Positions 1 through 64,000 of a stretch of 64,000 bases of DNA are shown one piece after another. The DNA comes from Streptomyces sp. CG1. GTDB taxonomy: Bacteria; Actinomycetota; Actinomycetes; Streptomycetales; Streptomycetaceae. Below the pieces are notes generated by a model. The model was not told where the DNA came from and did no database searches. It saw only the letters and a list, made by a program, of their open reading frames with translations. The position numbers and the translations under genes are program-made. The stretch's first letter is position 1. Each line of letters begins with the position of its first letter. Where the stretch lies: the NCBI RefSeq assembly GCF_041080625.1, contig NZ_CP163518.1, forward strand, positions 8,735,501 to 8,799,500, read 5' to 3'.

Positions 1-754
1 GCAGGGCGTGGTGGCGTACAGCCGGCGGGTTCTTCTCCCGTGCGCGCCGGGCGACGGGATCCGCCGGCACGGACCGCGGGTCGGGACGCGGGGGCCACCA
101 GTTCCGCGGCGGGTCCTTGAGGAGCCGGCCGGCCCCCGCCACGGCCAGGGACGCTCCGGCCCCCGTGACCGCGAGCAGCACCTGCGGGTCGGCCCCGCGC
201 ACCGGGGCCAGGAGGAACGGTACGGCCCCGAGGGCGAGCCCGCTCGCCACTGCTCCCGTGGGGCCGCCCCGGCGCTCCGGCCACCACCTGCCCGGCAGCG
301 TCAGACAGGTCGTTTGCACCAGCCCGGCGCCGGCACCGGCGGACACGGCGAAGACGAGCCGGACGGCGGCGAGGTCCGGAGCGGCGGCGAGCGCCAGATA
401 CCCGGTGAGGGTGGCGAGCGCTCCGGTCGTCATGGCCGCGCGGGCGGAGAGCCGGCCGCTGTTCCGCAGCCGCCCGGCCGGTACGGCGACGGCCGCCTGG
501 GACAACGCCCACAGACCCGCCGGCCAGTACAGGTCCCCGCCCCACCGGTGAGCGGCACGGAGACCGGCCTGCGCCGCGACGAACGCGTACGCGGCACAAC
601 TGATGCCCGCCATGCCCGCCCAGGGCAGGACGACCATCCAGATCCGGCCACGGCCCAGCAGATCGACATCGCTCTCGCCGACCCGGTAGACCCGGCCCCT
701 GCGGTCCCTCACCTCCCTGCACAGCACGGAGGCGGGGGAATCGATGGTTTCCAT
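1..754 (-). CDS. MFS transporter, oxalate/formate antiporter (OFA)-like, C-terminus beyond window
   Basis: The minus strand is open from an ATG at 752-754 to the left edge, giving about 251 residues with no stop. The product alternates hydrophobic segments (for example VVLPWAGMAGISCAAYAFVA and LVFAVSAGAGAGLVQTTC) with short basic loops, as in major facilitator proteins. The cytoplasmic motif DPPRNWWPP after the sixth predicted segment is typical of the OFA branch in actinomycetes. The gene lies downstream of an acyl-CoA synthetase and two oxalate-metabolism genes in the same direction. I therefore infer a role in oxalate uptake or formate/oxalate exchange at the membrane. The visible part covers roughly the first six helices. 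Another organic-anion substrate remains possible. Confidence 0.7.
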   Translation of the reverse strand, partial: METIDSPASVLCREVRDRRGRVYRVGESDVDLLGRGRIWMVVLPWAGMAGISCAAYAFVAAQAGLRAAHRWGGDLYWPAGLWALSQAAVAVPAGRLRNSGRLSARAAMTTGALATLTGYLALAAAPDLAAVRLVFAVSAGAGAGLVQTTCLTLPGRWWPERRGGPTGAVASGLALGAVPFLLAPVRGADPQVLLAVTGAGASLAVAGAGRLLKDPPRNWWPPRPDPRSVPADPVARRAREKNPPAVRHHAL

Positions 755-982
755 CGTGCGACTCGCACCCCTTGCGTCGAAAGTTCTGGCCAGCGCCCCC
801 TGTCCCATGCCTTTCGTGCGCGCCCGGGTCCCGGGGCCGACTGACGCGCACCGCCGGCCGGCCCCTCCGTCACTCACGTCATGAACCGCCCCCCGGCAAC
901 CCGGCCGCCCGCGCCCTCCGAGCGGTGTCCCGCCCGGAGGGCGCCCCCGGGCCCCCGGCCGATGCCGGGCGAGCCCCCGTCG

Positions 983-3115
983 TCACAGGAGCCCCGCGGC
1001 CCGCGCCCAGCGGTACTTCGCGCCGAGCGCGGCCACCGGCTTCTCGGTCGTGTACGGGTACGCCACGACCCCCCGCTCGAACAGGTACTGGCAGGCCTCC
1101 TCGACCTCGACGTCGCCCGCGAGGGACGCCACGACCGGCTTCTCGATGCCCCGCTCGCGGAACTCCGCGACGACCCGCGCCGTCAGCTCCGCGAACACCG
1201 TCGGCGGGGTGACGATGGTGTGCCAGTAGCCGAGCACGAGCGCATGGATCCGCGGATCCTCCAGACCCAGCCGGATCGTCGCCTCGTACGTCGACGGCGG
1301 CTCGCCCCCGGTGATGTCGACGGGGTTGCCGGCCGCGCCGAACGGCGGGATGAACCGGCGGAACGCCTCGTCCAGGTCGGGCGGGATCTCCATCAGGGAC
1401 AGCCCGTTGTCGGTCACCGCGTCCGACAGCAGCACACCGCTGCCGCCCGCCCCGGTGATGATCACGACGTTGTCGCCCCGGGGCGTGGGCAGGACGGGCA
1501 GGGCACGGGCGTACTCCAGCATGTCGTTCAGCCCCGGCGCCCGGATGACGCCCGCCTGCCTCAGGATGTCGTCGTACACCGCGTCGTCGCCCGCCAGCGC
1601 CCCGGTGTGCGAGCCGGCCGCCTTCGCGCCCGCCGCCGTACGGCCCGCCTTCAGCACCACGACCGGCTTCTTCGGCACGGTCGCCCGGGCCGCTTCCACG
1701 AATGCCCGGCCGTCCTTGAGGTCTTCGAGATGCATGGCGATGCACTCGGTGTGCGGGTCCTCACCGAACCAGGTCAGCAGGTCGTCCTCGTCCAGGTCCG
1801 ACTTGTTGCCGAGGCCGACGATCGCCGACACACCCGTCTTCGTGGTGCGGGCGAAACCGAGGATCGCCATGCCGATGCCACCGGACTGCGAGGTCAGCGC
1901 CACCCCGCCCTTGACGTCGTACGGCGTGCAGAACGTGGCGCACAGGTCCTGCCAGGTGGAGTAGTAGCCGTAGGTGTTCGGGCCGAACAGACGGATGCCG
2001 TGCCGCTCGGCGATCTCCACGATCTGCACCTGGAGTGCGTGCTCGCCGGTCTCGGCGAAACCGGACGGGATGAGGACGGCGTTCGGGATCTTCTTGCGTC
2101 CCACGTCCTCCAGAGCCGCGGCCACGAACCTGGCGGGAATGGCGAAGACCGCCACATCCACCTCACCGGGAACGTCCGTGACACTCTTGTACGCCTTGCG
2201 GCCCAGAATGTCATCGGCCTTGGGATTCACCGGATGGATCTCCCCGGAGAAGCCGCCGTCGATGAGATTGCGCATGACCGAATTGCCGATCTTGCCCTGC
2301 TCGTTGGACGCGCCGACGACGGCGACGGACGACGGCTGCATCAGCCGGCGCATCGTCGACAGGATTTCGTCGCGTGTATACCGTCGACGAGATGGTGTCG
2401 ACGACTCCGCGAGGATCACCCGGATGTCGGCGGCCATCGCTCCGCCGGGCGTGGCGATCACCGGATTGAGGTCCACCTCGGCGATCTCCGGGAAGTCCGC
2501 GACCAGTTGGGAGACCCGCCGGATCTGCTCGGCGACCGCCCACCGGTCCACACCTGCCTGCCCGCGCACCCCGCGCAGGATCTCCGCCGACCGGATGGAG
2601 TCCAGCATCGACACCGCCTCATCGGCAGAGACCGGCGCCAGCCGGAACGTCACGTCCTTCAGCACCTCGACCAGCACACCGCCGAGCCCGAACGCCACCA
2701 CCTTCCCGAACGTCGGGTCGGTGACCGCGCCGACGATGACCTCCTGCCCCCGGGGCAGCAACTCCTGCACCTGCACGCCCTCGATCCGGGCCGCGGAGTC
2801 GTACGCGCGCGCGTTCTCGATGATCCGGCAGAACGCGGCCCGTACGTCCACCGCGCCCTCGACGCCCACCGCGACCCCGCCGGCGTCGGTCTTGTGCAGG
2901 ATGTCCGGGGAGACGATCTTCATGACCACCGGCCCGCCGAGCCGCGCCGCGGCGGCCACCGCCTCGTCCACGTCCGCCGCCAGTGCCTCGCCCGGTACGG
3001 CGATCCCGTACGCGTCGGCGATCACCTTGCCCTCGGGCGCGGTCAGCGCGGTACGGCCCTCGGTGCGCACCCCGTCGAGGAGGGCGCGCACCTTCCGCAC
3101 CCGGTCTTCGGCCAT
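983..3115 (-). CDS. Acyl-CoA synthetase, NDP-forming (acetate-CoA ligase ADP-forming type), fused subunits
   Basis: This 710-residue protein has an N-terminal ATP-grasp half (about residues 1-235, with GGPVVMKIVSPDILHKTDAGG and a C-terminal EVDLNPV) followed by a CoA-binding and ligase half (from about residue 250, starting SVAVVGASNEQGKIG). The GSHTGALAGDD segment is conserved in ADP-forming acyl-CoA synthetases. The family interconverts acyl-CoA plus ADP and phosphate with free acid plus ATP. The ATG lies a few bases after the frc stop and overlaps an in-frame GTG, so translation is probably coupled. In the oxalate operon it could recover ATP from, or recycle CoA onto, a small acid such as formate, oxalate or acetate. 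The substrate is not readable from sequence. Confidence 0.85.
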   Translation of the reverse strand: MAEDRVRKVRALLDGVRTEGRTALTAPEGKVIADAYGIAVPGEALAADVDEAVAAAARLGGPVVMKIVSPDILHKTDAGGVAVGVEGAVDVRAAFCRIIENARAYDSAARIEGVQVQELLPRGQEVIVGAVTDPTFGKVVAFGLGGVLVEVLKDVTFRLAPVSADEAVSMLDSIRSAEILRGVRGQAGVDRWAVAEQIRRVSQLVADFPEIAEVDLNPVIATPGGAMAADIRVILAESSTPSRRRYTRDEILSTMRRLMQPSSVAVVGASNEQGKIGNSVMRNLIDGGFSGEIHPVNPKADDILGRKAYKSVTDVPGEVDVAVFAIPARFVAAALEDVGRKKIPNAVLIPSGFAETGEHALQVQIVEIAERHGIRLFGPNTYGYYSTWQDLCATFCTPYDVKGGVALTSQSGGIGMAILGFARTTKTGVSAIVGLGNKSDLDEDDLLTWFGEDPHTECIAMHLEDLKDGRAFVEAARATVPKKPVVVLKAGRTAAGAKAAGSHTGALAGDDAVYDDILRQAGVIRAPGLNDMLEYARALPVLPTPRGDNVVIITGAGGSGVLLSDAVTDNGLSLMEIPPDLDEAFRRFIPPFGAAGNPVDITGGEPPSTYEATIRLGLEDPRIHALVLGYWHTIVTPPTVFAELTARVVAEFRERGIEKPVVASLAGDVEVEEACQYLFERGVVAYPYTTEKPVAALGAKYRWARAAGLL

Positions 3116-3119
3116 CACG

Positions 3120-4352
3120 TCAGATCACTCCGTTCGACTTCAGCCAGCGCAACTCCTCGTCACCGAGGCCCAGTTCGCCGACAAAGACGTCTTCGTTGTG
3201 CTCGCCGAGCAGCGGTGAACCGGTCACCTCGACGGGGGAGTCGGACAGTTTGATCGGGCTGCCGACGGTGATGAATTCGCCGCGTTCGGGGTGGGCTACG
3301 CGGACGACCATCTCGTTGGCGGCGAGCGAGGGATCCTCGATGATCTCCTTGGTGGACAGGATCGGCCCGCACGGGATGTTGTGCGCGTTCAGCTTCTCCA
3401 GCACGTCCCACTTGGGCAGGGTGGCGGACCATTCCTCGATCAGCTGGAACATCTTGTTCAGCTTCGGCAGCCGGGCCTCGGGGGTGGCCCACTCGGGGTC
3501 CTCGGCCAGTTCGGGCCGGCCGATCAGCTCGGTGATCGGCTTCCAGCCCACCGGCTGGACGATGACGTAGACGTAGTCGTTGGGGCCGCCGGGGGCGCAC
3601 TTGACGGCCCAGCCGGGCTGGCCGCCGCCGGAGGCGTTGCCGGAGCGGGGGACCTCGTCGCCGAAGTCCTTGTTCGGGTACTCGGTCAGCGGCCCGTGCG
3701 TGAGGCGTTGCTGGTCGCGGAGTTTGACCCGGCACAGGTTGAGCACGGCGTGCTGCATGGCGACGTTGACGCGCTGGCCGCGGCCGGTGCGTTCGCGCTG
3801 GAAGAGTGCCGCCAGTATCCCGGCTACTGTATGCACTCCGGTGCCGGAGTCGCCGATCTGCGCGCCGGTGGCGAGCGGGGGGCCGTCCTCGAAGCCGGTG
3901 GTGGCCATCGAGCCGCCCATGGCCTGCGCAACGACCTCGTAGGCCTTGAAGCCGGTGTAGGGGCCCTCGCCGAAGCCCTTGATGGAGGCGTAGACGATCC
4001 TGGGGTTGATCTCCTGGATGCGTTCCCAGCTGAACCCCATCCGGTCCACCGCACCGGGACCGAAGTTCTCCACCATCACGTCCGAGCGGCGGATCAGCTC
4101 GGTCAGCAGTTCCTTGCCGCGTTCGGTCTTGGTGTTCAGGGTGATGCTGCGCTTGTTGCAGTTCAGCATCGTGAAGTAGAGGGAGTCGACGTCGGGGAGG
4201 TCGCGCAGCTGTTTGCGGGTGATGTCTCCGGTGGGGGCTTCGAGTTTGACGACGTCGGCGCCGAGCCAGGCCAGAAGCTGGGTGGCGGAGGGCCCGGACT
4301 GGACATGGGTCATGTCGAGGACGCGGATGCCCTCAAGTGCCTTTGCGGTCAT
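3120..4352 (-). CDS. frc: Formyl-CoA:oxalate CoA-transferase
   Basis: This 410-residue CaiB/BaiF family (class III) CoA-transferase resembles Oxalobacter Frc along its whole length. Matching segments include [36 protein letters not shown] and [14 protein letters not shown]. The catalytic Asp is D168 in IGDSGTG, and the mobile glycine loop appears as SGGGQPGW. It moves CoA from formyl-CoA to oxalate, making oxalyl-CoA for the neighbouring decarboxylase. I chose the ATG at 4352 because it matches the family N-terminus and has GAGGT upstream. A GTG at 4367 overlaps the stop of the preceding gene and would add five residues. Function is assigned with high confidence from family identity and context. 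Confidence 0.92.
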
Positions 4353-4363
4353 GGGCGTCGACC

Positions 4364-6046
4364 TCACTTGTACATGGTCTGGTTCATGGTTCCGGGGGCG
4401 TAGGCGTCCGGGTCGACCCAGACGTTGATCAGCGACGGCTTGCCCGATTCACGGGCCCGGCACAGCGCGGGGGCGATGCCGGCGGGGTCGCGGACCTCCT
4501 CGCCGTAACCCCCGAGCAGCTGCGCGAACTTGTCGTACGCCACGTCGCCGAGGGTGTTGCCGACCCGCTCGCGGTCCTTGCCGTACTTGACGGCCTGGCC
4601 GTAACGGATCTGGTTCATCGAGGAGTTGTTGCCGACGACGCCGACGAAGGGGAGGTCGTAGCGGACCAGGGTTTCGAAGTCCCAGCCGGTGAGCGAGAAG
4701 GCGCCGTCGCCGAAGAGGGCGACGACCTCCTTGTCCGGGCGGGCCTGCTTGGCGGCGAGGACGAAGGGGACGCCGACGCCGAGGGTGCCCAGCGGGCCGG
4801 GGTCCATCCAGTGACCCGGTGACTTGGGCTGGACCACCTGCCCGGAGAAGGTGACGATGTCGCCGCCGTCGCCGATGTAGATCGAGTCCTCGGTGAGGAA
4901 GTCGTTGATCTCGCTGACCAGGCGGTAGGGGTGAATGGGTGAGGCGTCGGACCTCAGGCTCGGCAGTCGCTTCTCGATCGCGGTCTGCTCGGCGGCGCGC
5001 AGCTCGTCCAGCCACTCCTTGCGCTGGGAGGCCCCGCCGTTGACCCGCCCCGAAGCCGCCTCGGTCACCGACTTCAGCACCAGGCCGGCGTCCCCGACGA
5101 TGCCGAGGTCGATGTCCCGGTTCTTGCCCACCGTCCGGTAGTCCAGGTCGATCTGGACGACCGCGGCGTCGGGGGAGAGGCGCTTGCCGTAGCCCATACG
5201 GAAGTCGAAGGGGGTGCCGACGATCACGATCACATCGGCGTGGGAGAACGCGTAACGCCGCGAGAGCTGGAAGTGGTGCGGATCGCCGGGCGGGAGCGTG
5301 CCACGGCCGGCGCCGTTCATGTACGCGGGGATATTGAGAGTGCGCACCAGCTCTACGGCCGCTTCCGTGCCCCGGGTCGTCCACACCTGGCTTCCCAGCA
5401 GGATCGCCGGCTTCTCGGCGTGGACAAGCAGGTCGGCGAGCTTCTCGACCGCCTCCGGATCACCGGCCGAGCGGGTGGAGGCCCGATAGGCGCCGGGCTT
5501 GGGCACTCGTGCCTTGTCCACGGGTACCTTCGCGTCCAGGACATCACGGGGGATCTCCAGGAACGACGGCCCCGGCGCACCGTGAAAGCACTCGCGGAAC
5601 GCCATCGACACCATGTCCGCCGCACGGGCCGTGTCCGGCACCGTCGCCGCGAACTTGGTGATCGGCGCCATCATGTCCACATGCGGAAGGTCCTGCAGCG
5701 ACCCCATCTTGTGCTGGGTCAACGCACCCTGCCCACCGATCAGCAACATCGGAGACTCCGCCCGGAAGGCGTTGGCGACCCCGGTGACGGCGTCGGTCGT
5801 ACCCGGGCCGGCGGTGACCACCGCGCAGCCCGGCTTGCCGGTGATCCGGGCGTAGCCGTCGGCGGCGTGCGCGGCGACCTGCTCGTGACGGACGTCGACG
5901 ACTTCTATGCCCTCGTCGACGCAACCGTCGTAGATGTCGATGATGTGGCCACCGCACAACGTGTAGATGCGGTCGACTCCCTCGGCCCTCAGCGCCTTGG
6001 CGACCAAGTGCCCACCGGAGATCACGTCTTGGGTGTCGTCGGGCAT
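4364..6046 (-). CDS. oxc: Thiamine-diphosphate enzyme, probable oxalyl-CoA decarboxylase
   Basis: The 560-residue product has the three-domain fold of the acetolactate synthase/oxalyl-CoA decarboxylase family. The cofactor-activating Glu is in RHEQ (E55). The C-terminal domain has the ThDP/Mg motif [13 protein letters not shown] ending in NN. Being immediately upstream of frc, in an operon with an OFA-type transporter, points to decarboxylation of oxalyl-CoA to formyl-CoA and CO2. Sequence alone would also allow an acetolactate-synthase-like or 2-hydroxyacyl-CoA lyase function. The C-terminus ending in [11 protein letters not shown] is not the Oxalobacter form. An SD-like GGGACAGGA precedes the ATG. 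It is the first gene of the operon. Confidence 0.8.
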
Positions 6047-6117
6047 GGCGAAGTCCTGTCCCTTTCGTAGGGGTTTAGGTGGCTCGCGGTTGTCCTATGT
6101 TGTCCTGTATGTGTACT

Positions 6118-6166
6118 ACGGTACGCCGTATGCGGTAGATTGCATACAGTCGACGAATACTGTATG
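6118..6166. promoter_or_regulatory. Candidate operators upstream of the oxalate operon
   Basis: The 5-prime region of oxc holds a perfect inverted repeat CATACAGT-N8-ACTGTATG (6143-6166). Just beside it is the near-palindrome TACGGTACGCCGTA (6118-6131). Both are AT-richer than the surroundings and lie 70-120 bp upstream of the oxc start, as expected for transcription-factor sites. No regulator gene is adjacent. The TACGCCGTATG core (6122-6132) also occurs in the cyp102 operator array at 58101-58111. Confidence 0.5.
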
Positions 6167-6331
6167 AAGCTTGTTATTCCGCATCCCAGTGGGCGGTGTC
6201 CAGGGGGCGTATACACTTTTCGGTCACCGAAATCCGGCCACTCTCCGTCACTGGAGCCGACTCGGCTGTGACTCACCGATAGATGCGCAGGTGTCGCGCC
6301 ATCGCGACGATCCGGCAGACAGGAGCCGCAC

Positions 6332-6885
6332 AGCGACCTGTGCGAACACCAGGCACGGCAGCTGTTCGAGGAGTACGGCATCCCCGTGCCGCGGGCCGAG
6401 GTCACCGACTCGCCCAAGGAGGCCCGTGAGATCGCCCGGCGGCTCGGCGGCCGGACCGTGGTCAAGGCCCAGGTGAAGGCGGGCGGGCGCGGCAAGGCGG
6501 GCGGAGTCAAGCTCGCCGCCGATCCGACCACCGCAGATCTGACGGTACGTCACATTCTGGATATGGACATCAAGGGCCACCGCGTCGGCACGGTGATGCT
6601 TGCCGAACCGGTCGACGTGGCCGAGGAGTTCTACGTCTCCTATGTCCTCGACCGCACGGCGGGCGGCTTCCTCGCCATCGGCTCCGCGCAGGGCGGCATG
6701 GAGATCGAGGAGGCGGCCGCCACTCGCCCGGAGGCTGTGGTGCGGATCCCCGTCGACCGGGCTGAGGGCGTCACCTCCGCCAAGGCGGGGGAGATGGCGA
6801 GCGCGGCCGGGCTGCCGCCGCAGACCGTCGACGTTCTCCTGCGGCTGTGGCAGGTGCTGATCCGCGAGGACGCCCCGACCGAGGG
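6332..6885 (+). pseudogene. Truncated succinyl-CoA ligase beta subunit (sucC remnant)
   Basis: The reading frame from about 6332 gives DLCEHQARQLFEEYGIPVPR and then the ATP-grasp segment KAQVKAGGRGKAGGVKLA, which is the N-terminal half of a SucC-type ADP-forming succinyl-CoA synthetase beta chain. No ATG, GTG or TTG stands at the expected start; the normal MDLFEHQ start reads SDLCEHQ. Similarity stops after LLRLWQVLIREDA, at about residue 185 of some 390. Beyond this the frame runs into Pro/Thr-rich low-complexity sequence. It cannot encode a working subunit. It lies divergent from oxc and was perhaps once part of the same pathway cluster. Confidence 0.75.
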
Positions 6886-6904
6886 GACTCTCCGCACCGA
6901 CGGA

Positions 6905-7040
6905 CACCGGCCGACCCCACTGCTTTCCCCGGCACCTCCGCCGGTCGCAACCTCACCCCACCTCACTCCCCTCACCCCCCGCGTCACCCCAACCCCAACC
7001 CCCACTTCACGCTCACCTCACCCTGCCCCGACCGTGCACC
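6905..7040. repeat. C-rich pyrimidine tract between two pseudogenes
   Basis: About 130 bases are dominated by CCCCAC, CTCACC and CCCCAACC type words on the plus strand. The tract sits exactly where similarity to sucC ends and just before the aldehyde dehydrogenase remnant. It may mark a deletion junction filled by simple-sequence expansion. No gene is seen. Confidence 0.5.
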
Positions 7041-7057
7041 GAGAGCGGAGCTGACGT

Positions 7058-7640
7058 ATGCCACCCACCCTTGTCGCGGACCTCGCCGACCCGCTGCCCG
7101 AGCTGGACTTCGGTCCTCTGCTCAACGCGGCCAAGGCCAAAGAACTCACCGACCAGGTGGCCGAGGCCGTAGACCGGGGCGCCGTACCCCTGTATCGGGG
7201 CCGCCCCGACGACACGCGTTTCCTTCCGGCCAGGACACCTCTGCATACATCCACCCGGTCACGCTCCTCAGCCCGCCGCCGTCCTCCCCGCTGCGCCACG
7301 CGGAACCCTTCGGCCCCGTCGACACGATCGTGCTGGTCGACACCGAGGCCGAGCTGCTGGCGGCCATGAACGCGTCAACGGCGCACTGGTCGCCACGCAG
7401 GCCACAGACGACCAGGCCACCTACGACTGGCTCGCCCCGCAGATCCGCGCCTTCAAGACCGGGCACGGCGTCCCCCGCTCCCGCGGCGACCGCGCCGAAC
7501 TGTTCGGCGGATCCGGTGCCTCCTGGCGGGGTGCCTTCGTCGGCGGCGACCTCCTGGTACGCGCCGCAACCCAGGGCTCGGCGGGGGAGCGACTGCCCGG
7601 TAACTTCCCGGAGTATCAGCACATGCCCCGACTCTCACGG
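7058..7640 (+). pseudogene. Degraded aldehyde dehydrogenase family gene
   Basis: A good start (GGAG then ATG at 7058) begins MPPTLVADLADPLPELDFGP. The sequence then jumps between three frames: first to [10 protein letters not shown] and [23 protein letters not shown], then to [26 protein letters not shown] and a C-terminal stretch rich in Gly. These pieces match the C-terminal half of aldehyde dehydrogenase or PaaN-like proteins (EPFGPV is the usual late motif). The catalytic Cys/Glu region is missing. At least two frameshifts and an internal deletion are needed to explain it, so it is non-functional. Confidence 0.65.
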
Positions 7641-7809
7641 TGTGTGCACAGTATCTCGCATTCTGTATACGGTCGCCAATCCCGTCGGCCCGGATTCCCC
7701 CCAAGCCGCCGTCCATCACACGGATACGCAGGTGAAACGCACTCCGAAACCTTGGTATTGTTGTCCATGTCGCCGCGGGGAACACCCTCGGCAAGGCGAC
7801 AGACACCTA

Positions 7810-7894
7810 GTCCGGGTGGCGGAATGGCAGACGCGCTAGCTTGAGGTGCTAGTGCCCTTTATCGGGCGTGGGGGTTCAAGTCCCCCCTCGGACA
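7810..7894 (+). tRNA. tRNA-Leu (anticodon GAG)
   Basis: The acceptor stem GTCCGGG pairs with CTCGGAC (one G-T wobble) and is followed by discriminator A. The anticodon stem CTAGC/GCTAG holds the seven-base loop TTGAGGT, giving anticodon GAG. A long class II variable arm and the GGTTCAAGTCC T-arm are present. No CCA is encoded. A TnpB relic begins within a few bases of the 3-prime end. Confidence 0.95.
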
Positions 7895-8772
7895 CTCACG
7901 GAATTCCCCAAGGACGGCGACTGCTGCCGTTGGGACTCCACCCCGCACGACCCCGTCACCCGCGTCCGCCTGCAAGGCGTGGGGCACGTCAAGGTCAACC
8001 GGCACCGGCCGGTGGTCGGAAAGGTCAAGACTGTCAGCGTCAAGCGTGAAGGCAAACGCTGGTACGTCATCCTGACCGCCGACCAGGCCGAGCCCGAACC
8101 CCTGCCCGCCACCGGCTCTGTGGTCGGCATCGACATGGGCATAGCCAACTTCCTCGCCGACTCAGGCGGCGAGTTCGTACCCAACCCCCGCCACGGCCGC
8201 AAGGCCGCCGCCAAGCTCGAAGCCGCACAGCAGGCCCTCGCCCGCTTCCCCCGTGTCCGGCGCGACAAGCGCACCAAGAACCACCAGCGGGCCGTCCAGC
8301 GCGTTGCCGACCTCCACCGCAAGGTGAGGCGTCAGCGCCTCGACCACGCCCACAAGACCGCCCTTGACCTCGTCCGCGAACACGACTTCATCGCGCACGA
8401 AGACCTCAAGATCCGCAACATGGTCAAGGCCCCCGCACCGAAGCCCGACCCTGACCAGCCGAGCACCTTCCTGCCCAACGGCGCGGCAGCGAAGGCCGGA
8501 CTCAACCACTCGATCTCGGATGCCGGATGGGGTGGGTGTTCCTGACGATCCTGCACGCCAAGGCTGAAAGCGCCGGACGAGACGTGATCGCCGTGGACCC
8601 CCGCAACACCTCCCGGACCTGCCCCGAATGCGGGCACGCCTCAGCGGAGAACCGGCCCACCCAGGAGAAGTTCCACTGCGTCTCGTGCGGCCACAGCGCG
8701 CACGCGGACACGGTGGGCGCTCTCAACGTTCTACGGGCCGGGCTGGTCCGTCGCGACGCCCGCCAGGGTTAG
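7895..8772 (+). pseudogene. IS200/IS605-type TnpB remnant, 5-prime truncated and frameshifted
   Basis: Two reading frames together give a TnpB without its N-terminus. The first (to 8545) has VKREGKRWYVILTADQ, the RuvC-I motif GIDMGIANF and the RuvC-II Glu in HEDLKIRN. The second (8527-8772) has the zinc ribbon CPECGH...CVSCGH and the last RuvC Asp in HADTVGALN. The break is in the conserved ISDAGWG segment near 8530, where the G run suggests a one- or two-base indel. About 100 N-terminal residues are absent: homology starts right after tRNA-Leu. No TnpA is seen. The guide nuclease is presumably dead unless suppressed, although its right end is intact. Confidence 0.85.
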
Positions 8773-8809
8773 CGAGAAGCCCCCGGCTTCAACCGGGGGA
8801 GGAGTCACC
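8773..8809 (+). mobile_element. Right end of the IS605-family element (hairpin)
   Basis: Immediately after the TnpB stop lies a hairpin with 7-bp arms CCCCCGG (8780-8786) and CCGGGGG (8793-8799) and loop CTTCAA, followed by AGGAGTCAC. This is the characteristic right end of actinobacterial IS200/IS605 elements. It would also form the 3-prime scaffold/guide boundary of a TnpB-associated reRNA. The left end is missing. Confidence 0.75.
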
Positions 8810-9149
8810 TGGGACGAGTAGCCGGAACAAGACGACCAGTGGTGTCGATGTGAAGTCCCATGGCTCATTGGACAAGACGTCTCTGGCTGATTCTGGACAC
8901 ATCCTGGATGAGGCTTGCTCCCGTTGTCTCAAATGCTACGTCGCCCGAGAGGTCTTCGACCTGGCCAGGCCCTCACCGCCAGGGCCCCGTCATAGGGGCA
9001 ACTGTGACAGGGAGAACCGGATGGACCGCACACGCGTCAGTGGTGGCAGACAGCGGTCTGGCCTGAATCGGCGTACCCAGGCTCGGGCCTCCCAGGGGCG
9101 GCTGCCATGCTGGGGCTGCTGTAGTGAGCCAGTCAACGTGGGAGTGATC
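8810..9149. other. Intergenic, no gene recognised
   Basis: Between the IS605 right end and gadB I see no conserved protein or RNA. The plus frame stays open into gadB but its composition is not coding-like, and no homologous segment is apparent before the GTG at 9150. Confidence 0.5.
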
Positions 9150-10520
9150 GTGGTACATCGTCACGACAGCAGCGAATCGCTGATCGACCCGGCCTACACC
9201 GGACGCCTGGAGCGCATACAGGTTCCGAAGAACAGGTTGCCCGACCAGGAGGCGGCGCCCCAGGCGGTCTACCGGATGATCCACGACGAGCTGCTGCTGG
9301 ATGGCAGTTCACGGCTGAACATGGCGACGTTCGTGACGACGTGGATGGACCCAGAGGCCGAGAAGCTGATGGCCGAGACGTTCGACAAGAACATGATCGA
9401 CAAGGACGAGTACCCGCAGACCGCGGAGATCGAACGCCGCTGTGTCAACATCGTCGCGGACCTCTTCCATGCGCCCGCAAAGGGCGACGCGGTAGGCGTC
9501 TCCACCCTAGGTTCCTCCGAGGCGGTCATGCTCGGCGGTCTCGCCATGAAGTGGAAGTGGCGTCAGCGCCGCCAGGCGGCCGGGCTCTCCTCTGACCGCC
9601 CGAACCTGGTGATGGGCTCCAACGTCCAGGTGGTGTGGGAGAAGTTCTGCCGCTACTGGGACGTCGAGCCCCGCTACGTGCCCGTGGCCCACGATCGGTT
9701 CACCGTCGACGCCGACGAGGCCATGACCTATGTGGACGAGAACACCATCGGTGTCGTGCCGATCCTGGGCACCACCCACACCGGCGAGTTCGAGCCCATC
9801 AAGGCCATCCACGACAAGGTCGTGGCCTACAACGCCGAGCACGGCACCGACATCGCGATCCACGTCGACGCCGCCTCGGGCGGTTTCGTCGCCCCGTTCC
9901 TCCACCCCGACCTGGAGTGGGACTTCCGGCTCCCGCAGGTGAAGTCGATCAACGTCTCCGGCCACAAATACGGCCTCACCTACCCGGGCATAGGCTTCGT
10001 CGTGTGGCGCTCGGCCGAGGACCTGCCCGAAGACCTGGTCTTCCACGTGAACTACCTGGGCGGCGACATGCCCACCTTCACCCTCAACTTCTCCCGCCCC
10101 GGGAACCAGGTCGTCGGGCAGTACTACAACTTCGTACGCCTCGGCCGGGCGGGCTACACCAAGATCATGACCGGGCTGCGGGACACCGCGCACTATCTCG
10201 CCGACGGCATCGCGAAACTCGGCATCTTCGACGTGATCAGCGACGGCACCGACATCCCCGTCGTCTCGTGCAAGCTCACCGACCCGAGCACGTTCACGGT
10301 CTTCCACGTCTCCGACGAACTGCGCCGCCACGGCTGGCAAGTGCCCGCCTACACCATGCCGCCGAACGCCGAGGACATCGCCGTACTGCGCATCGTGGTC
10401 CGCGAGGGCTTCGGACGTGATCTCGCAGAATGCCTCCTGGCCGCCATCGGCAACGCGGTCGACCGGCTCACCACCACCCCGCCGGCCCACGAGGCCGAAT
10501 CCGGCTTCTCCCACACCTGA
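9150..10520 (+). CDS. gadB: Glutamate decarboxylase (PLP-dependent)
   Basis: The 456-residue group II decarboxylase converts L-glutamate to GABA and CO2, consuming a proton. The PLP lysine is K273 in SINVSGHKYGLTYPG, and D240 in HVDAASGGFV contacts the pyridine nitrogen. TLGSSEAVMLGGLAMKWKWR is the usual cofactor-domain segment of bacterial GadB. I chose GTG 9150 because GGAG lies five bases upstream and the length matches the family. The frame remains open far upstream without homology. No glutamate/GABA antiporter gene is adjacent, so an acid-resistance role is not shown here. Confidence 0.93.
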   Translation: MVHRHDSSESLIDPAYTGRLERIQVPKNRLPDQEAAPQAVYRMIHDELLLDGSSRLNMATFVTTWMDPEAEKLMAETFDKNMIDKDEYPQTAEIERRCVNIVADLFHAPAKGDAVGVSTLGSSEAVMLGGLAMKWKWRQRRQAAGLSSDRPNLVMGSNVQVVWEKFCRYWDVEPRYVPVAHDRFTVDADEAMTYVDENTIGVVPILGTTHTGEFEPIKAIHDKVVAYNAEHGTDIAIHVDAASGGFVAPFLHPDLEWDFRLPQVKSINVSGHKYGLTYPGIGFVVWRSAEDLPEDLVFHVNYLGGDMPTFTLNFSRPGNQVVGQYYNFVRLGRAGYTKIMTGLRDTAHYLADGIAKLGIFDVISDGTDIPVVSCKLTDPSTFTVFHVSDELRRHGWQVPAYTMPPNAEDIAVLRIVVREGFGRDLAECLLAAIGNAVDRLTTTPPAHEAESGFSHT

Positions 10521-10985
10521 CGGCCAGGACCGCTTCGGCACGGGGAAGGCCCAGGTCAGCTTGCACGTTTCCAGCTGGCCTGGGCCACTTCGGGCGGCGC
10601 GGGAAGACGCGGAGCGCCTCACCCAGCGGACCACAATCCCACGGCTCACTGATAATGCGGATCCGGGACGAGCCGGCGGGGGTGTTCGCGGACGAGGCCA
10701 TTCACGGACGCATTCGGGGCGTGGGGACCGCGGGGGCTGTCGCCGGAGGTGCCAGCGCTGGTCACAGTGCAACGGCGCCGACGCGCGTCCCAGCCCGTGC
10801 TCGGCGCCCTGACGGAACACATCGTCGGCCACTACTTCGTCGTCGGAGTCCTCGGTCAGCTGCACGACCAGCCGATCCAGGCCGCCGTCCCAGTTGGCAG
10901 TGAGCGCATCACGCTGTTGTTCGAGCTCGGCCGCGGCCTTCCGTGCCGAAGCCGCAGCTTTCCCGTGTGCGTGCGGGCCGGAGCA
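10521..10985. other. Intergenic between convergent genes, nothing recognised
   Basis: The segment separates gadB from the convergent gene at 10986. Several long frames are open because of GC bias, but none gives a recognisable protein or a convincing SD and start. Confidence 0.45.
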
Positions 10986-11348
10986 TCAAAGGCCAGCGAT
11001 GCGGCATGGGACGATCAGATCCTCCGTCAGGTGATAGGCGGCGCAGACCCGGTGGTATCCGTCGGCGATCAGCAAGGGAGTACCGCGGACCAGGAGGACC
11101 GGGGAGAGTTTGTTGCCGCGTTTCACCTTCTGGATGTTGTGCTGGACGTGGACGTTGTCCGCCGGGAGCAACGGCAGGCCCGAGGCGCGCATGATGTCCT
11201 TGGCCTTCTTCGTCTGTGTCTCGGACGTGCGCAGGGCATCGACGATCCGCGCCACTTCGTCCGTCGGGAGGAGCAGGTCGAGGTAGTCGGCCGCTGCGGG
11301 GAAGTCGTGCTCCTCCGGCTCGTCGAGCCACAGCTTGGTCCATTCCAA
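10986..11348 (-). CDS. ParB/Srx-like small hypothetical protein
   Basis: The frame gives about 120 residues. The start is probably TTG at 11346-11348, preceded by AAAGGGA at good spacing; no ATG or GTG is close. The C-terminal part (KLSPVLLVRGTPLLIADGYHRVCAAYHL) resembles the ParB/sulfiredoxin fold, in which a backbone-binding loop precedes DGxHR. The middle (KAKDIMRASGLPLLPADNVHV) is helical. The family is widespread as a hypothetical protein in Streptomyces. No partner gene is evident and the function is unknown. The longer frame upstream of 11348 lacks coding character. Confidence 0.65.
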   Translation of the reverse strand: MEWTKLWLDEPEEHDFPAAADYLDLLLPTDEVARIVDALRTSETQTKKAKDIMRASGLPLLPADNVHVQHNIQKVKRGNKLSPVLLVRGTPLLIADGYHRVCAAYHLTEDLIVPCRIAGL

Positions 11349-11883
11349 AGTGCTGTCCCTTTGTTCGCGTGTCTGGCGCGTCGCGCCGGGCGACCAGCGT
11401 AGGACCGGAATGACGTCCCGGACACCGCCGTTCGCAGGGTTGTTGGAGCCGCCGGAGCGTGATCGGCGAGAGTATCCGTCTTGGCCTGAGAGCACCAGCC
11501 ACCGTTTGGCGCCTGCCAAGAGGCCCGTGATCCACCTGCCAGAGACTGGAAGCACCTCGTCAGCTACCAGCGCAAGGCGGCATGCAGCAGGTGGAGCTCG
11601 TTCAGGCCGACTGCTTCGCAGCTGGCAGATACGTCCGCTCAAGCACGGCTGCACCAACGGCACCGCCGCTAGCGGTGCCGTAGCGGACGCCTGTGAAGGG
11701 CTGACGCGGGCCCCTATTGTCGGTCGTTCGCTCCGGGCCGTGCCTTGCTGCGATGAGTGTGCGGCATGTGCAGGCGATGACGGGTCGCCCTGGACGGTCA
11801 ACAGGTGGGCTCGTTGCACGTGTTCCAGGCCGAAGAGCCTGGTGCGTCTGCGTGTTGTCCGAGCCCTCCGACCGATCGGAAAA
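11349..11883. other. Intergenic, nothing recognised
   Basis: No recognisable protein is found in either strand between the start of the 10986 gene and the terminator of the beta-propeller gene. Open frames here are GC-bias artefacts. Confidence 0.45.
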
Positions 11884-11917
11884 CGTCGGGCCGGCACATG
11901 CTCGTGCCGGCCCGACG
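11884..11917 (-). terminator. Intrinsic-type terminator of the beta-propeller gene
   Basis: A perfect 14-bp stem (11884-11897 with 11904-11917, arm CGTCGGGCCGGCAC) with a 6-base loop lies about 35 bases after the stop at 11952. There is no long U-tract, as is usual in Streptomyces. Confidence 0.8.
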
Positions 11918-11951
11918 CGATGGTCCGTTCGTTCGGACGGAAGGGGCCGTG

Positions 11952-13022
11952 CTACTTCCGGTTGTCGCGGTCGGCGGCGGCGAAGAGCAGGCCCTTCGGG
12001 CTGGGGGCGGCGTTGCCGAAGGCGGTGACGGTGCCGGTCTTGAGATTGAGGGTGCCGAGGCCGCCCTTCGCGGAGACGAACGCTTCGCCCTTGGTGAAGT
12101 GGCCGGTGATGGCGACGACCGTGCCGTTGGCGCTGTCCACCACGTAGAGGGTGCCCTCGGTGGAGGTCGCAAAGACGGTGTCGTCGACCTCCTGGCTCAG
12201 CGGCAGAACGACGGCGCGCTGCTTCTTCGTCCCCCAGTTCTTGACGAAGACCGCCTGCTGGTCGCCCTGGCCGTCGAGCAGCAGGCTGCCGCCGAGGCCG
12301 GGCACGCTGCGTGGGACGAAGGTGCTGGAGTCCGGGTCGGTCAGGTTGAGCGCGCCGGTCTTGCCGTTCACCAGGTTGGTGGCGGTGATGTTGTCGTTGA
12401 AGACCGGGGTGGTCCTGGCGGTGGTGCCGTGGAAGGTGACCTTGTAGAGCGCGGGGCGGCCGGCGGTGCTGCCCTTGGCGTCCGCGCTCGGGTTGGAGGC
12501 GACGATGTAGACGACGCCGTGCCGGACACTGACGTTGTCGGTGCCGCCGCCGTGCGGCAGCGAGCTGAAGTGGTAGTGCTTGACGGCGTGGTGCTTGCTG
12601 TCCGGGTCGATGGTGTAAGCGCTGCTGTTGCCGTCCTCGTTGACCGTGGCGATGACCTGCCCGGTACGCGGGTTGGCGCCGAGGCCGTCGACCTTGCCGG
12701 CCATGTCCCAGTGCGCCACCTCCTTGCCGTGCCGGTCGAACTCCACCACGGTGCTGTTCTTGGTGCCGTTGGCGGCGGGCTCGCCCTTGGAGCCCACGCC
12801 GTTCTGGTAACCGACGAAGAGCTTGCCGCCGAGCAGGGCGATGTCGTCCGCTCCGGTCAGCTTTCCCCCGGCGTGGGCGAACACGGTCGTGGAGAAGCCC
12901 GCGGGCACGGTCGCCGGCGTCGTCGTGGCACTCGCCGACGCCGAGAGGCCGAGCCCGGTGACGGCCACAGCCGCGACGGTTCCCGCGCAGATGCGGGCGA
13001 ACTTGGTGGACATCTTTGCCAT
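11952..13022 (-). CDS. Secreted beta-propeller-like protein
   Basis: The 356-residue product starts MAKMSTKFARICAGTVAAVA and continues with a hydrophobic segment ending ASASA, a clear Sec signal peptide. The mature part has repeated blades such as GGKLFVGYQNGVG, NPRTGQVIATVNEDGN, EGTLYVVDSANGTVVAI and GLGTLNLKTGTVTAFG, typical of NHL/SMP-30-like or YVTN-type propellers. It contains no lipobox or sorting motif. GAGGAA precedes the ATG; a second ATG three codons later is possible. A strong terminator follows and a symmetric dyad lies about 90 bp upstream. It is probably monocistronic. Ligand or enzymatic role is unknown. Confidence 0.8.
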   Translation of the reverse strand: MAKMSTKFARICAGTVAAVAVTGLGLSASASATTTPATVPAGFSTTVFAHAGGKLTGADDIALLGGKLFVGYQNGVGSKGEPAANGTKNSTVVEFDRHGKEVAHWDMAGKVDGLGANPRTGQVIATVNEDGNSSAYTIDPDSKHHAVKHYHFSSLPHGGGTDNVSVRHGVVYIVASNPSADAKGSTAGRPALYKVTFHGTTARTTPVFNDNITATNLVNGKTGALNLTDPDSSTFVPRSVPGLGGSLLLDGQGDQQAVFVKNWGTKKQRAVVLPLSQEVDDTVFATSTEGTLYVVDSANGTVVAITGHFTKGEAFVSAKGGLGTLNLKTGTVTAFGNAAPSPKGLLFAAADRDNRK

Positions 13023-13112
13023 GAGATTCCTCGAGCCGGGAGGGTGGGGGGCCGTGGCCGAGCCTGCGCGGCATCCATGACGCACCAGTGGCCCCGAATA
13101 GGCGTACTGGCA

Positions 13113-13158
13113 ACACCCGGTTTAACGTCTACGCCTCTGTAGACGCAAAATCGGGTGT
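13113..13158. promoter_or_regulatory. 46-bp composite symmetric dyad
   Basis: Four 7-base arms separated by exact 6-base spacers form two nested inverted repeats: ACACCCG (13113-13119) with CGGGTGT (13152-13158), and CGTCTAC (13126-13132) with GTAGACG (13139-13145). Both spacers flanking the inner dyad are A/T-rich (gtttaa and caaaat). It lies between the divergent genes starting at 13022 and 13447, closer to the former. This is the layout of an operator bound by a tetramer or two dimers. Confidence 0.6.
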
Positions 13159-13266
13159 CCTGACGGCGTTCGGCGCTCACTCCTGCCGCTGGTGCGCGGC
13201 GTGAGCCGTATGCCCGCCCGGGACGGCCGCAGCTTCGCAGGCCTGGGTGTCGCAGCGAAAAGTGAG

Positions 13267-13296
13267 TTGACCTGTGAAAACCCCTATCCGTAGTTC
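13267..13296 (+). promoter_or_regulatory. Putative sigma70-type promoter for the 13447 gene
   Basis: TTGACC (13267-13272) is separated by 18 bases from TAGTTC (13291-13296). A start near 13303 would give a leader of about 145 bases before the ATG at 13447. Confidence 0.4.
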
Positions 13297-13446
13297 TCGC
13301 CGGTCAACGCCGTTTCCTGGGCTCATGTGCCCTGGAGCGCTCGCTCGCGGCCACGGTGCACCAGCGTATGGATTCCGTAGGAGGATGCCCGGCCCGCCCG
13401 TCGGCTGCTAGCTGCGGAGTGAGGATGGGAGTGACGGGAGGCACTG

Positions 13447-13968
13447 ATGTGGAGCCTGCTCGGCCCTGATCACGTCGGCCGCACCGTGGCTTTTCTGCCG
13501 CCGGTGTGGACGAGGATCCCCGCTGCCGATCGCGTCGGCGTGGCCGCTGTCGTGCTCTTGGTCGCCTTCGTCGCCCTGATCGTCGGCACGAGGCTACGGC
13601 AGGCTCGTTTCCGGTCGCGCAGGCGTCCGCGGGTCCGGGGCGCCGAGTCGGTGGACGCGTCATGGTTCACCGCCCACACTCTGGACGGCTTCCCGGAGGA
13701 CGCGGTCCGAGCCGCCTTCAAGGCCGAGGATGCGCCGTCCCCGGATCGGCTCTACGCGGCGTGGGTGCTGGCCACCCACGCTCACGGGATGAGCGCCGTA
13801 TGGCTGGAGAGAAACCTGGCTCTCCCCGCCGAGGCGGCGCACCTGATCGTCGAGGCCGCCGAAGCCAGGCGTCGTGAACCGGTGGCCCGGGTAGTGCGCG
13901 ACGCGTCCGCACGGGTGCCGCATTCGGGACCGGCTCCGCCGGGCAGGCGCCCGGAGAATGGGCGCTGA
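13447..13968 (+). CDS. Small membrane-anchored protein of a family repeated in this island
   Basis: The 173-residue product has one N-terminal transmembrane helix (VGVAAVVLLVAFVALIVGT), a basic linker, then a cytoplasmic helical domain with SWFTAHTLDGFPEDAVR and RLYAAWVLATHA...WLERNLALPAEA. The same two blocks occur in the gene at 21004-21456. A shorter related-looking block (PRVHL..LLARQG...WLA.F..LPL) occurs at 24395 and 28475. GGGAGG lies just upstream of the ATG. It precedes an ABC transporter and NRAMP-type genes, so a role in metal homeostasis is inferred from context only. I do not recognise a named family. Confidence 0.7.
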   Translation: MWSLLGPDHVGRTVAFLPPVWTRIPAADRVGVAAVVLLVAFVALIVGTRLRQARFRSRRRPRVRGAESVDASWFTAHTLDGFPEDAVRAAFKAEDAPSPDRLYAAWVLATHAHGMSAVWLERNLALPAEAAHLIVEAAEARRREPVARVVRDASARVPHSGPAPPGRRPENGR

Positions 13969-13984
13969 CCTGCGAAGGCTGGCG

Positions 13985-14231
13985 ACGCGCGCGAACTCCG
14001 TCTCGGTGGGTTCGTGCAGGCCCAGCCACACGAAGCCGTGGCCCTACTTGCGTACCTGGCGGACGGCCCCTCTACCGTCTCCGTGCCGGGTTGCCGGACG
14101 CCGTCGCGGTAGAGGACGCAGTTGACCACCGAGGAGCCGAGCGGGGAGCGGGCCGGGTGGCTAAGATCCACTCGGCGGCGGCCCCGCTGCGTGAGGCCGG
14201 CCACTTTGCACACGTTGCCGACCATCGACAT
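13985..14231 (-). pseudogene. CorA magnesium transporter N-terminal remnant
   Basis: From the ATG at 14231 the sequence begins MSMVGNVCKVAGLTQRGRR and VDLSHPARSPLGSSVVNCVLYRDGVR, then after a frameshift and an in-frame TAG continues GHGFVWLGLHEPTETEFARVASL. This is the start of an actinobacterial CorA-type Mg2+ channel. Similarity ends after about 80 residues. The remaining cytoplasmic domain, both membrane helices and the GMN motif are absent. The relic is antisense to the intergenic space in front of the ABC permease gene. Confidence 0.7.
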
Positions 14232-14495
14232 CCGGAATCCTCCTTCGCCGGGTCCGGACAGTGTGCCAGGGCCGGGTGTAGCGAAGCCGGTGGTCGTGTG
14301 TCAGTGGTCGGTGGTGAAGATGCACTTCATCTCGCGCGTGCGTAGCGGACCAGGACGTATCCGGCGGCCGGGTCGGCGTGTCCCGTACGGCCGTCACCGA
14401 AGCGCTCGCCGCCAATAGGTGGAGCTTCATGCTGCAGCCACTGTCACGTAACGCGTGCTTTGCCGGGCCTGGTGTTTGCTGGCCTCGCGCACGCC
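14232..14495. other. Upstream region of the ABC transporter operon
   Basis: No complete gene is recognised. The stretch probably holds the promoter of the permease gene and the former corA promoter, but I cannot point to a convincing -35/-10 pair. Confidence 0.35.
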
Positions 14496-16250
14496 ATGAC
14501 GAAAGGCAGCCCGGTGGCAGAGACAGGCGGATTCCCCTCGCGGGGCGTGTGGCGGCGGCCCGGGTTGCGGTGGGTGGACGTGGTGGTCGTGGCCGCGCTG
14601 GTGGCTCTGTTGTACGGGCTGCTGCGGCTGGCGCCTTCGTTGAACGCGCCGTTCCTGCCGAGCACCGCGCCGTCCAGGGTGTCGACGGATCCTTCGAATC
14701 TGCCGTACTACGCGGTGCGTTCGCTGGTGCGGATGTTCGCCGCGCTTGTGGTGTCGGTGGTTTTCACCTTCGTCTACGCCACTGCGGCGGCCCGGCTCAA
14801 GCGGGCGGAGAAGGTGCTGCTGCCCGTCCTGGACATTCTCCAGTCGGTGCCGGTGCTGGGCTTCCTGTCGGTGACGGTGACCGCGTTCATCAACCTCTTC
14901 CCGGGATCTGAGCTGGGCCTGGAGTGCGCCTCGATCTTCGCGATCTTCACGGCGATGGCGTGGAACATGACCTTCGCCTTCTACTACTCGCTCATGTCCC
15001 AGCCGCGGGAACTGGACGAGGCGGCGCGGGTGCTGCGGCTGACGAAGTGGGAGCGGTTCTGGCAGCTGGACGTGCCGGGCGGGATGATCCCGCTGGTGTG
15101 GAACGGGATGATGAGCTTCGGTGGCGCCTGGTTCTTCCTGGCCGCCTCCGAGTCGATCTCGGTGCTGAACCACACCTACGCCCTGCCCGGCATAGGGTCC
15201 TACGCCGCTGCCGCGATCGCGCAGGGCGACCTGGGCAAGGTGGGCATCGCCATCGCGGTGATGGTGGTGATGGTGATCGGGGTCAACGTGCTGTTCTGGC
15301 GGCCGATGGTCGCCTGGACGGACCGTTTCCGGGTGGAGGAGTCCGAGGCCGCCGAGCGTCCTCGCAGCCTCGTGCTGGACTTCCTGCGGCGCTCGCAGGT
15401 GCCCCACCTGATCGGGCGCCCGTTGAAGCCGGCGGGGCGGTGGCTGGACCGGGCGACGCGGCCGTTCGGCCTGGCCGAGCACCCCATCGGCGTCTCGCCG
15501 GTACGGGAACGCACCGGAGATGTGTTCTTCGCCGGGGTGATCAGTGTGCTGGTCGTCTACGGGGCGTGGAAGGCGTTCGGCTATGTGAACTCCACGATCG
15601 GGCTCGGCGCGTTCGGGCACGCGCTCGCGCTGGGCGCGGCGACCTTCGGCCGGGTCGTCGTCCTGACGGCCGTGGCCACGGTGGTGTGGGTGCCGGTCGG
15701 GGTGTGGATCGGCATGAACCCCAAGGTGACCCGGTTCGCGCAGCCGGTGGTGCAGGTGCTGGCCAGCTTCCCGGCGAACTTCCTGTTCCCGTTCGCCACC
15801 GCGGCGTTCGTGGCGCTGGGCATCTCGCTGAACTTCGGCGCGGTCCTGCTGATGGCGCTGGGCGCGCAGTGGTACATCCTGTTCAACGTCATCGCCGGAT
15901 CGTCCGCGATCCCCTCCGACCTGCGCGAGGCGATGATCAACTACAAGGTCGGCGGCTGGCTCAAGTGGCGTTACTTCATCCTGCCGGCGATCTTCCCGTC
16001 GTACGTGACCGGCGGGATTACCGCGGCGGGCGGTGCGTGGAACGCCTCGATCGTGGCCGAGGTCGTCGACTACGGGCACCATCACCTGACCGCGACCGGC
16101 CTCGGCGCCTACATCACCCAGGCCACCGCCACCGGTGACTTCCCGAAGATCCTGGTGGGCATCAGCGTGATGAGCCTGTACGTGGTGGCCGCCAACCGGC
16201 TGTTCTGGCGCCGCCTGTACGGCCTCGCCGAGACCCGCTTCGCCCTGTGA
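14496..16250 (+). CDS. ABC transporter permease with duplicated permease domains
   Basis: The 584-residue protein carries two binding-protein-dependent permease units. One EAA-type loop is LDEAARVLRLTKWERFWQLDVPGGMIPL and the other is LREAMINYKVGGWLKWRYFILPAIFPSYV. It corresponds to the duplicated-permease component of nitrate/sulfonate-type anion ABC systems (COG4986 type). The start is uncertain: ATG 14496 lacks an SD, while GTG 14514 has GAAAGG upstream. The ATPase gene follows after 42 bases. No substrate-binding lipoprotein gene is nearby, so the substrate is unknown. The surrounding genes concern Mg/Mn-type metals. Confidence 0.85.
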   Translation: MTKGSPVAETGGFPSRGVWRRPGLRWVDVVVVAALVALLYGLLRLAPSLNAPFLPSTAPSRVSTDPSNLPYYAVRSLVRMFAALVVSVVFTFVYATAAARLKRAEKVLLPVLDILQSVPVLGFLSVTVTAFINLFPGSELGLECASIFAIFTAMAWNMTFAFYYSLMSQPRELDEAARVLRLTKWERFWQLDVPGGMIPLVWNGMMSFGGAWFFLAASESISVLNHTYALPGIGSYAAAAIAQGDLGKVGIAIAVMVVMVIGVNVLFWRPMVAWTDRFRVEESEAAERPRSLVLDFLRRSQVPHLIGRPLKPAGRWLDRATRPFGLAEHPIGVSPVRERTGDVFFAGVISVLVVYGAWKAFGYVNSTIGLGAFGHALALGAATFGRVVVLTAVATVVWVPVGVWIGMNPKVTRFAQPVVQVLASFPANFLFPFATAAFVALGISLNFGAVLLMALGAQWYILFNVIAGSSAIPSDLREAMINYKVGGWLKWRYFILPAIFPSYVTGGITAAGGAWNASIVAEVVDYGHHHLTATGLGAYITQATATGDFPKILVGISVMSLYVVAANRLFWRRLYGLAETRFAL

Positions 16251-16292
16251 CCCCCGACCCCCCGTTCGCTCCCCGTCTCCGAGGCAGGACCC

Positions 16293-17663
16293 GTGACCAG
16301 CAGCCAGCCCCTCACCTCCGTATCCCGTCCAGCCGGCGCGGTGATCGTGGAGGCCGATTCGGTGACCAAGGCGTTCACGACGCCGGACGGGCGGGCCCTG
16401 CCGGTGCTGGACGACATCAGCTTCAGCTTGGCCGAGGGCGAGATCGTCGCCCTGCTGGGCAAGTCCGGCTCGGGCAAGTCCACGCTGCTGCGCTGCGTGG
16501 CCGGCCTGATCGCCCCGTCCGCCGGCACCATCTCCTACCGCGGCACCCCGCTGACCGGCGCCAATCCCGGGGTGGCGATGGTCTTCCAGTCCTTCGCCCT
16601 GCTGCCGTGGCTGACCGTGCAGCAGAACGTCGAACTCGGGCTGAAGGCACAGGGCGTCGCGGAGGATGAGCGCCGCGAGCGCGCGCTGAAGGCGATCGAC
16701 CTGATCGGCCTGGACGGCTTCGAGTCCGCCTATCCGAAGGAGCTGTCCGGCGGCATGCGCCAGCGTGTCGGCTTCGCGCGTGGCATCGTCGTGGAGCCGG
16801 ACGCGCTGCTGATGGACGAGCCCTTCTCGGCTCTGGACGTGCTGACCGCGGAGAACCTGCGCAACGAGCTGGTCGGCCTGTGGGAGGGGCACGAGGCCCC
16901 GGTGAAGTCGATCCTGATCGTCACCCACAACATCGAGGAGGCGGTGCTGCTGGCCGACCGGATCCTGGTGCTGTCCTCCAATCCCGGCCGCATCCAGGCC
17001 GAACTCAAAGTCGACCTCCCCCGCCCCCGCGACCGTAACAGCCCCCGGTTCGAGTCCATCGTCGACACCGTCTACGACATCCTCACCGGCCGCGAGGAGG
17101 CCGCCGCGGCAGCCGTCGAGGCCGCCCCCGCAGCAGCGGTAGCCGCTGCCCGCCCCGCACCGACGCCGACGAACGCGCCGTTGCCGGGCGTCAGCGTCGG
17201 CGGGCTGGCCGGCCTGCTGGAGATCCTCGTCGCGCGTGGCGGACGGGACGGCCTGGCGGAGATCTCCGACGAGCTGAGCTTCGAGATCGACGACCTGCTG
17301 CCCCTGGTCGACGCCGCCGTCATGCTCGAACTCGCCCAGGTCGACGGCGCCGACATCGCCGTCACCGACGCCGGCCGGGAGTTCGTCGCCGCCGACATCC
17401 TCACCAGCAAGCAGCTCTTCGCCCGCCACGCCGCCAAACACGCCCCTCTGGTCCGCGCCATCGTCCAGGCCCTGGCCGCCACCGACGGCAACACCTTGCG
17501 CGAGGGCTTCTTCCTCGACCTGCTCCGCCGCGGCTTCTCCGCCGAGGAAGCCCGCAACCAGCTGGAGACGGCCATCGACTGGGGCCGGTACGCCGAGCTG
17601 TACGACTACGATCGCGACGACGCCCGACTCACCCTCGAACCCGGCGCACAGAAGTACCTGTAA
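16293..17663 (+). CDS. ABC transporter ATPase with C-terminal AAA-associated domain
   Basis: The 456-residue protein starts with a complete ABC ATPase: Walker A GKSGSGKST, Q-loop region VFQSFALLPWLT, signature LSGGMRQR and Walker B LLMDEPFSALD followed by the H-loop THN. After an Ala-rich linker (EEAAAAAVEAAPAAAVAAARP) comes a winged-helix-like C-terminal domain of about 130 residues, with GLAEISDELSFEIDDLLPLVDAAVMLELAQ and LREGFFLDLLRRGFSAEEA. This AAA-associated domain is found in the ATPases that pair with the duplicated permease. It energises the preceding permease. The domain may sense intracellular substrate, which is inference. Confidence 0.88.
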   Translation: MTSSQPLTSVSRPAGAVIVEADSVTKAFTTPDGRALPVLDDISFSLAEGEIVALLGKSGSGKSTLLRCVAGLIAPSAGTISYRGTPLTGANPGVAMVFQSFALLPWLTVQQNVELGLKAQGVAEDERRERALKAIDLIGLDGFESAYPKELSGGMRQRVGFARGIVVEPDALLMDEPFSALDVLTAENLRNELVGLWEGHEAPVKSILIVTHNIEEAVLLADRILVLSSNPGRIQAELKVDLPRPRDRNSPRFESIVDTVYDILTGREEAAAAAVEAAPAAAVAAARPAPTPTNAPLPGVSVGGLAGLLEILVARGGRDGLAEISDELSFEIDDLLPLVDAAVMLELAQVDGADIAVTDAGREFVAADILTSKQLFARHAAKHAPLVRAIVQALAATDGNTLREGFFLDLLRRGFSAEEARNQLETAIDWGRYAELYDYDRDDARLTLEPGAQKYL

Positions 17664-17751
17664 GCGCCAGTACGTGTCAGCGTTCGGTCCTGGTCCAATC
17701 ACGGCGTCGGGTCCGAGTGACCGGCTCGAAGGAAACACGTGGGCGTCCCGT

Positions 17752-17791
17752 ATGCCCTAATTGGGGTGCATGTGTCTAGCGTGGGGGTGTG
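17752..17791 (+). promoter_or_regulatory. Possible promoter giving a leaderless mRNA
   Basis: TAGCGT (17777-17782) fits an extended actinobacterial -10 element six bases ahead of the GTG at 17789. Transcription starting at that GTG would be leaderless. A -35 element is not obvious, and a GGGGG run (17783-17787) could instead serve as an SD. Confidence 0.35.
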
Positions 17792-19090
17792 GATCGCGTC
17801 GTACGTCTCGCGCAGCTCCTCCGTACGCCGGTGGTCGGGGGCGACGGCGAGGTGGTGGGCCGGCTCGCCGATGTCATCGTGCGGCTGCGGGGGCGTGACT
17901 ATCCGCTGGTCACCGGGCTGGTCGTACGAGTAGGCGGACGCGAGGTCTTCCTGCCCGCCGAGCAGGTGGCCGACCTGGACGCGGAGCGGATCACGCTGGC
18001 GAGCCCACGGGTGGACCTGCGCCATTTCGAGCGGCGCGAGGGCGAGGTGCTGCTGCGTGCGGACGTGCTGGGCCACCGGGTCATCGACGTGGCTGATGCC
18101 GAGCTGGTCCGGGCGTACGACATCGAACTGGAGCAGCGGCTGGACCAGTGGGTCCTGATCTGCCTGGACACACGGAGGCCGCCGCGCTGGTGGACTCTCC
18201 TCGGGGGCCGTACCGCCCGGCCCGACTGGCGGGACTGGAAGTCCTTCGAGCCGTTGATCGGGCATGCCCGCTCCGCCCGGGTACGGGGGCCGTTCGCCCG
18301 TCTCGGCCGGCTGAAGCCCGCGGACCTGGCCGATCTGCTGGAGGACGCGAACCGCACCGAGTCGCACGAGATCCTCCAGACTGTTCACGCCGACCCCGAA
18401 CTCGAAGCCGACGTGTTCGAGGAGCTGGAGCCGGACTCCCAGACCCGTCTGCTGGGCGAGCGCAGCGATGCCGAGATCGCCCAGGTGCTCGCCCGGATGC
18501 GCGCCGACGACGCCGCGGACGCGATCAACGAGCTGCCGCAGAGCCGGCGCCAGCCCGTCCTGGACGCTCTGCCCGCCGGGCAGCGCACCAAGGTGCTGAC
18601 GCTGATGGGGTTCAACCCCTCCAGCGCGGGAGGGCTGATGGCGCTCGACGTACTCGCCATGACGGGCGGCAGCACCGTCGCGGAGGGGCTTCAGGCGGCT
18701 GGTGAGGCGCGTGCCCTTCAACCGCAGGCGCTGACCAGCGTGTATCTGGTCGGGGGCGAGCGGCGGCTGCTCGGCGTGGTCACTCTGGTGGAGCTGCTGC
18801 AAGCGGATCCGGCCGCGTCGCTGGACGACGTGGCGGACCGCGATCCCGTCCGGGCCGGGCCTGACACCGATGTCGAGGACATCGCCCTGCTCATGACCGA
18901 CTACAACCTGCTCACCGTCCCGGTGGTCGACGACGAGGACCGCATCCTGGGCGTCATCACGGTCGACGACGTCCTCGACGCGGTCATCCCGGAAGACTGG
19001 CGCCGCCGCGAGCCGCCCCCGCACCCGGCCCACCGCATGGAGGAGCCCAGCCCCGAACCAGCCCCGCACGACATCCCACCCGCATCATGA
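17789..19090 (+). CDS. MgtE-N/CBS domain protein with PRC-barrel, no membrane domain
   Basis: The 433-residue soluble protein has a PRC-barrel-like N-terminus (about 1-80), an MgtE intracellular N-domain (about 165-270, with LKPADLADLLEDANRTESHEIL and ADDAADAINELP) and a CBS pair (about 275-405, with SVYLVGGERRLLGVVTLVELL and LLTVPVVDDEDRILGVITVDDVLD). It lacks the MgtE channel. In MgtE these cytosolic domains sense Mg2+ and gate the pore. Here the stop codon overlaps the start of an NRAMP-like gene (ATGA), so I infer a separate Mg2+ or nucleotide-sensing regulatory subunit for that transporter. Confidence 0.85.
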   Translation: MDRVVRLAQLLRTPVVGGDGEVVGRLADVIVRLRGRDYPLVTGLVVRVGGREVFLPAEQVADLDAERITLASPRVDLRHFERREGEVLLRADVLGHRVIDVADAELVRAYDIELEQRLDQWVLICLDTRRPPRWWTLLGGRTARPDWRDWKSFEPLIGHARSARVRGPFARLGRLKPADLADLLEDANRTESHEILQTVHADPELEADVFEELEPDSQTRLLGERSDAEIAQVLARMRADDAADAINELPQSRRQPVLDALPAGQRTKVLTLMGFNPSSAGGLMALDVLAMTGGSTVAEGLQAAGEARALQPQALTSVYLVGGERRLLGVVTLVELLQADPAASLDDVADRDPVRAGPDTDVEDIALLMTDYNLLTVPVVDDEDRILGVITVDDVLDAVIPEDWRRREPPPHPAHRMEEPSPEPAPHDIPPAS

Positions 19091-20985
19091 GCCCGGACGA
19101 CCGGCCCACAGGCGGACCGAGCCGCCCCGAGCCCGACCGACCCCCTGGCGTAGCAGGCCGCCCGGAGCCCCCGGCTCGGCCTGGCCCGGAGCAGCCCAAG
19201 CCGCCTAACCGCACCGAGCGCCCCGCCGAACCCGCACAACGTCACCCGGCGGAGCGCAGGCCCGCCCCGGAGCCAAAGGAGCGCAAACGTTCACCGGTAC
19301 CGCCGCCCCCGGAACGTCCCGCCCCGTCCCCAGCACGGAAACCCGCCGTCCGACCCACCGCGCCCCCGCCCCACCAGGCCAGGCCCAGCGCCGTACTCGA
19401 CGAGGCCCACCTCGGCGAGATCCAGGGCGCCTTCGGCCGTATCCCCCGCGAACGCGTCGAAGAGCGGCCCGGGTTCAGGACCCGGCTGCTGACCCTGCTG
19501 GCCATCGTCGGCCCTGGCATCATCGTGATGGTCGGCGACAACGACGCCGGCGGTGTCGCTACCTACGCACAGGCGGGCCAGAACTACGGCTACTCGCTCC
19601 TGTGGGTACTGCTCCTGCTCATCCCCGTCCTGATCGTCAATCAGGAGATGGTGGTACGGCTGGGCGCGGTCACGGGTGTCGGCCACGCGCGCCTGATCAC
19701 CGAGCGGTTCGGGCGTTTCTGGGGCTGGTTCAGCGTCGGCGACCTCTTCCTGCTGAACTTCCTCACCATCGTCACCGAGTTCATCGGCATCTCCCTGGGC
19801 GCGGAACATCTCGGTGTCTCGCGGTACGTCGTCGTCCCATCGGCCGCCGTCGTCCTGGTCGCCGTGACCGCCAGCGGTTCCTTCCGCCGCTGGGAACGAG
19901 CGATGTTCACGTTCATCGGTGCCAGCCTGCTGCTGGTCCCCCTCACCCTCATGTCCCGGCCGCAGTGGGGACGGGCCACCCACGACTTCGTGGTGCCCGG
20001 CGTCCAGGGCGGCGCCACCAGTGAGGCCGTTCTGCTGATCATCGCGATCGTCGGCACCACCGTCGCCCCATGGCAGCTGTTCTTCCAGCAGTCCAATGTC
20101 ATCGACAAGCGCATCACCCCGCGCTTCATCGGCTACGAGCGCGCCGACACGGTGATCGGCTCCTTCGTGGTCGTCGCGGGCGCCGCCGCGCTGGTCATGA
20201 TCGCCGACTTCGCGGCGAGGGGCACCGCAGTCCACGGCCACTTCACCGACGCCGCCGGAGTCGCCGACGCCCTCGCCCACCACGACCCCGCGCTGGGCGT
20301 GCTGTTCGCGATCGTCCTGCTGGACGCGAGCATCATCGGGGCGGCGGCCGTCACCCTGGCCACCAGCTACGCCTTTGGCGACGTCTTCAACCTGCGCCAC
20401 TCCCTGCACCGCAGCTTCGGCGAGGCCAAGCAGTTCTACGCCTCCTACAGCCTGCTCGTCCTGGTCGCCGCCGCCATCGTCCTCATCCCGGGCGCCCCGC
20501 TCGGCCTGATCACCGAGGCCGTCCAAGCCCTGGCCGGACTGCTGCTGCCCTCCGCGAGCGTGTTCCTGCTCCTGCTGTGCAACGACACCGAAGTCCTCGG
20601 ACCCTGGGTCAACCCGCGCTGGCTGAACACGCTCGCCACCGTCATCATCGCCGTCCTGCTGATGCTCTCCGGCACGCTGATAGCGACCACACTCTTCCCG
20701 GCGGTGGATGTCGCCAGGCTCACGATCTGGCTGGCGATCGCTCTGGTCACGGGTCTGCTCGCCACCGCAGTAGCCCTCCGCGTCGCCCGACGCCGCACGC
20801 CCACACGCCAGGTACCGGTGATGCCGCAGGCCGAGAAGCTCGCCTGGCGCATGCCACCCCTGGCACTCCTGCGACCGGTGCGCTGGTCCGCCGGGACGCG
20901 CCTGGGCATGATGGCGCTGCGTGGCTATCTGGTCCTCAGCGCCCTGCTCCTGCTCATCAAGGCGATCCGGCTCGGCAGCTCCTGA
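19087..20985 (+). CDS. NRAMP-like divalent metal transporter with Pro-rich N-terminal extension
   Basis: The 632-residue protein has a Pro/Arg-rich cytosolic extension (residues 1-100), the motif AVLDEAHLGEIQGAFG also present in its paralogue, and about eleven helices. The helix-1 motif is GDNDAGG (D151, N152, D153) instead of the canonical DPGN. Helix 6 reads TVAPWQLFFQQS instead of the usual MPH. The methionine that favours transition metals is therefore missing, as in NRAMP-related Mg2+ transporters. With the translationally coupled MgtE-N/CBS gene upstream, Mg2+ import seems more likely than Mn2+ or Fe2+. This is inference. It converges with the minus-strand operon. Confidence 0.88.
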   Translation: MSPDDRPTGGPSRPEPDRPPGVAGRPEPPARPGPEQPKPPNRTERPAEPAQRHPAERRPAPEPKERKRSPVPPPPERPAPSPARKPAVRPTAPPPHQARPSAVLDEAHLGEIQGAFGRIPRERVEERPGFRTRLLTLLAIVGPGIIVMVGDNDAGGVATYAQAGQNYGYSLLWVLLLLIPVLIVNQEMVVRLGAVTGVGHARLITERFGRFWGWFSVGDLFLLNFLTIVTEFIGISLGAEHLGVSRYVVVPSAAVVLVAVTASGSFRRWERAMFTFIGASLLLVPLTLMSRPQWGRATHDFVVPGVQGGATSEAVLLIIAIVGTTVAPWQLFFQQSNVIDKRITPRFIGYERADTVIGSFVVVAGAAALVMIADFAARGTAVHGHFTDAAGVADALAHHDPALGVLFAIVLLDASIIGAAAVTLATSYAFGDVFNLRHSLHRSFGEAKQFYASYSLLVLVAAAIVLIPGAPLGLITEAVQALAGLLLPSASVFLLLLCNDTEVLGPWVNPRWLNTLATVIIAVLLMLSGTLIATTLFPAVDVARLTIWLAIALVTGLLATAVALRVARRRTPTRQVPVMPQAEKLAWRMPPLALLRPVRWSAGTRLGMMALRGYLVLSALLLLIKAIRLGSS

Positions 20986-21003
20986 GACCCGGGTCCCGGC
21001 CGG

Positions 21004-21456
21004 TCAGTGACGCTGACGTTGTCGGGCGGCGTCGACCAGGAGACGGGTGAGGTCGGCGGGCAGCTCGAGGCGGCGCTCGATCCACGGGGCGTCCTCGCCG
21101 TGAGTGGCGAGGATCCACGCTGTGTACAGACGGTTGAGGCCGGGCGCGTCCTCAGAGAGCAGGTACGGGCGTACGGCCTCCATGGGGAATCCGTCCAGCG
21201 TGCGGGCCGTGAACCACGAGTCGTCGACCGTCTCGTGCAGGCGCCGCCTGGCCTGGCGGGCGGCGTTGCGGTGGACGTGCCACACGGCTGCCACCAGCAC
21301 GAACGCGGCGGTGCCCGCGCCCATGAGGGCCCCGCTGACGATCGGCCGGTCCCGGGCCGGCGCGGTCGCCAGCGCGGTGACCTCCAGCACGAGCAGTGTG
21401 AACACCCCCAGCAGGGCGACGCCCTCGCCTGTGCGCGGTTGAGGCAGGGTCCTCAT
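21004..21456 (-). CDS. Small two-helix membrane protein, paralogue of the 13447 product
   Basis: From ATG 21456 (SD GGAAGGGAGAG) the product has 150 residues. It has two hydrophobic helices (GVALLGVFTLLVLEVTALA and GTAAFVLVAAVWHVH) followed by the domain SWFTARTLDGFPMEAVR...RLYTAWILATHG...WIERRLELPADL. The domain matches the product of 13447 nearly block for block. It is the last gene of the long minus-strand metal operon and meets the NRAMP gene tail to tail, with only 18 bases between. A longer start at 21519 is possible but has no SD. Function unknown. Confidence 0.75.
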   Translation of the reverse strand: MRTLPQPRTGEGVALLGVFTLLVLEVTALATAPARDRPIVSGALMGAGTAAFVLVAAVWHVHRNAARQARRRLHETVDDSWFTARTLDGFPMEAVRPYLLSEDAPGLNRLYTAWILATHGEDAPWIERRLELPADLTRLLVDAARQRQRH

Positions 21457-21562
21457 GACTCGACTCTCCCTTCCGGTTCCATCCTGGCCGGTGACCTGGA
21501 CGTTGTCCTGGGGCGGCACGACCCTTTGCGGACTGCGTGACAGGAGGCGCTGCCCTGGTGTG

Positions 21563-22294
21563 TCAGGCCAGCGCCGGAGGCCGTTCCCGTTCGGCCGCCT
21601 CGTCGTCCATGTGCCAGTGCAGGTCGCTCACGCCCGGCTCCAGGGACAGACGGGAGATGACCTGCTCCAGCGCGGCGGCGACATCGCCGCTGATCGTGAC
21701 GGTCGCGTGCAGGCTGGCGGTGTCCCCCTCGCGGCGTGCGCGCAGCCCGCTGGGGGCGAGTCCTGAAGCCGCCAGGGTCTGCAGCAGCAGGGCGCGCAGA
21801 TGCGTCTCGGACGTGCGGTCGCACACCAGGTGCACGGTGGCGCGGACGGTGGCGTCGGGGTCGGTGCCGGCGGCCGGGGCCCGGGCCAGCAGGCGCCCGG
21901 CGGGCCGCAGCACCACGTGGACGGCCAGCACGACCACCGTGCCGAGGACGGCGAAGTTCAGGTGGCCGGAGGCGGCCAGCACACCGGCAGCCGCCGAGCA
22001 CCACAGGGTGGCGGCGGTGTTGAGGCCGCGCACTCCGGCGCCGTCGCGCAGGATCACCCCGCCGCCGAGGAACCCGATCCCGGACACCACATAGGAGGCC
22101 ACCCGGGTGGGGCTGCCCGCATCACCGACGGCCTCGCTGTACAGCACGAACAGGGTGGCGCCGGTGGCGACGAGGGCGTTGGTACGCAGGCCCGCCATCC
22201 GTGCCCGCCACTGCCGCTCCACGCCGATCAGCGCGCCGCAGCCGGTGCCGGCGGAGAGCCGGATCAGGAAGTCGAGGGTGGACAGGGAGTGCAC
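21563..22294 (-). CDS. mgtC: MgtC/SapB family membrane protein
   Basis: The 243-residue protein has the MgtC fold: membrane helices with GIGFLGGGVILRDG and RTNALVATGATLFVL, then a cytosolic ACT-like C-terminal domain (about residues 150-230, ending SRLSLEPGVSDLHWHMDDE). MgtC proteins are linked to survival at low Mg2+ and in some bacteria inhibit F-type ATPase. The start is GTG 22294 with AAAGAGGTG upstream. It lies in the operon led by an NRAMP-like transporter. A free-standing copy of its C-terminal domain is encoded at 23142. Family assignment is sure; its exact role here is inferred. Confidence 0.88.
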   Translation of the reverse strand: MHSLSTLDFLIRLSAGTGCGALIGVERQWRARMAGLRTNALVATGATLFVLYSEAVGDAGSPTRVASYVVSGIGFLGGGVILRDGAGVRGLNTAATLWCSAAAGVLAASGHLNFAVLGTVVVLAVHVVLRPAGRLLARAPAAGTDPDATVRATVHLVCDRTSETHLRALLLQTLAASGLAPSGLRARREGDTASLHATVTISGDVAAALEQVISRLSLEPGVSDLHWHMDDEAAERERPPALA

Positions 22295-22374
22295 CAGAGC
22301 ACCTCTTTCACGGCCGGGGCCGTCAGGCCGGGCCCGGCCTCCTGGGTCCGACGGTGTTGTTGTACCGGAAGCGG

Positions 22375-22767
22375 TCAGGAGCGGGGTTCGAGAAACTCCA
22401 GGCGATTTCCGAGTTTGTCGAAGGCATAGAAGCGGTCGTGGCCAGGGAAGTTGTCGTCCCAGGTCACCTCGTGACCGTGCGCCTCCAGGCGCTTGGCGAG
22501 GCCGTGCAGCGCGCGCACGAGGATGCCGGGGTGAGCCTTGGCGGCGGGGCGGAAGTCGGCCTCCACGCCGAGGTGGACCTCCAAACCCCCGCCGCGGAAC
22601 CAGCAGCCGCCGCGAGCCGCGAGGACCGGGGGCTTCTCCAGCTCGGTCATGCCCAGCACCTCACCCCAGAAGGCGCGGCACAGCTCCTCACTGCCGACCG
22701 GGATGGCGAGCTGGACATGGTGCAGCGGGCCGAAGGCGAACTCGGTGGTGGAGTTCTCGGTGGGCAT
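22375..22767 (-). CDS. VOC (glyoxalase/dioxygenase superfamily) protein
   Basis: The 130-residue single-domain VOC protein starts at ATG 22767 with a strong SD (GAAAGGAG). It has HHVQLAIPVGSEELCRAFW at the N-terminus, LEVHLGVEADFRPAAKAHP in the middle and NRLEFLEP at the end. These supply the usual two His and one Glu metal ligands. A close paralogue is encoded at 27656-28045 in the second metal operon. Such proteins may be glyoxalases or resistance proteins. Its duplication with the small proteins suggests a dedicated role in this system. The substrate is unknown. Confidence 0.8.
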   Translation of the reverse strand: MPTENSTTEFAFGPLHHVQLAIPVGSEELCRAFWGEVLGMTELEKPPVLAARGGCWFRGGGLEVHLGVEADFRPAAKAHPGILVRALHGLAKRLEAHGHEVTWDDNFPGHDRFYAFDKLGNRLEFLEPRS

Positions 22768-22783
22768 GTGCTTTCTCCTTTCG

Positions 22784-23167
22784 TCAGTGGTGATCATGAA
22801 GGTTGTCCGGCTCGGGCGGTGCCGCGTGTGCTGCCAGGTGCAGGACGGTGGCGAGCAGGGAGGGCAGGTGCGGGTTGGTGGTGCGGTAGAGCATGCGGTT
22901 GCCGCTGCGGCGTACCGTGACCAGGCCCGCCGCCCGCAGTCGGGTGAGGCTCTGGGAGACGGCGGCGTAGTGCACACCGACGCGCTCCGTCAGCTCCCCG
23001 ACCGAGAGTTCCTGGAGCGCCAGGGTCTGCAGCAGCCGGACACGGATAGGCCCGCCCAGTGTCTTCAACATCGCTACCATGGCGCCGACTTCTGCGTCCT
23101 CGAATGGCGCGGTTGTCGTGCGGACCGGGAGGAAGACGACGTCAGGCGGCTCCTGGACAGCATGCAC
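22784..23167 (-). CDS. ArsR/SmtB family metalloregulator with His-rich tail
   Basis: The 127-residue winged-helix protein starts at GTG 23167 (AAGGAG upstream) and overlaps the preceding gene by 26 bases. The recognition helix region is LTERVGVHYAAVSQSLTRLRAAGLV and the wing is RRSGNRMLYR. The C-terminus is rich in His (PHLPSLLATVLHLAAHAAP and a final NLHDHH), like alpha-5 or C-terminal metal sites in NmtR-type sensors of Ni, Co or Zn. It probably represses genes of this operon when metal is scarce or abundant. No TTGC-N8-GCAA box is seen directly before it. Confidence 0.88.
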   Translation of the reverse strand: MHAVQEPPDVVFLPVRTTTAPFEDAEVGAMVAMLKTLGGPIRVRLLQTLALQELSVGELTERVGVHYAAVSQSLTRLRAAGLVTVRRSGNRMLYRTTNPHLPSLLATVLHLAAHAAPPEPDNLHDHH

Positions 23168-23522
23168 CGGCCGCGCTCCTTTCCTGTGCGTGTGCGGGGG
23201 TACCGGGTGCGGGTGTGTCGCACCGGTGCCAGTGCAGATCGCGTACGTGTGGCACGCGGGAGAGCTGGTCGACGAGGTGGTCCAGGGGGCCGGTTTCCGG
23301 GCCGTCCAGGGTGACCGTCACGCGCAGGTACGCGGTGGCACCGTGCCGGCTGGCGTGCAGGGCCTGGAGGCGGGCGCCGGGTCGGCTGAGGGCCAGCACG
23401 CACAGCGCGCGCACCTTGGCCGCCGCCTGGTGGTCGCAGTGGATGTGGATCGTGGCGAGAGTCGAGACCGGGGTGGTGGGCGGTCCGCTGTTCTTCGCAT
23501 GCGTACGGGGCAGGAATCGCAT
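23142..23522 (-). CDS. Stand-alone MgtC C-terminal (ACT-like) domain protein
   Basis: From ATG 23522 (SD AAGAGG) the product has 126 residues. It aligns with the cytosolic tail of the MgtC encoded at 21563. TLATIHIHCDHQAAAKVRALCVLAL corresponds to RATVHLVCDRTSETHLRALLLQTL, and LVDQLSRVPHVRDLHWHR corresponds to VISRLSLEPGVSDLHWHM. No membrane helix is present. It may bind the same ligand as, or dimerise with, MgtC. I know of no characterised free-standing version. It lies between the winged-helix gene and arsR in the operon. Confidence 0.7.
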   Translation of the reverse strand: MRFLPRTHAKNSGPPTTPVSTLATIHIHCDHQAAAKVRALCVLALSRPGARLQALHASRHGATAYLRVTVTLDGPETGPLDHLVDQLSRVPHVRDLHWHRCDTPAPGTPAHAQERSAAGACCPGAA

Positions 23523-23576
23523 GGGTACCTCTTGGGTCACTTCTGGTCGGGAAGTGGTGGAAGGGGAAGGGCGCGG

Positions 23577-24032
23577 TCAGGTGGTATTCCGGAAGCGGGT
23601 TTTGGGTGTGAGTCGCGGGTTCAAGGCGTAGCCGGCCTGGCGCACCGTGCGGATCAGGGCCCGTTGTTCGGGCCCGAGCTTGCGGCGCAGCCGGGCGATG
23701 TGGACGTCGACGCTGCGCAGGTCGCCCGTGGGCGCCTGCTGCCAGACCAGTTCCATCAGCTGACGGCGGGTGTAGACGCGGTCCGGGCGTGCGGCCAGGT
23801 GGGTGATCAGCTCGAACTCCATCCAGGTGAGGTCGAGTTGACGCACGTCGACTTCGGCGCGGCGAGTGGCGCAGTCGACGACGAGCCCGGCCACCCGGTA
23901 CACCGGCGCCTCCGGCGCTGCAGGCGTGTCTGGCGACTGCGGCGGGGACCCGTGCCGACGGCGTCCCCGCGGCGCAGCGGTCTCTTTGCGGTCATCGTGG
24001 GCGCAGTGGGCCATGCGGTAGCTCAAGGCCAT
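23577..24032 (-). CDS. Orphan OmpR/PhoB-type winged-helix DNA-binding protein
   Basis: The 151-residue protein starts at ATG 24032 (SD CAGGGAA). After a disordered, Arg/Pro-rich N-terminus it has a complete Trans_reg_C domain: LDLTWMEFELITHLAARPDRVYTR, then RSVDVHIARLRRKLG, then LIRTVRQAGYAL. It has no receiver domain and no sensor kinase gene nearby. It is probably a constitutive or ligand-independent regulator acting with the ArsR protein on the metal operon. An alternative start far upstream at 24329 would run through the next gene and is unlikely. Confidence 0.8.
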   Translation of the reverse strand: MALSYRMAHCAHDDRKETAAPRGRRRHGSPPQSPDTPAAPEAPVYRVAGLVVDCATRRAEVDVRQLDLTWMEFELITHLAARPDRVYTRRQLMELVWQQAPTGDLRSVDVHIARLRRKLGPEQRALIRTVRQAGYALNPRLTPKTRFRNTT

Positions 24033-24126
24033 GTCGGTTCCCTGTCGGATCAGTGTGGTGCCGAAGTGCGTGGTCGGGGCAGCGGGCCGCCGATGCGGAA
24101 TCACCTCCGCAGGCCGGTGCGGGCGG

Positions 24127-24387
24127 CTAGTGCCAGGTGGCTTCGAGGTGGCGGCGGCCGTCGGAGCCGGAGACCGTGTGCCGGCGGGCATGCGGCCGGG
24201 CGTGCTGAGCGCGCGCCAACGGCGTACGAGTGTCTGCCGGGCCGGGCAGCGCGCGGATGACGGTGCTGTCCATGGGGCTGTCAGCGAGCCGGCGCAGGAT
24301 GTGAGCGAACCAGGCGCGCACGGCGCCACGCTTGTGGGCCGGGGCGTGGCCGACGAGCGGGATATGGATCGCGGTCAGGACGGACAT
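24127..24387 (-). CDS. Small protein, duplicated family ending in HLEATWH
   Basis: The 86-residue protein starts at ATG 24387 with SD GGAGGTGAG, seven bases after the preceding gene. A helical core FAHILRRLADSPMDSTVIRAL is followed by a basic, His-rich tail ending GRRHLEATWH. The product of 28086-28352 has the same plan (LAGILRRIADSPLEQPVLHAL and GARHLEATWHTRH). I do not recognise the family. The His-rich tails could bind metal, which is inference. It always sits next to the ARQG-motif gene in the two metal operons. Confidence 0.7.
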   Translation of the reverse strand: MSVLTAIHIPLVGHAPAHKRGAVRAWFAHILRRLADSPMDSTVIRALPGPADTRTPLARAQHARPHARRHTVSGSDGRRHLEATWH

Positions 24388-24394
24388 GGGTAAC

Positions 24395-24769
24395 TCACCT
24401 CCGGAAAGGGCGCGTTGCGGCGACGAGGAGTGACGGAAAGTGCGGGGTGGGGTCGGTGGCTCCCAGAGGCTGGCGGGAGCCGGCGGCCTGGGCGAGGCGT
24501 TCGACGGCCGGCAGGGGCAGGTCGGCGAACCGGGCCAGCCAGCGGGTGTCGCGGCCCTGCCGGGCCAGTAGATAGACGAGGTGGACGCGCGGGTCGTAGA
24601 CGGTGTGCCGGGATGCGGGTCCCGGGCAGACGGCCGGGTCGTCCAGCAGGTAGGTGCGTTCCCGGCCGTCGAACAGGGTCAGCGGCAGTGACGGGCAGGC
24701 GCACCCCGCCGGAGCGAGGCGGCGGACGGCCGAGGCGGTCAGGTGGGCCAGGTGGCGCAGGACGTGCAT
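24395..24769 (-). CDS. Small protein, duplicated ARQG-motif family
   Basis: The 124-residue protein starts at ATG 24769 with SD AAGGGAGAA. Key blocks are LTLFDGRERTYLLDDPAVC and DPRVHLVYLLARQGRDTRWLARFADLPL. The gene at 28475-28744 encodes the same blocks (LTLDDGVDRTYLLD and EPRVHLAHILARQGHRAAWLAEFTRLPL). The second block also recalls RLYTAWILATHGEDAPWIERRLELPA in the membrane-anchored proteins of 13447 and 21004, so all four may share a helical domain. No known function. It is separated from the upstream NRAMP gene by a hairpin. Confidence 0.7.
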   Translation of the reverse strand: MHVLRHLAHLTASAVRRLAPAGCACPSLPLTLFDGRERTYLLDDPAVCPGPASRHTVYDPRVHLVYLLARQGRDTRWLARFADLPLPAVERLAQAAGSRQPLGATDPTPHFPSLLVAATRPFRR

Positions 24770-24807
24770 GGCGGGTTCTCCCTTCCCAGGGGAGTGGGCA
24801 GCCGTGC

Positions 24808-24840
24808 CGGGGCGGCGGCGCCGGTTCGGCCGCCGCCCCG
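24808..24840 (-). terminator. Strong hairpin after the NRAMP gene, possible partial terminator
   Basis: A 12-bp GC-only stem (24808-24819 with 24829-24840) with a 9-base loop lies in the short gap between the NRAMP stop and the next gene. It could reduce expression of the downstream genes relative to the transporter. Confidence 0.6.
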
Positions 24841-24846
24841 TGCGGG

Positions 24847-26493
24847 TCAGTTGCCGAGCGCGACCTGGACGATCTTGATCACGACCAGGATCATCGCGAC
24901 GAGCAGGTAGGTCCGCAGAGTACCCATGCCGATCTTGCGAGCGGTGGACATGGTCGGCCGGGTCAGGGTCTCAAGCGGCGGCATCCGCCACTCGTCCTTG
25001 CCGGTCCGGTCGATCGGGTCCTCCTTGGTGCCCGTACGCCGACGGGTGAAGGCGTAGCCGGCGGCCAGGACCCCGACGACGCCGCAGGCGGCCATGATGT
25101 CGAGGATCGCCCCGGAGGAGATGTCCGGGAACAGGACCGAGGCGGTCAGGATGATCGACAGCGCGACCAGCACTCCGACCACGGCCGAGGTGAATGCGTT
25201 GGTCTTCGGGCCGTTCACCCACGGGCCGAGCACGGCCTTGTCGTTGCACAGCAGGAGCAGGAAAACCGACGCGGACGGCAGCAGGACACCGGCCAGGGTC
25301 TGTACGCCCTCGGTCAGCAGGCCCAGCGGTGAGCCGGGGATCAGCACGATGGCGGCAGCGGCGGCGACCAGTCCGGCGTAGACGGCGTAGAAGCCCTTGG
25401 CTCCCTTGACGCCCCGGTGGAGGGAGTGCTTGATGCCGAAGACGTCACCGATGGCGTAGGCGGTGGACAGGGAGACGGCGAACGCGCCGATGATGGAGGC
25501 GTCCAGCAGCGCGATGGCGAACAGCACGCCGGCGAGCTTGCCGGCCTTGTGCTCCAGGCCGGTCGCGATGCCGCCGGCGTCGGTGAACTGGCCGAAGCCG
25601 TGTGTGCCCGCGAAGGTCGCGGCGGTGAAGCCCATCATCGCCGCCGCGCCGATGACGACCACGGCGATGCCGATCCAGAGGTCGGCCTTCTCGTACTTCA
25701 TGAAGCGGGGGGTGATCCGCTTGTCGATGACGTACGACTGCTGGAAGAACAGCTGCCAGGGCGCGACCGTGGTGCCCACGATGCCGATGATCAGCAGCAT
25801 CACCGTGGAGAGCTGGCCGGTGCCGCCGGGCATGTTCGGCACCACGAAGTCCCGGGCCATCTGCGAGGCGTGCGGGTGGACCATGAAGTAGATCGGCACC
25901 AGCAGCAACGAGGCCGCGCACAGGGCGATGGCGACCCGCTCGAACCGCTGGAACGATCCGGTGAACGCCGACGCGATGATGATCCCTGCGGCGAGCACCA
26001 CGGAGGCGGCCTTGGGCAGGCCCAGGTACCCGGACGCGAGGGTGATGCCGATGAACTCGGTGACCAGGGTGAGCGCGTTGAGCAGGAACAGGTCGATGAC
26101 GGAGAACGCGCCCCAGAACTTGCCGAAGCGCTCCAGGATGAGGCGGGCGTGGCCGACGCCGGTGACGGCACCGAGGCGCAGCACCATCTCCTGGTTGACG
26201 TACAGCACGGGAACGAGGAGCAGGAGGGTCCACAGCAGGTGGGTGCCGTAGTTCTGGCCGGCCTGGCCGTAGGTGGCGAAGGCGCCGGCGTCGTTGTCGC
26301 CGACCATGACGATCAGGCCGGGTCCGACTATCGCCAGCAGTGTCTTGAGCTTGGCGGACAGGCCGGTGCGGGGTGCGGTGTCGTCGAGCTTGATGGTGCC
26401 GAGGGCGCCACGGATGTCGCCGACGTGTGCGTCGTCGAGGACTGCGGCGCGCGGGGCCTCGGACACGTTGGTCACAGTGGTCACGGTGGTCAT
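24847..26493 (-). CDS. NRAMP-like divalent metal transporter
   Basis: The 548-residue protein is a paralogue of the 19087 product without the long Pro-rich extension. It shares AVLDDAHVGDIRGALG, the helix-1 motif GDNDAGAFATYGQAGQNYG (D66, N67, D68) and the helix-6 segment TVAPWQLFFQQSYVIDKRITPRF. As in its paralogue, canonical DPGN and MPH motifs are replaced, which argues against a classical Mn/Fe transporter and is compatible with Mg2+. It is the first large gene of a long minus-strand operon and is preceded by a leader of about 500 bases with a conserved small peptide and an ArsR-type box. Confidence 0.88.
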   Translation of the reverse strand: MTTVTTVTNVSEAPRAAVLDDAHVGDIRGALGTIKLDDTAPRTGLSAKLKTLLAIVGPGLIVMVGDNDAGAFATYGQAGQNYGTHLLWTLLLLVPVLYVNQEMVLRLGAVTGVGHARLILERFGKFWGAFSVIDLFLLNALTLVTEFIGITLASGYLGLPKAASVVLAAGIIIASAFTGSFQRFERVAIALCAASLLLVPIYFMVHPHASQMARDFVVPNMPGGTGQLSTVMLLIIGIVGTTVAPWQLFFQQSYVIDKRITPRFMKYEKADLWIGIAVVVIGAAAMMGFTAATFAGTHGFGQFTDAGGIATGLEHKAGKLAGVLFAIALLDASIIGAFAVSLSTAYAIGDVFGIKHSLHRGVKGAKGFYAVYAGLVAAAAAIVLIPGSPLGLLTEGVQTLAGVLLPSASVFLLLLCNDKAVLGPWVNGPKTNAFTSAVVGVLVALSIILTASVLFPDISSGAILDIMAACGVVGVLAAGYAFTRRRTGTKEDPIDRTGKDEWRMPPLETLTRPTMSTARKIGMGTLRTYLLVAMILVVIKIVQVALGN

Positions 26494-26641
26494 GACATAC
26501 CTCCCGAATCCCCCCAGAAGGGGGAGGTAGGGGGCACGCGAAAGCCGTCCCCCCTGCGCGAGTGCGCAGGGCGGCGGCCCGTCACGGCGCAGGGCCGTAC
26601 GGGGCGCAGGACGCGGATGGGAATCCGCGCAGGGGAGAGGG
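26494..26641 (-). promoter_or_regulatory. Structured leader between the leader peptide and the NRAMP gene
   Basis: This GC-rich stretch contains several possible hairpins. One is CCTGCGC/GCGCAGG with loop GAGT (about 26556-26573), one is GCGGAT/ATCCGC (about 26614-26629), and one has GGGGG paired with CCCCC around 26528-26555. Together with the upstream leader peptide it could work as an attenuator. No recognised riboswitch family (M-box or yybP-ykoY) fits by eye. Confidence 0.4.
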
Positions 26642-26719
26642 TTACCGCATGCCGGAAGAATGCGAGGACAAGCGGATCAGGGGCCGACTATGGCCCGGAC
26701 TACTGCTACTGCAGTCCAT
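26642..26719 (-). CDS. Conserved leader peptide upstream of the NRAMP operon
   Basis: A 25-codon frame starts at ATG 26719 with an excellent SD (AAGGAGG) and encodes MDCSSSSPGHS followed by RPLIRL and a Ser-rich end. The leader peptide at 29029-29094 starts with MDSSCSPGHS and has the same kind of SD, so the two are related in sequence, strand and position. Most early Ser codons are AGT, which is rare in GC-rich actinomycetes. The codons for PGHS overlap a small hairpin (26681-26696, loop ATAGTC on the minus strand) that is kept in both copies. I infer translation-dependent attenuation of the downstream transporter genes. Confidence 0.6.
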   Translation of the reverse strand: MDCSSSSPGHSRPLIRLSSHSSGMR

Positions 26720-26988
26720 GTCTCTCGCCTCCTTCCGGCCGGGGACGCGACCTGTGCGCGTCAGCAACGACTCGGCAAGGAGCAACCCAGCCCGAACGGC
26801 CGGCTCACCCCAACTCGTCAGAGCTTTGGCACTCCACGGCGTAATCCCCTTGCGGGGGAAGCCACTTGGGGTCACCCCTTAGGTCGGGGAGACCTGTCCT
26901 GACCCTGGGCGTCTCTCGACGTCGTGGGGTCAGTGGCCTGTGTCCGTGAAGACGCCTCACCGAACGAGGTGCCCTTTTCAAACCTCCA

Positions 26989-27023
26989 CGAGTGTAGCCG
27001 CACACTTGCACATGAACGCAAGT
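26989..27023 (-). promoter_or_regulatory. ArsR-type box and promoter of the NRAMP operon
   Basis: The inverted repeat ACTTGC-N8-GCAAGT (27004-27023) contains the core TTGC-N8-GCAA found at two more places in this island. On the minus strand a -10-like TACACT (26996-26991) follows, and TTGCGT within the box could act as -35 (19-base spacing). A bound repressor would block RNA polymerase. Transcription would start near 26983, giving a leader of almost 490 bases. Confidence 0.6.
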
Positions 27024-27179
27024 TCTTGGCGGAGTCTTGACCGGTAGTCGCCTGTGCGTGTAATGGCGGTCACATCCCTCACGGGTCGCGCGCCGGCATT
27101 GGGCCGGTGATCGATACGGTGAGCCATCGGTGGGCTGACCTGCGCCCACTCCCGGACGCTTTCGCGAAAGGCGCGACGT

Positions 27180-27662
27180 ATGCCCGAGCACGACACTTCC
27201 GCCGAGGTGGTCTCCGTTCCGGTGGGTCGGGTGATCGGAGGCCGGCCGGACGTCCGTGACGACGACTGGGGCAACGAGACGGCCGTCATTCGCCTCGACG
27301 CCACCCGCTTCGGCCCCGACGCGGTGGCCGGCCTGGATGCCTTCTCCCACCTGGAGGTCGTCTACCACTTCGACCGGGTCCCGGTGGACAAGATCGAGAC
27401 CGGAGCCCGCCACCCCCGCGGCAACACCGACTGGCCCCAGGTCGGCATCTTCGCCCAGCGCGGCAAGAACCGCCCCAACCGGCTCGGCGTCTCCCGCTGC
27501 CGCCTGATCAAGGTCGACGGCCTCGATCTGCACGTCCAGGGCCTGGACGCAGTGGACGGCACCCCCGTCCTCGACATCAAGCCCTACATGAACGAGTTCG
27601 GCCCCCAAGGCCCGCTCGCCCAGCCGGAATGGGCCACGACTCTCATGCGCGGGTACTACTGA
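27180..27662 (+). CDS. trmO: TrmO-type tRNA (N6-threonylcarbamoyladenosine-37) methyltransferase
   Basis: The 160-residue protein is a TsaA/TrmO (UPF0066, YaeB) family beta-barrel methyltransferase that uses SAM to methylate t6A37 of certain tRNAs. Characteristic segments are GIFAQRGKNRPNRLGVSRC, which holds the conserved RxxRPN-type SAM site, and LDIKPYMNEF near the C-terminus. It is shorter than the E. coli enzyme, as usual in actinomycetes. It is transcribed divergently from the NRAMP operon, so the ArsR box region may affect both. Its 3-prime end overlaps the convergent VOC gene by seven bases. Confidence 0.85.
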   Translation: MPEHDTSAEVVSVPVGRVIGGRPDVRDDDWGNETAVIRLDATRFGPDAVAGLDAFSHLEVVYHFDRVPVDKIETGARHPRGNTDWPQVGIFAQRGKNRPNRLGVSRCRLIKVDGLDLHVQGLDAVDGTPVLDIKPYMNEFGPQGPLAQPEWATTLMRGYY

Positions 27663-28045
27663 CCCGCCGGTTCCCTGCCGATGGGCTGGAGGAATTCGAG
27701 ACGGTTGCCGACGGGATCCTGGCTGTGGAAACGGCGGTGGCCGGGGAGAGTGGTGTCGTCCCAGATCACGACGGCGCCGAAGGCTTCGAGGCGGGCGGCG
27801 AGCGATTCGATCGCTTCGACACGCAGGCCCGGGTGCGCCTTCGCGGACGCCCGGTACGGGGTCTCGATACCCAGGTGGAGCCGGACCCGCTGGTCGTCGT
27901 CGCTGAACCAGCAGCCTCCGCGGGACGCGAGGTGGCCCGGCCGCGGGACTTCGACGAGGCCGAGCGCGTCGACGTAGAAGGCGCGCAGCAACTCCTCGCT
28001 GCCCAGCGGGGCGGCCAGCTGGATGTGGTCGATTGCAGTGATCAT
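27656..28045 (-). CDS. VOC (glyoxalase/dioxygenase superfamily) protein, paralogue of 22375 product
   Basis: The 129-residue VOC protein starts at ATG 28045 (SD GGAGG). It has DHIQLAAPLGSEELLRAFYVDALG, then RLHLGIETPYRASAKAHPGLRVE and NRLEFLQP, giving the two His and one Glu ligands of the superfamily. The resemblance to the VOC protein of the first metal operon is strong across its length (GGCWF, AKAHPG, WDD...PGH.RF). It is the last gene of the second, shorter operon. Substrate unknown. Confidence 0.8.
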   Translation of the reverse strand: MITAIDHIQLAAPLGSEELLRAFYVDALGLVEVPRPGHLASRGGCWFSDDDQRVRLHLGIETPYRASAKAHPGLRVEAIESLAARLEAFGAVVIWDDTTLPGHRRFHSQDPVGNRLEFLQPIGREPAGQ

Positions 28046-28085
28046 GCGGGACCTCCGCTCGGTGGTAGCGCTGATGTCGGTGATG

Positions 28086-28352
28086 TCAGTGGCGGGTGTG
28101 CCAGGTCGCTTCGAGGTGCCGGGCGCCGTCCGGGCGGGACACCAAGTGCCAATGGGCGTGGGGACGTTGCTGGGGGGTGGCGGCCGTCGCTCGGTGGGTC
28201 GCCTGTACGTCGAGGGCGTGGAGCACGGGTTGTTCCAGGGGGCTGTCGGCGATACGGCGGAGGATGCCGGCGAGGAGGGCACGCATGGACTGCCGGGCGC
28301 TACGCGAGCGGGTGCCGGAGTGGTGCAGGGGGTGGTGGGCGAACACGGACAT
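28086..28352 (-). CDS. Small protein, duplicated family ending in HLEATWH
   Basis: The 88-residue product starts at ATG 28352 (SD GGAGG). It shares with the 24127 product the starting MSV, the helix LLAGILRRIADSPLEQPVLHAL and the tail DGARHLEATWHTRH. The segment between is basic and rich in His and Gln. It lies between the ARQG-motif gene and the VOC gene, the same relative order as in the first operon. Function unknown. Confidence 0.7.
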   Translation of the reverse strand: MSVFAHHPLHHSGTRSRSARQSMRALLAGILRRIADSPLEQPVLHALDVQATHRATAATPQQRPHAHWHLVSRPDGARHLEATWHTRH

Positions 28353-28474
28353 GGGTGGTTGCCTCCGGTGGAGTGTGCGCAAGGCGCACCTTGGCGGCGA
28401 GTCAGCCGGGGTGCGCAGAGGCGGTGGGCCGGGCGCGCCGGCCGGGTGCATGGGTGGCGTGCGGGGTCCGCGCG

Positions 28475-28744
28475 TCAGGGCTGCTCCGCGAGGTGGGTGA
28501 TGTGCTGTGCGGCAGTCAGCGGCAGCCTGGTGAACTCGGCGAGCCAGGCGGCTCGGTGGCCCTGCCGGGCGAGGATGTGGGCCAGGTGGACGCGCGGCTC
28601 GTAGGTCCCGCATCTGCTCCCGGCGCAGGCGAGGAGGTCGAGCAGGTACGTGCGATCGACGCCGTCGTCCAGGGTCAGGCGGACACCCGGGCAGCCGTGA
28701 CCGGGCGGATGAGGCGCGGGGGTGAGGTGGTCGGGGAGGCGCAT
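28475..28744 (-). CDS. Small protein, duplicated ARQG-motif family
   Basis: The 89-residue product starts at ATG 28744 with SD AAGGAGG. It has CPGVRLTLDDGVDRTYLLD followed by EPRVHLAHILARQGHRAAWLAEF, matching the 24395 product. It is the first substantial gene after the second leader peptide, so it heads the short operon. A longer frame to 28804 exists but the SD supports 28744. No known function; probably a small cytosolic helical protein. Confidence 0.7.
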   Translation of the reverse strand: MRLPDHLTPAPHPPGHGCPGVRLTLDDGVDRTYLLDLLACAGSRCGTYEPRVHLAHILARQGHRAAWLAEFTRLPLTAAQHITHLAEQP

Positions 28745-29028
28745 GGCGTTGTCCTCCTTCTTCGGGTGGGAAGGGGGATGGCCGGGCGGCGGGCGCCGCG
28801 GCATCCACTAGGGCGACTGATGCGCCGGTCACGCCGTGGCGGCGGATGGGCCATTGTCGGATCGGCGCGGCGGTGACCGGGCTCGGCGGCAGGAGCGCCA
28901 CCGTGATGAGGATGCGTGCTCGTAACTGGCGTGGTCCGCGGCGCTGTTGACGTCCGGGGGCCTCCCGGATGCGGGGGGCTCCTGCGGCGGTCTCGGCGAC
29001 CGCTCGTCAGGCGGCAGCGCGGAGTCGG
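28745..29028 (-). other. Leader region between second leader peptide and its operon
   Basis: No gene is seen on either strand. If transcription starts at the box near 29213, this is untranslated leader, comparable in place to 26494-26641. I see no recognised riboswitch. Confidence 0.4.
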
Positions 29029-29094
29029 TCAGGCGCGCAGAGGAGAGTCCGGACGCGGGGCCGGACTATGGCCGGGACTGCAACTGCTGTCCAT
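29029..29094 (-). CDS. Conserved leader peptide of the second metal operon
   Basis: A 21-codon frame starts at ATG 29094 with SD GAAGGGGG. It encodes MDSSCSPGHSPAPR and a Pro-rich end (PDSPLRA). It resembles the leader peptide at 26642-26719 in the first eleven residues, in repeated use of the rare Ser codon AGT, and in the small hairpin over the PGHS codons (29059-29074). It is followed by the ARQG-motif, HLEATWH and VOC genes. I infer a cis-acting leader peptide rather than a functional protein. Confidence 0.6.
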   Translation of the reverse strand: MDSSCSPGHSPAPRPDSPLRA

Positions 29095-29212
29095 GCCCGC
29101 CCCCTTCCGATCCGGGCGCGGGACGAGAACCGCGCGGTTCACTGGCCGGTTGCCTGAGCGTGGTCGCGTGATGACACTCCGGCACGGGCCACTGCCAGGC
29201 TGGCAAAGCCAT

Positions 29213-29232
29213 ACTTGCACATCGACGCAACA
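29213..29232 (-). promoter_or_regulatory. ArsR-type box upstream of the second leader peptide
   Basis: ACTTGC (29213-29218), eight bases, then GCAA (29227-29230). The box core differs from the one at 27006-27021 at only a few central bases, and it lies about 120 bases before the leader-peptide ATG. A minus-strand -10-like TATGGC overlaps its downstream side. Confidence 0.55.
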
Positions 29233-29479
29233 AGGGGCAACGCTCCCCTCGGTCGTCTGGCTCCGCCCCCGACTTCCAGCCTGCCTTGCCGGGCGACCGG
29301 GGCAGATCACTCGACAAGCCGTACGTGCAGGACACCCCAGGTGCCGAGCATCCGACGCCGCTGGTCCTGATGAGCGAGTTTGCGGAGAGGCCGGCTGACA
29401 GGACCCGGCTGCAGGTGGGTGCCTCCGTACCCCGGCGGCGCGGCAGAACCCGCAGAGAACCCGGCAATCGATGTGCGGG
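29233..29479. other. Intergenic between ArsR gene and second leader
   Basis: No gene or conserved element is recognised. It contains the end of the ArsR transcript and the region upstream of the second operon promoter. Confidence 0.4.
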
Positions 29480-29884
29480 CTACCGACCCAGCGCGGGCCT
29501 GTGTGCTCCCAATGCCTGGCGTGCCATGGCGGGTCGTTCCTCCGCCACTGCGGCCGACTCCTCGTCTACGCCGTCCCCGGCCCCCGAGGTGTCGCCTCCC
29601 GCCCTCGCCACCCGCTGCGCCTCCTCCAACAGCCCGCGCACGCCCGCAGCCCGGTAGTAGATCCGCGTACCCTCCCGTCGCGTGGTCACCAGCCCGGCCG
29701 CGCGAAGCCTGGCCAGGTGTTGCGACGTCGCGGCGACATGGGCGCCCAGCAGTCGGGCCAGCTCGCCCACCGGCAGCTCACGGCCGCTCAGCACCCACAG
29801 CAGGCGGAAGCGCGAGGGGTCGGCCGCGGCCTTGAGTACCGCCACCGCGCGCTCCGCGTCCCACGCCTCTTCTTGCGTATCCAC
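29480..29884 (-). CDS. ArsR family transcriptional regulator
   Basis: The 134-residue winged-helix repressor has AAADPSRFRLLWVLSGRELPVGELARLLG, the recognition region AHVAATSQHLARLRAAGLV and the wing TRREGTRIYYR. AHVAATSQHLA resembles the NmtR/KmtR branch, but the C-terminus lacks the His-rich tail of the other ArsR protein here. GTG 29884 lies inside a TTGC-N8-GCAA box, so repression would block initiation and the mRNA may be leaderless. As the only gene in the window with the box on its own start, it is the best candidate for the regulator of both leader-peptide operons. Confidence 0.88.
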   Translation of the reverse strand: MDTQEEAWDAERAVAVLKAAADPSRFRLLWVLSGRELPVGELARLLGAHVAATSQHLARLRAAGLVTTRREGTRIYYRAAGVRGLLEEAQRVARAGGDTSGAGDGVDEESAAVAEERPAMARQALGAHRPALGR

Positions 29885-29890
29885 GCAATT
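29871..29890 (-). promoter_or_regulatory. ArsR-type box over the arsR start codon
   Basis: TTGC (29873-29876), eight bases, GCAA (29885-29888); the GTG start is within the spacer. TAGGCT (minus strand, just upstream, 29896-29891) could be a -10 element for a leaderless transcript. Confidence 0.55.
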
Positions 29891-29893
29891 AGC

Positions 29894-30045
29894 CTACTGG
29901 CGGTAGTGTCCTGAGTCGGAGATTCGTCGGCAGTATGCGGCGACCTTGTCGAGGATCTCGTCGGCTGTCTTGGTCCAGACGAAGGGCCTGGGGTGGTCGT
30001 TCCAGTCGGTGAGCCAGGCCCGGATGTCGCGTTCGAGTGCGTGCG
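29894..30045 (-). pseudogene. IS630 family transposase, C-terminal remnant
   Basis: About 50 codons encode ALERDIRAWLTDWNDHPRP followed by FVWTKTADEILDKVAAYC and a TAG stop. This is the end of IS630-type DDE transposases. The rest of the gene is absent, and the remnant is joined directly to a truncated acetolactate synthase gene. Its stop codon overlaps the presumed promoter of arsR. Confidence 0.8.
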
Positions 30046-31217
30046 CCCATCATGGCCAGGACGCGCCGGTCGGGTCGGGCCAGTTTGGCGGCGATGGCGC
30101 CCGGCAGTGCGAAGCCCATGGGGGACAAGCCGTTGGAGACCAGGCAGGTGTCCGGTTCGTAGGTGAACCCTTCGGGCAGTGCCGAAGCGAGTGCGTCCAG
30201 CGCCTGCGACAGGTCGCCCTCGATGCCCACTGCGACCGGGGAATGTGCGTCCACCTCGGAGGGGAAGCGGTGTACGTGCACGATGCGCTTGTCGCCGTTG
30301 GGGTTGATCTTGGTGGGGTCGAATTCCTGGATCTCGTAGCCGACGCAGATCACCACGTCGGCGGTGTCGAAGCCGAAGTTGCTGTAGTCGTGGCGCATGA
30401 AGCCGACCGCGCCGAGGGCGTTCGGATGGTCGTCGGGGAAGACGCCTTTGCCGTGGAAGGTAGTCGCGACCGGGATGTTCAGTCGTTCGGCGAACCGCAC
30501 GAGAGCGTCCGAGGCCCGAGCTCTCGCGGCGCCATGGCCTGCCAGCACGACAGGACGCCGTGCCGTGGTGAGCACCTCGACCGCCCGCGCGATCTGCGTG
30601 AGTGACGGCGCGTCGGCGTGCACTGTGTCGATCTGCAGGGGCGCCACATGCTCGGCGGGCCGCTCCGCTTCGACGTCCTCAGGCACGGCCAGGAACACGG
30701 CACCGGGGCGCTCGCTCTGCGCGATCTTGAAAGCCTTGCGTGTCATCTCCGGCACCGCGTCAGGGCACTCCACGCGAGCTGCCCACTGAGTGACGGGGGC
30801 GAACATCGATACCAGATCGATGACTTGATGCGACGCCTTGTGGGTGCGGCGCAGCGAGCCCTGGGCGGCAAGGGCCACCATCGGTGCGCTGTTGGTCATG
30901 GCATCGGCGGTGCCGAGCAGCAGGTTGATCGCGCCGGGGCCCAGAGTGGCCGAACACACCCCGGCCCGGCCGGTCAGCCGTCCCTAGATCTCGGCCATGA
31001 ACGAGGCGGCCTGCTCGTGGCGCACCAGGATGTACCGGATCCCGGAGCCACTCAGGGCGTCGACGAAGCAGATGTTCTCCTCGCCGGGGATCCCGAAGGC
31101 GTACTCGACGCCTTCGGCTCGCAGACAGCGCACCAGCAGGTGTGCGACGTCGTCCGCTGCTGCCGTGGTCCGCGACTTGGTCGCGCCTTCGGTGTCATGA
31201 GGCGAACGTAGGTACAC
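30046..31217 (-). pseudogene. Acetolactate synthase-like ThDP enzyme, truncated with internal stop
   Basis: The N-terminal part (AHLLVRCLRAEGVEYAFGIPGEENICFVDAL, HEQ with the ThDP Glu, then FMAEI) stops at TAG 30984-30986 and resumes GRLTGRAGVCSATLGPGAINLL in the same frame. The middle domain is kept, but a piece is missing between EGFTYEPD and TCLVSNGLSPMGFALPGA. The gene is cut at RRVLAMMG, exactly where the GDG cofactor motif should begin. It is replaced there by IS630 sequence. Non-functional. Confidence 0.85.
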
Positions 31218-31338
31218 CTGGCTGCCCGGGCCACTCGTCCGCCGCCGACCGGGCGCGGACCGCTGTGGCTATTTGGAGGCGTTGTGGTGGCGGCTGCCGC
31301 GGTCGGACCGCACGCTGGCGAAGTGAGAACGAACCGCC

Positions 31339-32112
31339 ATGCACAGAGCGGCGGCGGAACTCCGGGAGGACCGTGTGACCCCTTCGTCGCCCGACACCGA
31401 CGCACCGCCGGCCCGGTACGACGACCTGCGTGCGCTGGTTATCAACTGCACCCTCAAACGCTCACCGGAGACGAGCAACACCCAGGGGCTGATCGACCGG
31501 AGCACCGCCATCATGGACGCGCAGGGAGTGCGCGTCGATGTCGTGCGGGCAGTGGACCACGACATCGCCACCGGGGTGTGGCCCGACATGCGGGAGCACG
31601 GCTGGAAGACGGACGCCTGGCCGGACCTCTACCAGCAGGTCCTGGCAGCCGACATCCTCGTCCTGGCCGGACCCATCTGGCTCGGCGACAACAGCTCCGT
31701 GACGAAGCAGGTGATCGAACGCCTATACGCCTGCTCCAGCCTGCTCAACGAAGCAGGCCAGTACGCCTACTACGGCCGCGTCGGCGGCTGCCTGATCACC
31801 GGCAACGAGGACGGCGTCAAGCACTGCGCCATGAACGTCCTCTACAGCCTCCAGCACCTGGGCTACACCATCCCGCCCCAGGCGGACGCCGGCTGGATCG
31901 GCGAAGCGGGCCCGGGCCCCTCGTACCTCGACCCCGGCTCAGGCGGACCGGAGAACGACTTCACCAACCGCAACACCACCTTCATGACCTGGAACCTGCT
32001 GCACCTGGCCCGGGCGCTGAAGGACCTCGGCGGCATCCCCGCCTACGGCAACCAGCGCACCGCCTGGGACGCCGGCTGCCGCCGCGACTACGAGAACCCC
32101 GAGCACCGGTAA
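31339..32112 (+). CDS. NAD(P)H-dependent FMN reductase / flavodoxin-like protein
   Basis: The 257-residue protein has the flavodoxin-like fold of FMN reductases: LRALVINCTLKRSPETSNTQ (phosphate-binding loop), ADILVLAGPIWLGDNSSVTKQVIERL and GGCLITGNEDGVKHCAMNVLYSLQHLGY. It probably supplies reduced flavin or reduces quinones. GTG 31375 with GGGAGGA closely upstream is an alternative start that removes a poorly conserved N-terminus. It stands alone between the ALS pseudogene and a SpoIIE fragment. Confidence 0.8.
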   Translation: MHRAAAELREDRVTPSSPDTDAPPARYDDLRALVINCTLKRSPETSNTQGLIDRSTAIMDAQGVRVDVVRAVDHDIATGVWPDMREHGWKTDAWPDLYQQVLAADILVLAGPIWLGDNSSVTKQVIERLYACSSLLNEAGQYAYYGRVGGCLITGNEDGVKHCAMNVLYSLQHLGYTIPPQADAGWIGEAGPGPSYLDPGSGGPENDFTNRNTTFMTWNLLHLARALKDLGGIPAYGNQRTAWDAGCRRDYENPEHR

Positions 32113-32255
32113 CGTGATGCCAAGGGAAACTGGCGGGCGGCCGTCGGGGACGGCTGCGGCGGCGTGGGCGACCGTTCATAGCCGAGGGCTGTGCACCGCC
32201 TCGGGCTGCTGCCCCTGTCCCGGGCCGTTCCGGGCGGTGAGGGGGATCCTCGTAG

Positions 32256-32456
32256 CCTGCTGCACCGCAGATCGACACTCTCGCCCGCACGCTCGACTCG
32301 GCGCTGAAAGGAGTTTCCGCAGATCAGGAGAGCCTCGACAAGACCGCCGACCTGCTGATCAAGACCCTCCTGCCAGACACGGCCACACATGACGATGACG
32401 TGACACTGCTCCTGATCGGGCTGCCCATGCCGGAGGGAGAAGACTTTCGTGCCTGA
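32256..32456 (+). pseudogene. C-terminal fragment of a SpoIIE/PP2C phosphatase
   Basis: An open frame without a start encodes LARTLDSALKGVSADQESLD, then TADLLIKTLLPDTATHDDDVTLLLIGLP and a TGA. The DDDVTLLL end is the last metal-binding Asp segment of SpoIIE-type PP2C phosphatases. Nothing of the rest remains. It could be a partial duplication related to the large fusion gene just downstream. Confidence 0.55.
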
Positions 32457-32630
32457 TCGCTGTGATGGCGGTCCTCGTCGACCTCGGCGTGCCGGAGTGC
32501 CCGTGCTGGCACCGGCGCGGGCGGCACCGGCCGCCGACGGTGACCGGAATCTGTACATTTGTGCAGTAGGGATCACGACTGTCAGTCGTGCGGTTGTAGG
32601 CCCGTGCATGAACCTCGCAGGCGAGGCAGT

Positions 32631-35600
32631 ATGTCCGACTTGAGCGCGCCGATCGTGGCCACGTTCCTCGTGTATGTGGCCGTCATGATCGGAACAGGTG
32701 TCTGGGCCTACCGCCGTACGCACACCTTCGCCGACTTCGCCCTGGGCGGTCGCAGGCTCCCCGCGTTCGTCGCAGCCCTGTCCGCAGGGGCCAGCGACAT
32801 GTCCGGCTGGCTGTTCCTCGCCTTCCCCGGAGCGGTGTACGCGGCAGGTGTCGGCGCCAGCTGGATCGCGGTCGGCCTGGTGCTCGGTACGTACCTCAAC
32901 TGGTTGTTCGTCGCGCCGAGGCTGCGCACCTACACCGAGCGCGCAGGGAACGCGGTGAGCCTTTCGGCCTATCTGGAGGAGCGGTTCGAGGACCGCACAC
33001 GGATGCTCCGGATGGTCTCGGCGGCGGTGACCCTTGTGTTCTTCACCGTGTACGTCGCCAGTGGACTGGTGGCCGGCGGGTTGCTTTTCGGGCACATCTT
33101 CGGCGCCGGTTTCCGGCTCGGGGTGGCCCTGACCGCCCTGGTGATCGTCGTCTACTCATGCCTGGGCGGCTTCCTGGCCGTGAGCCTGACCCACGTCATG
33201 CAGGCCACGCTGATGTTCCTCGCCCTGCTCGTCCTCCCCGTCGTAGGTATCGCGACGCTCGGCGGCTTCGGTGCGCTGCGTGACTCCCTCAACAGCAAGA
33301 CGCCCAGCCTGCTGGACATGGGTGCCAAAGTCGGCTTCACGGACGGCCGGTGGTTGGGAGGCGGCGGGTCGCTCGGCGCCGTCTCGATCATCTCGTTGCT
33401 CTCTTGGGGCCTCGGCTATTTCGGGCAGCCGCACATCCTGGCCCGCTTCATGGGCATCCGCAGCACCAGTGCCGTACCTGCGGCCCGCCGTATCGAGACC
33501 GGGTGGGTCGTCGTGGTGCTGGCCGGTGCCACAGTGGTCGGCCTGCTGGGCATCGCGCAGTTCAGCACACCGCTCCATGACCCGCAGACGGTCTACATCG
33601 CTCTGAGCCGGACCCTGTTCAGTCCGTGGGGCGCCGGCGTGATGCTGATCGCGGTGCTCGCCGCGATCATCTCGACCGCGGACAGCCAGCTCCTCGTGTC
33701 GTCCGTCGCACTCACGGAGGACTTCTACCACGCGTTCCTCAAGCGGCGCGCCTCGGACCAGGCACTGGTGTGGGTGGGTCGCGCCGCCGTCGTCGCCGTG
33801 ACCCTCGTGGCCTCTTTGATCGCGCTGAGGGGCGGCGGGCTACTGGGGATCGTGGGCTACGCCTGGGCGGGCTTCGGGGCCGCTTTCGGCCCGGTGGTCC
33901 TGCTCTCGCTGTACTGGCCGCGCATGACCTGGGCGGGGGCCATGGCCGGGATCGTGGCCGGCGCAGTCACGGTGCTCCTATGGCGTGTGGTCAAGCCGCT
34001 GCACGGCCCCTTCTGGTCGGGCATCTACGAGATGATTCCGGGCGTCCTGGTCGCCACGCTCGCGGCTCTGATCTTCGGCAGGTTCGTCGGTCGGCCTCCG
34101 AAACGGGCCTTCTGGCGGATGCCGGGCGGCGGCGTGAGCCAACTGATGCTCACCCCCTTCCTCAGCCACGCGCCGGTCGGCATCGCCGTTCTCGACACGG
34201 ATCTGCGGTACGTCTGGGTGAACGAGCCGCTGGACCGCCAGATCTCGCTGAAGCGGCGGCTGGGGCGGCGGATGGCGGAGATCCTGCCGCAAGCCGAGGC
34301 CGACGCCTTCGAGGAGAAGATGCGCGAGGTTCTTCGGACCGGTGCGCCGGTGATGGACTTCGAGTACCGCGGCGCCGGCTACACGATGCACGACCGTGGC
34401 CGCGCGATCTCTGCCTCCTTCTTCGCGATGAAGGACCGTCACGACCGGAATGTCGGTGTCTGGTACATGATCATCGATGTCACTGAGCGGTGGCGGGCGC
34501 AGGAGCGCCTGGCCCTGCTCAATGACGCCGCTGCACGCATCGGGAGCACCCTGGACGTGACGCGGACTGCGCAGGAACTGGCCGACGACGCGGTGCCGGT
34601 CGTCGCGGACTTCGTCGCCGTCGACCTGCTGGACTCGGTCACGAGGGGCGAGGAGCCGGCCCCCGGGCCGGTCGGTATGTCACCCGTCATCCGCCGTGCG
34701 GCCCAGCGGTCGGTCCGTGAGGGATGCCCCGAGGCGTCCCTTGCCGTGGGGGAAACAGTCCGACGTGCGCCCGCGTCGCCCGTGACCCGCTGTCTGCTGG
34801 AGAGCAGGACTCTGGTCGAACGGGTCCTTGACCGCACCAACAGTCCGTGGGTGACCGTGGACGAGACGCTGGGCGCCTCGTTCCTGGACTACGACTTCCG
34901 CTCGGTGATGGTGGTCCCCGTGCGGGCGCGCGGCGTCACCCTGGGGGTGGCGACGTTCGCCCGGTCCCGGCGGCTGGGCCCCTTCGAGGACGACGACGTC
35001 CGCCTCGCCGAGGAACTCGTCTCCCGTGCGGCGGTGTGCATCGACAACGCACGCCGTTTCACCCGTGAGCGCACGGCGGCCCGTTCCATGCAGCGCTACC
35101 TGTTGCCGCAGGACCTGACGGGAGGGTCCGCTCTCGCCGTGGCCTCGTGGTATCTCCCGGCGGATGCCCCCAGCGGTGTGGGCGGCGACTGGTTCGACGT
35201 GATCCCGCTCTCCGGAGCACGGGTCGCCCTGGTCGTCGGGGACGTGGCCGGGCACGGCATCAACGCGGCGGCGACCATGGGGCGCCTGCGCGTCGCGGTG
35301 CGCACCCTCGCCAACCTCGACCTGTCTCCGGACGAACTGCTGGCCCATCTGGACGATCTGGTCATCGGCCTCATGGGGGCGCACGACATCGATGCTCCGT
35401 TGGCGGCCGAGGGAGAGGCGACGGGCACCGCGTTCCTGGGCGCCACTTGCCTGTACGCCGTCTACGACCCGGTCAGCAGGCTGTGCTCCATGGCCCGGGC
35501 CGGTCACCTCCCGCCGATGATCGTCGCTCCCGACGGCGCCGCCGGCATTCTGGACCTGCCCGCCGGACCGCCACTCGGCCTCGGCTACCTCCCGTTCGAG

Positions 35601-36215
35601 TCCATCGAGACCGAGCTGGAAGACGGCAGCCTCATCGCCCTCTACACCGACGGTCTCATCGAGTCCGTCGACCGGGACATCGACGTCGGGCTCTCCCGGC
35701 TGGGCGATGCCCTCGCGGCCCCCCTGCCGACCCTGGCGGAGACCGGCCGACGAGTGATCGACAGCCTGCTGACGGGTCCGCCTGCCGACGACGCGGCCCT
35801 GCTCCTCGCCCGTACCCGTGTCCTGGCTCCGGACCGCGTCGCCTCCTGGGACCTGCCCAGCGATCCGGCTGCCGTCGCGCATGCCCGCGACCTCGCGGCT
35901 CAGAAGCTGACGGAGTGGGGCATCCCCGATCTCACGTTCACCACGGAACTCATCGTCAGCGAACTGGTGACCAACGCGATCCGCCATGCGGCCGGACCGG
36001 TCTGCCTGCGCTTGATCCGGGATCGCGGCCTGATCTGCGAGGTCTCCGACGCCAGCAGCACCGCGCCACGGCTGCGTCACGCGCGCACCACCGACGAGGG
36101 GGGACGGGGCCTGCTGATCGTCGCCCAGATGGCCCGCCGGTGGGGCACTCGTTACACGAAGACTGGCAAGATCATCTGGACGGAGCAGGTCATTGCGGCC
36201 GACGTGATCGGCTAG
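32631..36215 (+). CDS. Fusion: PutP-like Na+/solute symporter - PAS - GAF - SpoIIE phosphatase - HATPase
   Basis: The 1194-residue protein starts at ATG 32631 (SD GAGG). Residues 1-485 form a sodium:solute symporter close to PutP, with about 13 helices, the Na+-site segment STADSQLLVSSVALTEDFY and LVWVGRAAVVAVTLVA. A PAS domain (about 505-620, FLSHAPVGIAVLDTDLRYVWVNE) follows, then a GAF domain (about 625-810), a PP2C/SpoIIE domain (about 820-1050, GGDWFDV and GDVAGHG) and a RsbW-like ATPase domain (N-box SELVTNAIRHA, G-box DEGGRGLLIV). It resembles CbrA-type symporter-kinases but outputs to a phosphatase/anti-sigma-like module. I infer that transport or binding of a nutrient controls a partner-switching pathway. 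Confidence 0.9.
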   Translation: MSDLSAPIVATFLVYVAVMIGTGVWAYRRTHTFADFALGGRRLPAFVAALSAGASDMSGWLFLAFPGAVYAAGVGASWIAVGLVLGTYLNWLFVAPRLRTYTERAGNAVSLSAYLEERFEDRTRMLRMVSAAVTLVFFTVYVASGLVAGGLLFGHIFGAGFRLGVALTALVIVVYSCLGGFLAVSLTHVMQATLMFLALLVLPVVGIATLGGFGALRDSLNSKTPSLLDMGAKVGFTDGRWLGGGGSLGAVSIISLLSWGLGYFGQPHILARFMGIRSTSAVPAARRIETGWVVVVLAGATVVGLLGIAQFSTPLHDPQTVYIALSRTLFSPWGAGVMLIAVLAAIISTADSQLLVSSVALTEDFYHAFLKRRASDQALVWVGRAAVVAVTLVASLIALRGGGLLGIVGYAWAGFGAAFGPVVLLSLYWPRMTWAGAMAGIVAGAVTVLLWRVVKPLHGPFWSGIYEMIPGVLVATLAALIFGRFVGRPPKRAFWRMPGGGVSQLMLTPFLSHAPVGIAVLDTDLRYVWVNEPLDRQISLKRRLGRRMAEILPQAEADAFEEKMREVLRTGAPVMDFEYRGAGYTMHDRGRAISASFFAMKDRHDRNVGVWYMIIDVTERWRAQERLALLNDAAARIGSTLDVTRTAQELADDAVPVVADFVAVDLLDSVTRGEEPAPGPVGMSPVIRRAAQRSVREGCPEASLAVGETVRRAPASPVTRCLLESRTLVERVLDRTNSPWVTVDETLGASFLDYDFRSVMVVPVRARGVTLGVATFARSRRLGPFEDDDVRLAEELVSRAAVCIDNARRFTRERTAARSMQRYLLPQDLTGGSALAVASWYLPADAPSGVGGDWFDVIPLSGARVALVVGDVAGHGINAAATMGRLRVAVRTLANLDLSPDELLAHLDDLVIGLMGAHDIDAPLAAEGEATGTAFLGATCLYAVYDPVSRLCSMARAGHLPPMIVAPDGAAGILDLPAGPPLGLGYLPFESIETELEDGSLIALYTDGLIESVDRDIDVGLSRLGDALAAPLPTLAETGRRVIDSLLTGPPADDAALLLARTRVLAPDRVASWDLPSDPAAVAHARDLAAQKLTEWGIPDLTFTTELIVSELVTNAIRHAAGPVCLRLIRDRGLICEVSDASSTAPRLRHARTTDEGGRGLLIVAQMARRWGTRYTKTGKIIWTEQVIAADVIG

Positions 36216-36258
36216 CCCGGCGGGCGGATCCTGTGCCGCTCGAAAATACGATTCGCGT

Positions 36259-37396
36259 TGTGACCTGTGCTGATGTCGTTGGATCAGGCGGCGTGCTGGT
36301 ACTCGTTCAGCAGTCCGCCGAGGACGGGGTGTCGTCGGATACCGTGGGGCCGGAGGTCTGTGACGGTGGCCCGGGCGGGCGGTTCGTTGTTGTCCGGGGG
36401 TAGCTGCTGCCGGGATTGGTGGGGACGATGCCCGTTGTAGTGGCGGATGTACTCGATCAGCACGTCCACGGCATGGGCTTCGTTGTAGATCAGCATGCGG
36501 TCCAGGATTTCGCGGCGGAGAGTCCCCACGAAACTCTCGCAGATTGCGTTCGCTCGTGGCGCCCGCGGTGGGCTGAGCAGAATCTCCACATCGTCGGCCT
36601 CGAAGACGGCGTCGAATGAGCTGGTGTACTTGCTGTCCCGATCCCGAAGGAGGAAGCGCAGGGAGTCCGTGCGGCGGTCGAGTGCCATGGCGAGGTTCCT
36701 CGCCTGTTGGACGGTCCACTGCGCGGTGGGATGGGCGGTGACGCCGGCGAGGTGGAGGCGCCGGGTGCCGTGCTCGATGAAGACCACGGCGTAGAGGCGC
36801 TTGAGCGTCACGGTGTCGAGGTGTAGGAAGTCGGCGGCTAGGATGCCGTGGGCCTGAGTGGTGAGGAATTGGCGCCAGGTTGCGCCGGAGCGCCGCGGCG
36901 CGGGGTCGATTCCGGCCGCGTGCAGGATCTCCCAGACCGTGGATGGAGCGATCGGGTAGCCAAGGCGCGCGAGCTCGCCTTGTATCCGGCGGTGGCCCCA
37001 GGTGTGGTTCTCCTTCGCCAGTCGCAAGATGAGTTGCTTGACGGCGGGTGCGGTGGAGGGCCTGCCGGGGCTGCGGTGCTGAGGATACGTCCACTTCCAG
37101 GCGATGAGTTGCCGATGCCAGGCCAGCAGCGTGGTGGGTGTGACCGTGAAGACCTGACGCCAGCGCTGGCGCGGGACCGGTCGGGAGAGCATGGCGAACC
37201 AGATCCGGTCAGCGGGCTCATAGCGAACCCGAGCGATCTGGCGACGCAGCACCGCGTTCTCGTGCCGCAGCGCCAGGACCTCCGCATCCTTGGCCACGCG
37301 ACTGCGCAGCACGGACGCGGGCACCGTGATCAGATTCCGGACCAAGACGGTGTCGATGGACAGCGGCATCGAAGGATCATCCCAGACAGGCCGACA
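36259..37396 (-). mobile_element. Insertion sequence with integrase-core transposase
   Basis: The element is about 1.14 kb. Its imperfect terminal inverted repeats begin TGTGACCTGT on the left (36259) and TGTCGGCCTGT on the right (complement of 37386-37396). One transposase gene fills it. I see no clear target duplication. Confidence 0.65.
36284..37369 (-). CDS. IS transposase, rve integrase core
   Basis: The 361-residue transposase is complete. It starts with a coiled-coil/HTH part (EVLALRHENAVLRRQIARVRYEPADR), then HTWGHRRIQGELARLGYPIAPSTVWEIL, and a DDE core with the first Asp in AADFLHLD, the second in LLRDRDSKYTSSFD and the Glu in NAICESFVGTLRREILDR. It matches the IS3-related single-ORF integrase-type transposases common in Streptomyces. 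It appears intact and may be active. Confidence 0.9.
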   Translation of the reverse strand: MPLSIDTVLVRNLITVPASVLRSRVAKDAEVLALRHENAVLRRQIARVRYEPADRIWFAMLSRPVPRQRWRQVFTVTPTTLLAWHRQLIAWKWTYPQHRSPGRPSTAPAVKQLILRLAKENHTWGHRRIQGELARLGYPIAPSTVWEILHAAGIDPAPRRSGATWRQFLTTQAHGILAADFLHLDTVTLKRLYAVVFIEHGTRRLHLAGVTAHPTAQWTVQQARNLAMALDRRTDSLRFLLRDRDSKYTSSFDAVFEADDVEILLSPPRAPRANAICESFVGTLRREILDRMLIYNEAHAVDVLIEYIRHYNGHRPHQSRQQLPPDNNEPPARATVTDLRPHGIRRHPVLGGLLNEYQHAA

Positions 37397-37525
37397 CCTT
37401 CCGATGACTCATCATGTGGAGTGCGTTGCCACCCCGGCCTGCTGAGGTGGCTGCTGACTCCCGTGCCCGGCCTCGATGCCGGCGGGGCCGCGGCCGGAAC
37501 CGGGACCGTGCTGCCGGGCTGTGGT

Positions 37526-39211
37526 TCAGGCGTCGATGATGACGGGGATGATGAGGGGCTTGCGGCGGTGGGTGCGGAACGCCCAGTTCGCGACGGCGCG
37601 GGCGACGAGTTGTTCGAGTTGGCGCGCGTCCCCGACGCCTTCCTCGGCCGCGGTGGCCAGGGTCTTCTCGATGACGGGGATGACCGGCTCGAAGGTGGCG
37701 TCGTCGTGGACGAAGCCCCGGGCCAGGAAGTCGGGGGCCTCGGCGAGGGCGCCGGTGTCTGCGTCGACGATCGCCACCACCGTGACCACGCCTTCGGCGG
37801 CGAGGGTGAGGCGGTCCTTGAGGGACGCTTCGGTGGCGCCGCCGACTTCCATGCCGTCCACGTAGACGTTGCCGGCGGGGACCTTGCCGGTGATGGACGC
37901 GCGTCCGTCGACAAGGTCGACGACGACGCCGTCCTCGGCGATGACGACCCGGTCGGGGTCGACACCGGTGCGGATGGCGAGGTCGCCGTTGGCCCGCAGG
38001 TGGCGCCATTCACCATGCACGGGCATCACGTTGCGGGGTTTGACGATGTTGTAGCAGTAGACGAGTTCGCCGGCGCTGGCGTGCCCGGAGACGTGCACCT
38101 TGGCATTGCCCTTGTGGACCACGTGGGCGCCCCACCGGGTGAGTCCGTTGATCACCCGGTAGATGGCGTTCTCGTTGCCGGGGATGAGGGAGCTGGCGAG
38201 CAGGACGGTGTCGTCCTTGCCGATGCGGATCATGTGGTCGCGGTTGGCCATCCGTGACAGCGCGGCCATCGGTTCGCCCTGGGAGCCGGTGCACACCAGA
38301 GTGATCTTGTGGTCCGGGAGCTTCTCCAGCTCCTTCGTGCTCACGACCAGACCGGAGGGGACTTTCAGATAGCCCAGGTCACGGGCGATGCCCATGTTGC
38401 GGACCATCGACCGGCCGACGAAGGCGACCTTGCGGCCGTGCTGGTGGGCGGCGTCCAGGACCTGCTGGATGCGGTGCACGTGGCTGGCGAAGCTGGAGAC
38501 GATGACCCGGCGCGGCGCGGTGCGCATCACCTGCTCGATCGCCGGATTCAGCTCACGCTCGGAGGTGGTGAAGCCGGGTACTTCGGCGTTGGTGGAGTCG
38601 GTGAGGAACAGGTCCACGCCCTCCTCGCCGAGGCGGGCGAAGGCACGCAGATCGGTGATGCGATCGTCGAGAGGGAACTGGTCCATCTTGAAGTCGCCGG
38701 TGTGCAGCACCATCCCGGCTCGGGTGCGGATCGCGACCGCGAGGCTGTCGGGGATGGAGTGGTTGACCGCCACGAACTCGCAGTCGAAGGGCCCGAAACC
38801 ACGCCGGTCGCCCTCTCGTACCCGCACCGTGCGCGGACGGATGCCGTGTTCCTTGAGCTTGGCCTCCAGGAACGCGAGCGTCAGCTTGGAGCCGACGACG
38901 GGAATGTCGGACCGCTCGCGCAGCAGGTACGGCACGCCGCCGATGTGGTCCTCGTGGCCGTGGGTGAGGACCACGGCCACGATGTCGTCCAGCCGGTCCC
39001 GGATCGAGGTGAAGTCCGGCAGGATCACGTCCACGCCGGGCTGGGTCTCCTCGGGGAACAGCACACCGCAGTCGACGATGAGCAGCTTGCCCGCGTGCTC
39101 GAAGACGGTCATGTTGCGGCCGATCTCACCCAGGCCGCCCAGGGCGATGACCCGCAGCCCTCCTTCGGGAAGGGGCGGGGCGGCTTTCAGCTCGGGGTGC
39201 GGATGACTCAT
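37526..39211 (-). CDS. rnj: Ribonuclease J paralogue
   Basis: The 561-residue protein is a metallo-beta-lactamase/beta-CASP RNase J. The metal motif HGHEDH is at residues 84-89. VLHTGDFKMDQFP, DSTNAEVPGFT, SFASHVHRIQQVLDA and HVSGHASAGEL are the other conserved blocks. It should have 5-prime exo- and endonuclease activity on mRNA or rRNA. ATG 39211 matches the family N-terminus (MSHPHPEL). The sequence diverges from what I remember of the housekeeping Streptomyces enzyme, so it is probably a second copy. It stands alone between an IS and pseudogenes, with no dapA neighbour visible. Confidence 0.9.
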   Translation of the reverse strand: MSHPHPELKAAPPLPEGGLRVIALGGLGEIGRNMTVFEHAGKLLIVDCGVLFPEETQPGVDVILPDFTSIRDRLDDIVAVVLTHGHEDHIGGVPYLLRERSDIPVVGSKLTLAFLEAKLKEHGIRPRTVRVREGDRRGFGPFDCEFVAVNHSIPDSLAVAIRTRAGMVLHTGDFKMDQFPLDDRITDLRAFARLGEEGVDLFLTDSTNAEVPGFTTSERELNPAIEQVMRTAPRRVIVSSFASHVHRIQQVLDAAHQHGRKVAFVGRSMVRNMGIARDLGYLKVPSGLVVSTKELEKLPDHKITLVCTGSQGEPMAALSRMANRDHMIRIGKDDTVLLASSLIPGNENAIYRVINGLTRWGAHVVHKGNAKVHVSGHASAGELVYCYNIVKPRNVMPVHGEWRHLRANGDLAIRTGVDPDRVVIAEDGVVVDLVDGRASITGKVPAGNVYVDGMEVGGATEASLKDRLTLAAEGVVTVVAIVDADTGALAEAPDFLARGFVHDDATFEPVIPVIEKTLATAAEEGVGDARQLEQLVARAVANWAFRTHRRKPLIIPVIIDA

Positions 39212-39316
39212 ACCCTGACGGTACCCGGAGAGCGGGACGGGGTGATCCATTGCCTGTGTGATCACTTTTACCCGACGGAGCGGGATACCCGCAGTGGGTG
39301 CCTCGGCACGATCGGA

Positions 39317-39784
39317 TCACGCACGCGGTCGGAACAGGCAGGGGTGAAGCAATGTCACCTTCCGTGGCCGAACCGTTCGCTCGGTGCTGGAGATGATCTC
39401 GTGCACCCTGTCGTGTTTTCCGGCGTTCGCGACCTCCCGGTGGGCCTCGGCGTTGGTCCACTCGAAGTGGTCGAGACGCGGGTGCCGTCGGCGCTCAGGA
39501 GCAAGTGGGCCGAGAGGGCCCTGAGGCAGCTTCCTTCGCCGGGCAGACAGATGGCGGTGTCCCCGAAGCGCTCGCCGCCCCCGCCCGCCATGCCCGAAGC
39601 CGATGTGGTGCCCCGTGAACTCGACGACGAGGTCGCGCTGGGGCGGCTCGGCCGTGGTCTCGAGCCGGTCCCGGGAAATCGAAGGTGACGTCCGTGACCG
39701 CGAGGCGCAGCCCCGCACGACGTCCGGGTGGCGTGGAACCGCGGCGCAGCCGCAGCGATACGCGAAGCCCCCGCCCGCGATCAC
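39317..39784 (-). pseudogene. Frameshifted small alpha/beta-barrel-like (ABM-type) protein remnant
   Basis: Three pieces in two frames can be joined: PPQRDLVVEFTGHHIGFGHG, then GERFGDTAICLPGEGS and LLLSADGTRV, then LDHFEWTNAEAHREVANAGKHD. The last resembles antibiotic-biosynthesis-monooxygenase domains (DGTRV then W/EWT-EEAHR). No single frame covers it. Assignment is tentative, and no other gene is evident in 39266-40100. Confidence 0.35.
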
Positions 39785-40121
39785 ACAGAAGAAGCAGGGC
39801 GAACCGACAGCCCGGGCATGCGCTCACGGCCGCTGAAGTATCGAGATTGAACGTGATGTCGACAATAGGACTCGGTGCGGACCGGGACCGCGTTCGCGAA
39901 CCCGCCCGCCGCGCCGTGGGACCGTCCCGAATTCGAGTTTCGCATTCCTTCGGAATGACGAGGTGTGCCCTTTGGCGGGGCACCGGCTTCGCCTGCATGA
40001 TGGCCGGCATGCAGGAGCCGCTGGACGCCGCGCGTCCCGCGTGTGCCGTCGTCTCTGCGCTGGCGGAGGGATCGCCTGCGTCAGCGGCCTGTCGCGGCGA
40101 CTTCCTCCCCTCCGGCACTCC

Positions 40122-40392
40122 CAGGGCCCTCAGCACCTCGTGGATGACGCCGTCAGCAAGTCAGGAGCGGATGGCTGCGGCGTGACGCCGTAGCGGTGCC
40201 AGCGGCCGCTGACCGTGGTCAGCACCGGGGGAGTGGCGGAGAAGCTCAACGAGAATGAGTACGGCCAGGCTTACGGTCACTGCCTCCAGGCACTGGGCAC
40301 CAGCCAGGTCGTGCACGTGCCGGACACGTTGCGGGATAGCCGCTGGGGTTCCTATCCGTCATTCGCGGCCGACCTGCGAGGTGGCCGTCAGC
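40122..40392 (+). pseudogene. GAF-domain protein remnant with in-frame TAG
   Basis: One frame reads QHLVDDAVSKSGADGCGVTP, a TAG at 40191-40193, then RPLTVVSTGGVAEKLNENEYG and CLQALGTSQVVHVPDTLRDSRW before ending near SFAADLRG. This is the first half of a GAF domain as found in Streptomyces GAF-ANTAR proteins. It has no start and no C-terminal half. Confidence 0.6.
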
Positions 40393-40843
40393 TCTCCCCG
40401 TCGGCTGGTGCGAGACCTCTTGCCACTCATGTAGCGCTTGGGAGGGGCGGGGTGCTGGCCTGGGGCTTCCTGCCGTGTGGTCATGATGCCAGAGGATGGA
40501 TGGCACCGGCTCGGACGGACGGTTGTCGCGCGGCAGCTTGGCGGCGACAACCGTCCGGTCTGAGTGGGTCGCACCGGCCTCGTGCGGCTTGCGGCTCATT
40601 GCCGAACCGTTGGCCCCTGCGGGACGCGGTTCGTGCGTTCGGCCCGCTCATAGGCCGGGTGCCACATCCGCGGCCTTCCAACCCGCAAACCACGCGTGAC
40701 CTGCCGTCGTACTGGAAAACTTCACCGATCGAGCGCACGTTCGTCAGCCTGCGTCCCAGGTCGGCGTGGCGGGGCGTGCGTCGGCGGATCGTCCCTTCCA
40801 GGCGTCCTCTGTGCCCCCGGCGTCGATCACGCCTCCGCCCGGT
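40393..40843. repeat. Non-coding stretch with a 14-bp inverted repeat
   Basis: No gene is recognised. A perfect inverted repeat, CGGACGGTTGTCGC at 40516-40529 with its complement at 40544-40557, could form a terminator-like hairpin with a 14-base loop. It is 290 bases beyond the stop of the SpoIIE gene, rather far for its terminator. Confidence 0.45.
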
Positions 40844-42637
40844 TCAGGGCATGGGCAGGCGCAGGGCGAGGAGGGCGATGTCGTCGGTGCTGCCGGGGGG
40901 CATCCGGGCGGACAACTGGTCGCAGAGGGTGTCGAGCGGTTCGTGCGCGAGGGCGAGGGCATGGCGGCGCAGTCGGCCGAGACCGGTGTCCAGGTCGCTG
41001 CCGGGAACCTCGATCAGGCCGTCGGTGTAGAGCAGGAGTGTGGACCCCGGCGGCAGGGCGTGGGTGGCGCTCGGCCGATGGATGCCGCCCACGTGGGTTC
41101 CGAGGATCAGTCCCTGCCCGGCTTCGAGGTACTGCGCGTTCCCGTCGGGGGTCAGCAGCAGGGGCGGCGGGTGCCCGGCACTGGTCCAGTGCAGTGTGTA
41201 GGGGCCGGTGTCCGGGCCGTCCACCCGGGCGAGGACGAGGGTGGCCATCGACACGGCCGTGATGGCGTGCATGGCATCGTCGAGTCGGTCCACGACGGCA
41301 CCAGTCGGCCCGGTGTGGTCCCAGGCGAGGGAGCGCAGGATGCCGTGCAACTGCGCCATGCCGGCCGCGGCGGTCAGATCGTGGCCCACGACGTCGCCGA
41401 TGACCAGGGCGAGCGTGCCGTCCCTCAGCGTGAACGCGTCGTACCAGTCGCCACCGACCTGCGAGCCGGCCGGGGCGGGCTGGTACCGGGCGGCCAGCTG
41501 GATGCGGCCGTGCACGGGCAGCGGGGGCAGGAGGTTGCGTTGCATGGCCTCGGCGACCTCGCGCTGCCGGCCGAACCGGCGGGCGTTGTCGATGACCGGG
41601 CCGACCCGGCGCCCGATGTCGCTCGCCACGTCCAGATCGCCGGTGTCGAAGGGCCGTGCGGGGTCGCTGCGCACCAGTGTCAAAGCGCCGGTGACCTGCT
41701 GGCCGGCGCTCAAGGGCACCGTGATGACCGATGTCGCGCCGGTCGCCTCGAGGAAGGCGTGGTGGACGGCGGCCAACGGGGAGTCGGGCGGTGCCTCCAT
41801 GCCGGAACGGTTCCGCAGGACGGGGCCGCCTCCGTTCAGCACCCGTACCAGGGCCGAGTGAGCCGCCTCCCCGGTCGGCGGCGGAAGGTGTCCGCGCCAG
41901 TCCTCCTGCCCGGCGTCGCGACCCTCGGGGCCGGTCACCGCCACCCGGTGCACCTGACGGGAGCCGACCCGCAGGTCGACCGCCGCGAAGTCGGCGAAAC
42001 GGGGAACCAGGAGCCGGCTCAAGCGGGCGAGGGCCTCGTCCACCTCCAGGGTCTGACCGAGCACTTCGGTGATCTCCGTGACGAGCGTCAACCGCTCGGC
42101 GCGGCTCTCCAGAGCGGTCGTACGAGCGGCTCGTTCCGCCTGTTCGCTATGTTCCGTCCGGTCGGCACGGTCCGCGCGTTCTCTGTGGGCGCGGTGGTCC
42201 GCCGTGGTCTCGATGGTGAGTACGACCATGCCCAGGGAGACACCGTCCTGCGTCAGAGGAGTGGCCGACCAGGAGATCGGGATCAGCCGTCCGTCACCCC
42301 GCAGGCACCTGTCGTCGTCCCCGCGCGCCGGACGCCCCTCGGCCAGTGCCTGCAGCAGTGGGCAGCGCTCGCGCGGGATCCGGGCGCCTCCCGGGTCCCG
42401 ATGGCACAGGTCATGCAGGTCCTGCCCGTACATCACCGCTGCCGCGTGCCCCAGCAGCCGCTCGGCGGCCGGGTTGACCGCGACGATCCGCCCCGCTGGG
42501 TCGATCACGGTCACCGCCGTACCCAGCTGCTCGACGACCCGCTGCCACAGTCCCGGTTCCGCCGCCGACAGCCGCCATTCGTGCTCTCCGCCGAGCTTCA
42601 CGTCCTCCACGATGCCGCTATCCCCTTCACGGCGCAT
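40844..42637 (-). CDS. PAS-GAF-SpoIIE serine phosphatase
   Basis: From ATG 42637 the product has 597 residues. It has a PAS domain (about 20-150, LWQRVVEQLGTAVTVIDPAGRIVAVN), a coiled-coil linker rich in Arg/Ala/Glu, a GAF domain (about 185-360) and a SpoIIE/PP2C domain (about 380-595, GGDWYDAF, GDVVGHDLTAAAGMAQL, LYTDGLIEV and a C-terminal TDDIALLALRL). It lacks an HATPase domain. It probably dephosphorylates an anti-anti-sigma factor in response to a signal sensed by PAS or GAF. A GTG start a few codons downstream of the ATG is also plausible because of a GGAGGAC sequence. The neighbours give no partner. Confidence 0.87.
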   Translation of the reverse strand: MRREGDSGIVEDVKLGGEHEWRLSAAEPGLWQRVVEQLGTAVTVIDPAGRIVAVNPAAERLLGHAAAVMYGQDLHDLCHRDPGGARIPRERCPLLQALAEGRPARGDDDRCLRGDGRLIPISWSATPLTQDGVSLGMVVLTIETTADHRAHRERADRADRTEHSEQAERAARTTALESRAERLTLVTEITEVLGQTLEVDEALARLSRLLVPRFADFAAVDLRVGSRQVHRVAVTGPEGRDAGQEDWRGHLPPPTGEAAHSALVRVLNGGGPVLRNRSGMEAPPDSPLAAVHHAFLEATGATSVITVPLSAGQQVTGALTLVRSDPARPFDTGDLDVASDIGRRVGPVIDNARRFGRQREVAEAMQRNLLPPLPVHGRIQLAARYQPAPAGSQVGGDWYDAFTLRDGTLALVIGDVVGHDLTAAAGMAQLHGILRSLAWDHTGPTGAVVDRLDDAMHAITAVSMATLVLARVDGPDTGPYTLHWTSAGHPPPLLLTPDGNAQYLEAGQGLILGTHVGGIHRPSATHALPPGSTLLLYTDGLIEVPGSDLDTGLGRLRRHALALAHEPLDTLCDQLSARMPPGSTDDIALLALRLPMP

Positions 42638-43290
42638 TCCACTGGTGCCTCGGCCTTCGAGGTTGCGGAAGACGCCGGTGCCCGTCGGTCCCGTACGAGA
42701 ACGAGAATCCGGCCGCACGGCCGACGCAATGGCTCTCCGCGACACCGCTGTACGGCTGCTCCGGTCGTGTCCGTCACCGCCGGTAGGGAACATGTCGGCC
42801 GTCGTGGCCCTCGGCGTGTGGTGTTGCCGAAACCGGCTCGGAACTGGGACACGGCAGGAGCGAGCATGTACCGGAGCAAGGCGGCGAGGTCGGCGGGGGA
42901 TGGGGAAGACGCCGACGATGCCGCAAGCGCCGCGGGGCCGGTGCCGTAGAGGTTCTTCAGCTGCGCCCGCAGTCAGGACGCCGGCGGAGCGCGTCGCCAG
43001 CTGCCGGGCCGCAACGGCGGCGAGTGGGCGGTCGGCGACCGCGGGCCAGAAGGTGCCGAGCGGCTCGGCTGCGCGGCGGTCAAGGCTCCTCGTCTGGCGG
43101 TCAACGGCTGTCGGCGTGCCCCTGCCGAAGGCGGCGCCGGCTGATCACGTGTACCCGGACGACATACAGGTCGACGCGCTGGTCGACGCCTCAGGCACCT
43201 ACCGGGTGTTGATCCCGTCGGCAGTGGCCGGCAATGCCGGCGAGCCTCCCCGACGGGAGGCCCGCTCCGGCGACCGGAAGGGATGTGACG
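42638..43290. other. Long intergenic, no gene recognised
   Basis: Frames are open by GC bias. A minus-strand piece (LAALLRYMLAPAVSQFRAGF, near 42870) looks protein-like, but I cannot assign it or find a start. The promoter of the SpoIIE gene is presumably here. Confidence 0.35.
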
Positions 43291-43464
43291 TCAGTGCTTG
43301 AGCGCGTCCTTGGCCTTTTCCTTGGCCTCACGGGCGTCACCCGTGCTCTTCTTCGCCTGCCCCTCGGCGGCCATTCGTTCGTTCCCGACGGCGTTTCCCA
43401 GGGCGTCCTTGGCCTTGCCCTCAGCCTGCTCGGTCTTCGCCTTGGCCTTCTCGCCGGCAGTCAT
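43291..43464 (-). CDS. CsbD family stress protein
   Basis: The 57-residue product starts at ATG 43464 with SD GAGGAGG. It is made of Lys/Ala/Glu-rich helical repeats (EKAKAKTEQAEGKAKDALGNAVGN and KKSTGDAREAKEKAKDALKH), the pattern of CsbD-like general stress proteins. These are short, charged and often sigma-B controlled. Function is unknown beyond stress induction. It is divergent from a small membrane protein gene. Confidence 0.85.
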   Translation of the reverse strand: MTAGEKAKAKTEQAEGKAKDALGNAVGNERMAAEGQAKKSTGDAREAKEKAKDALKH

Positions 43465-43602
43465 GGAACACGCCTCCTCGTCGTTGCTGTTCCGTTGTCG
43501 CGGTAAGCCGCTCGTGCCCCGGCTTTCCCTGTACAAACAAGGCGCCCACCGACGAGTGAGCAGGAAAACGCAGGGCACACGGGGGGCAGGAGGTCGATAA
43601 CT

Positions 43603-43773
43603 ATGGTTCCCCTGCTTCTCGTTCTGCTTCTCGCCCTGATCCTCTTCGGCGCCGGCTTCGCAATCAAGGTTCTCTGGTGGGTCGCCGTCGCCGTTTTGGT
43701 GCTGTGGCTTCTCGGCTTCGTCATGCGTTCCACCAGCGCCGGCGGCGGGCGCGGCCGGTGGTACCGATGGTGA
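43603..43773 (+). CDS. Small hydrophobic membrane protein
   Basis: A 56-codon frame starts at ATG 43603 with SD GGAGG. It encodes two adjoining membrane segments (PLLLVLLLALILFGAGFAI and WWVAVAVLVLWLLGFVM) and a short Gly/Arg-rich tail ending in WYRW. It matches the plan of the small hydrophobic proteins often found beside CsbD-type genes in Streptomyces. Probably a stress-related membrane protein. Confidence 0.75.
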   Translation: MVPLLLVLLLALILFGAGFAIKVLWWVAVAVLVLWLLGFVMRSTSAGGGRGRWYRW

Positions 43774-44033
43774 CCTGACCCGCACCTCTCTCCAGGGCCC
43801 GGCCGGCACACGGTCGGGCCCTGCGCGCATGTCGGGTGTACGGGCACTCATTTACGTCATGGACGGGCCGCCCGAAAGAGTCCAAAACGGAAACAGGGAT
43901 CGGCGTGTGAAGACTCGTCGCGGCACCGGCGTCGCCATGCACACCGCTTGAAGACGGGGCAGATGCCGCAGCAGCACTTCCCCACGGCAGAAGCGTCGAG
44001 GGGCCCGGCGACTGCCGGACCCCTCGACTCTTG

Positions 44034-44107
44034 TAGCGGGGACAGGATTTGAACCTGCGACCTCTGGGTTATGAGCCCAGCGAGCTACCGAGCTGCTCCA
44101 CCCCGCG
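44034..44107 (-). tRNA. Initiator tRNA-fMet (anticodon CAT)
   Basis: Read on the minus strand, the acceptor CGCGGGG pairs with CCCCGC but leaves position 1 unpaired (C opposite T), a hallmark of initiators. The anticodon stem has three G-C pairs (CTGGG/CCCAG) around CTCATAA. The T-arm GGTTCAAATCC is present. No CCA is encoded. Confidence 0.93.
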
Positions 44108-44189
44108 TCGGCCCCGCCACCCTACACCGCACCCAGACACGTGTGGTGATGCGGCCCGCGACCAATCTGGCAGGCGGGTTGCGCCGGCA

Positions 44190-44418
44190 CACCGTTGAGG
44201 GCGCGCCTTGTGCGAGCTTCAGGGCGTATTCCGCGAGGGCGGACAACTGTGTGTTGACGTGCGGGGAGACCTCGCGGAGGACGGTGAAGCCGTCCTCGAG
44301 CCGTACCGTCCAAGGACGACTCGGATGCCGATAGCCTGGTCGACCGCTGAGTTGGAGGCGAGCGCCTGCTTGAACTGCCGGTTCTCCGCGCGCAGCCGCT
44401 CCAGCACTGCACCTGGCT
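44190..44418 (-). pseudogene. ANTAR-domain protein remnant, frameshifted
   Basis: The frame VLERLRAENRQFKQALASNS continues AVDQAIGIRVVLG, then after a one-base shift near 44310 goes on RLEDGFTVLREVSPHVNTQL and SALAEYALKLAQGA. This is an ANTAR RNA-binding domain (three helices) of the kind that acts in transcription antitermination. No intact N-terminal GAF part is seen. Confidence 0.7.
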
Positions 44419-44527
44419 GGGTCCGGCGGAGTTGACGTGTGCGGCGGTTCGCGGAGGGCTTTCCGGTTTCCCGGCATCTGCCCAGTACGGCCGGGTTGTG
44501 CGCCGCTCCGGCTGGAGACCACGGAGT

Positions 44528-44808
44528 GTGCGCGAAGGCGTCCTCGATGGTGGGTGGTGGCCGCGGTCGCGGGACATCGGTGCCGAGTTGCCCGCAGCTG
44601 CTGAACGCCCTCACCGGCGACCTCGGCCCCGTCACGCGCGTCGGGTTGGACACCACGGCCTGGGAAGGGCTCCCGATGCGAATCGTCGTGGACGACCGGG
44701 TGGTGCACATCGACTCCTTTCCGTTGGGCGACGACACAGTCCTGATCACCCGCGGCGACCAGGACAGATGGCTCAGGCCGTCCGGGCCGGTCGACAACAG
44801 CTACGGCG
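44528..44808 (+). pseudogene. DUF5994 family remnant, frameshifted
   Basis: The piece REGVLDGGWWPRSRDIGAELP is followed in another frame by QLLNALTGDLGPVTRVGLDT, then MRIVVDDRVVHIDSFPLGDD and a short hydrophobic end. The DGGWWPRSRD motif followed by W..P and RVV...F is the hallmark of the small DUF5994 proteins of Streptomyces. One frameshift near 44590 breaks it. Family function unknown. Confidence 0.6.
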
Positions 44809-45145
44809 ACTTCCAGCTGCGACGGACGGAGCAAGTCGAGACAGCGGGCGGGGGAGGGCTACGCCCTTGGCAGGGACGCTGGAGGCGGCGGAGACACCCG
44901 CTGGCGACGCCTGCCCGGTGGTCGGGGACGGCGCCCAGCGTGGTGACCGGCGGCATCACCAGGGGCCCGGCCAGTACGAGTCCTCAGGCTGGGCGGACCC
45001 GCAGCAACCGTGATCTCGTGCTCGCCTCAGGCACGCGGTCGGCCGGCGGGTGCTGCATTACTGATGATCTTTGCGTGATGCCACACCATGACCGACGGTC
45101 GTCGCAGTTCAAGCGGGCGCCGTCTGCGACATCACGCCTGGAATC

Positions 45146-45841
45146 TCAGTAGCGGCTCGTGTCGGCGTCGCCATCGTCATCCGAAGAATTCCGCTGCCTC
45201 CTGCCGCCCGGAGCGGAGCCGTCCCCTTGCTCTTCCAGCAGCTCGAGGAGCGCGGCATCCGCTCTTTTTTGATCTTCCTTCGTCAGCTCGACCGGTGCGT
45301 TGTTGTAGACGGTGTAGCGATCCGGATCGATGATGTTGGCGGCCCGCAGGGTGAACGTCAGCAGGCGGCGCCACCCCTTGCGGTGGCCGACCCTCGCTTG
45401 CAGCTGGACCTTGTAGTCACGGGCTTCGGGCATGAACCCGGAGAAGGGTGCCTCGAACTCGATGACGAGTTGTTGTGCTTCTCTGCCGGGCACAACGAAG
45501 CCGGCCGGCAGCTTCGCATCCTCGTCCGGCCCCGGCTGGAGGCGGGACGGTGAGGACACCCACAGCAGCGGCAGGTGAGAAGCGGGCTCGTCGGGGAAGG
45601 TCAGGATGAGGTCCTGTACGACGATCGGCTTGGGGCCGGTGTTGTGAAGGACGAGCGGGAGCCGCAGGCGGGTCGTGGAAGAGTGGATGATCGCTGCGAA
45701 GGCATGAGGCTCCCACGTCTTCAGGCGTCCTTGTCTGGCGTTGAGCCACCAGAACGACGCGACGGTGAAGAGCAATGCGCAGATCGACACCACGCCGGCG
45801 CCTGTGAGTGATGAGGACGCGGCTTGATGGGTCGCGGTCAT
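45146..45841 (-). CDS. Membrane-anchored hypothetical protein
   Basis: From ATG 45841 the product has 231 residues. One N-terminal helix (GVVSICALLFTVASFWWLNA) is followed by a beta-rich domain (RLRLPLVLHNTGPKPIVVQDLILTFP, QLVIEFEAPFSG, YKVQLQARVGHRKGWRRLLTFTL) that looks immunoglobulin-like. A charged C-terminal tail is rich in Asp, Gly and Arg. A GTG at 45853 is an alternative start. No SD is clear for either. Family not recognised, no partner evident. Confidence 0.65.
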   Translation of the reverse strand: MTATHQAASSSLTGAGVVSICALLFTVASFWWLNARQGRLKTWEPHAFAAIIHSSTTRLRLPLVLHNTGPKPIVVQDLILTFPDEPASHLPLLWVSSPSRLQPGPDEDAKLPAGFVVPGREAQQLVIEFEAPFSGFMPEARDYKVQLQARVGHRKGWRRLLTFTLRAANIIDPDRYTVYNNAPVELTKEDQKRADAALLELLEEQGDGSAPGGRRQRNSSDDDGDADTSRY

Positions 45842-45982
45842 CGGCGGAACCACAGATTCAGTGTGCCAGCCCCTGCGTGGGCTCGCTGACAGGACTCAGG
45901 AACCTCTGTCGCCTGCGCGCAGCAGCAGACGAGCAGGACGGTCCTGCGTGTCACAGGTGGCCGCTGCACCGCTCAGCCCCCG

Positions 45983-46336
45983 TCACGAGCCGACCTCGGC
46001 AAGGAGCACGAGATACCAGGCGACCAGTTCGGCGCACACCACCGCGGGGACGAGTTTTGGCGGCCCGTCTCCCTTGCGCACGTGCGTGGCCACGGCACCG
46101 GCGAGCAGCATCAGGAGGCCGAGGCCGGCCAGCTCTCCGAACAGCGGCAGGACCGGGCCGATGGCCACGCCTATGGCGCCTGCCAGCTCCAGCGCACCGA
46201 TCAGCCGGTAGGCCGCTGGGGTGAAGCCGGCGTGGGCGGCCAGCTCGGGCATCGGGCCGAGAGCCATGATCTTGGCCACGCCCAGAAGAGCGAAGATCGG
46301 CACGATGGGACAGGCCAGGCCGGCGGAGAGGCTCAT
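45983..46336 (-). CDS. DoxX family membrane protein
   Basis: The 117-residue protein has four helices typical of DoxX-like proteins (FALLGVAKIMALGPMPELAAHAGF, LIGALELAGAIGVAIGPVLPLFGELAGLGL, and VVCAELVAWYLVLL at the end). Its ATG overlaps the stop of the acetoacetyl-CoA synthetase gene by four bases (ATGA), making it the last gene of the catabolic operon. DoxX proteins are quinol oxidase-associated or small solute membrane proteins. Its role here is unknown, perhaps respiratory electron disposal. Confidence 0.85.
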   Translation of the reverse strand: MSLSAGLACPIVPIFALLGVAKIMALGPMPELAAHAGFTPAAYRLIGALELAGAIGVAIGPVLPLFGELAGLGLLMLLAGAVATHVRKGDGPPKLVPAVVCAELVAWYLVLLAEVGS

Positions 46337-48369
46337 GAGGCGTCCTTGACGGTGTGCGGATGACGGGCCTGACGGCGTTCTGTTCCCAGGCGGCCGAAAT
46401 AGGCGATCAGGTCCGGGTTGTCGACCGCCGAGGGGTTGAGAACCTGCTCGGCGGGGGCGCCCTGGAGGAGGCGTTTGACCGGGACCTCGAGTTTCTTCCC
46501 GGTCCTGGTATGCGGGATGGCCGGCACGGCGAGGATCTCGTCGGGGACGTGGCGGGGGGAGGCGCCGGTGCGGATGGCGTCGCGGATCGTCTCGCGCAGG
46601 GCGTCGTCCAGCGTGACACCGGGCGCGGGGACGACGAACAGCGGCATCCAGTAGCCGCCGTCGGGTTCCTCCGCGCCGATGACGAGGGCCTCGGTGATCT
46701 CGGGGAGGCGTTCGACGATGTCGTGGATGTCGGCACTGCCCAGGCGCACGCCGTTGCGGTTGAGGGTGGCGTCGGAGCGGCCGTGGACGATCACCGAACC
46801 GCGGGAGGTGAGGGTGCTCCAGTCGCCGTGCCGCCATACGCCCGGGTAGGCGCCGAAGTAGGCGTCGCGGTAGCGGCTGCCGTCGGGGTCGTTCCAGAAG
46901 TACAGCGGCATGGACGGCATCGGGCGGGTGACGACCAGTTCGCCGACCTGGTCGACGACCGGCCGTCCCGCGCCGTCGTACGCCGCGAGGGCCACGCCCA
47001 GGTTGGGGGCGGACAGCTCGCCGGCCCAGACGGGGGTCGTGGGGGCGCTGCCGGCGAAGGCGGAGACGATGTCGGTGCCGCCGCTGGTGGAGGCCAGCTG
47101 GACGTCGGTGCCCACGTGGTCGCGGACCCAGGGGTAGGCGGAGGCGGGCAGGGCGGAGCCGGTGCAGCCGACGGCGCGGACCGCGGAAAGGTCGTGCACG
47201 GAGGAGGGTTCGATGCCCAGCTTGGCCATGGCCAGCAGGTACTGGGGGCTGGTACCGAAGACGGTGATCTTGTGGCGGTCTGCCAGCCCCCACAGGACGT
47301 CGGGGCGCGCCACCGGCGCCGGGCTGCCGTCGTAGGTGCAGGTGGTGGCGCCGGTCAGCAGGGTGGAGACGACCAGGTTCCACATCATCCAGTGGGTGGT
47401 GGTGTACCACAGCAGGCGGTCACCGATGCCCAGGTCGCAGTGCAGGCCGAGGATCTTGAGGTGCTCCAGCAGGACGCCGCCGTGCCCGTGGACGATGCCC
47501 TTGGGCAGGCCGGTGGTGCCGGAGGAGAAGACGACCCACAGAGGGTGGTCGAAGGGCACCGGGGTGATGGTGAGGTACTCGCTGCGGGTGGCGGCGTCGT
47601 CCCAGGGAACCGTCAGACCGGTGTGCCGGGTCTCGGGCCAGGTGAGGCCCAGGTGGTCCACGAGCACCGTGGCCTTCAGCGTGGGCAGGGCGTCGGCCAG
47701 TTCGAGCGAGGCGGCACGGCGGTCGTGGGCGGCGCCGTTGAAGAGGTAGCCGTCGGCCGTGATGAGCACCGTCGGCTGGAGCTGGGCGAATCGGTCGGCG
47801 GCGGCCTTGGGTGCGTAGTCCTGGCCGCACACCGACCACACCGCGCCCAGGCTGGCGGTGGCGAGGAAGGCGATGACGGCGTGGGGGGTGTTGGGCAGGT
47901 AGCCGACCACCCGGTCGCCCTGTGCCACGCCCAGGTCGCGCAGGGTGGCTGCCACGGAGGCGACCCGGGCGCGGAGCTGCCGGCCCGTGATCTCGTAGGC
48001 GGCGCCGGTCTCGTCCAGCGCGGTGATCGCGGGAGCGTCCGGGTGCAGGTTGCGCAGGGCATGGTGGGCGTAGTTGAGGGTGGCGCCGGGGAACCAGCGG
48101 GCGCCGGGCATGGTCTCCTCGGCCAGCACCCGCTCGTAGGGAGTGGTCGCGTCGACGTCGAAGTACGCCCATACCGCGGCCCAGAAACCCTCCAGGTCGG
48201 TGACGGACCAGTGGTGCAGTGCCTGGTAGTCGGCGGGGTCCTGGATACCTTCGGCGCCCTGGTGCCGGGCGGCCCAGCGGGCGAAGTCCGCGATGCGGCT
48301 GCCGGCGGCCGTCTTCGGGTCGGGTGTCAGGAACGGTTCCGGACAGGGCGTGGCGTGCGGGCTGGTCAT
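46333..48369 (-). CDS. Acetoacetyl-CoA synthetase
   Basis: The 678-residue AMP-forming ligase has the acetoacetate-CoA ligase N-terminus (FARWAARHQGAEGIQDPADYQALHHWSV then FW), the P-loop FSSGTTGLPKGIVHGHGG, YTTTHWMMWNLVVS, the ATP-site GDWS and the C-terminal lysine region TRTGKKLEVPVKRLL. It activates acetoacetate with ATP and CoA. Start and stop overlap the flanking genes by four bases each. In the operon it would take up the acetoacetate freed by a fumarylacetoacetase-type hydrolase. The assignment is sound; use of another 3-oxoacid is possible. Confidence 0.9.
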   Translation of the reverse strand: MTSPHATPCPEPFLTPDPKTAAGSRIADFARWAARHQGAEGIQDPADYQALHHWSVTDLEGFWAAVWAYFDVDATTPYERVLAEETMPGARWFPGATLNYAHHALRNLHPDAPAITALDETGAAYEITGRQLRARVASVAATLRDLGVAQGDRVVGYLPNTPHAVIAFLATASLGAVWSVCGQDYAPKAAADRFAQLQPTVLITADGYLFNGAAHDRRAASLELADALPTLKATVLVDHLGLTWPETRHTGLTVPWDDAATRSEYLTITPVPFDHPLWVVFSSGTTGLPKGIVHGHGGVLLEHLKILGLHCDLGIGDRLLWYTTTHWMMWNLVVSTLLTGATTCTYDGSPAPVARPDVLWGLADRHKITVFGTSPQYLLAMAKLGIEPSSVHDLSAVRAVGCTGSALPASAYPWVRDHVGTDVQLASTSGGTDIVSAFAGSAPTTPVWAGELSAPNLGVALAAYDGAGRPVVDQVGELVVTRPMPSMPLYFWNDPDGSRYRDAYFGAYPGVWRHGDWSTLTSRGSVIVHGRSDATLNRNGVRLGSADIHDIVERLPEITEALVIGAEEPDGGYWMPLFVVPAPGVTLDDALRETIRDAIRTGASPRHVPDEILAVPAIPHTRTGKKLEVPVKRLLQGAPAEQVLNPSAVDNPDLIAYFGRLGTERRQARHPHTVKDAS

Positions 48370-49988
48370 GGTGCGGTGCTCCTCGGCAGCGGGACGGACC
48401 GGGCATCGGCGGTACGGCGGGCCGTGTACAGCAGGGAAGCCCAGGCGGCGGTGTCCGGGAAGTGGCCGGTGCCGGCAGGGACGGTGTCCATCACGACACG
48501 GTCGGGGCGCAGCAGGGCGGCGTCGGCCCGGCCGCGCGCCAGCCAGGCGGCCAGCGTGCCGTCGTCGCCCAGGTCGCCGACGTGGAGCGTGGGTGCGTCC
48601 AGCGCCGTGGCCACGGCCGTCATCCGCGGGGTGGGCGGCACAGCGGTCACGACGGCGAAGGAGTCTCCGAGGATGTCGTCCAGGCGGACTCGCCTGCCGT
48701 CGGCGATCACCCAGGGCTGCGGACAGAAGGTGCCGGGCAGCCCACGCCCAATGAGCCCGGGGCGGCGCCGGACGAGCGGGCCGGCGGACAGCGCGGGGCT
48801 GAGGTCACGGCTCACCGCCGAGGTCACCCCGGGAACGCGGCAGGCCGTGGCGACGGCGGCCCGGCGGAGCGCCGCGGCGCGGTCCTGTCCACCGGTCATG
48901 GCCCAGCCGACGGCGACCGCGACCCGGATCAGGCAGCGGGCGTGCGGCTTGCGCTCGCGCTCGTAGGTGTCCAACAGCCCGTCGTCCGCACCCTGTCGGA
49001 GAACACGGGCGAGCTTCCAGGTCAGGTTGTGGGCGTCGCGCAGGCCCGCGCACAGCCCCTGCCCGATGAAGGGCGGGGTGAGGTGGGCCGCGTCGCCCAG
49101 CAGGAAGACGCGTCCACGGCGCCACCGGTCGGCCAGGCGGGCCCGGAACGTGTACTGCGCCTGCCGGATCACCTCGAAGTCGTCGCTCCGCGAGACGCCG
49201 GAGGGCACGTCCACCCAGGGGGCGACCAGCTCACGCAGGCGCTCCAGTCCCTCCGGGCCGTCCAGGGCCTCGTCGTCGGCCAGCCGGAACTCCCAGCGGT
49301 AGCGGTCCTCGCTGAGGCGCATGAAGGTGGCGGGCTGGGTGGGGCAGCAGATCTGGTCCACGCCTTCCCAGGTGCGGACCGGGCGGCTGGTGCGCACGTC
49401 GATGACCCGCCAGCTCTCCTCGAAGTGCAGGTCCTCCCATACGGCGCCGACGGCGTCACGGGTGAGACTGCCCGCGCCGTCGCAGCCGAGGACGGCATCC
49501 GCCCAGACGTGCTCGTCCTCGTCGCTGCCGTCGCGGCGGAAGGTGACCCGGACCGGAGCCGCCCCCTCGGTGCCCTGGCTGACGGACACGACCTCCACCC
49601 CGCCCCACAGTTCACACTCGGGGCGGCGCGTCAGGGCGGCGCGCAGCAGGCGTTCCAGGTCGGGCTGGTCGAACATGCTGGTCTGAGGGAAGCCATGCTT
49701 CCCGTGCCGGGATCGTGCGAATTCGGCGATCACACGGTGTTGGGCGTTCAGCAGCCGCAGCCCGCGTGCCGGACGTGCGAGGGCGGCGAACTCCTCGTGG
49801 ATGCCGACGCTCTGCAGGATCCGGCGGACCTCGTCGTCCACGACGACGGCGCGCGGCAGGGGGTAGACGTCCCGGTGGCGTTCCAGGACGAGGCTGCGCA
49901 CTCCGTGCCGGGCGAGCAGGAGCGCGGCCGTGACTCCCACGGGCCCCGCACCGATGATCACCACCGGTCTCCGGGATGCGGCGCTCAC
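48366..49988 (-). CDS. FAD-dependent aromatic hydroxylase (MhpA-like)
   Basis: The 540-residue class A flavoprotein monooxygenase has VVIIGAGPVGVTAALLLARHG (ADP-binding GxGxxG), the DG fold in AVLGCDGAGSLTRDAVG and the second FAD motif GRVFLLGDAAHLTPPFIGQGLCAGLRDAHNLTWKL. It resembles 3-(3-hydroxyphenyl)propionate hydroxylase-type enzymes including the extra C-terminal thioredoxin-like domain (about 380-530). It would add a hydroxyl group to a phenol, producing a substrate for the extradiol dioxygenase in the same operon. Four-base overlaps at both ends indicate translational coupling. Substrate not determined. Confidence 0.88.
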   Translation of the reverse strand: MSAASRRPVVIIGAGPVGVTAALLLARHGVRSLVLERHRDVYPLPRAVVVDDEVRRILQSVGIHEEFAALARPARGLRLLNAQHRVIAEFARSRHGKHGFPQTSMFDQPDLERLLRAALTRRPECELWGGVEVVSVSQGTEGAAPVRVTFRRDGSDEDEHVWADAVLGCDGAGSLTRDAVGAVWEDLHFEESWRVIDVRTSRPVRTWEGVDQICCPTQPATFMRLSEDRYRWEFRLADDEALDGPEGLERLRELVAPWVDVPSGVSRSDDFEVIRQAQYTFRARLADRWRRGRVFLLGDAAHLTPPFIGQGLCAGLRDAHNLTWKLARVLRQGADDGLLDTYERERKPHARCLIRVAVAVGWAMTGGQDRAAALRRAAVATACRVPGVTSAVSRDLSPALSAGPLVRRRPGLIGRGLPGTFCPQPWVIADGRRVRLDDILGDSFAVVTAVPPTPRMTAVATALDAPTLHVGDLGDDGTLAAWLARGRADAALLRPDRVVMDTVPAGTGHFPDTAAWASLLYTARRTADARSVPLPRSTAP

Positions 49989-50923
49989 GTCGCGTCCGCC
50001 ACAGCGGTCCGCTGCTCGCCCAGGTCGATGCGCCCGTCGGGGGTGGCGATCGTGGCGGTGACGAGGTCACCGTCGCGCAGATACCGGGGGTTCTTGGCCT
50101 GGCCGTTGAAGAACGCCTTCCACTTCAGCGCGGGCGGCAGCAGCGCGGCGATCTTCTCGACCGGCTTGGACGGAGCCTTCAGGGCCGTGCCGCCAGGAGT
50201 GCCGGTGAGCAGCAGGTCGCCCGGGTCGAGGGTCTGGAAGCGGGCCAGCAGGGTGAGCGCCTGCGCGGGCCGCACGATCATGTCGGCGAGAGTGCGGTCC
50301 TGGCGCGGCACGCCGTTGACCGACAGCCGAAGCCGCAGGTCGATCAGACGGGCGAAGTCCTCGGGCTCCAGCAGGGCCAGATACGGCCCCGTCGGGGTGA
50401 AGGTCGGGTAGGACTTGCTCTCGTAGAACTGCGTCTTGGTCAGCTGCACGTCACGGGCGCTGACGTCGTTGGTGAGGACGAGCCCGGCGACGTAGTGCGG
50501 CAGGTCCGTCTCCTCGACGACGGTGCCCACCGGCAGGGTCGCGCCCATGACGAGGCCGAGTTCCACCTCGTAGTCGAGGAACCTCACGTGCGCCGGGCGG
50601 ACGATCGCCTCGTGCGGACCGCTGACCGAGCCGGATGCCTTACGGAAGAAGGTGGGCGGGATGTCGCCGGTGAACCCGGAATCCTTGGCGTGGCTGCGGT
50701 AGTTGACCATCTGGGCGACCACACGGCAGGGGGTGGTGACCGGGGGCAGTGCCACCAGGTCGGCGACGGGTGTGCCGCTCTCGCCGGATGCGGCGGCCTC
50801 CCGCACGGCGGCCCGGTCGGCGAGCAGTTCGGCGGTGGTGACCGCCTTGGTCTGGATGCGGACGGCGCGCTCGTTTCGGACGGCCCACCAGCCGTCGGGG
50901 GTGCGCAGCACGTTGGTGCTCAT
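49985..50923 (-). CDS. Fumarylacetoacetate hydrolase family protein
   Basis: The 312-residue protein has the FAH C-terminal fold: VAQMVNYRSHAKDSG, then RFLDYEVELGLVMGATLP with metal-binding Glu residues, NDVSARDVQLTKTQFYESKSYPTFTPTGPYLAL and PGDLLLTGTPGGTALK. Family members hydrolyse C-C bonds or hydrate dioate ring-cleavage products. With an acetoacetyl-CoA synthetase in the operon, release of acetoacetate by hydrolysis is attractive. The start ATG overlaps the stop of the dioxygenase gene. Confidence 0.87.
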   Translation of the reverse strand: MSTNVLRTPDGWWAVRNERAVRIQTKAVTTAELLADRAAVREAAASGESGTPVADLVALPPVTTPCRVVAQMVNYRSHAKDSGFTGDIPPTFFRKASGSVSGPHEAIVRPAHVRFLDYEVELGLVMGATLPVGTVVEETDLPHYVAGLVLTNDVSARDVQLTKTQFYESKSYPTFTPTGPYLALLEPEDFARLIDLRLRLSVNGVPRQDRTLADMIVRPAQALTLLARFQTLDPGDLLLTGTPGGTALKAPSKPVEKIAALLPPALKWKAFFNGQAKNPRYLRDGDLVTATIATPDGRIDLGEQRTAVADAT

Positions 50924-52065
50924 GAGCTCATCGCTTTCATCAGGCCCAGCAGGCGTGCGGGGTCGAGTTCGTTGTCGTCGCGCAGGGCCGTCATGACCTC
51001 GCGGAGCTTGGCGGGGGAGGGGTTGGTGCCCAGGAAGTCGCGGGTGACGGGCGGGCCCCACTGGGCCAGGCCGCTCGCCGACATCGGTGCCCATCCGGGT
51101 TCGAGGTCGCAGGAGAACAGGTCGCCGTCGGCGAAGTGCTCCAGCATGAAGCGGTCGGGGTCGCGCCAGTAGTCGAAGAGCTGGCTGCCCTGGATGTGTC
51201 GGCCGATTCCCCAGCTGCGCTGGTAGCCGCGCTCGGCGAGGTACTCGCCGCCGGCCGCGATCGCGTCGAGGTCGGTGACCTGGTAGGCCGAGTGGACGTA
51301 TCCGGTTCCGGGCCCCAGGTGCAGGGCCAGCGTGTGGTGATCGACGGCCAGGCTGCCCTGGTCGCAGCGGATGAACGCCATGGTCGGCCCGCGCCGGCGC
51401 TGTCCGTCCAGGAACAGGAAGTCGGAGACGATCATCCCGAGGGTGTCCAGGTACCAGTCCAGGGTGCGGGCGAACGTCCGTGTCTCCAGCACCACATGGC
51501 CGAGGCGCTGAATGCGAGACGGCTCGCGGGGCGGTCGCTGGGTGGCGTTCGTACGGCGGGGTTCGGTGCCGGTGTTGAGGGTCAGCGGCGGCTGCTCGGG
51601 CAGCGCGGGCAGCGGTTCGGCGCAGTGCACGACCCGGACCGGCAGGCCCGAGGGGTCGAACAGGGCGACGGACCGGCCGCCGCCGGGGACGTCGATGTCC
51701 CGGACGGTGTGGCCGACGGCGGCGGCCAGCCGGTCGACATCGGCCCGCTCGGCCGCGCGGAACGCCGGTCCGAGGAAGCGGGAGGCACGCCCGCGCCGGA
51801 TGACCATGCAGGGTGAGCCCGCGAACGTGCCGCGCAGCCACAGCTCGTGCTGGGTGCGGGCGGCGATCGCGAAGCCGAAGTCGCGGGCGAACACCTCGGC
51901 CCGGTCCAGGTCGGGCTTCTCGAACTCCAGCCAGGCCAGGTCCGCGACCTTGATCACGGGATTCCGGGCTCGTCCGGGGTGCTCTCCGCGCAGGGCGCCC
52001 TGCTCACTGTGGAGGTCTTGGTGGGGCGTCAGAGGACCGCCCTTGTCAACGGGGATGTGGGACAT
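50920..52065 (-). CDS. Two-domain VOC extradiol dioxygenase
   Basis: From ATG 52065 (SD GGAGGACACC) the product has 381 residues with two VOC modules. The catalytic C-terminal module supplies His in RLGHVVLETRTF, His in VDHHTLALHLGPG and Glu in DRFMLEHFADGD, the 2-His-1-carboxylate set for Fe(II) or Mn(II). It resembles catechol 2,3-dioxygenase-type meta-cleavage enzymes. The first gene of the operon, it would open the ring hydroxylated by the flavoprotein. Spacing to a -35/-10 pair upstream is good. Confidence 0.87.
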   Translation of the reverse strand: MSHIPVDKGGPLTPHQDLHSEQGALRGEHPGRARNPVIKVADLAWLEFEKPDLDRAEVFARDFGFAIAARTQHELWLRGTFAGSPCMVIRRGRASRFLGPAFRAAERADVDRLAAAVGHTVRDIDVPGGGRSVALFDPSGLPVRVVHCAEPLPALPEQPPLTLNTGTEPRRTNATQRPPREPSRIQRLGHVVLETRTFARTLDWYLDTLGMIVSDFLFLDGQRRRGPTMAFIRCDQGSLAVDHHTLALHLGPGTGYVHSAYQVTDLDAIAAGGEYLAERGYQRSWGIGRHIQGSQLFDYWRDPDRFMLEHFADGDLFSCDLEPGWAPMSASGLAQWGPPVTRDFLGTNPSPAKLREVMTALRDDNELDPARLLGLMKAMSS

Positions 52066-52093
52066 GGTGTCCTCCAAGCAACACTGCCGTAAT

Positions 52094-52129
52094 GAGGAAA
52101 TCATCAACTCTGGCGTTTCTCATCGTCAA
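52094..52129 (-). promoter_or_regulatory. Promoter of the aromatic catabolic operon
   Basis: On the minus strand TTGACG (52129-52124) is followed after 17 bases by TGATGA (52106-52101). Transcription near 52094 would leave a leader of about 29 bases. The divergent TetR gene starts about 80 bases away, and the unusually AT-rich gap probably holds its operator. Confidence 0.5.
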
Positions 52130-52203
52130 TAGGTGCAGCCCAAATAATTGAGGATCTCATCAGTAATGGCAGAGTCATCGTCGCGATGGTTACACTGGGC
52201 CGT

Positions 52204-52839
52204 ATGCCGACGTCAGCCCCGCCCAAGAACCGCTTCGAGCGGCGCCGCGCCGAGACCCGTCAGGCGCTCGTCCGTGCGGCCCGGCAGATCCTCGCGGAGA
52301 CCGGGGACACCAGCGCCAGCATCCAGGCCATCGCCGCGCGCGCAGATGTCGGTTTCGGATCCTTCTACAACCACTTCGAGTCGAAGACGGAGCTGTTCGA
52401 CGCCGCGGTGTCGGACGCCCTGGAGGAGTTCGGGCAGGTCATCGATGCGCGCGTGGAAGGCATCGACGACCCGGCCGAGCTGGTCGCGGCCGGTTTCCGG
52501 CTCACTGCCCGGATGGCGGACTCCCATCCGGAACTCCTGCGGATCCTGCGTGACCGCGGCCTGTCCCACATCCACTCGGACAGCGGTCTCTCGCCGCGCG
52601 CTCTGCGCGACCTGGAGATCGGCATCGCGTCGGGCCGCTTCACCTGCGACAACGCGACCACCGCTCTGTCCGCCCTGGGCGGCACCCTGCTGTCCCTCGT
52701 GGCTCTCAGGCTGGACCGCCCGGACCTCGACGGCGACGAGGCCGCCTCCGACCTGGCCGAGATGGTCCTGCGCATGCTCGGTGTCGCCCCGGACGACGCC
52801 CATGAGGTCACCCGGCGCCTGCTGCCCGGCCTCGACTGA
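52204..52839 (+). CDS. TetR family regulator of the catabolic operon
   Basis: The 211-residue product has a TetR HTH (RRRAETRQALVRAARQILAETG, then IQAIAARADVGFGSFYNHFESKTELF) and a helical ligand domain. It is divergent from the catabolic operon across about 130 bases, so I infer it represses that operon and responds to a pathway aromatic. ATG 52186 would add six residues; neither start has a clear SD. Its 3-prime end overlaps the convergent TetR gene by 32 bases. Confidence 0.87.
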   Translation: MPTSAPPKNRFERRRAETRQALVRAARQILAETGDTSASIQAIAARADVGFGSFYNHFESKTELFDAAVSDALEEFGQVIDARVEGIDDPAELVAAGFRLTARMADSHPELLRILRDRGLSHIHSDSGLSPRALRDLEIGIASGRFTCDNATTALSALGGTLLSLVALRLDRPDLDGDEAASDLAEMVLRMLGVAPDDAHEVTRRLLPGLD

Positions 52840-53473
52840 CAGCTGCCTCACTCACGACGTCCCGCACCTGCAGCGCTGCCGCCTGCGGTGCCACGCCGGC
52901 GGCGACGAGGAACGCGGTGGCCGCGGCCTCATTCGTGGGGTCCGCCCACGCGCTCGCGGCGTTCTCCTCGGCGAGGGCCAGCATCAGTGCTTCCAGCGCC
53001 TGAGCCAGGACGGGCGCTGGGACATGGTCCGCGAACACGCCTTGGCGCTGACCGCGTCGTAGGGTCGCGACGGCCTCGTCGCGGACTGGTGCCAGGGTGG
53101 CGCGGATCGCCTCATCGCCGAGGTGGCGTCGCCCCAAGGAGATCAGCGTGCGGTACTGGTCGCGCACCGCCCATCCCGACAGGACCATCCGCGTCATCGC
53201 CTCGAGCGGATCGACACCCGGGGTACCGGCTGTGGCGAACGCCTGCCGGAGTACTTGGTCCGCCTCCTGCGTCAGCTCGGCGACCAGCGCCTCCCGGCTG
53301 GAGAAGTGTCCGTAGATGGTGCGCCGGGCGACGCCGGCCGCCTGAGCGATGCTGTCGAGACTCGCGTCGGGGTCGTCCCGCAGTCTCTGCCGAGCGATCG
53401 CGAGAATGCGTCTGCGATTCGAGCGAGCATCGCTGCGCCGCGGAGTGCGGCCCAGGGCGTCGGTCGTCTGCAT
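52808..53473 (-). CDS. TetR family transcriptional regulator
   Basis: The 221-residue protein starts at ATG 53473 (SD GGAGGGACGGAGC). The HTH is RILAIARQRLRDDPDASLDSI, then AQAAGVARRTIYGHFSSREALVAELTQEADQVL. The ligand domain ends in an Ala-rich tail. It follows the adh-cyp102 genes on the same strand but beyond a strong terminator, so it probably has its own promoter in 53474-53513. The target is unknown; the neighbouring alcohol dehydrogenase is one possibility. Confidence 0.87.
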   Translation of the reverse strand: MQTTDALGRTPRRSDARSNRRRILAIARQRLRDDPDASLDSIAQAAGVARRTIYGHFSSREALVAELTQEADQVLRQAFATAGTPGVDPLEAMTRMVLSGWAVRDQYRTLISLGRRHLGDEAIRATLAPVRDEAVATLRRGQRQGVFADHVPAPVLAQALEALMLALAEENAASAWADPTNEAAATAFLVAAGVAPQAAALQVRDVVSEAAVSRGRAAGAG

Positions 53474-53513
53474 GGCTCCGTCCCTCCGGGGGCTCTGGCT
53501 GCCGGAAAACCGC

Positions 53514-53545
53514 GGGCGCCGGTGCTCCCTCAAGCACCGGCGCCC
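53514..53545 (-). terminator. Terminator after the alcohol dehydrogenase gene
   Basis: A perfect 13-bp stem (53514-53526 with 53533-53545, arm GGGCGCCGGTGCT) and 6-base loop lie 45 bases after the adh stop and before the next TetR gene. Confidence 0.8.
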
Positions 53546-53589
53546 ACTCACCCCTGCCCGAGGTGGCTTCGATGTCCCGCTGACAGGCG

Positions 53590-54636
53590 TCAGGGGACCA
53601 GGATGAGGCGGATCGGGTCGCCGATCTTGTTCTCCAGACGGCTGACCGCGTCGGCCGCGTCGATGAGGGGGATGTGGTCCGTGATGGAGGGGGCCAGGTC
53701 GAGGCGGCCGGCCGCGGTCAGCCGCACGAGCTCGGAGACGGACTCCGGGAAGCCGCCGTAGTGACCGCGCACCTGCTTCTGCAGGTAGTTGAAGGTCAGT
53801 CCCTCGGTGATGGTGAGCGGCCTGGGGGTGATGCCCACCAGGATCAGGGAGCCGCCCAGGCCGAGCGCGGAGGCGGCCTGCTCGCGGACGACGGGTACGC
53901 CGGCGCAGTCGAAGGCGAAGTCCAGGCCCCGTCCATCGGTGGCCACGCGGACCTGGTCGGCGAAGTCGGGGGCTGCCGGGTCCAGGGCGTAGTCCGCGCC
54001 GAAGGCCAGGGCGCGCTCGCGGGCGCTGGGCAGCGGGTCGACGGCGATGATCGGGGCGGCGCCGACCAGGCGGGCGAGGCGTACGTTGTGCGCGCCGACT
54101 CCGCCCACTCCCCAGACGCCGACGGACTGTGCGGGACGGACGCCCGCGGTGGCGACGACAGCGGCGTAGGGGGTGGAGACCGCGTCGGGGATGATCGCGG
54201 CCTGGTCGAAGGGGAGGCTGTCGGGGATGGGGATGAGGGTGTCCTCGCGGGCGATCACGTACTCGGCCCAGCCGCCGTCGTAGTCGATGCCGGCGGTGAG
54301 CATCTGGGTGCAGGGACGGCGGCGCACGCAGCCGGCGCACCGGCCGCAGGTCTTGCCGGCCTCCAGGGTGACGCGGGTGCCGGCGGTCAGGCCGCGCTTG
54401 AGGTCGGGGCCGAGGGTGTGGATCACACCGGAGACCTCGTGGCCGACGGTGACCGTGTCGGAGGTGGCGAAGAGGGGGACGAGGGAGCCGTCGAGAAGGT
54501 GGACGTCGGAGAGGCAGACGCCGGCGGCCTTGACCTCGATGAGGACCTCGCCCGGGCCGGGCACGGGGATGGGGACCTCCTCCACGGCGAACTTCTTGCT
54601 GTCCAGGTGGAAGCGTCCGGCGAGCATGGTGTCCAT
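53590..54636 (-). CDS. Zinc-dependent alcohol dehydrogenase (MDR family)
   Basis: The 348-residue protein begins MDTMLAGRFHLDSKKFAVEE. It has the catalytic zinc ligands in GVCLSDVHLLDG and GHEVSG, the structural zinc cluster CGRCAGCVRRRPC, and the nucleotide loop VGVWGVGGVGAHNVRLARL. It oxidises an alcohol with NAD(P)+. It sits 158 bases downstream of the P450 gene on the same strand, with a strong hairpin between them. It could oxidise hydroxylated fatty products of CYP102, which is inference. Confidence 0.9.
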   Translation of the reverse strand: MDTMLAGRFHLDSKKFAVEEVPIPVPGPGEVLIEVKAAGVCLSDVHLLDGSLVPLFATSDTVTVGHEVSGVIHTLGPDLKRGLTAGTRVTLEAGKTCGRCAGCVRRRPCTQMLTAGIDYDGGWAEYVIAREDTLIPIPDSLPFDQAAIIPDAVSTPYAAVVATAGVRPAQSVGVWGVGGVGAHNVRLARLVGAAPIIAVDPLPSARERALAFGADYALDPAAPDFADQVRVATDGRGLDFAFDCAGVPVVREQAASALGLGGSLILVGITPRPLTITEGLTFNYLQKQVRGHYGGFPESVSELVRLTAAGRLDLAPSITDHIPLIDAADAVSRLENKIGDPIRLILVP

Positions 54637-54714
54637 GGGGATCTGCTTTCTGTGAGCGGCACCGCCCGCGGTTCGGGACATGGGTGCCGTGTGGTGTCTG
54701 GAGGGCTTGTGGTG

Positions 54715-54761
54715 GCCGGGAGGCGTGCGGAGTGGCAGGACGGGGCCGCACGCCTCCCGGC
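54715..54761 (-). terminator. 16-bp hairpin between cyp102 and adh
   Basis: Arms GCCGGGAGGCGTGCGG (54715-54730) and its exact complement (54746-54761) flank a 15-base loop. It may end the cyp102 transcript or let only part of it read into adh. Confidence 0.7.
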
Positions 54762-54794
54762 GTCGGGGGCAGAACGCCTTGCGGCGTGCGACGG

Positions 54795-57700
54795 TCAGGC
54801 GAAGACGTCCTGCTGGTAGCGCTCGTCCGCCTCCAGCTGGGCGAGCCACTGCTGGGCCCTCTCGTCGTCGCTGCCGGTCTTCTGGCGGTGGATGGCGGCG
54901 AGTGCCTCGCGGACGGCGGGGGCCATGCGGCGGCCGTCACCGCAGACGTAGATGTACGCGCCGTCCTCGATGGCCTGCCACACCGTGTCGGCGGCATGGG
55001 CGATGGCGTTCTGCACGAACCGGGCCGGGTGGCCGGTCACCGCGGAATAGGCGGTGTGCACCTGGGCGATGCCGGCCTGCTCCCAGTCCTGCATCTCCTG
55101 CTTGTAGAAGTAGTCGTGCTCCGGGTGGCGGCAGCCGACGAACACCTGGGACAGGCCCACCTGGGTGCCGTTCGCGTGCTGTGTCGCCCGCTCCTCCAGG
55201 AAGCCGCGCAGCGGCGCGATGCCGGTGCCGGGGCCGATGAGGATCAGCGGCGTGGCGGGGTCGGCCGGCGGGGCGAACGTCGGGGAGGGCACGCGGACGT
55301 AGCCGTAGACGACGTCTCCGGGCTCGAGGCCGGCGATGTAGGCGGAGCAGGTGCCGCGGTACTGGCCGTCGCCGGACAGGGCCGGACCCTCCAGCAGGCC
55401 GACGGTCAGGCGGACGTGGCGCGGGTTGGCGGACGGGGCGGAGGAGATGGAGTAGAAGCGCGGCCGGATGGGGCCCATCATCTCCAGGAAAACCGCCAGC
55501 GGCAGCTCGACAGCCGGGAAGCGCTCCAGCAGGCCCAGGACGGAGATGCGCTTGCCGAGGATCTCCTTGCTGTAGCGCTCCTCGGCCTCCTGGGTGTCGG
55601 CGGTGTACGCCTGGAGCTGCGGCCGGGTCCACGGGCACTCGGTGTACTCGGCCAGCGTCTGGATCTGGGACCGGGTGGCCACGTCCTGCAGCTCCAGGAA
55701 CTCGGTGAGCAGGATGCCGGCGGTGACCGGGGTGCCGACCGGCAGGTGCGTCCGGCCGCCGCCGGGCTGGTCGAGCCGGAGCACCTGGCCGTACTCGACA
55801 CCGAGCCGCCTCAGCGCGCGCTCCACCAGGGCGAGTTCGTTCTTGGCGAAGACGGCCAGGTGGTTGCCGGTGTCGTAGGTGACACCCTCGGGCAGCTCGA
55901 CGGTGATGGACTTCGCGGACGGGCGCGGCGGCTCGATGCTGAAGTCCCACAGGCCGGTCGCGTCGGTCACGAGCTCCTCGTTGGCCACCACCGTGAGCGG
56001 GTACGCCTGCTCGGAGACGATGGCGGGGCGCACGTCGGACTCGGTGAGCAGCTGGACCTGGTAACGCGGGCCGCTCGCCTCGGAGGTGTCGGCGGCGTAC
56101 TCCTCGGCCAGAGTGGCCCACAGGGTGTCCATCCAGCGACTCGCCATGCCGTCGAAGTCACCGGCGGCGTCCGCGATGCCGCGCTCGACGACGGGCGTGG
56201 CGCCGGCGGCCAGCAGACCTTCCGTGATCCGCTTGGGGAATGCCTGGTAGGTGGCCACCCACTGGGTGTTGCCCGCGCCCAGCAGCGCGAACCGCACGTT
56301 GGACAGCGAGCCCTCGGGCAGGCCGGCGGCCAGCAGGTCGTCGAAGCGCTGGGCGTTGTCGGGGGCCTTGCCGTTGTAGCTGGCGGCTACGACGACGAGC
56401 AGACCCTCGGAGGGCAGGTTGTCGCCCAGCTCGTCCAGGCTCACCAGCGTGGTGCCGAACCCGGAACGCTCACCCCGGTCGGCAATGGTGCGCGCCAGGT
56501 CCTCGCAGGAGCCGAGGCTGGAGCCGTAGGCGACGGTCAGGTTCACACCGACACCGCTGACCGCTGCCTGCGCCTGCGTGTCGCCGGTCTGCAGGTCCGC
56601 GGCGCCGAAAACGGTCCGCTGGTGCTCCTGACGACGGCGGACGACCAACTGGAAGTCGCCGGGCTTGCGCGTCAGCGCCTCGCGGACGTCCATCTTGTAG
56701 TCGGTGGTGTCGGAGAACCTGAACTTCTGCAGCACCAGCGCCAGGGCCAGGCGGGCCTCGGTGAGCGCGAACTGCCGGCCGATGCAGGCACGCACACCGT
56801 TGCCGAACGGCTTGTAGGCGTGCGGGTGCTGCTGGGCCCGGTTCTCCGGCAGCCACCGGTCGATGTCGAACTCCTCCGGCCGGTCCCACGCCTTGGGGTG
56901 GGAGTGCAGGGCGCCCATGAGGATGTTGGCCCTGGTTCCCTTCTTCAGCTCGTACCGGTCGCCGATGACGGTGTCGTCGATGGGCGCCTTGGCGATCAGG
57001 GGGATGGGAGCCCACAGCCGCAGGGTCTCCTCCAGGACCCGCGGGATCACGTCGAGTTGCATGATCGTGTCGTAGTCCGGGACCGTGTCACCGGGCAGCA
57101 AGCGGTCGACCTCGGCGTACGCCTGCGTCAGCACGTGCGGGTTGCGCATCAGCGAGTACGTGGCGAACGACAGCAGGCCACTGGTGGTCTCGTGACCGGC
57201 GATCAGGAAGGTCACCACCTGGTCGCGGACGTTGTCGTCCGCCAGCAGCTTGCCGGTCTCCGGGTCGGTGGCCTCCAGCATCAGGCCGAGCAGGTCCTCC
57301 TCGCCGGTGCCCTTCCCCTCGCGGCGCTCCTTGATCACGCTCTCGACCAGGTCGCGCATCAGCTGGATGTTCGCGCGGTACTTCCTGTCGTCCGCCTTGC
57401 GGAGCTTGGTCATCATCGGCAGCTCCTGGGAGCGCCGCATCGACTCGATCAGCGCCTCCAGCAGCGAGTTGAGGAAGGGGTGCAGCGCCTCCTTGTCGAA
57501 GGACTGGAAGCGGTAGCCGAAGCCGGACAGGGCGATGGTGTCCAGGGTGAGCCGGGTGTAGTCGTCGGTGATGGCGACCGGCTGACCCTCCCGGCTCTCC
57601 CACTTGCCGACCAGGTTCTGGGCGATCTCCAGCATCTGACCGAAGTAGGTCTTCATGGCCCGCTGGCTGAAGGCCGGCAGCAGGATCCGGTGGGCCATGG

Positions 57701-58016
57701 CCCATTCCTCTTCGTGCTGGTGGGCCGTGAACAGGCCCGCCCCCGTGTAGTCCCGCACATGGCTCAGCGGCGTCTTCTCGATCTGCTTGAAGAACCGCGT
57801 CTCGTCGCAGACTTCGGCCACCAGGTCAGGGTCGTAGACGAAGACCTGCTCGATGCCGGCGATGTCCATGCCGTAGATGCCCTCGGGGAACCGCTTGGAC
57901 AGCCCGTTGAAGTACTCCACCGGGTTGGTGTCGGGGATCTGCGGCGTGTGGCCGAGCAGCGGGATCCCGCGCGGGGACCGGATGGGGTGAAGGTCGTTCG
58001 CGGAGTGCGTGGTCAT
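54795..58016 (-). CDS. Self-sufficient cytochrome P450 / NADPH-P450 reductase (CYP102 family)
   Basis: The 1073-residue fusion starts at ATG 58016 (SD AGAGGAG). The heme domain (1-470) has the oxygen-activating AGHETTS (273-279), ExxR at 330-333 and the heme ligand Cys411 in FGNGVRACIGRQFA. A flavodoxin domain (about 495-640, VAYGSSLGSCEDLARTIADRG) and an FAD/NADPH reductase domain (about 670-1073, RFYSISSAPSANP, GPGTGIAPLRGFLEE, CGDGRRMAPAVREAL) follow. Like P450 BM3 it should hydroxylate fatty acids subterminally with NADPH and O2. A divergent TetR gene and four operator repeats indicate inducible control. Confidence 0.95.
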   Translation of the reverse strand: MTTHSANDLHPIRSPRGIPLLGHTPQIPDTNPVEYFNGLSKRFPEGIYGMDIAGIEQVFVYDPDLVAEVCDETRFFKQIEKTPLSHVRDYTGAGLFTAHQHEEEWAMAHRILLPAFSQRAMKTYFGQMLEIAQNLVGKWESREGQPVAITDDYTRLTLDTIALSGFGYRFQSFDKEALHPFLNSLLEALIESMRRSQELPMMTKLRKADDRKYRANIQLMRDLVESVIKERREGKGTGEEDLLGLMLEATDPETGKLLADDNVRDQVVTFLIAGHETTSGLLSFATYSLMRNPHVLTQAYAEVDRLLPGDTVPDYDTIMQLDVIPRVLEETLRLWAPIPLIAKAPIDDTVIGDRYELKKGTRANILMGALHSHPKAWDRPEEFDIDRWLPENRAQQHPHAYKPFGNGVRACIGRQFALTEARLALALVLQKFRFSDTTDYKMDVREALTRKPGDFQLVVRRRQEHQRTVFGAADLQTGDTQAQAAVSGVGVNLTVAYGSSLGSCEDLARTIADRGERSGFGTTLVSLDELGDNLPSEGLLVVVAASYNGKAPDNAQRFDDLLAAGLPEGSLSNVRFALLGAGNTQWVATYQAFPKRITEGLLAAGATPVVERGIADAAGDFDGMASRWMDTLWATLAEEYAADTSEASGPRYQVQLLTESDVRPAIVSEQAYPLTVVANEELVTDATGLWDFSIEPPRPSAKSITVELPEGVTYDTGNHLAVFAKNELALVERALRRLGVEYGQVLRLDQPGGGRTHLPVGTPVTAGILLTEFLELQDVATRSQIQTLAEYTECPWTRPQLQAYTADTQEAEERYSKEILGKRISVLGLLERFPAVELPLAVFLEMMGPIRPRFYSISSAPSANPRHVRLTVGLLEGPALSGDGQYRGTCSAYIAGLEPGDVVYGYVRVPSPTFAPPADPATPLILIGPGTGIAPLRGFLEERATQHANGTQVGLSQVFVGCRHPEHDYFYKQEMQDWEQAGIAQVHTAYSAVTGHPARFVQNAIAHAADTVWQAIEDGAYIYVCGDGRRMAPAVREALAAIHRQKTGSDDERAQQWLAQLEADERYQQDVFA

Positions 58017-58098
58017 GACTTGCTCCTCTGCACGGCGGGGGTGGAGGGGGTGGGCAAGGGCGCGCTGCGTAGGTCGATGCCGTGGCGCCGTACGGAAA

Positions 58099-58225
58099 CA
58101 TACGCCGTATGGAATTAGTACCGTACGGCGTATGGAAACCTGGCGCAACCCTCTGCCGTGCAGGTCGGCCCTGTGATTCAGGTCATTTCCATACGGCGTA
58201 CGAAACTGATACCGTACGTGGTATG
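58099..58225. promoter_or_regulatory. Array of four TetR-type operator repeats
   Basis: Four related 13-mers occur: CATACGCCGTATG (58099-58111), CGTACGGCGTATG (58122-58134), CATACGGCGTACG (58190-58202) and CGTACGTGGTATG (58213-58225). They form two pairs with 23-base centre spacing. The first is an odd-length palindrome. The last overlaps the ATG of the TetR gene, suggesting autoregulation. The first pair lies closer to cyp102. Confidence 0.7.
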
Positions 58226-58900
58226 GAAAAGAAGGTGAGGCGTCCCCCGCGGGGAACCAGGAAGAGAGACGTGCCTCTGACCGAGGCCGGGATCTATGCC
58301 GCCGCCCTGCGGCTCATCGACGAGGACGGCGTCGAGGCGCTCACCATGCGCAAACTCGCCACCGAGCTCGACGCGAACCCGATGTCGCTGTACCACCACG
58401 TGCCGAACAAGGAAGCAGTGCTGCGCGGCGTGACGAGAATGGTCGGGGCCCAGTTCCGCACCGTGACACTCGAAAACGCCCCTTGGCAGGAGCGCATCCG
58501 CCTGCTCGCCACAGACTTCCGGACCCTGGCGCACCGTCACCCCGAGCTGATGGCCTACTCGTTCAGCCACCAGCCGGACTTCATCCAGCCTGACGACCCG
58601 TTCTGGACCGCGCTCACCGCCATCGTGGCCGCTGCCGGGGTGGCGCAGTCGGAGGTCTCGGAGATCGCCGCTCTCATGGTCGCCGTCGTCGTCGGTGTCC
58701 TCGGCGCCGAACTCAACGGCTCGCTCCAGCAGTGGGCGAGCCTCGAGTTCCCCGGTGCCGCTGCCGGCGCGGACGAGGCCACGGACGCAGGCCGTGCCCC
58801 TGATCAGGACCACATGTTCCGGCTGGTGATCGACACGCTCATCATGGGCCTGGAGGGCCGGCTCGCCGCCGGTCGTAACGGCCAGGGCGCCGGCCGCTGA
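58223..58900 (+). CDS. TetR family regulator of cyp102
   Basis: The 225-residue product has the TetR_C-type HTH LTEAGIYAAALRLIDEDGVEAL, then TMRKLATELDANPMSLYHHVPNKEAVLRGV, in which MSLYHHV is typical of the TetR/AcrR subfamily with large C-terminal ligand domains. ATG 58223 falls inside the fourth operator repeat, so the mRNA is probably leaderless or has a very short leader. I infer autorepression and repression of cyp102, relieved by fatty acid or a related hydrophobic ligand. Confidence 0.88.
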   Translation: MEKKVRRPPRGTRKRDVPLTEAGIYAAALRLIDEDGVEALTMRKLATELDANPMSLYHHVPNKEAVLRGVTRMVGAQFRTVTLENAPWQERIRLLATDFRTLAHRHPELMAYSFSHQPDFIQPDDPFWTALTAIVAAAGVAQSEVSEIAALMVAVVVGVLGAELNGSLQQWASLEFPGAAAGADEATDAGRAPDQDHMFRLVIDTLIMGLEGRLAAGRNGQGAGR

Positions 58901-59576
58901 GTCCGTGGTCCCAAGGCGTTGCGGCCTGGGCGCGTCCGTGGTCGGACGAGTTCAGGCCGCGGTGCGACGCTGTGACGCGCAGGGAGCAACCGCTCCCCTC
59001 CGGAACGACCATCCCGATGCGGCCGCTGCCGGTGCGCGGTGTGTTGCGGCTTGGCCGGGCGACCGATCTGTGACCCAAGGCAGCGCTCAGCGTCCTCGTG
59101 GCGACCTCCGTGCCGAGGCTGGTCCTGCTGTCAGCGGGCCGAGCAGCCCTGGTGGTGTACACCGTCGGTGGGATCAGCCCCTGCTCATGCCCCTGCCCCG
59201 TCCTCATCCGCGACCGCATGGCCATCCACCGGCGGATCCGGCTCGACTGTCTGCGACGCGCACGCGCGCGCGGGAGTCGGGCCTGTGCTGACCGCTGGAG
59301 TCCGTCGGCGCCTACCAGCACATGAAGGCCCTGGCACTGCCCTTCGAACTGCACCCGACTGGCAGGGCAGCTGGTACCCCTGACCGCCGCCGCAGGCTCT
59401 GCTCTGCCCACCGGGCAACCGTGTTCAGGCAAGCATCCCTACCAGCACCGCAGCTGCCACCACAGTGAGTACCGAGACCGGCAGTATGACCACACGCGGC
59501 CAGCCCACCGACCGCTGAGGGCGACCCTGTCCGGCGGCGGTCGGTGTTCGGCTCGCGTCCGCGTCCAGTGCCCTGA
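58901..59576. other. Intergenic, no gene recognised
   Basis: Frames on both strands are open by GC bias. No homologous protein is seen. A membrane-helix-like minus-strand peptide without a start is discussed under rejected items. Confidence 0.4.
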
Positions 59577-59921
59577 TCAGGCCGAGGTCTTCGGCTGCGA
59601 CTCGCGGCTTTGTGTGCGCAGTTGCTCGTTGATGCGCTGGGCTTCTTCGAGCTGGTCTTCGAGGATGACGATGCGGCAGGCGGCCTCGATGGGGGTGCCC
59701 TGGTCGACGAGTTCACGGGCGCGGGCGGCGATGCGCAGCTGGTAGCGGGAGTAGCGGCGGTGGCCGCCCTCGGAGCGCAAGGGGGTGATCAGGCGGTGTT
59801 CGCCAAGGGCGCGGAGGAAGGCGGGGGTGGTACCGAGCATCTCGGCGGCCCGGCCCATGGTGTAGGCGGGGTAGTCATCATCGTCGAGGTTGTCGACGGG
59901 CCGGGGACTGGCAGGGGGCAT
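59577..59921 (-). CDS. MerR family regulator, HspR-like
   Basis: The 114-residue protein starts at ATG 59921 (SD GAAGAAGAGG). It has [26 protein letters not shown], then [39 protein letters not shown] and a coiled coil ([15 protein letters not shown]). This is the plan of HspR and related MerR proteins. The nearby hsp20 gene suggests a heat-shock role. No HspR inverted repeat (CTTGAGT-N7-ACTCAAG) is seen in the window, so it may recognise another site. Confidence 0.85.
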
Positions 59922-59948
59922 AGACCTCTTCTTCCGGGGGACGCGTCG

Positions 59949-59981
59949 GGGGCCCGGGCGCCGTACTGGCGCCCGGGCCCC
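59949..59981 (-). promoter_or_regulatory. Very stable hairpin in front of the MerR gene
   Basis: A perfect 14-bp GC-only stem (59949-59962 with 59968-59981, arm GGGGCCCGGGCGCC) with loop GTACT ends 28 bases before the MerR start. It may be a terminator of unknown upstream transcription or a 5-prime UTR structure. Confidence 0.6.
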
Positions 59982-60495
59982 GAGCTTGCAACACCATCTA
60001 CCGGCAAACTACGCCGGCCTTCTGTGTCCGCAGGTACCGCCTGGGAGGGCGGGGCTGCGGGGATCGCGTATACGTGACCGGGGACCACCTTCCAATCCAG
60101 GGCCTGCGGTACCCGGGCGGACTCCTTCTCACCCGGGCGATCCTGATGGCGTTCTGCTCCTTACCTTTGGTTACTCGGGTACTGCTCACGGCCGCTGTGG
60201 GCCGCGTCCTACTTGACCTGCCTGCACGGCAGTTCGTGTCTGCCGTGCCCACTTCGACTTCCTGAGTACGACACGACAGTAACCCCGTGACGCACCGATG
60301 TCTACTTCCGTCGCAATAGATTTTCTTTATGGATGGTGGGTGGAGTTCTGTCGTAAATACACGCGAAAGAGTGATGCCTCGAGTTATCTCCCAGCTCGGC
60401 GGGCACACGTTGAGTCGGACGGCCCAACCGATTCAGGCCGGGCGCTGGCGCATGATCGACATGGAGGCGACGCGCACGCGCGCGCGGGGCACCTG
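59982..60495. other. Partly AT-rich intergenic region
   Basis: No gene is recognised. Around 60300-60380 the base composition drops to A/T-rich (for example AATAGATTTTCTTTATGG), unusual for this genome. This could be foreign DNA or a promoter-rich segment. Confidence 0.4.
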
Positions 60496-60873
60496 TCGTT
60501 GTCGAGGGTGGCAGAACCTCCGACGTCGCTCGCGCCCGTGCTGCCGACCCGGACCTTCGTCGAAGGTCTGGATCCGGCTCCGGTCTCCGAGACGCGGAAA
60601 CACTCGCTCGTGTGGTCTCCGGGCTCGCCACCAACGCCCTGCGCCATGGAGGTGGCCGCTACACCCTCAGCCTTGGCGCCACTGCCGATGCGATGCACGT
60701 CGCTGTCAGTGACCCCAGCCCCGCCTCCCAGCCTCCGCAGGGAACGCGCCCTTGACCTCAACGATGGCGCCGGCGGGTGCGGATGGCCCATGGTTCGCCT
60801 CCTGGCCCGCATGGTGAACCTCACTCCCGACGCCGGACGGGGCAAAACGATCCACGTCCGCCTCCCGCGATGA
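60496..60873 (+). pseudogene. RsbW-like ATP-binding (HATPase) protein remnant
   Basis: The N-terminal piece HLSLSRVAEPPTSLAPVLPTRTFVEGLDP is followed in another frame by LATNALRHGGGRYTLSLGAT and DAMHVAVSDPSP, and then in the first frame by GCGWPMVRLLARMVNLTPDA, GRGKTIHVRLPR and a stop. The N-box (NALRHG) and G-box (GCGWPMV) identify an anti-sigma-factor-type ATPase. Two frameshifts, near 60610 and 60740, break it. Confidence 0.65.
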
Positions 60874-60996
60874 CGGCGACCGAAGGGTCACCCGCGGATG
60901 ACTGATATTGATCTTGAAGAATGGCGAGCCTCCGCCGGCTTGCCAGGGCCTGTTGCGGCGTGAGGTCCCTCTTCGTGCGTTGGAGTTGTGTGTCGG

Positions 60997-61656
60997 TCAG
61001 TGGGGGGCGGCGCTTGTGGCCGTGGCCGAGTTCGTGAGGGTGTCGAGCCGGGCGGCGAGGTCGGGGTGGGCGGTTGTCAGGTGGGGGCGGGTGGCGTTGA
61101 GGGGGTGGATGAGGGTGGCGGGGTCGTCGTGGGCGAGGGCCGCGTGGAGCTGGCTGAGCGGGTGGTGGGCGGCGGCGGGGAGGTCGGTGAGGGCGGTGAT
61201 CTGGCCGGCGATGCGGCGCAGTTCGGCTGCGTTGTGGCGGGCCCAGGTGGCGACGGTGCGTTCGGCGGCGCGCCGTTCGCGGGTGGCCTGGACGCGTTGT
61301 TCGCCGGTGGTTCCGGCGGGGCCGGGCCGGTTGCGCAGGTAGCGGCGTTCGGCGGCCTGTCGGCTGGCGACCCCGAGGGGGTGGGCGAGTTCGGCCCAGC
61401 TGGCTCCCGCGTGGCGGGCCGTTTCGATCAGGCCGGTTTCCCATCCGGCGAGCTGCTCGCGAACCTGCCGCAGCAGCAGCAACGAGGCCAGGGCCTGCTC
61501 CGAGCCGACGTCGGGCGTGTCGGGGACGTCAGGAGCCTCGTGCTTGGCGGCGCGCAGGGCGTCGTCTATGGCCTCCAGGGCCGCCGCGGCGGCGAAGAAC
61601 GAAGCCGGGCTCTGGGCGTCGGCGCTGGAGGAGGCCGGCTGGTCGGCTTCTGTCAT
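60997..61656 (-). CDS. Hsp18-regulator-type protein divergent from hsp20
   Basis: From ATG 61656 (SD GAGAGG) the product has 219 residues. It is Ala/Arg/His-rich and helical, with LLLLRQVREQLAGWETGLIE, then TARHAGASWAELAHPLGVASRQAAERRYLRNR, which looks like a helix-turn-helix (the WAELAHPLGVASRQAAERR part). Proteins of this type stand beside hsp20 in Streptomyces and are called Hsp18 regulators. Two palindromes occupy the gap to hsp20. I infer it controls hsp20 and itself. Confidence 0.75.
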   Translation of the reverse strand: MTEADQPASSSADAQSPASFFAAAAALEAIDDALRAAKHEAPDVPDTPDVGSEQALASLLLLRQVREQLAGWETGLIETARHAGASWAELAHPLGVASRQAAERRYLRNRPGPAGTTGEQRVQATRERRAAERTVATWARHNAAELRRIAGQITALTDLPAAAHHPLSQLHAALAHDDPATLIHPLNATRPHLTTAHPDLAARLDTLTNSATATSAAPH

Positions 61657-61673
61657 GGGCACCTCTCGCGGGT

Positions 61674-61718
61674 TGTCATCCGTCTGACGACATCGTGTTT
61701 GTCATCCAATGGATGACA
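61674..61718. promoter_or_regulatory. Two palindromic operators between the regulator and hsp20
   Basis: TGTCATCC-aat-GGATGACA (61700-61718) is a perfect palindrome. TGTCATCC-gtc-TGACGACA (61674-61692) is a weaker copy 26 bases away. Both lie between divergent starts at 61656 and 61784. Confidence 0.7.
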
Positions 61719-61783
61719 TGCTACAACGGTTTCACTGCGGCGCATTGGCAGCAACTGCCCGAACCTGCTGGAGGTGTTTCACC

Positions 61784-62215
61784 ATGTTGATGCGCACTGA
61801 TCCCTTCCGTGAGCTCGACCGGCTGGCTCAGCAGCTGATGGGCCCGGGTACCTGGTCGCGGCCGGCCGCGATGGCGATGGACGCCTACCGCGAGGGCGAC
61901 GAGTACGTGGTGGCCTTCGACCTCCCCGGCGTCAGCGCGGAGGCGATCGACATCGACGTCGAACGGAACATGCTGACCGTCAGGGCCGAGCGCCGGCCCG
62001 TGGCGAAGGCCGACGACGTGCAGATGGAACTGTCGGAGCGGCCGCTGGGCGTTTTCTCCCGCCAGATCGTGCTGGCCGACACGCTGGACACCGAGCACAT
62101 CACGGCCGACTACGACGCCGGGGTGCTCACCCTGCGCATCCCGATCGCCGAACGCGCCAAGCCCCGCAAGATCGCCATCGGCGGGGGATCCGACCGCAAG
62201 GAGATCTCCGGCTGA
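61784..62215 (+). CDS. hsp20: Hsp20/alpha-crystallin small heat-shock protein
   Basis: The 143-residue protein starts at ATG 61784 (SD GGAGG). It has the alpha-crystallin domain with [31 protein letters not shown] and the C-terminal signature [15 protein letters not shown]. It is an ATP-independent holdase that forms oligomers and keeps unfolding proteins soluble. The divergent regulator and paired palindromes suggest tight heat-induced control. Confidence 0.93.
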
Positions 62216-62302
62216 GCCGGGCGATGACGGCCGGACAGCGGCGGAGGACGGGCACCTGTTCTCCCCCTCAACCCGTCCTCCGCACCACCGGAGTGAAGCA
62301 GG

Positions 62303-62547
62303 GTGGTGGCTGACGTGACCCTGCGACGGGAAGCGTTCCTCGACCAGGTGAAGGAGCGCGGCGAGTACGGAAGCCGGCCGGACTGCTGGGCGCACACCTG
62401 GTCGGCGAGGTACGCGCCCAACTGACGGCGCGCCTGCCGGAAGACTTCGACCGCCGTGCCGTGGACCGCATCGAGACCGCCCTGGCGGCGGTGAACGCCT
62501 GCCGAGCGGCTGCGACACGGTTGACGGACCCGACGTCCGGCCCCTAA
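62303..62547 (+). pseudogene. DUF2267 family remnant
   Basis: VTLRREAFLDQVKERGEYGS is followed after a deletion and a shift of frame by LLGAHLVGEVRAQLTARLPED and RRAVDRIETALAAV. These are the first helix and the central LL..L.....L..QLP motif of DUF2267 proteins, which often accompany hsp20-type stress genes. The join lacks about 20 residues. Confidence 0.6.
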
Positions 62548-62720
62548 CTCGCTCATGCCCGTTGCCGTCCGGCGAGCGCCGTGGCCGTGTTGCGCCCAGC
62601 CGCCGAGGTGGCCTCCGGCGAATGGGGGCGACGCGTCCTTCCCGAAGAGCGCATCGCCGTCGCCGAGCACGAGAGCCGCAGGATGCCCTTCTGGCCGCGT
62701 CACTCGTCGCAGGTCGACCG

Positions 62721-63050
62721 TCAGCGCAAGGGTGAGTCCGCGTTGGGCGTCAGCAGGGTCTCGTCGAGGCCGACGATCTGGCTGATGTCGAAGCCCTCCA
62801 TGTCCGCGCGGAATTCAGGACTCGACAGGTACGCCTCCAGCCGCTCCTGTACGTCGTCGGTGTCCCTGTAGGAAACGAGGGCGTACAGCCGAGGAGTCTC
62901 GCTTCCGGGCGCCGCGGGCACCGTCCAGACGCCGTGTGTGGTGATCCGGTGCCTGGCCATACCGGGAACATGCTTGGCCCAGATCTTCTCGTAGGCGGAG
63001 AGCGCGTCGGGGCTGCGCAGGGTGTAGACACGAAGCTGGTACTGGGACAT
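62721..63050 (-). CDS. NIPSNAP family protein
   Basis: From ATG 63050 (SD AAGGAACGAG) the product has 109 residues with the ferredoxin-like NIPSNAP fold: YQLRVYTLRSPDALSAYEKIWAKHVPGMARHRI, HGVWTVPAAPGSETPRLYALVSYRD and EFRADMEGFD. These are dimeric alpha-beta barrel proteins, sometimes monooxygenase-like, with no assigned reaction here. It stands alone. Confidence 0.85.
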   Translation of the reverse strand: MSQYQLRVYTLRSPDALSAYEKIWAKHVPGMARHRITTHGVWTVPAAPGSETPRLYALVSYRDTDDVQERLEAYLSSPEFRADMEGFDISQIVGLDETLLTPNADSPLR

Positions 63051-63126
63051 GACACTCGTTCCTTTTCTTCTGAGCATGGATGGTCGCCGGTCAGCCTCTG
63101 GAGAGGAGGTGCGTCAGTTCGGTGTC

Positions 63127-63290
63127 CTAGTCGATGTCGTCCGCGTAGCCTGCGGAACCCTCCAGGCCATCAGCCAGAAGATCCCGCCCCAGCACCCACT
63201 CGACCGGCTCGTCACAGTCGACGAAGAAGACCGCACGGACGACATAGGGATCAGTGGGCTCATAACGCAGACGTACGCAAAGGGGCAGCG
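63127..63290 (-). pseudogene. SsgA-like sporulation/cell-division protein fragment
   Basis: The frame encodes VRLRYEPTDPYVVRAVFFVD, then PVEWVLGRDLLADGLEGSAG and then a premature stop. The segments are the conserved core of SsgA-like proteins, which guide septum placement in sporulating actinomycetes. Both the N-terminal strand region and the C-terminal half are lost. It supports the Streptomyces assignment. Confidence 0.65.
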
Positions 63291-63651
63291 CGGGCGGAGG
63301 CGGTACAGCAGGGCGCGGGCGCCGGACAGCACCGGCGCATCGCACGACGAGTGGCGCGGCACTCGCTCGGCCGGCGGGCGGGGCCGAGGACCCCCGACCG
63401 CGGGTGCGTCCCTGCTGCCGGCAGGGCCCGGGCGCCGGGACGGCATCGGCGGACCGCCGATTGGTGGCGTCGCGGCAGATGGGCGACGCGTGCCTGCGGC
63501 ACGAGGTGGGTGTGGGCAGGCAGGTTCGAGAGGGACAGATCCTCACTCGATCGCCCGCCTGGGCGGCGGTCAGGGGACCGCTCATCGTTGATCAGCGGTC
63601 GCGTCCCTGCCGCCGACAGGCATCAGGGCGAGGGGTACGGCTACGGCCCAC
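63291..63651. other. Intergenic, no gene recognised
   Basis: No convincing protein is found in either strand between the SsgA-like fragment and the secreted protein gene at the right edge. Confidence 0.4.
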
Positions 63652-64000
63652 TCACCGGTCACCGTAGTTCCGGCCGTAGTGGTCCCAGTCCCGGCCCTCG
63701 TGCTCGTAGCGGTTCCAGGTGTGCCGGTGCGACCTGCCGGACTTCCATCCGCGCCCCTCGTCGTCCCAGCGGTAGCAGCGACCGTCGGGGCTGTGCCAGG
63801 ACGAGTCGGTGACACGGTCGTCGTGGTGCCAGCCACGGTTCTCGTCCCAGCAATAGCCCTGCTCGATCAGGTAGCCGATGCCGTGGTCCCAACGGTAGTC
63901 GGCGGCGTCGACGCCAGCGGCCGGCCGCTGGACGTGCAGGGGGGAGGTAGTCGCGGCCGAAGCGGTGCCCCCGGCACCGATGACGGCAACGCCCGCGACC
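63652..64000 (-). CDS. Secreted Trp/Tyr/Arg-rich protein, N-terminus beyond window
   Basis: The minus strand is open from the right edge to TGA 63652-63654 (116 visible codons including the stop). It starts within a signal peptide (VAGVAVIGAGGTASAA then TTSPLHV). The mature part has repeated aromatic-charged units such as YRWDHGIGYLIEQGYCWDENRG, WHSPDGRCYRWDDEGRGW and HEGRDWDHYGRNYGDR. Two Cys residues could form a disulfide. The composition suggests a small extracellular or wall-associated protein. Family not recognised. Confidence 0.6.
   Translation of the reverse strand, partial: VAGVAVIGAGGTASAATTSPLHVQRPAAGVDAADYRWDHGIGYLIEQGYCWDENRGWHHDDRVTDSSWHSPDGRCYRWDDEGRGWKSGRSHRHTWNRYEHEGRDWDHYGRNYGDR

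Follow-up and report, generated by a model that had tools for sequence, protein, structure and literature searches.

In Streptomyces sp. CG1 a short open reading frame in front of an Nramp-family transporter gene (leader 1) is rather probably the first open reading frame under a translationally acting M-box riboswitch and belongs to a module shared within a magnesium regulon. The window, meaning the whole stretch of 64,000 nucleotides analysed, holds a second leader of the same kind (leader 2), and the leader sequence occurs repeatedly in the genome, the genus and beyond.

All features of both loci lie on the minus strand. The leader 1 locus begins with an operator-like palindrome, TTGCGTTCATGTGCAAG (27005..27021, found by pattern and genome search), upstream of an M-box (ykoK) Mg2+ riboswitch aptamer (RF00380, 26802..26975), which scores 136.4 bits for aptamer sequence and structure against an Rfam gathering score of 44 (E 1.3e-30). 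The 3' end of the M-box overlaps the aaSD GGGGUG (26811..26806), which forms with the aSD GCUCCUUGCC (26783..26774) a covarying hairpin, the platform (26774..26811). Complementary to the aSD is the leader SD AAGGAGG (26728..26734), followed by leader 1 itself, MDCSSSSPGHSRPLIRLSSHSSGMR and stop (26642..26719), which has 53 relatives. A long-range stem is predicted between the leader stop and the transporter gene; its two arms are a post-stop element (26641..26626) and CGCGCAGGGGGGA (26560..26548; together 26548..26641). Further down follow the transporter (24847..26493, Pfam Nramp, SD 26505..26499), the small proteins ARQG_a (24395..24769) and HLEATWH_a (24127..24387), both without hits in Pfam and NCBIfam at E 0.01, the ArsR/SmtB-type regulator ArsR_a (22784..23167, NCBIfam HTH_metalloreg 70.7 bits, cut-off 55), a reading frame holding the VOC-type protein VOC_a (22375..22977), which has no Pfam match of its own, and at the downstream end an MgtC family protein (21563..22294, Pfam MgtC 9.6e-35).

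The second locus starts with an operator-like palindrome (29872..29888) overlapping the start codon of ArsR_b, an ArsR/SmtB-type metalloregulator (29480..29884, NCBIfam HTH_metalloreg 79 bits, cut-off 55) that matches ArsR_a at 56% over 68 residues. Another palindrome (29214..29230; both by pattern and genome search) lies upstream of leader 2, MDSSCSPGHSPAPRPDSPLRA and stop (29029..29094), in front of which Rfam matched no M-box at E values up to 5; a similar leader with the same operator exists in another locus (L041). Then come ARQG_b (28475..28744), HLEATWH_b (28086..28352) and VOC_b of the glyoxalase/VOC superfamily (27656..28045, Pfam Glyoxalase_6 1.3e-5), which resemble their counterparts in the first operon (ARQG 52% over 77 residues, HLEATWH 54% over 67, VOC 54% over 117). 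A preliminary description, made from the letters of this DNA, had already reported two leaders in front of related, duplicated operons, and this picture stands: the frames run from 26719 to 26642 and from 29094 to 29029, start with MDCSSSSPGHS and MDSSCSPGHS, contain AGT serine codons, carry an SD (the AAGGAGG of leader 1 and a weaker AAGGGGG in leader 2) and a small hairpin (GGGCC-ATAGTC-GGCCC in leader 1 and, by eye, GGCC-ATAGTCC-GGCC in leader 2), and precede the Nramp-family gene and the ARQG/HLEATWH/VOC operon, respectively. Absent from it were the M-box (26975..26802), the stem behind leader 1 and the MgtC gene.

Which metal do these operons serve? The metal of which the preliminary description speaks is most probably magnesium. 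The best PDB sequence for the transporter is 7qia (EleNRMT, E 9.4e-48; next 7.2e-19), and of the NRMT binding-site motif DxxG-TxxA/T, as given in the available part of the source (PMC8806188), TxxA is present (TTVAPW) and DAGA (DxxA) stands where NRMT has DxxG; from its sequence the transporter is probably NRMT-like with Mg2+ as substrate. MgtE and MgtC are also found among the genes behind leaders. By sequence the targets, NRMT-like Nramp, MgtE and MgtC, classify as magnesium genes, and a putative ArsR-type operator links part of them. The pattern TTGCGTN{2,8}GCAAG matches three times in the window versus 0.05 expected, and the operator sequence TTGCGTNNATRYGCAAG has four exact sites in the genome versus none for the reversed control at up to one mismatch. 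Putative operators stand at five of the six leaders of this genome.

The 16-mer AGTCCSGGCCATAGTC from the leader occurs at four places exactly and at one with a single mismatch in the 11.1 Mb genome, all five of them leaders, a repetition that is not due to chance; at two mismatches there are 12 places, of which the three inspected (L006-L008) are no leaders, and the reversed 16-mer, as a control, matched 37 times with two mismatches or fewer. Position G000:C1:751071 holds a sixth leader. The genome thus carries at least six leaders, four behind its four M-boxes and two, leaders 2 and 6, with operators only, and since the latter have no M-box, M-box control is not the whole story. In 392 genomes of the genus a leader follows 35 of 37 M-boxes (the four of this genome included). 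The 16-mer search of the genus gave 42 places (reversed control, 18): 17 behind M-boxes, leader 2, and 24 others, all read, half with SD, start and leader and half taken as chance; the M-box-free places partly overlap, in some cases with the same peptide, the set from a pattern search, which yielded 55 stretches and, after two without SD were dropped as chance (L060 from a Sedimentisphaerales MAG and L067 from Prevotella), 53 loci in named genomes. An M-box was found in 38 of these, once only just above the cut-off (L075), and none was detected in the other 15, some of which show visible aptamer deletions. Conversely, L115 kept M-box and transporter and lost leader SD, start and N-core. Among mycobacterial-type loci a short frame with SD is present in all 34 looked at and a [DSG]SP core in 32 (not in L137 and L020). 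A universal leader behind actinobacterial M-boxes is ruled out, as 13 of 28 loci in a sample of the phylum showed none of this kind (L017-L019, L021, L023, L024, L026-L031, L034; L025, L035 and L037, with CTG-start candidates only, were left uncounted).

That these stretches are read as frames follows mainly from spacing: in each of the 53 loci start and core are a multiple of three apart, with no spacing imposed by the search, and SD and start precede the in-frame core in every one. Substitutions in the N-core show a weak in-frame bias, with pN/pS 0.60 in frame versus 0.76 and 0.85 for the same bases out of frame (12 distinct cores from 28 of 32 M-box loci of the genus; L108, L115, L116 and L121 left out). 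No frame constraint was seen in the C-part (0.85, controls 0.87 and 1.22, 28 distinct parts), nor in C-parts of the commonest length (1.15, controls 0.78 and 0.79, 15 distinct parts). The frame constraint proposed as a check in the preliminary description is therefore found in the N-core, weakly, and not in the C-part; the spacing and the N-core codon bias bear out its claim of conserved leader frames before metal operons. Codon choice is strongly partitioned: serine is encoded by AGT at 84 of 93 positions in the N part, at none of 83 in the C part and at 6 of 115 in six frames of the window, and in the mycobacterial type at 68 of 109 within the first ten codons and at 1 of 124 thereafter. Within the Streptomyces set the proline usually occupies one of residues 5-9; L122 has none.

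How could the M-box act on the leader? The aaSD-aSD hairpin covaries, with 20 two-sided changes versus 6.7 ± 2.5 in shuffles, none of 500 of which was as high. This holds for 36 relatives out of 40 regions (L120, L081, L084 and L095 left out), L041, L094 and nine loci in which the script found no aptamer end having been excluded beforehand. The consensus fold pairs UUGCC in the aSD with GGCGA downstream of the leader SD. UCGUU was located in 65 of 81 loci, and in 57 of them CACC, a potential partner of GGUG, precedes it. Across the leader the excess of C over G amounts to 0.15-0.29 per base for both Streptomyces types and to 0.06-0.15 for the mycobacterial type (40-nt windows), and just before the leader G exceeds C; part of this skew is expected, since the leader's SD falls within that G-rich stretch. 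Architecture, conservation, platform covariation and in-frame core spacing being computed here, we infer ligand, translation, Rho and direction of effect as most likely the following. Binding of Mg2+ would let the aptamer form its stem P1 and extend it into the aaSD GGUG, which would leave the aSD free to cover the leader SD; the leader would stay silent and Rho would terminate transcription in the C-rich leader region. At low Mg2+ the aaSD would pair with the aSD, the leader would be translated, and ribosomes over the C-rich stretch would allow expression of the NRMT operon, probably by preventing Rho termination. The leader recurs as one module before two NRMT genes and before MgtE, MgtC and VOC operons, where it follows an M-box, a putative ArsR-type operator or the two together.

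The closest known system is the pe20/rv1535 M-box of M. tuberculosis with its uORF2 (Rv1805A and Rv1535A, with the M-box-free homolog Rv0115A); platform and Rho dependence were measured in that species (PMC12810186). As this uORF is published, the leader kind is not undescribed, contrary to the preliminary description, which knew of no account of it. Shared are the M-box in front with a comparable aaSD-aSD-SD2 platform, here found by computation as hairpin covariation and SD complementarity, the short frame with a conserved N-terminal Ser/Pro core (proline at residue 7 in most) and the M-box-free paralogs, leaders 2 and 6 paralleling Rv0115A. Leader 1, too, is a short frame that has an SD and comes right after an M-box; leaders 2 and 6 have no M-box before them. 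The likeness is one of place, platform and core, and a score cannot prove homology of such short peptides. Unlike uORF2, whose peptide was called specific for mycobacteria (PMC12810186), the leaders occur outside mycobacteria, stand before NRMT-like, MgtE, MgtC and VOC genes, are joined by ArsR-type operators in this genome and have the core PGHSRP. On these data the peptide extends to Streptomyces relatives and, judged by sequence, probably also occurs in one family from a different class. The M-boxes of B. subtilis ykoK (PMC12810186) and of a C. acetobutylicum Nramp-type gene (PMC4072509) likewise precede MgtE- or Nramp-related Mg2+ genes, yet they work via an intrinsic terminator, and the available text of these sources mentions no leader frame. 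With E. coli MgtL, where in low Mg2+ ribosomes drop off at EPDP according to the available part of PMC11282234, the leaders share their place before an Mg2+ importer and, in some families, early acidic and proline residues (MESDPG, MDSEPG, MPEDGERP); they differ from it as there described in having an M-box ahead of most and no EPDP-type repeat, leaders 1 and 2 carrying one early acidic residue each. The mgtL likeness drawn in the preliminary description goes as far as logic and no further.

Several other readings have to be weighed. A ribosome at the leader stop might melt the post-stop stem and directly open the transporter SD, and an element resembling CCACCUUCCCUGCGCG behind the stop, complementary to the SD, in 24 Nramp-type loci would fit such coupling. 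The complementarity indeed peaks right after the stop in this type (mean z -0.68 versus shuffles, with 17 of 24 loci under the mean of the controls), but MgtE-type loci show no such peak behind the stop and the mycobacterial one lies inside the leader. In partition-function folds the usual partner of the element is instead a downstream CGCAGGG arm (15 of 19 loci with the arm located; in three more, the window's own locus included, this pairing is partial and a local hairpin competes, and L103 has none). The stem is paired in 94.6% of cells among 20 relatives, and its covariation does not rise above shuffles, 47 of 500 reaching the score (20 of 24 loci; four with long inserts excluded). Constrained folding speaks against the SD being freed: with the stop blocked the mean SD-opening cost goes from 7.84 to 8.97 kcal/mol in Nramp-type, from 7.30 to 7.62 in MgtE-type and from 5.23 to 5.00 in mycobacterial-type loci, and is lower in 8 of 24, 7 of 26 and 12 of 32, respectively. 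This coupling is very improbable, and of the translation-coupled attenuator first proposed the conserved leader frames stand, whereas coupling to the transporter SD finds no support in folding. It is improbable to the point of being negligible that the leaders are a mobile element or repeats at the level of DNA; the near-identity of several copies within a genome and the weak in-frame bias would suit this, but SD and start stand before an in-frame core throughout and the position behind M-boxes is constant.

By analogy with MgtL the leader could be a ribosome-based second Mg2+ sensor, with a D/E...P core and AGU-CCG slowing or destabilising the ribosome at low Mg2+, so that the state of the ribosome would decide on expression after the M-box has decided. 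Leaders that persist without detectable M-box or behind operators only, the AGT bias, the early acidic and proline residues of other families and the MgtL drop-off itself are consistent with it, as is the fall in mean opening cost when the N-core is blocked (7.84 to 7.21, 7.30 to 6.13 and 5.23 to 5.10 kcal/mol for the three types, raw means with no significance test). In Streptomyces leaders the early acidic residue is single and not repeated, however, and AGT could serve RNA structure or initiation instead, which makes this sensor a tentative proposal. Less likely still, what matters is the peptide, a small protein that would act on the transporter or another target, as hypothesised for Rv1805A by the authors of PMC12810186; in-frame spacing, the number of copies and the M-box-free copies would agree, but the in-frame bias is confined to the N-core and weak there, and the constraint at the codon level is strong. 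The preferred reading, a first frame under a translational M-box, has points against it as well, namely the leader loss in L115, the C-part without frame constraint and the weakly constrained N-core, the outcome of blocking the stop and the covariation of the post-stop stem within shuffles. Moreover, simple shielding by uORF2 fits poorly, because the main termination site in M. tuberculosis lies upstream of it (PMC12810186).

A published uORF held to be confined to mycobacteria appears as a wider companion of actinobacterial magnesium riboswitches that can be studied in harmless Streptomyces, where one genome's regulon connects M-box, ArsR-type operator, NRMT-like, MgtE, MgtC and VOC genes, and where ARQG and HLEATWH likely gain a magnesium-stress context. 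Nature supplies test cases of both kinds, loci in which the M-box is gone and the leader remains, and L115, in which the M-box remains and the leader is lost. Perhaps, though this is doubtful, magnesium genes in Actinomycetota are gated through the ribosome by a leader peptide of ancient origin, atop the M-box or replacing it. If so, decoding of AGU-CCG or of an early acid-proline core would report the Mg2+ state of the cell, and one mRNA leader would contain two successive Mg2+ sensors, the second of which outlives the loss of the riboswitch.

Two short leader reading frames had been placed by the preliminary description on the minus strand within 26642..29094, and both are indeed found there, at 26719..26642 (-) (leader 1) and 29094..29029 (-) (leader 2), each with SD sequence, start and stop codon. 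Their common core, AGTCCSGGCCATAGTC, occurs in the 11.1 Mb genome in four exact copies and a fifth with one mismatch, all five being leaders. Searching with a 24-base version of the core added a sixth at G000:C1:751071, MDRSSSPGHDRPHTPVSPHSSGIR up to its stop codon, upstream of an MgtC gene, and further, more diverged leaders may exist in this genome. According to Rfam an M-box, the Mg2+ riboswitch RF00380, lies at 26975..26802 (-) immediately upstream of leader 1. The genome contains four M-boxes, all followed by a leader, and the genes behind these units are twice NRMT-like (Nramp-related Mg2+ transporter), once MgtE and once VOC (glyoxalase superfamily), the M-box of the latter being incomplete (model positions 11-156). 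No M-box was found by Rfam for leader 2, and leader 6 has none either, as all four in the genome are at other places.

How widespread is this arrangement? A scan of named genomes for the leader pattern, allowing any start-to-core spacing, yielded 55 stretches, two of which look like chance and were dismissed. The remaining 53 loci belong to Streptomyces, Kitasatospora, Streptantibioticus and Amycolatopsis. Two classes are prominent among them: a longer one (MDC..SSPGHSRP and similar), which precedes Nramp or VOC genes, and a short one (MDSSPGHSRP), which precedes MgtE. An M-box was detected at 38 of them; at several of the other 15 (e.g. L062, L071, L077, L079, L081) visual inspection indicates that the aptamer is shortened and that SD and leader are complete. 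Starting from the riboswitch, at least 37 M-boxes were found in 22 of 392 genomes of the genus, taken to be Streptomyces from its named relatives, the four described here included, with search filters that lose weak matches. A leader follows 35 of these 37, counting L108, in which ten bases are masked, and the divergent L112, L119, L121 and L122. One exception, L115, is a natural leader loss, having lost SD, start and N-core (the early SPGH part) and kept M-box, transporter gene and C-part (the remainder); the other, L116, has a terminator and lacks a clear leader. The genus also has another type of leader, MSPWSSPEPDSG.. and MSPWHSPEPASG.., which stands behind M-boxes at L055:2891-3067 and L121 and is closer to the mycobacterial type.

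In the mycobacterial-type genus, marked by a PE-family gene behind one M-box, 76 of 148 genomes carry M-boxes. An SD-bearing short ORF follows the M-box in 34 of 34 loci (28 mostly best-scoring among the matches listed, plus six from a phylum sample) and contains a [DSG]SP core in 32, for example MSSSDSPGRSPNCVSSRSVLRSDLRG. These ORFs agree with the published description of the M. tuberculosis uORF2. That work reports a leader of related kind for mycobacteria (PMC12810186); our literature search, whose coverage excluded most subscription journals, returned no account of one outside mycobacteria. In the phylum sample 26 of 296 genomes have M-boxes, and no leader of such kind was recognized at 13 of the 28 M-box loci inspected. 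A family of another class has M-box loci in three of 11 genomes, the same three as in the phylum sample, in the order M-box, terminator-like stem, short ORF (MESDPGHRC.., MESDPGSRC.. or MDSEPGSMC..) and Nramp-like gene. At L032, L033 and L036 the M-box precedes a short ORF with early acidic and proline residues (MPEGNSQQPGD.., MPEDGERPSRQR.., MPDDGEQPSRHR..).

What is conserved in the leader? In all 53 loci the distance from start to core is 9, 12, 15, 18 or 21 bases and so preserves the frame. For the N-core (28 leaders with an M-box found, 12 distinct), pN/pS counted on identical bases is 0.60 in the leader's frame versus 0.76 and 0.85 in the other two; an earlier value of 0.42 was discarded, as an extra Asp codon had been counted in frame 0 only. 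The C-part gives 0.85 (controls 0.87, 1.22) and 1.15 (controls 0.78, 0.79). The in-frame difference is weak in the N-core and not seen in the C-part, and the case for a reading frame thus rests mainly on spacing, SD and start. Serine codons are strongly partitioned, with AGT 84, AGC 9 and TCN 0 in the N part and AGY 0 and TCN 83 in the C part; the background is six AGT among 115 (six window frames). In the mycobacterial type (29 of the 34 loci) the first ten codons hold AGT 68, AGC 15 and TCN 26, those beyond AGT 1, AGC 12 and TCN 111. Together, pN/pS and serine codon counts indicate strong conservation of the N-core at the codon or RNA level, with conservation of the peptide being less clear.

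The closest solved structure to the transporter is 7qia (E 9.4e-48; next best 7.2e-19), which we take to be EleNRMT. The NRMT paper supports this identity and reports that EleNRMT carries Mg2+ and Mn2+ (PMC8806188). Of the NRMT motif the transporter has the TxxA half, and the first half reads DxxA instead of DxxG; judged from sequence, Mg2+ is its likely substrate.

Between leader and transporter gene, a well-conserved CCACCUUCCCUGCGCG-like element follows the stop of Nramp-type leaders (24 distinct loci). It folds mostly with a downstream CGCAGGG arm, and this stem shows no significant covariation. A folding test did not bear out a simple SD-blocking role of the element. When a ribosome-sized stretch over the N-core was blocked in that test, opening the transporter SD became cheaper by 0.6 and 1.2 kcal/mol in the two Streptomyces types (means only); with the block at the leader stop the mean cost showed no such drop in these types. 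Downstream of leader 1 and ahead of the transporter gene, 26541..26578 (-) contains a GC hairpin that resembles a terminator and has a short run of T; the 3' arm of this hairpin is the one able to pair with the post-stop element. Furthermore, C exceeds G across the leader and the sequence just upstream, SD included, is G-rich (three groups of 43, 29 and 34 loci), a skew suggestive of a Rho entry region.

The palindrome TTGCGTNNATRYGCAAG has four exact sites genome-wide (reversed control, none): upstream of both M-box/NRMT operons, upstream of leader 2 and across the start of ArsR_b, the ArsR/SmtB regulator gene upstream of leader 2. Four sites with one mismatch include those upstream of leader 6 and of the L005 M-box; at the other two (L190, L191) no leader was seen within the 260 bases behind them, and the MgtE leader has no operator site of this type. 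ArsR_b is 71% identical over 94 residues to the ArsR adjoining leader 6, and the palindrome is a putative operator bound by an ArsR. The start codon of each of two related ArsR genes is overlapped by an operator-like palindrome (29872..29888 in the window; L189:604-621), which suggests that both genes are leaderless and self-controlled. A TrmO-like gene lies between the two operons on the opposite strand (27180..27662 (+); 84.2 bits, below the NCBIfam cut-off of 93.25), and fragments of a relative adjoin the second NRMT operon (L003).

The aptamer and the leader SD are joined by a platform consisting of the aaSD GGGGUG, an aSD and the SD itself. In 36 longer-type relatives the GGGGUG 3' of the aptamer and the CGCUCC region form a hairpin in which 94.8% of cells are paired. 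The hairpin, predicted from almost the same sequences as those tested, shows 20 two-sided cells versus 6.7 +/- 2.5 in shuffles, a covariation score of 0.230 versus 0.165 (0 of 500 shuffles as high) and four pairs with two-sided change versus 2.3 (46 of 500 as high). CUCCUU complements the SD, and UUGCC, adjoining the CGCUCC region, complements GGCGA behind the SD. Of 81 loci inspected, UCGUU was located in 65, and 57 of these have CACC in front of it, with GGUG as a possible partner. Such a CACC:GGUG pairing would render the two platform states mutually exclusive, the same logic as measured in M. tuberculosis (PMC12810186).
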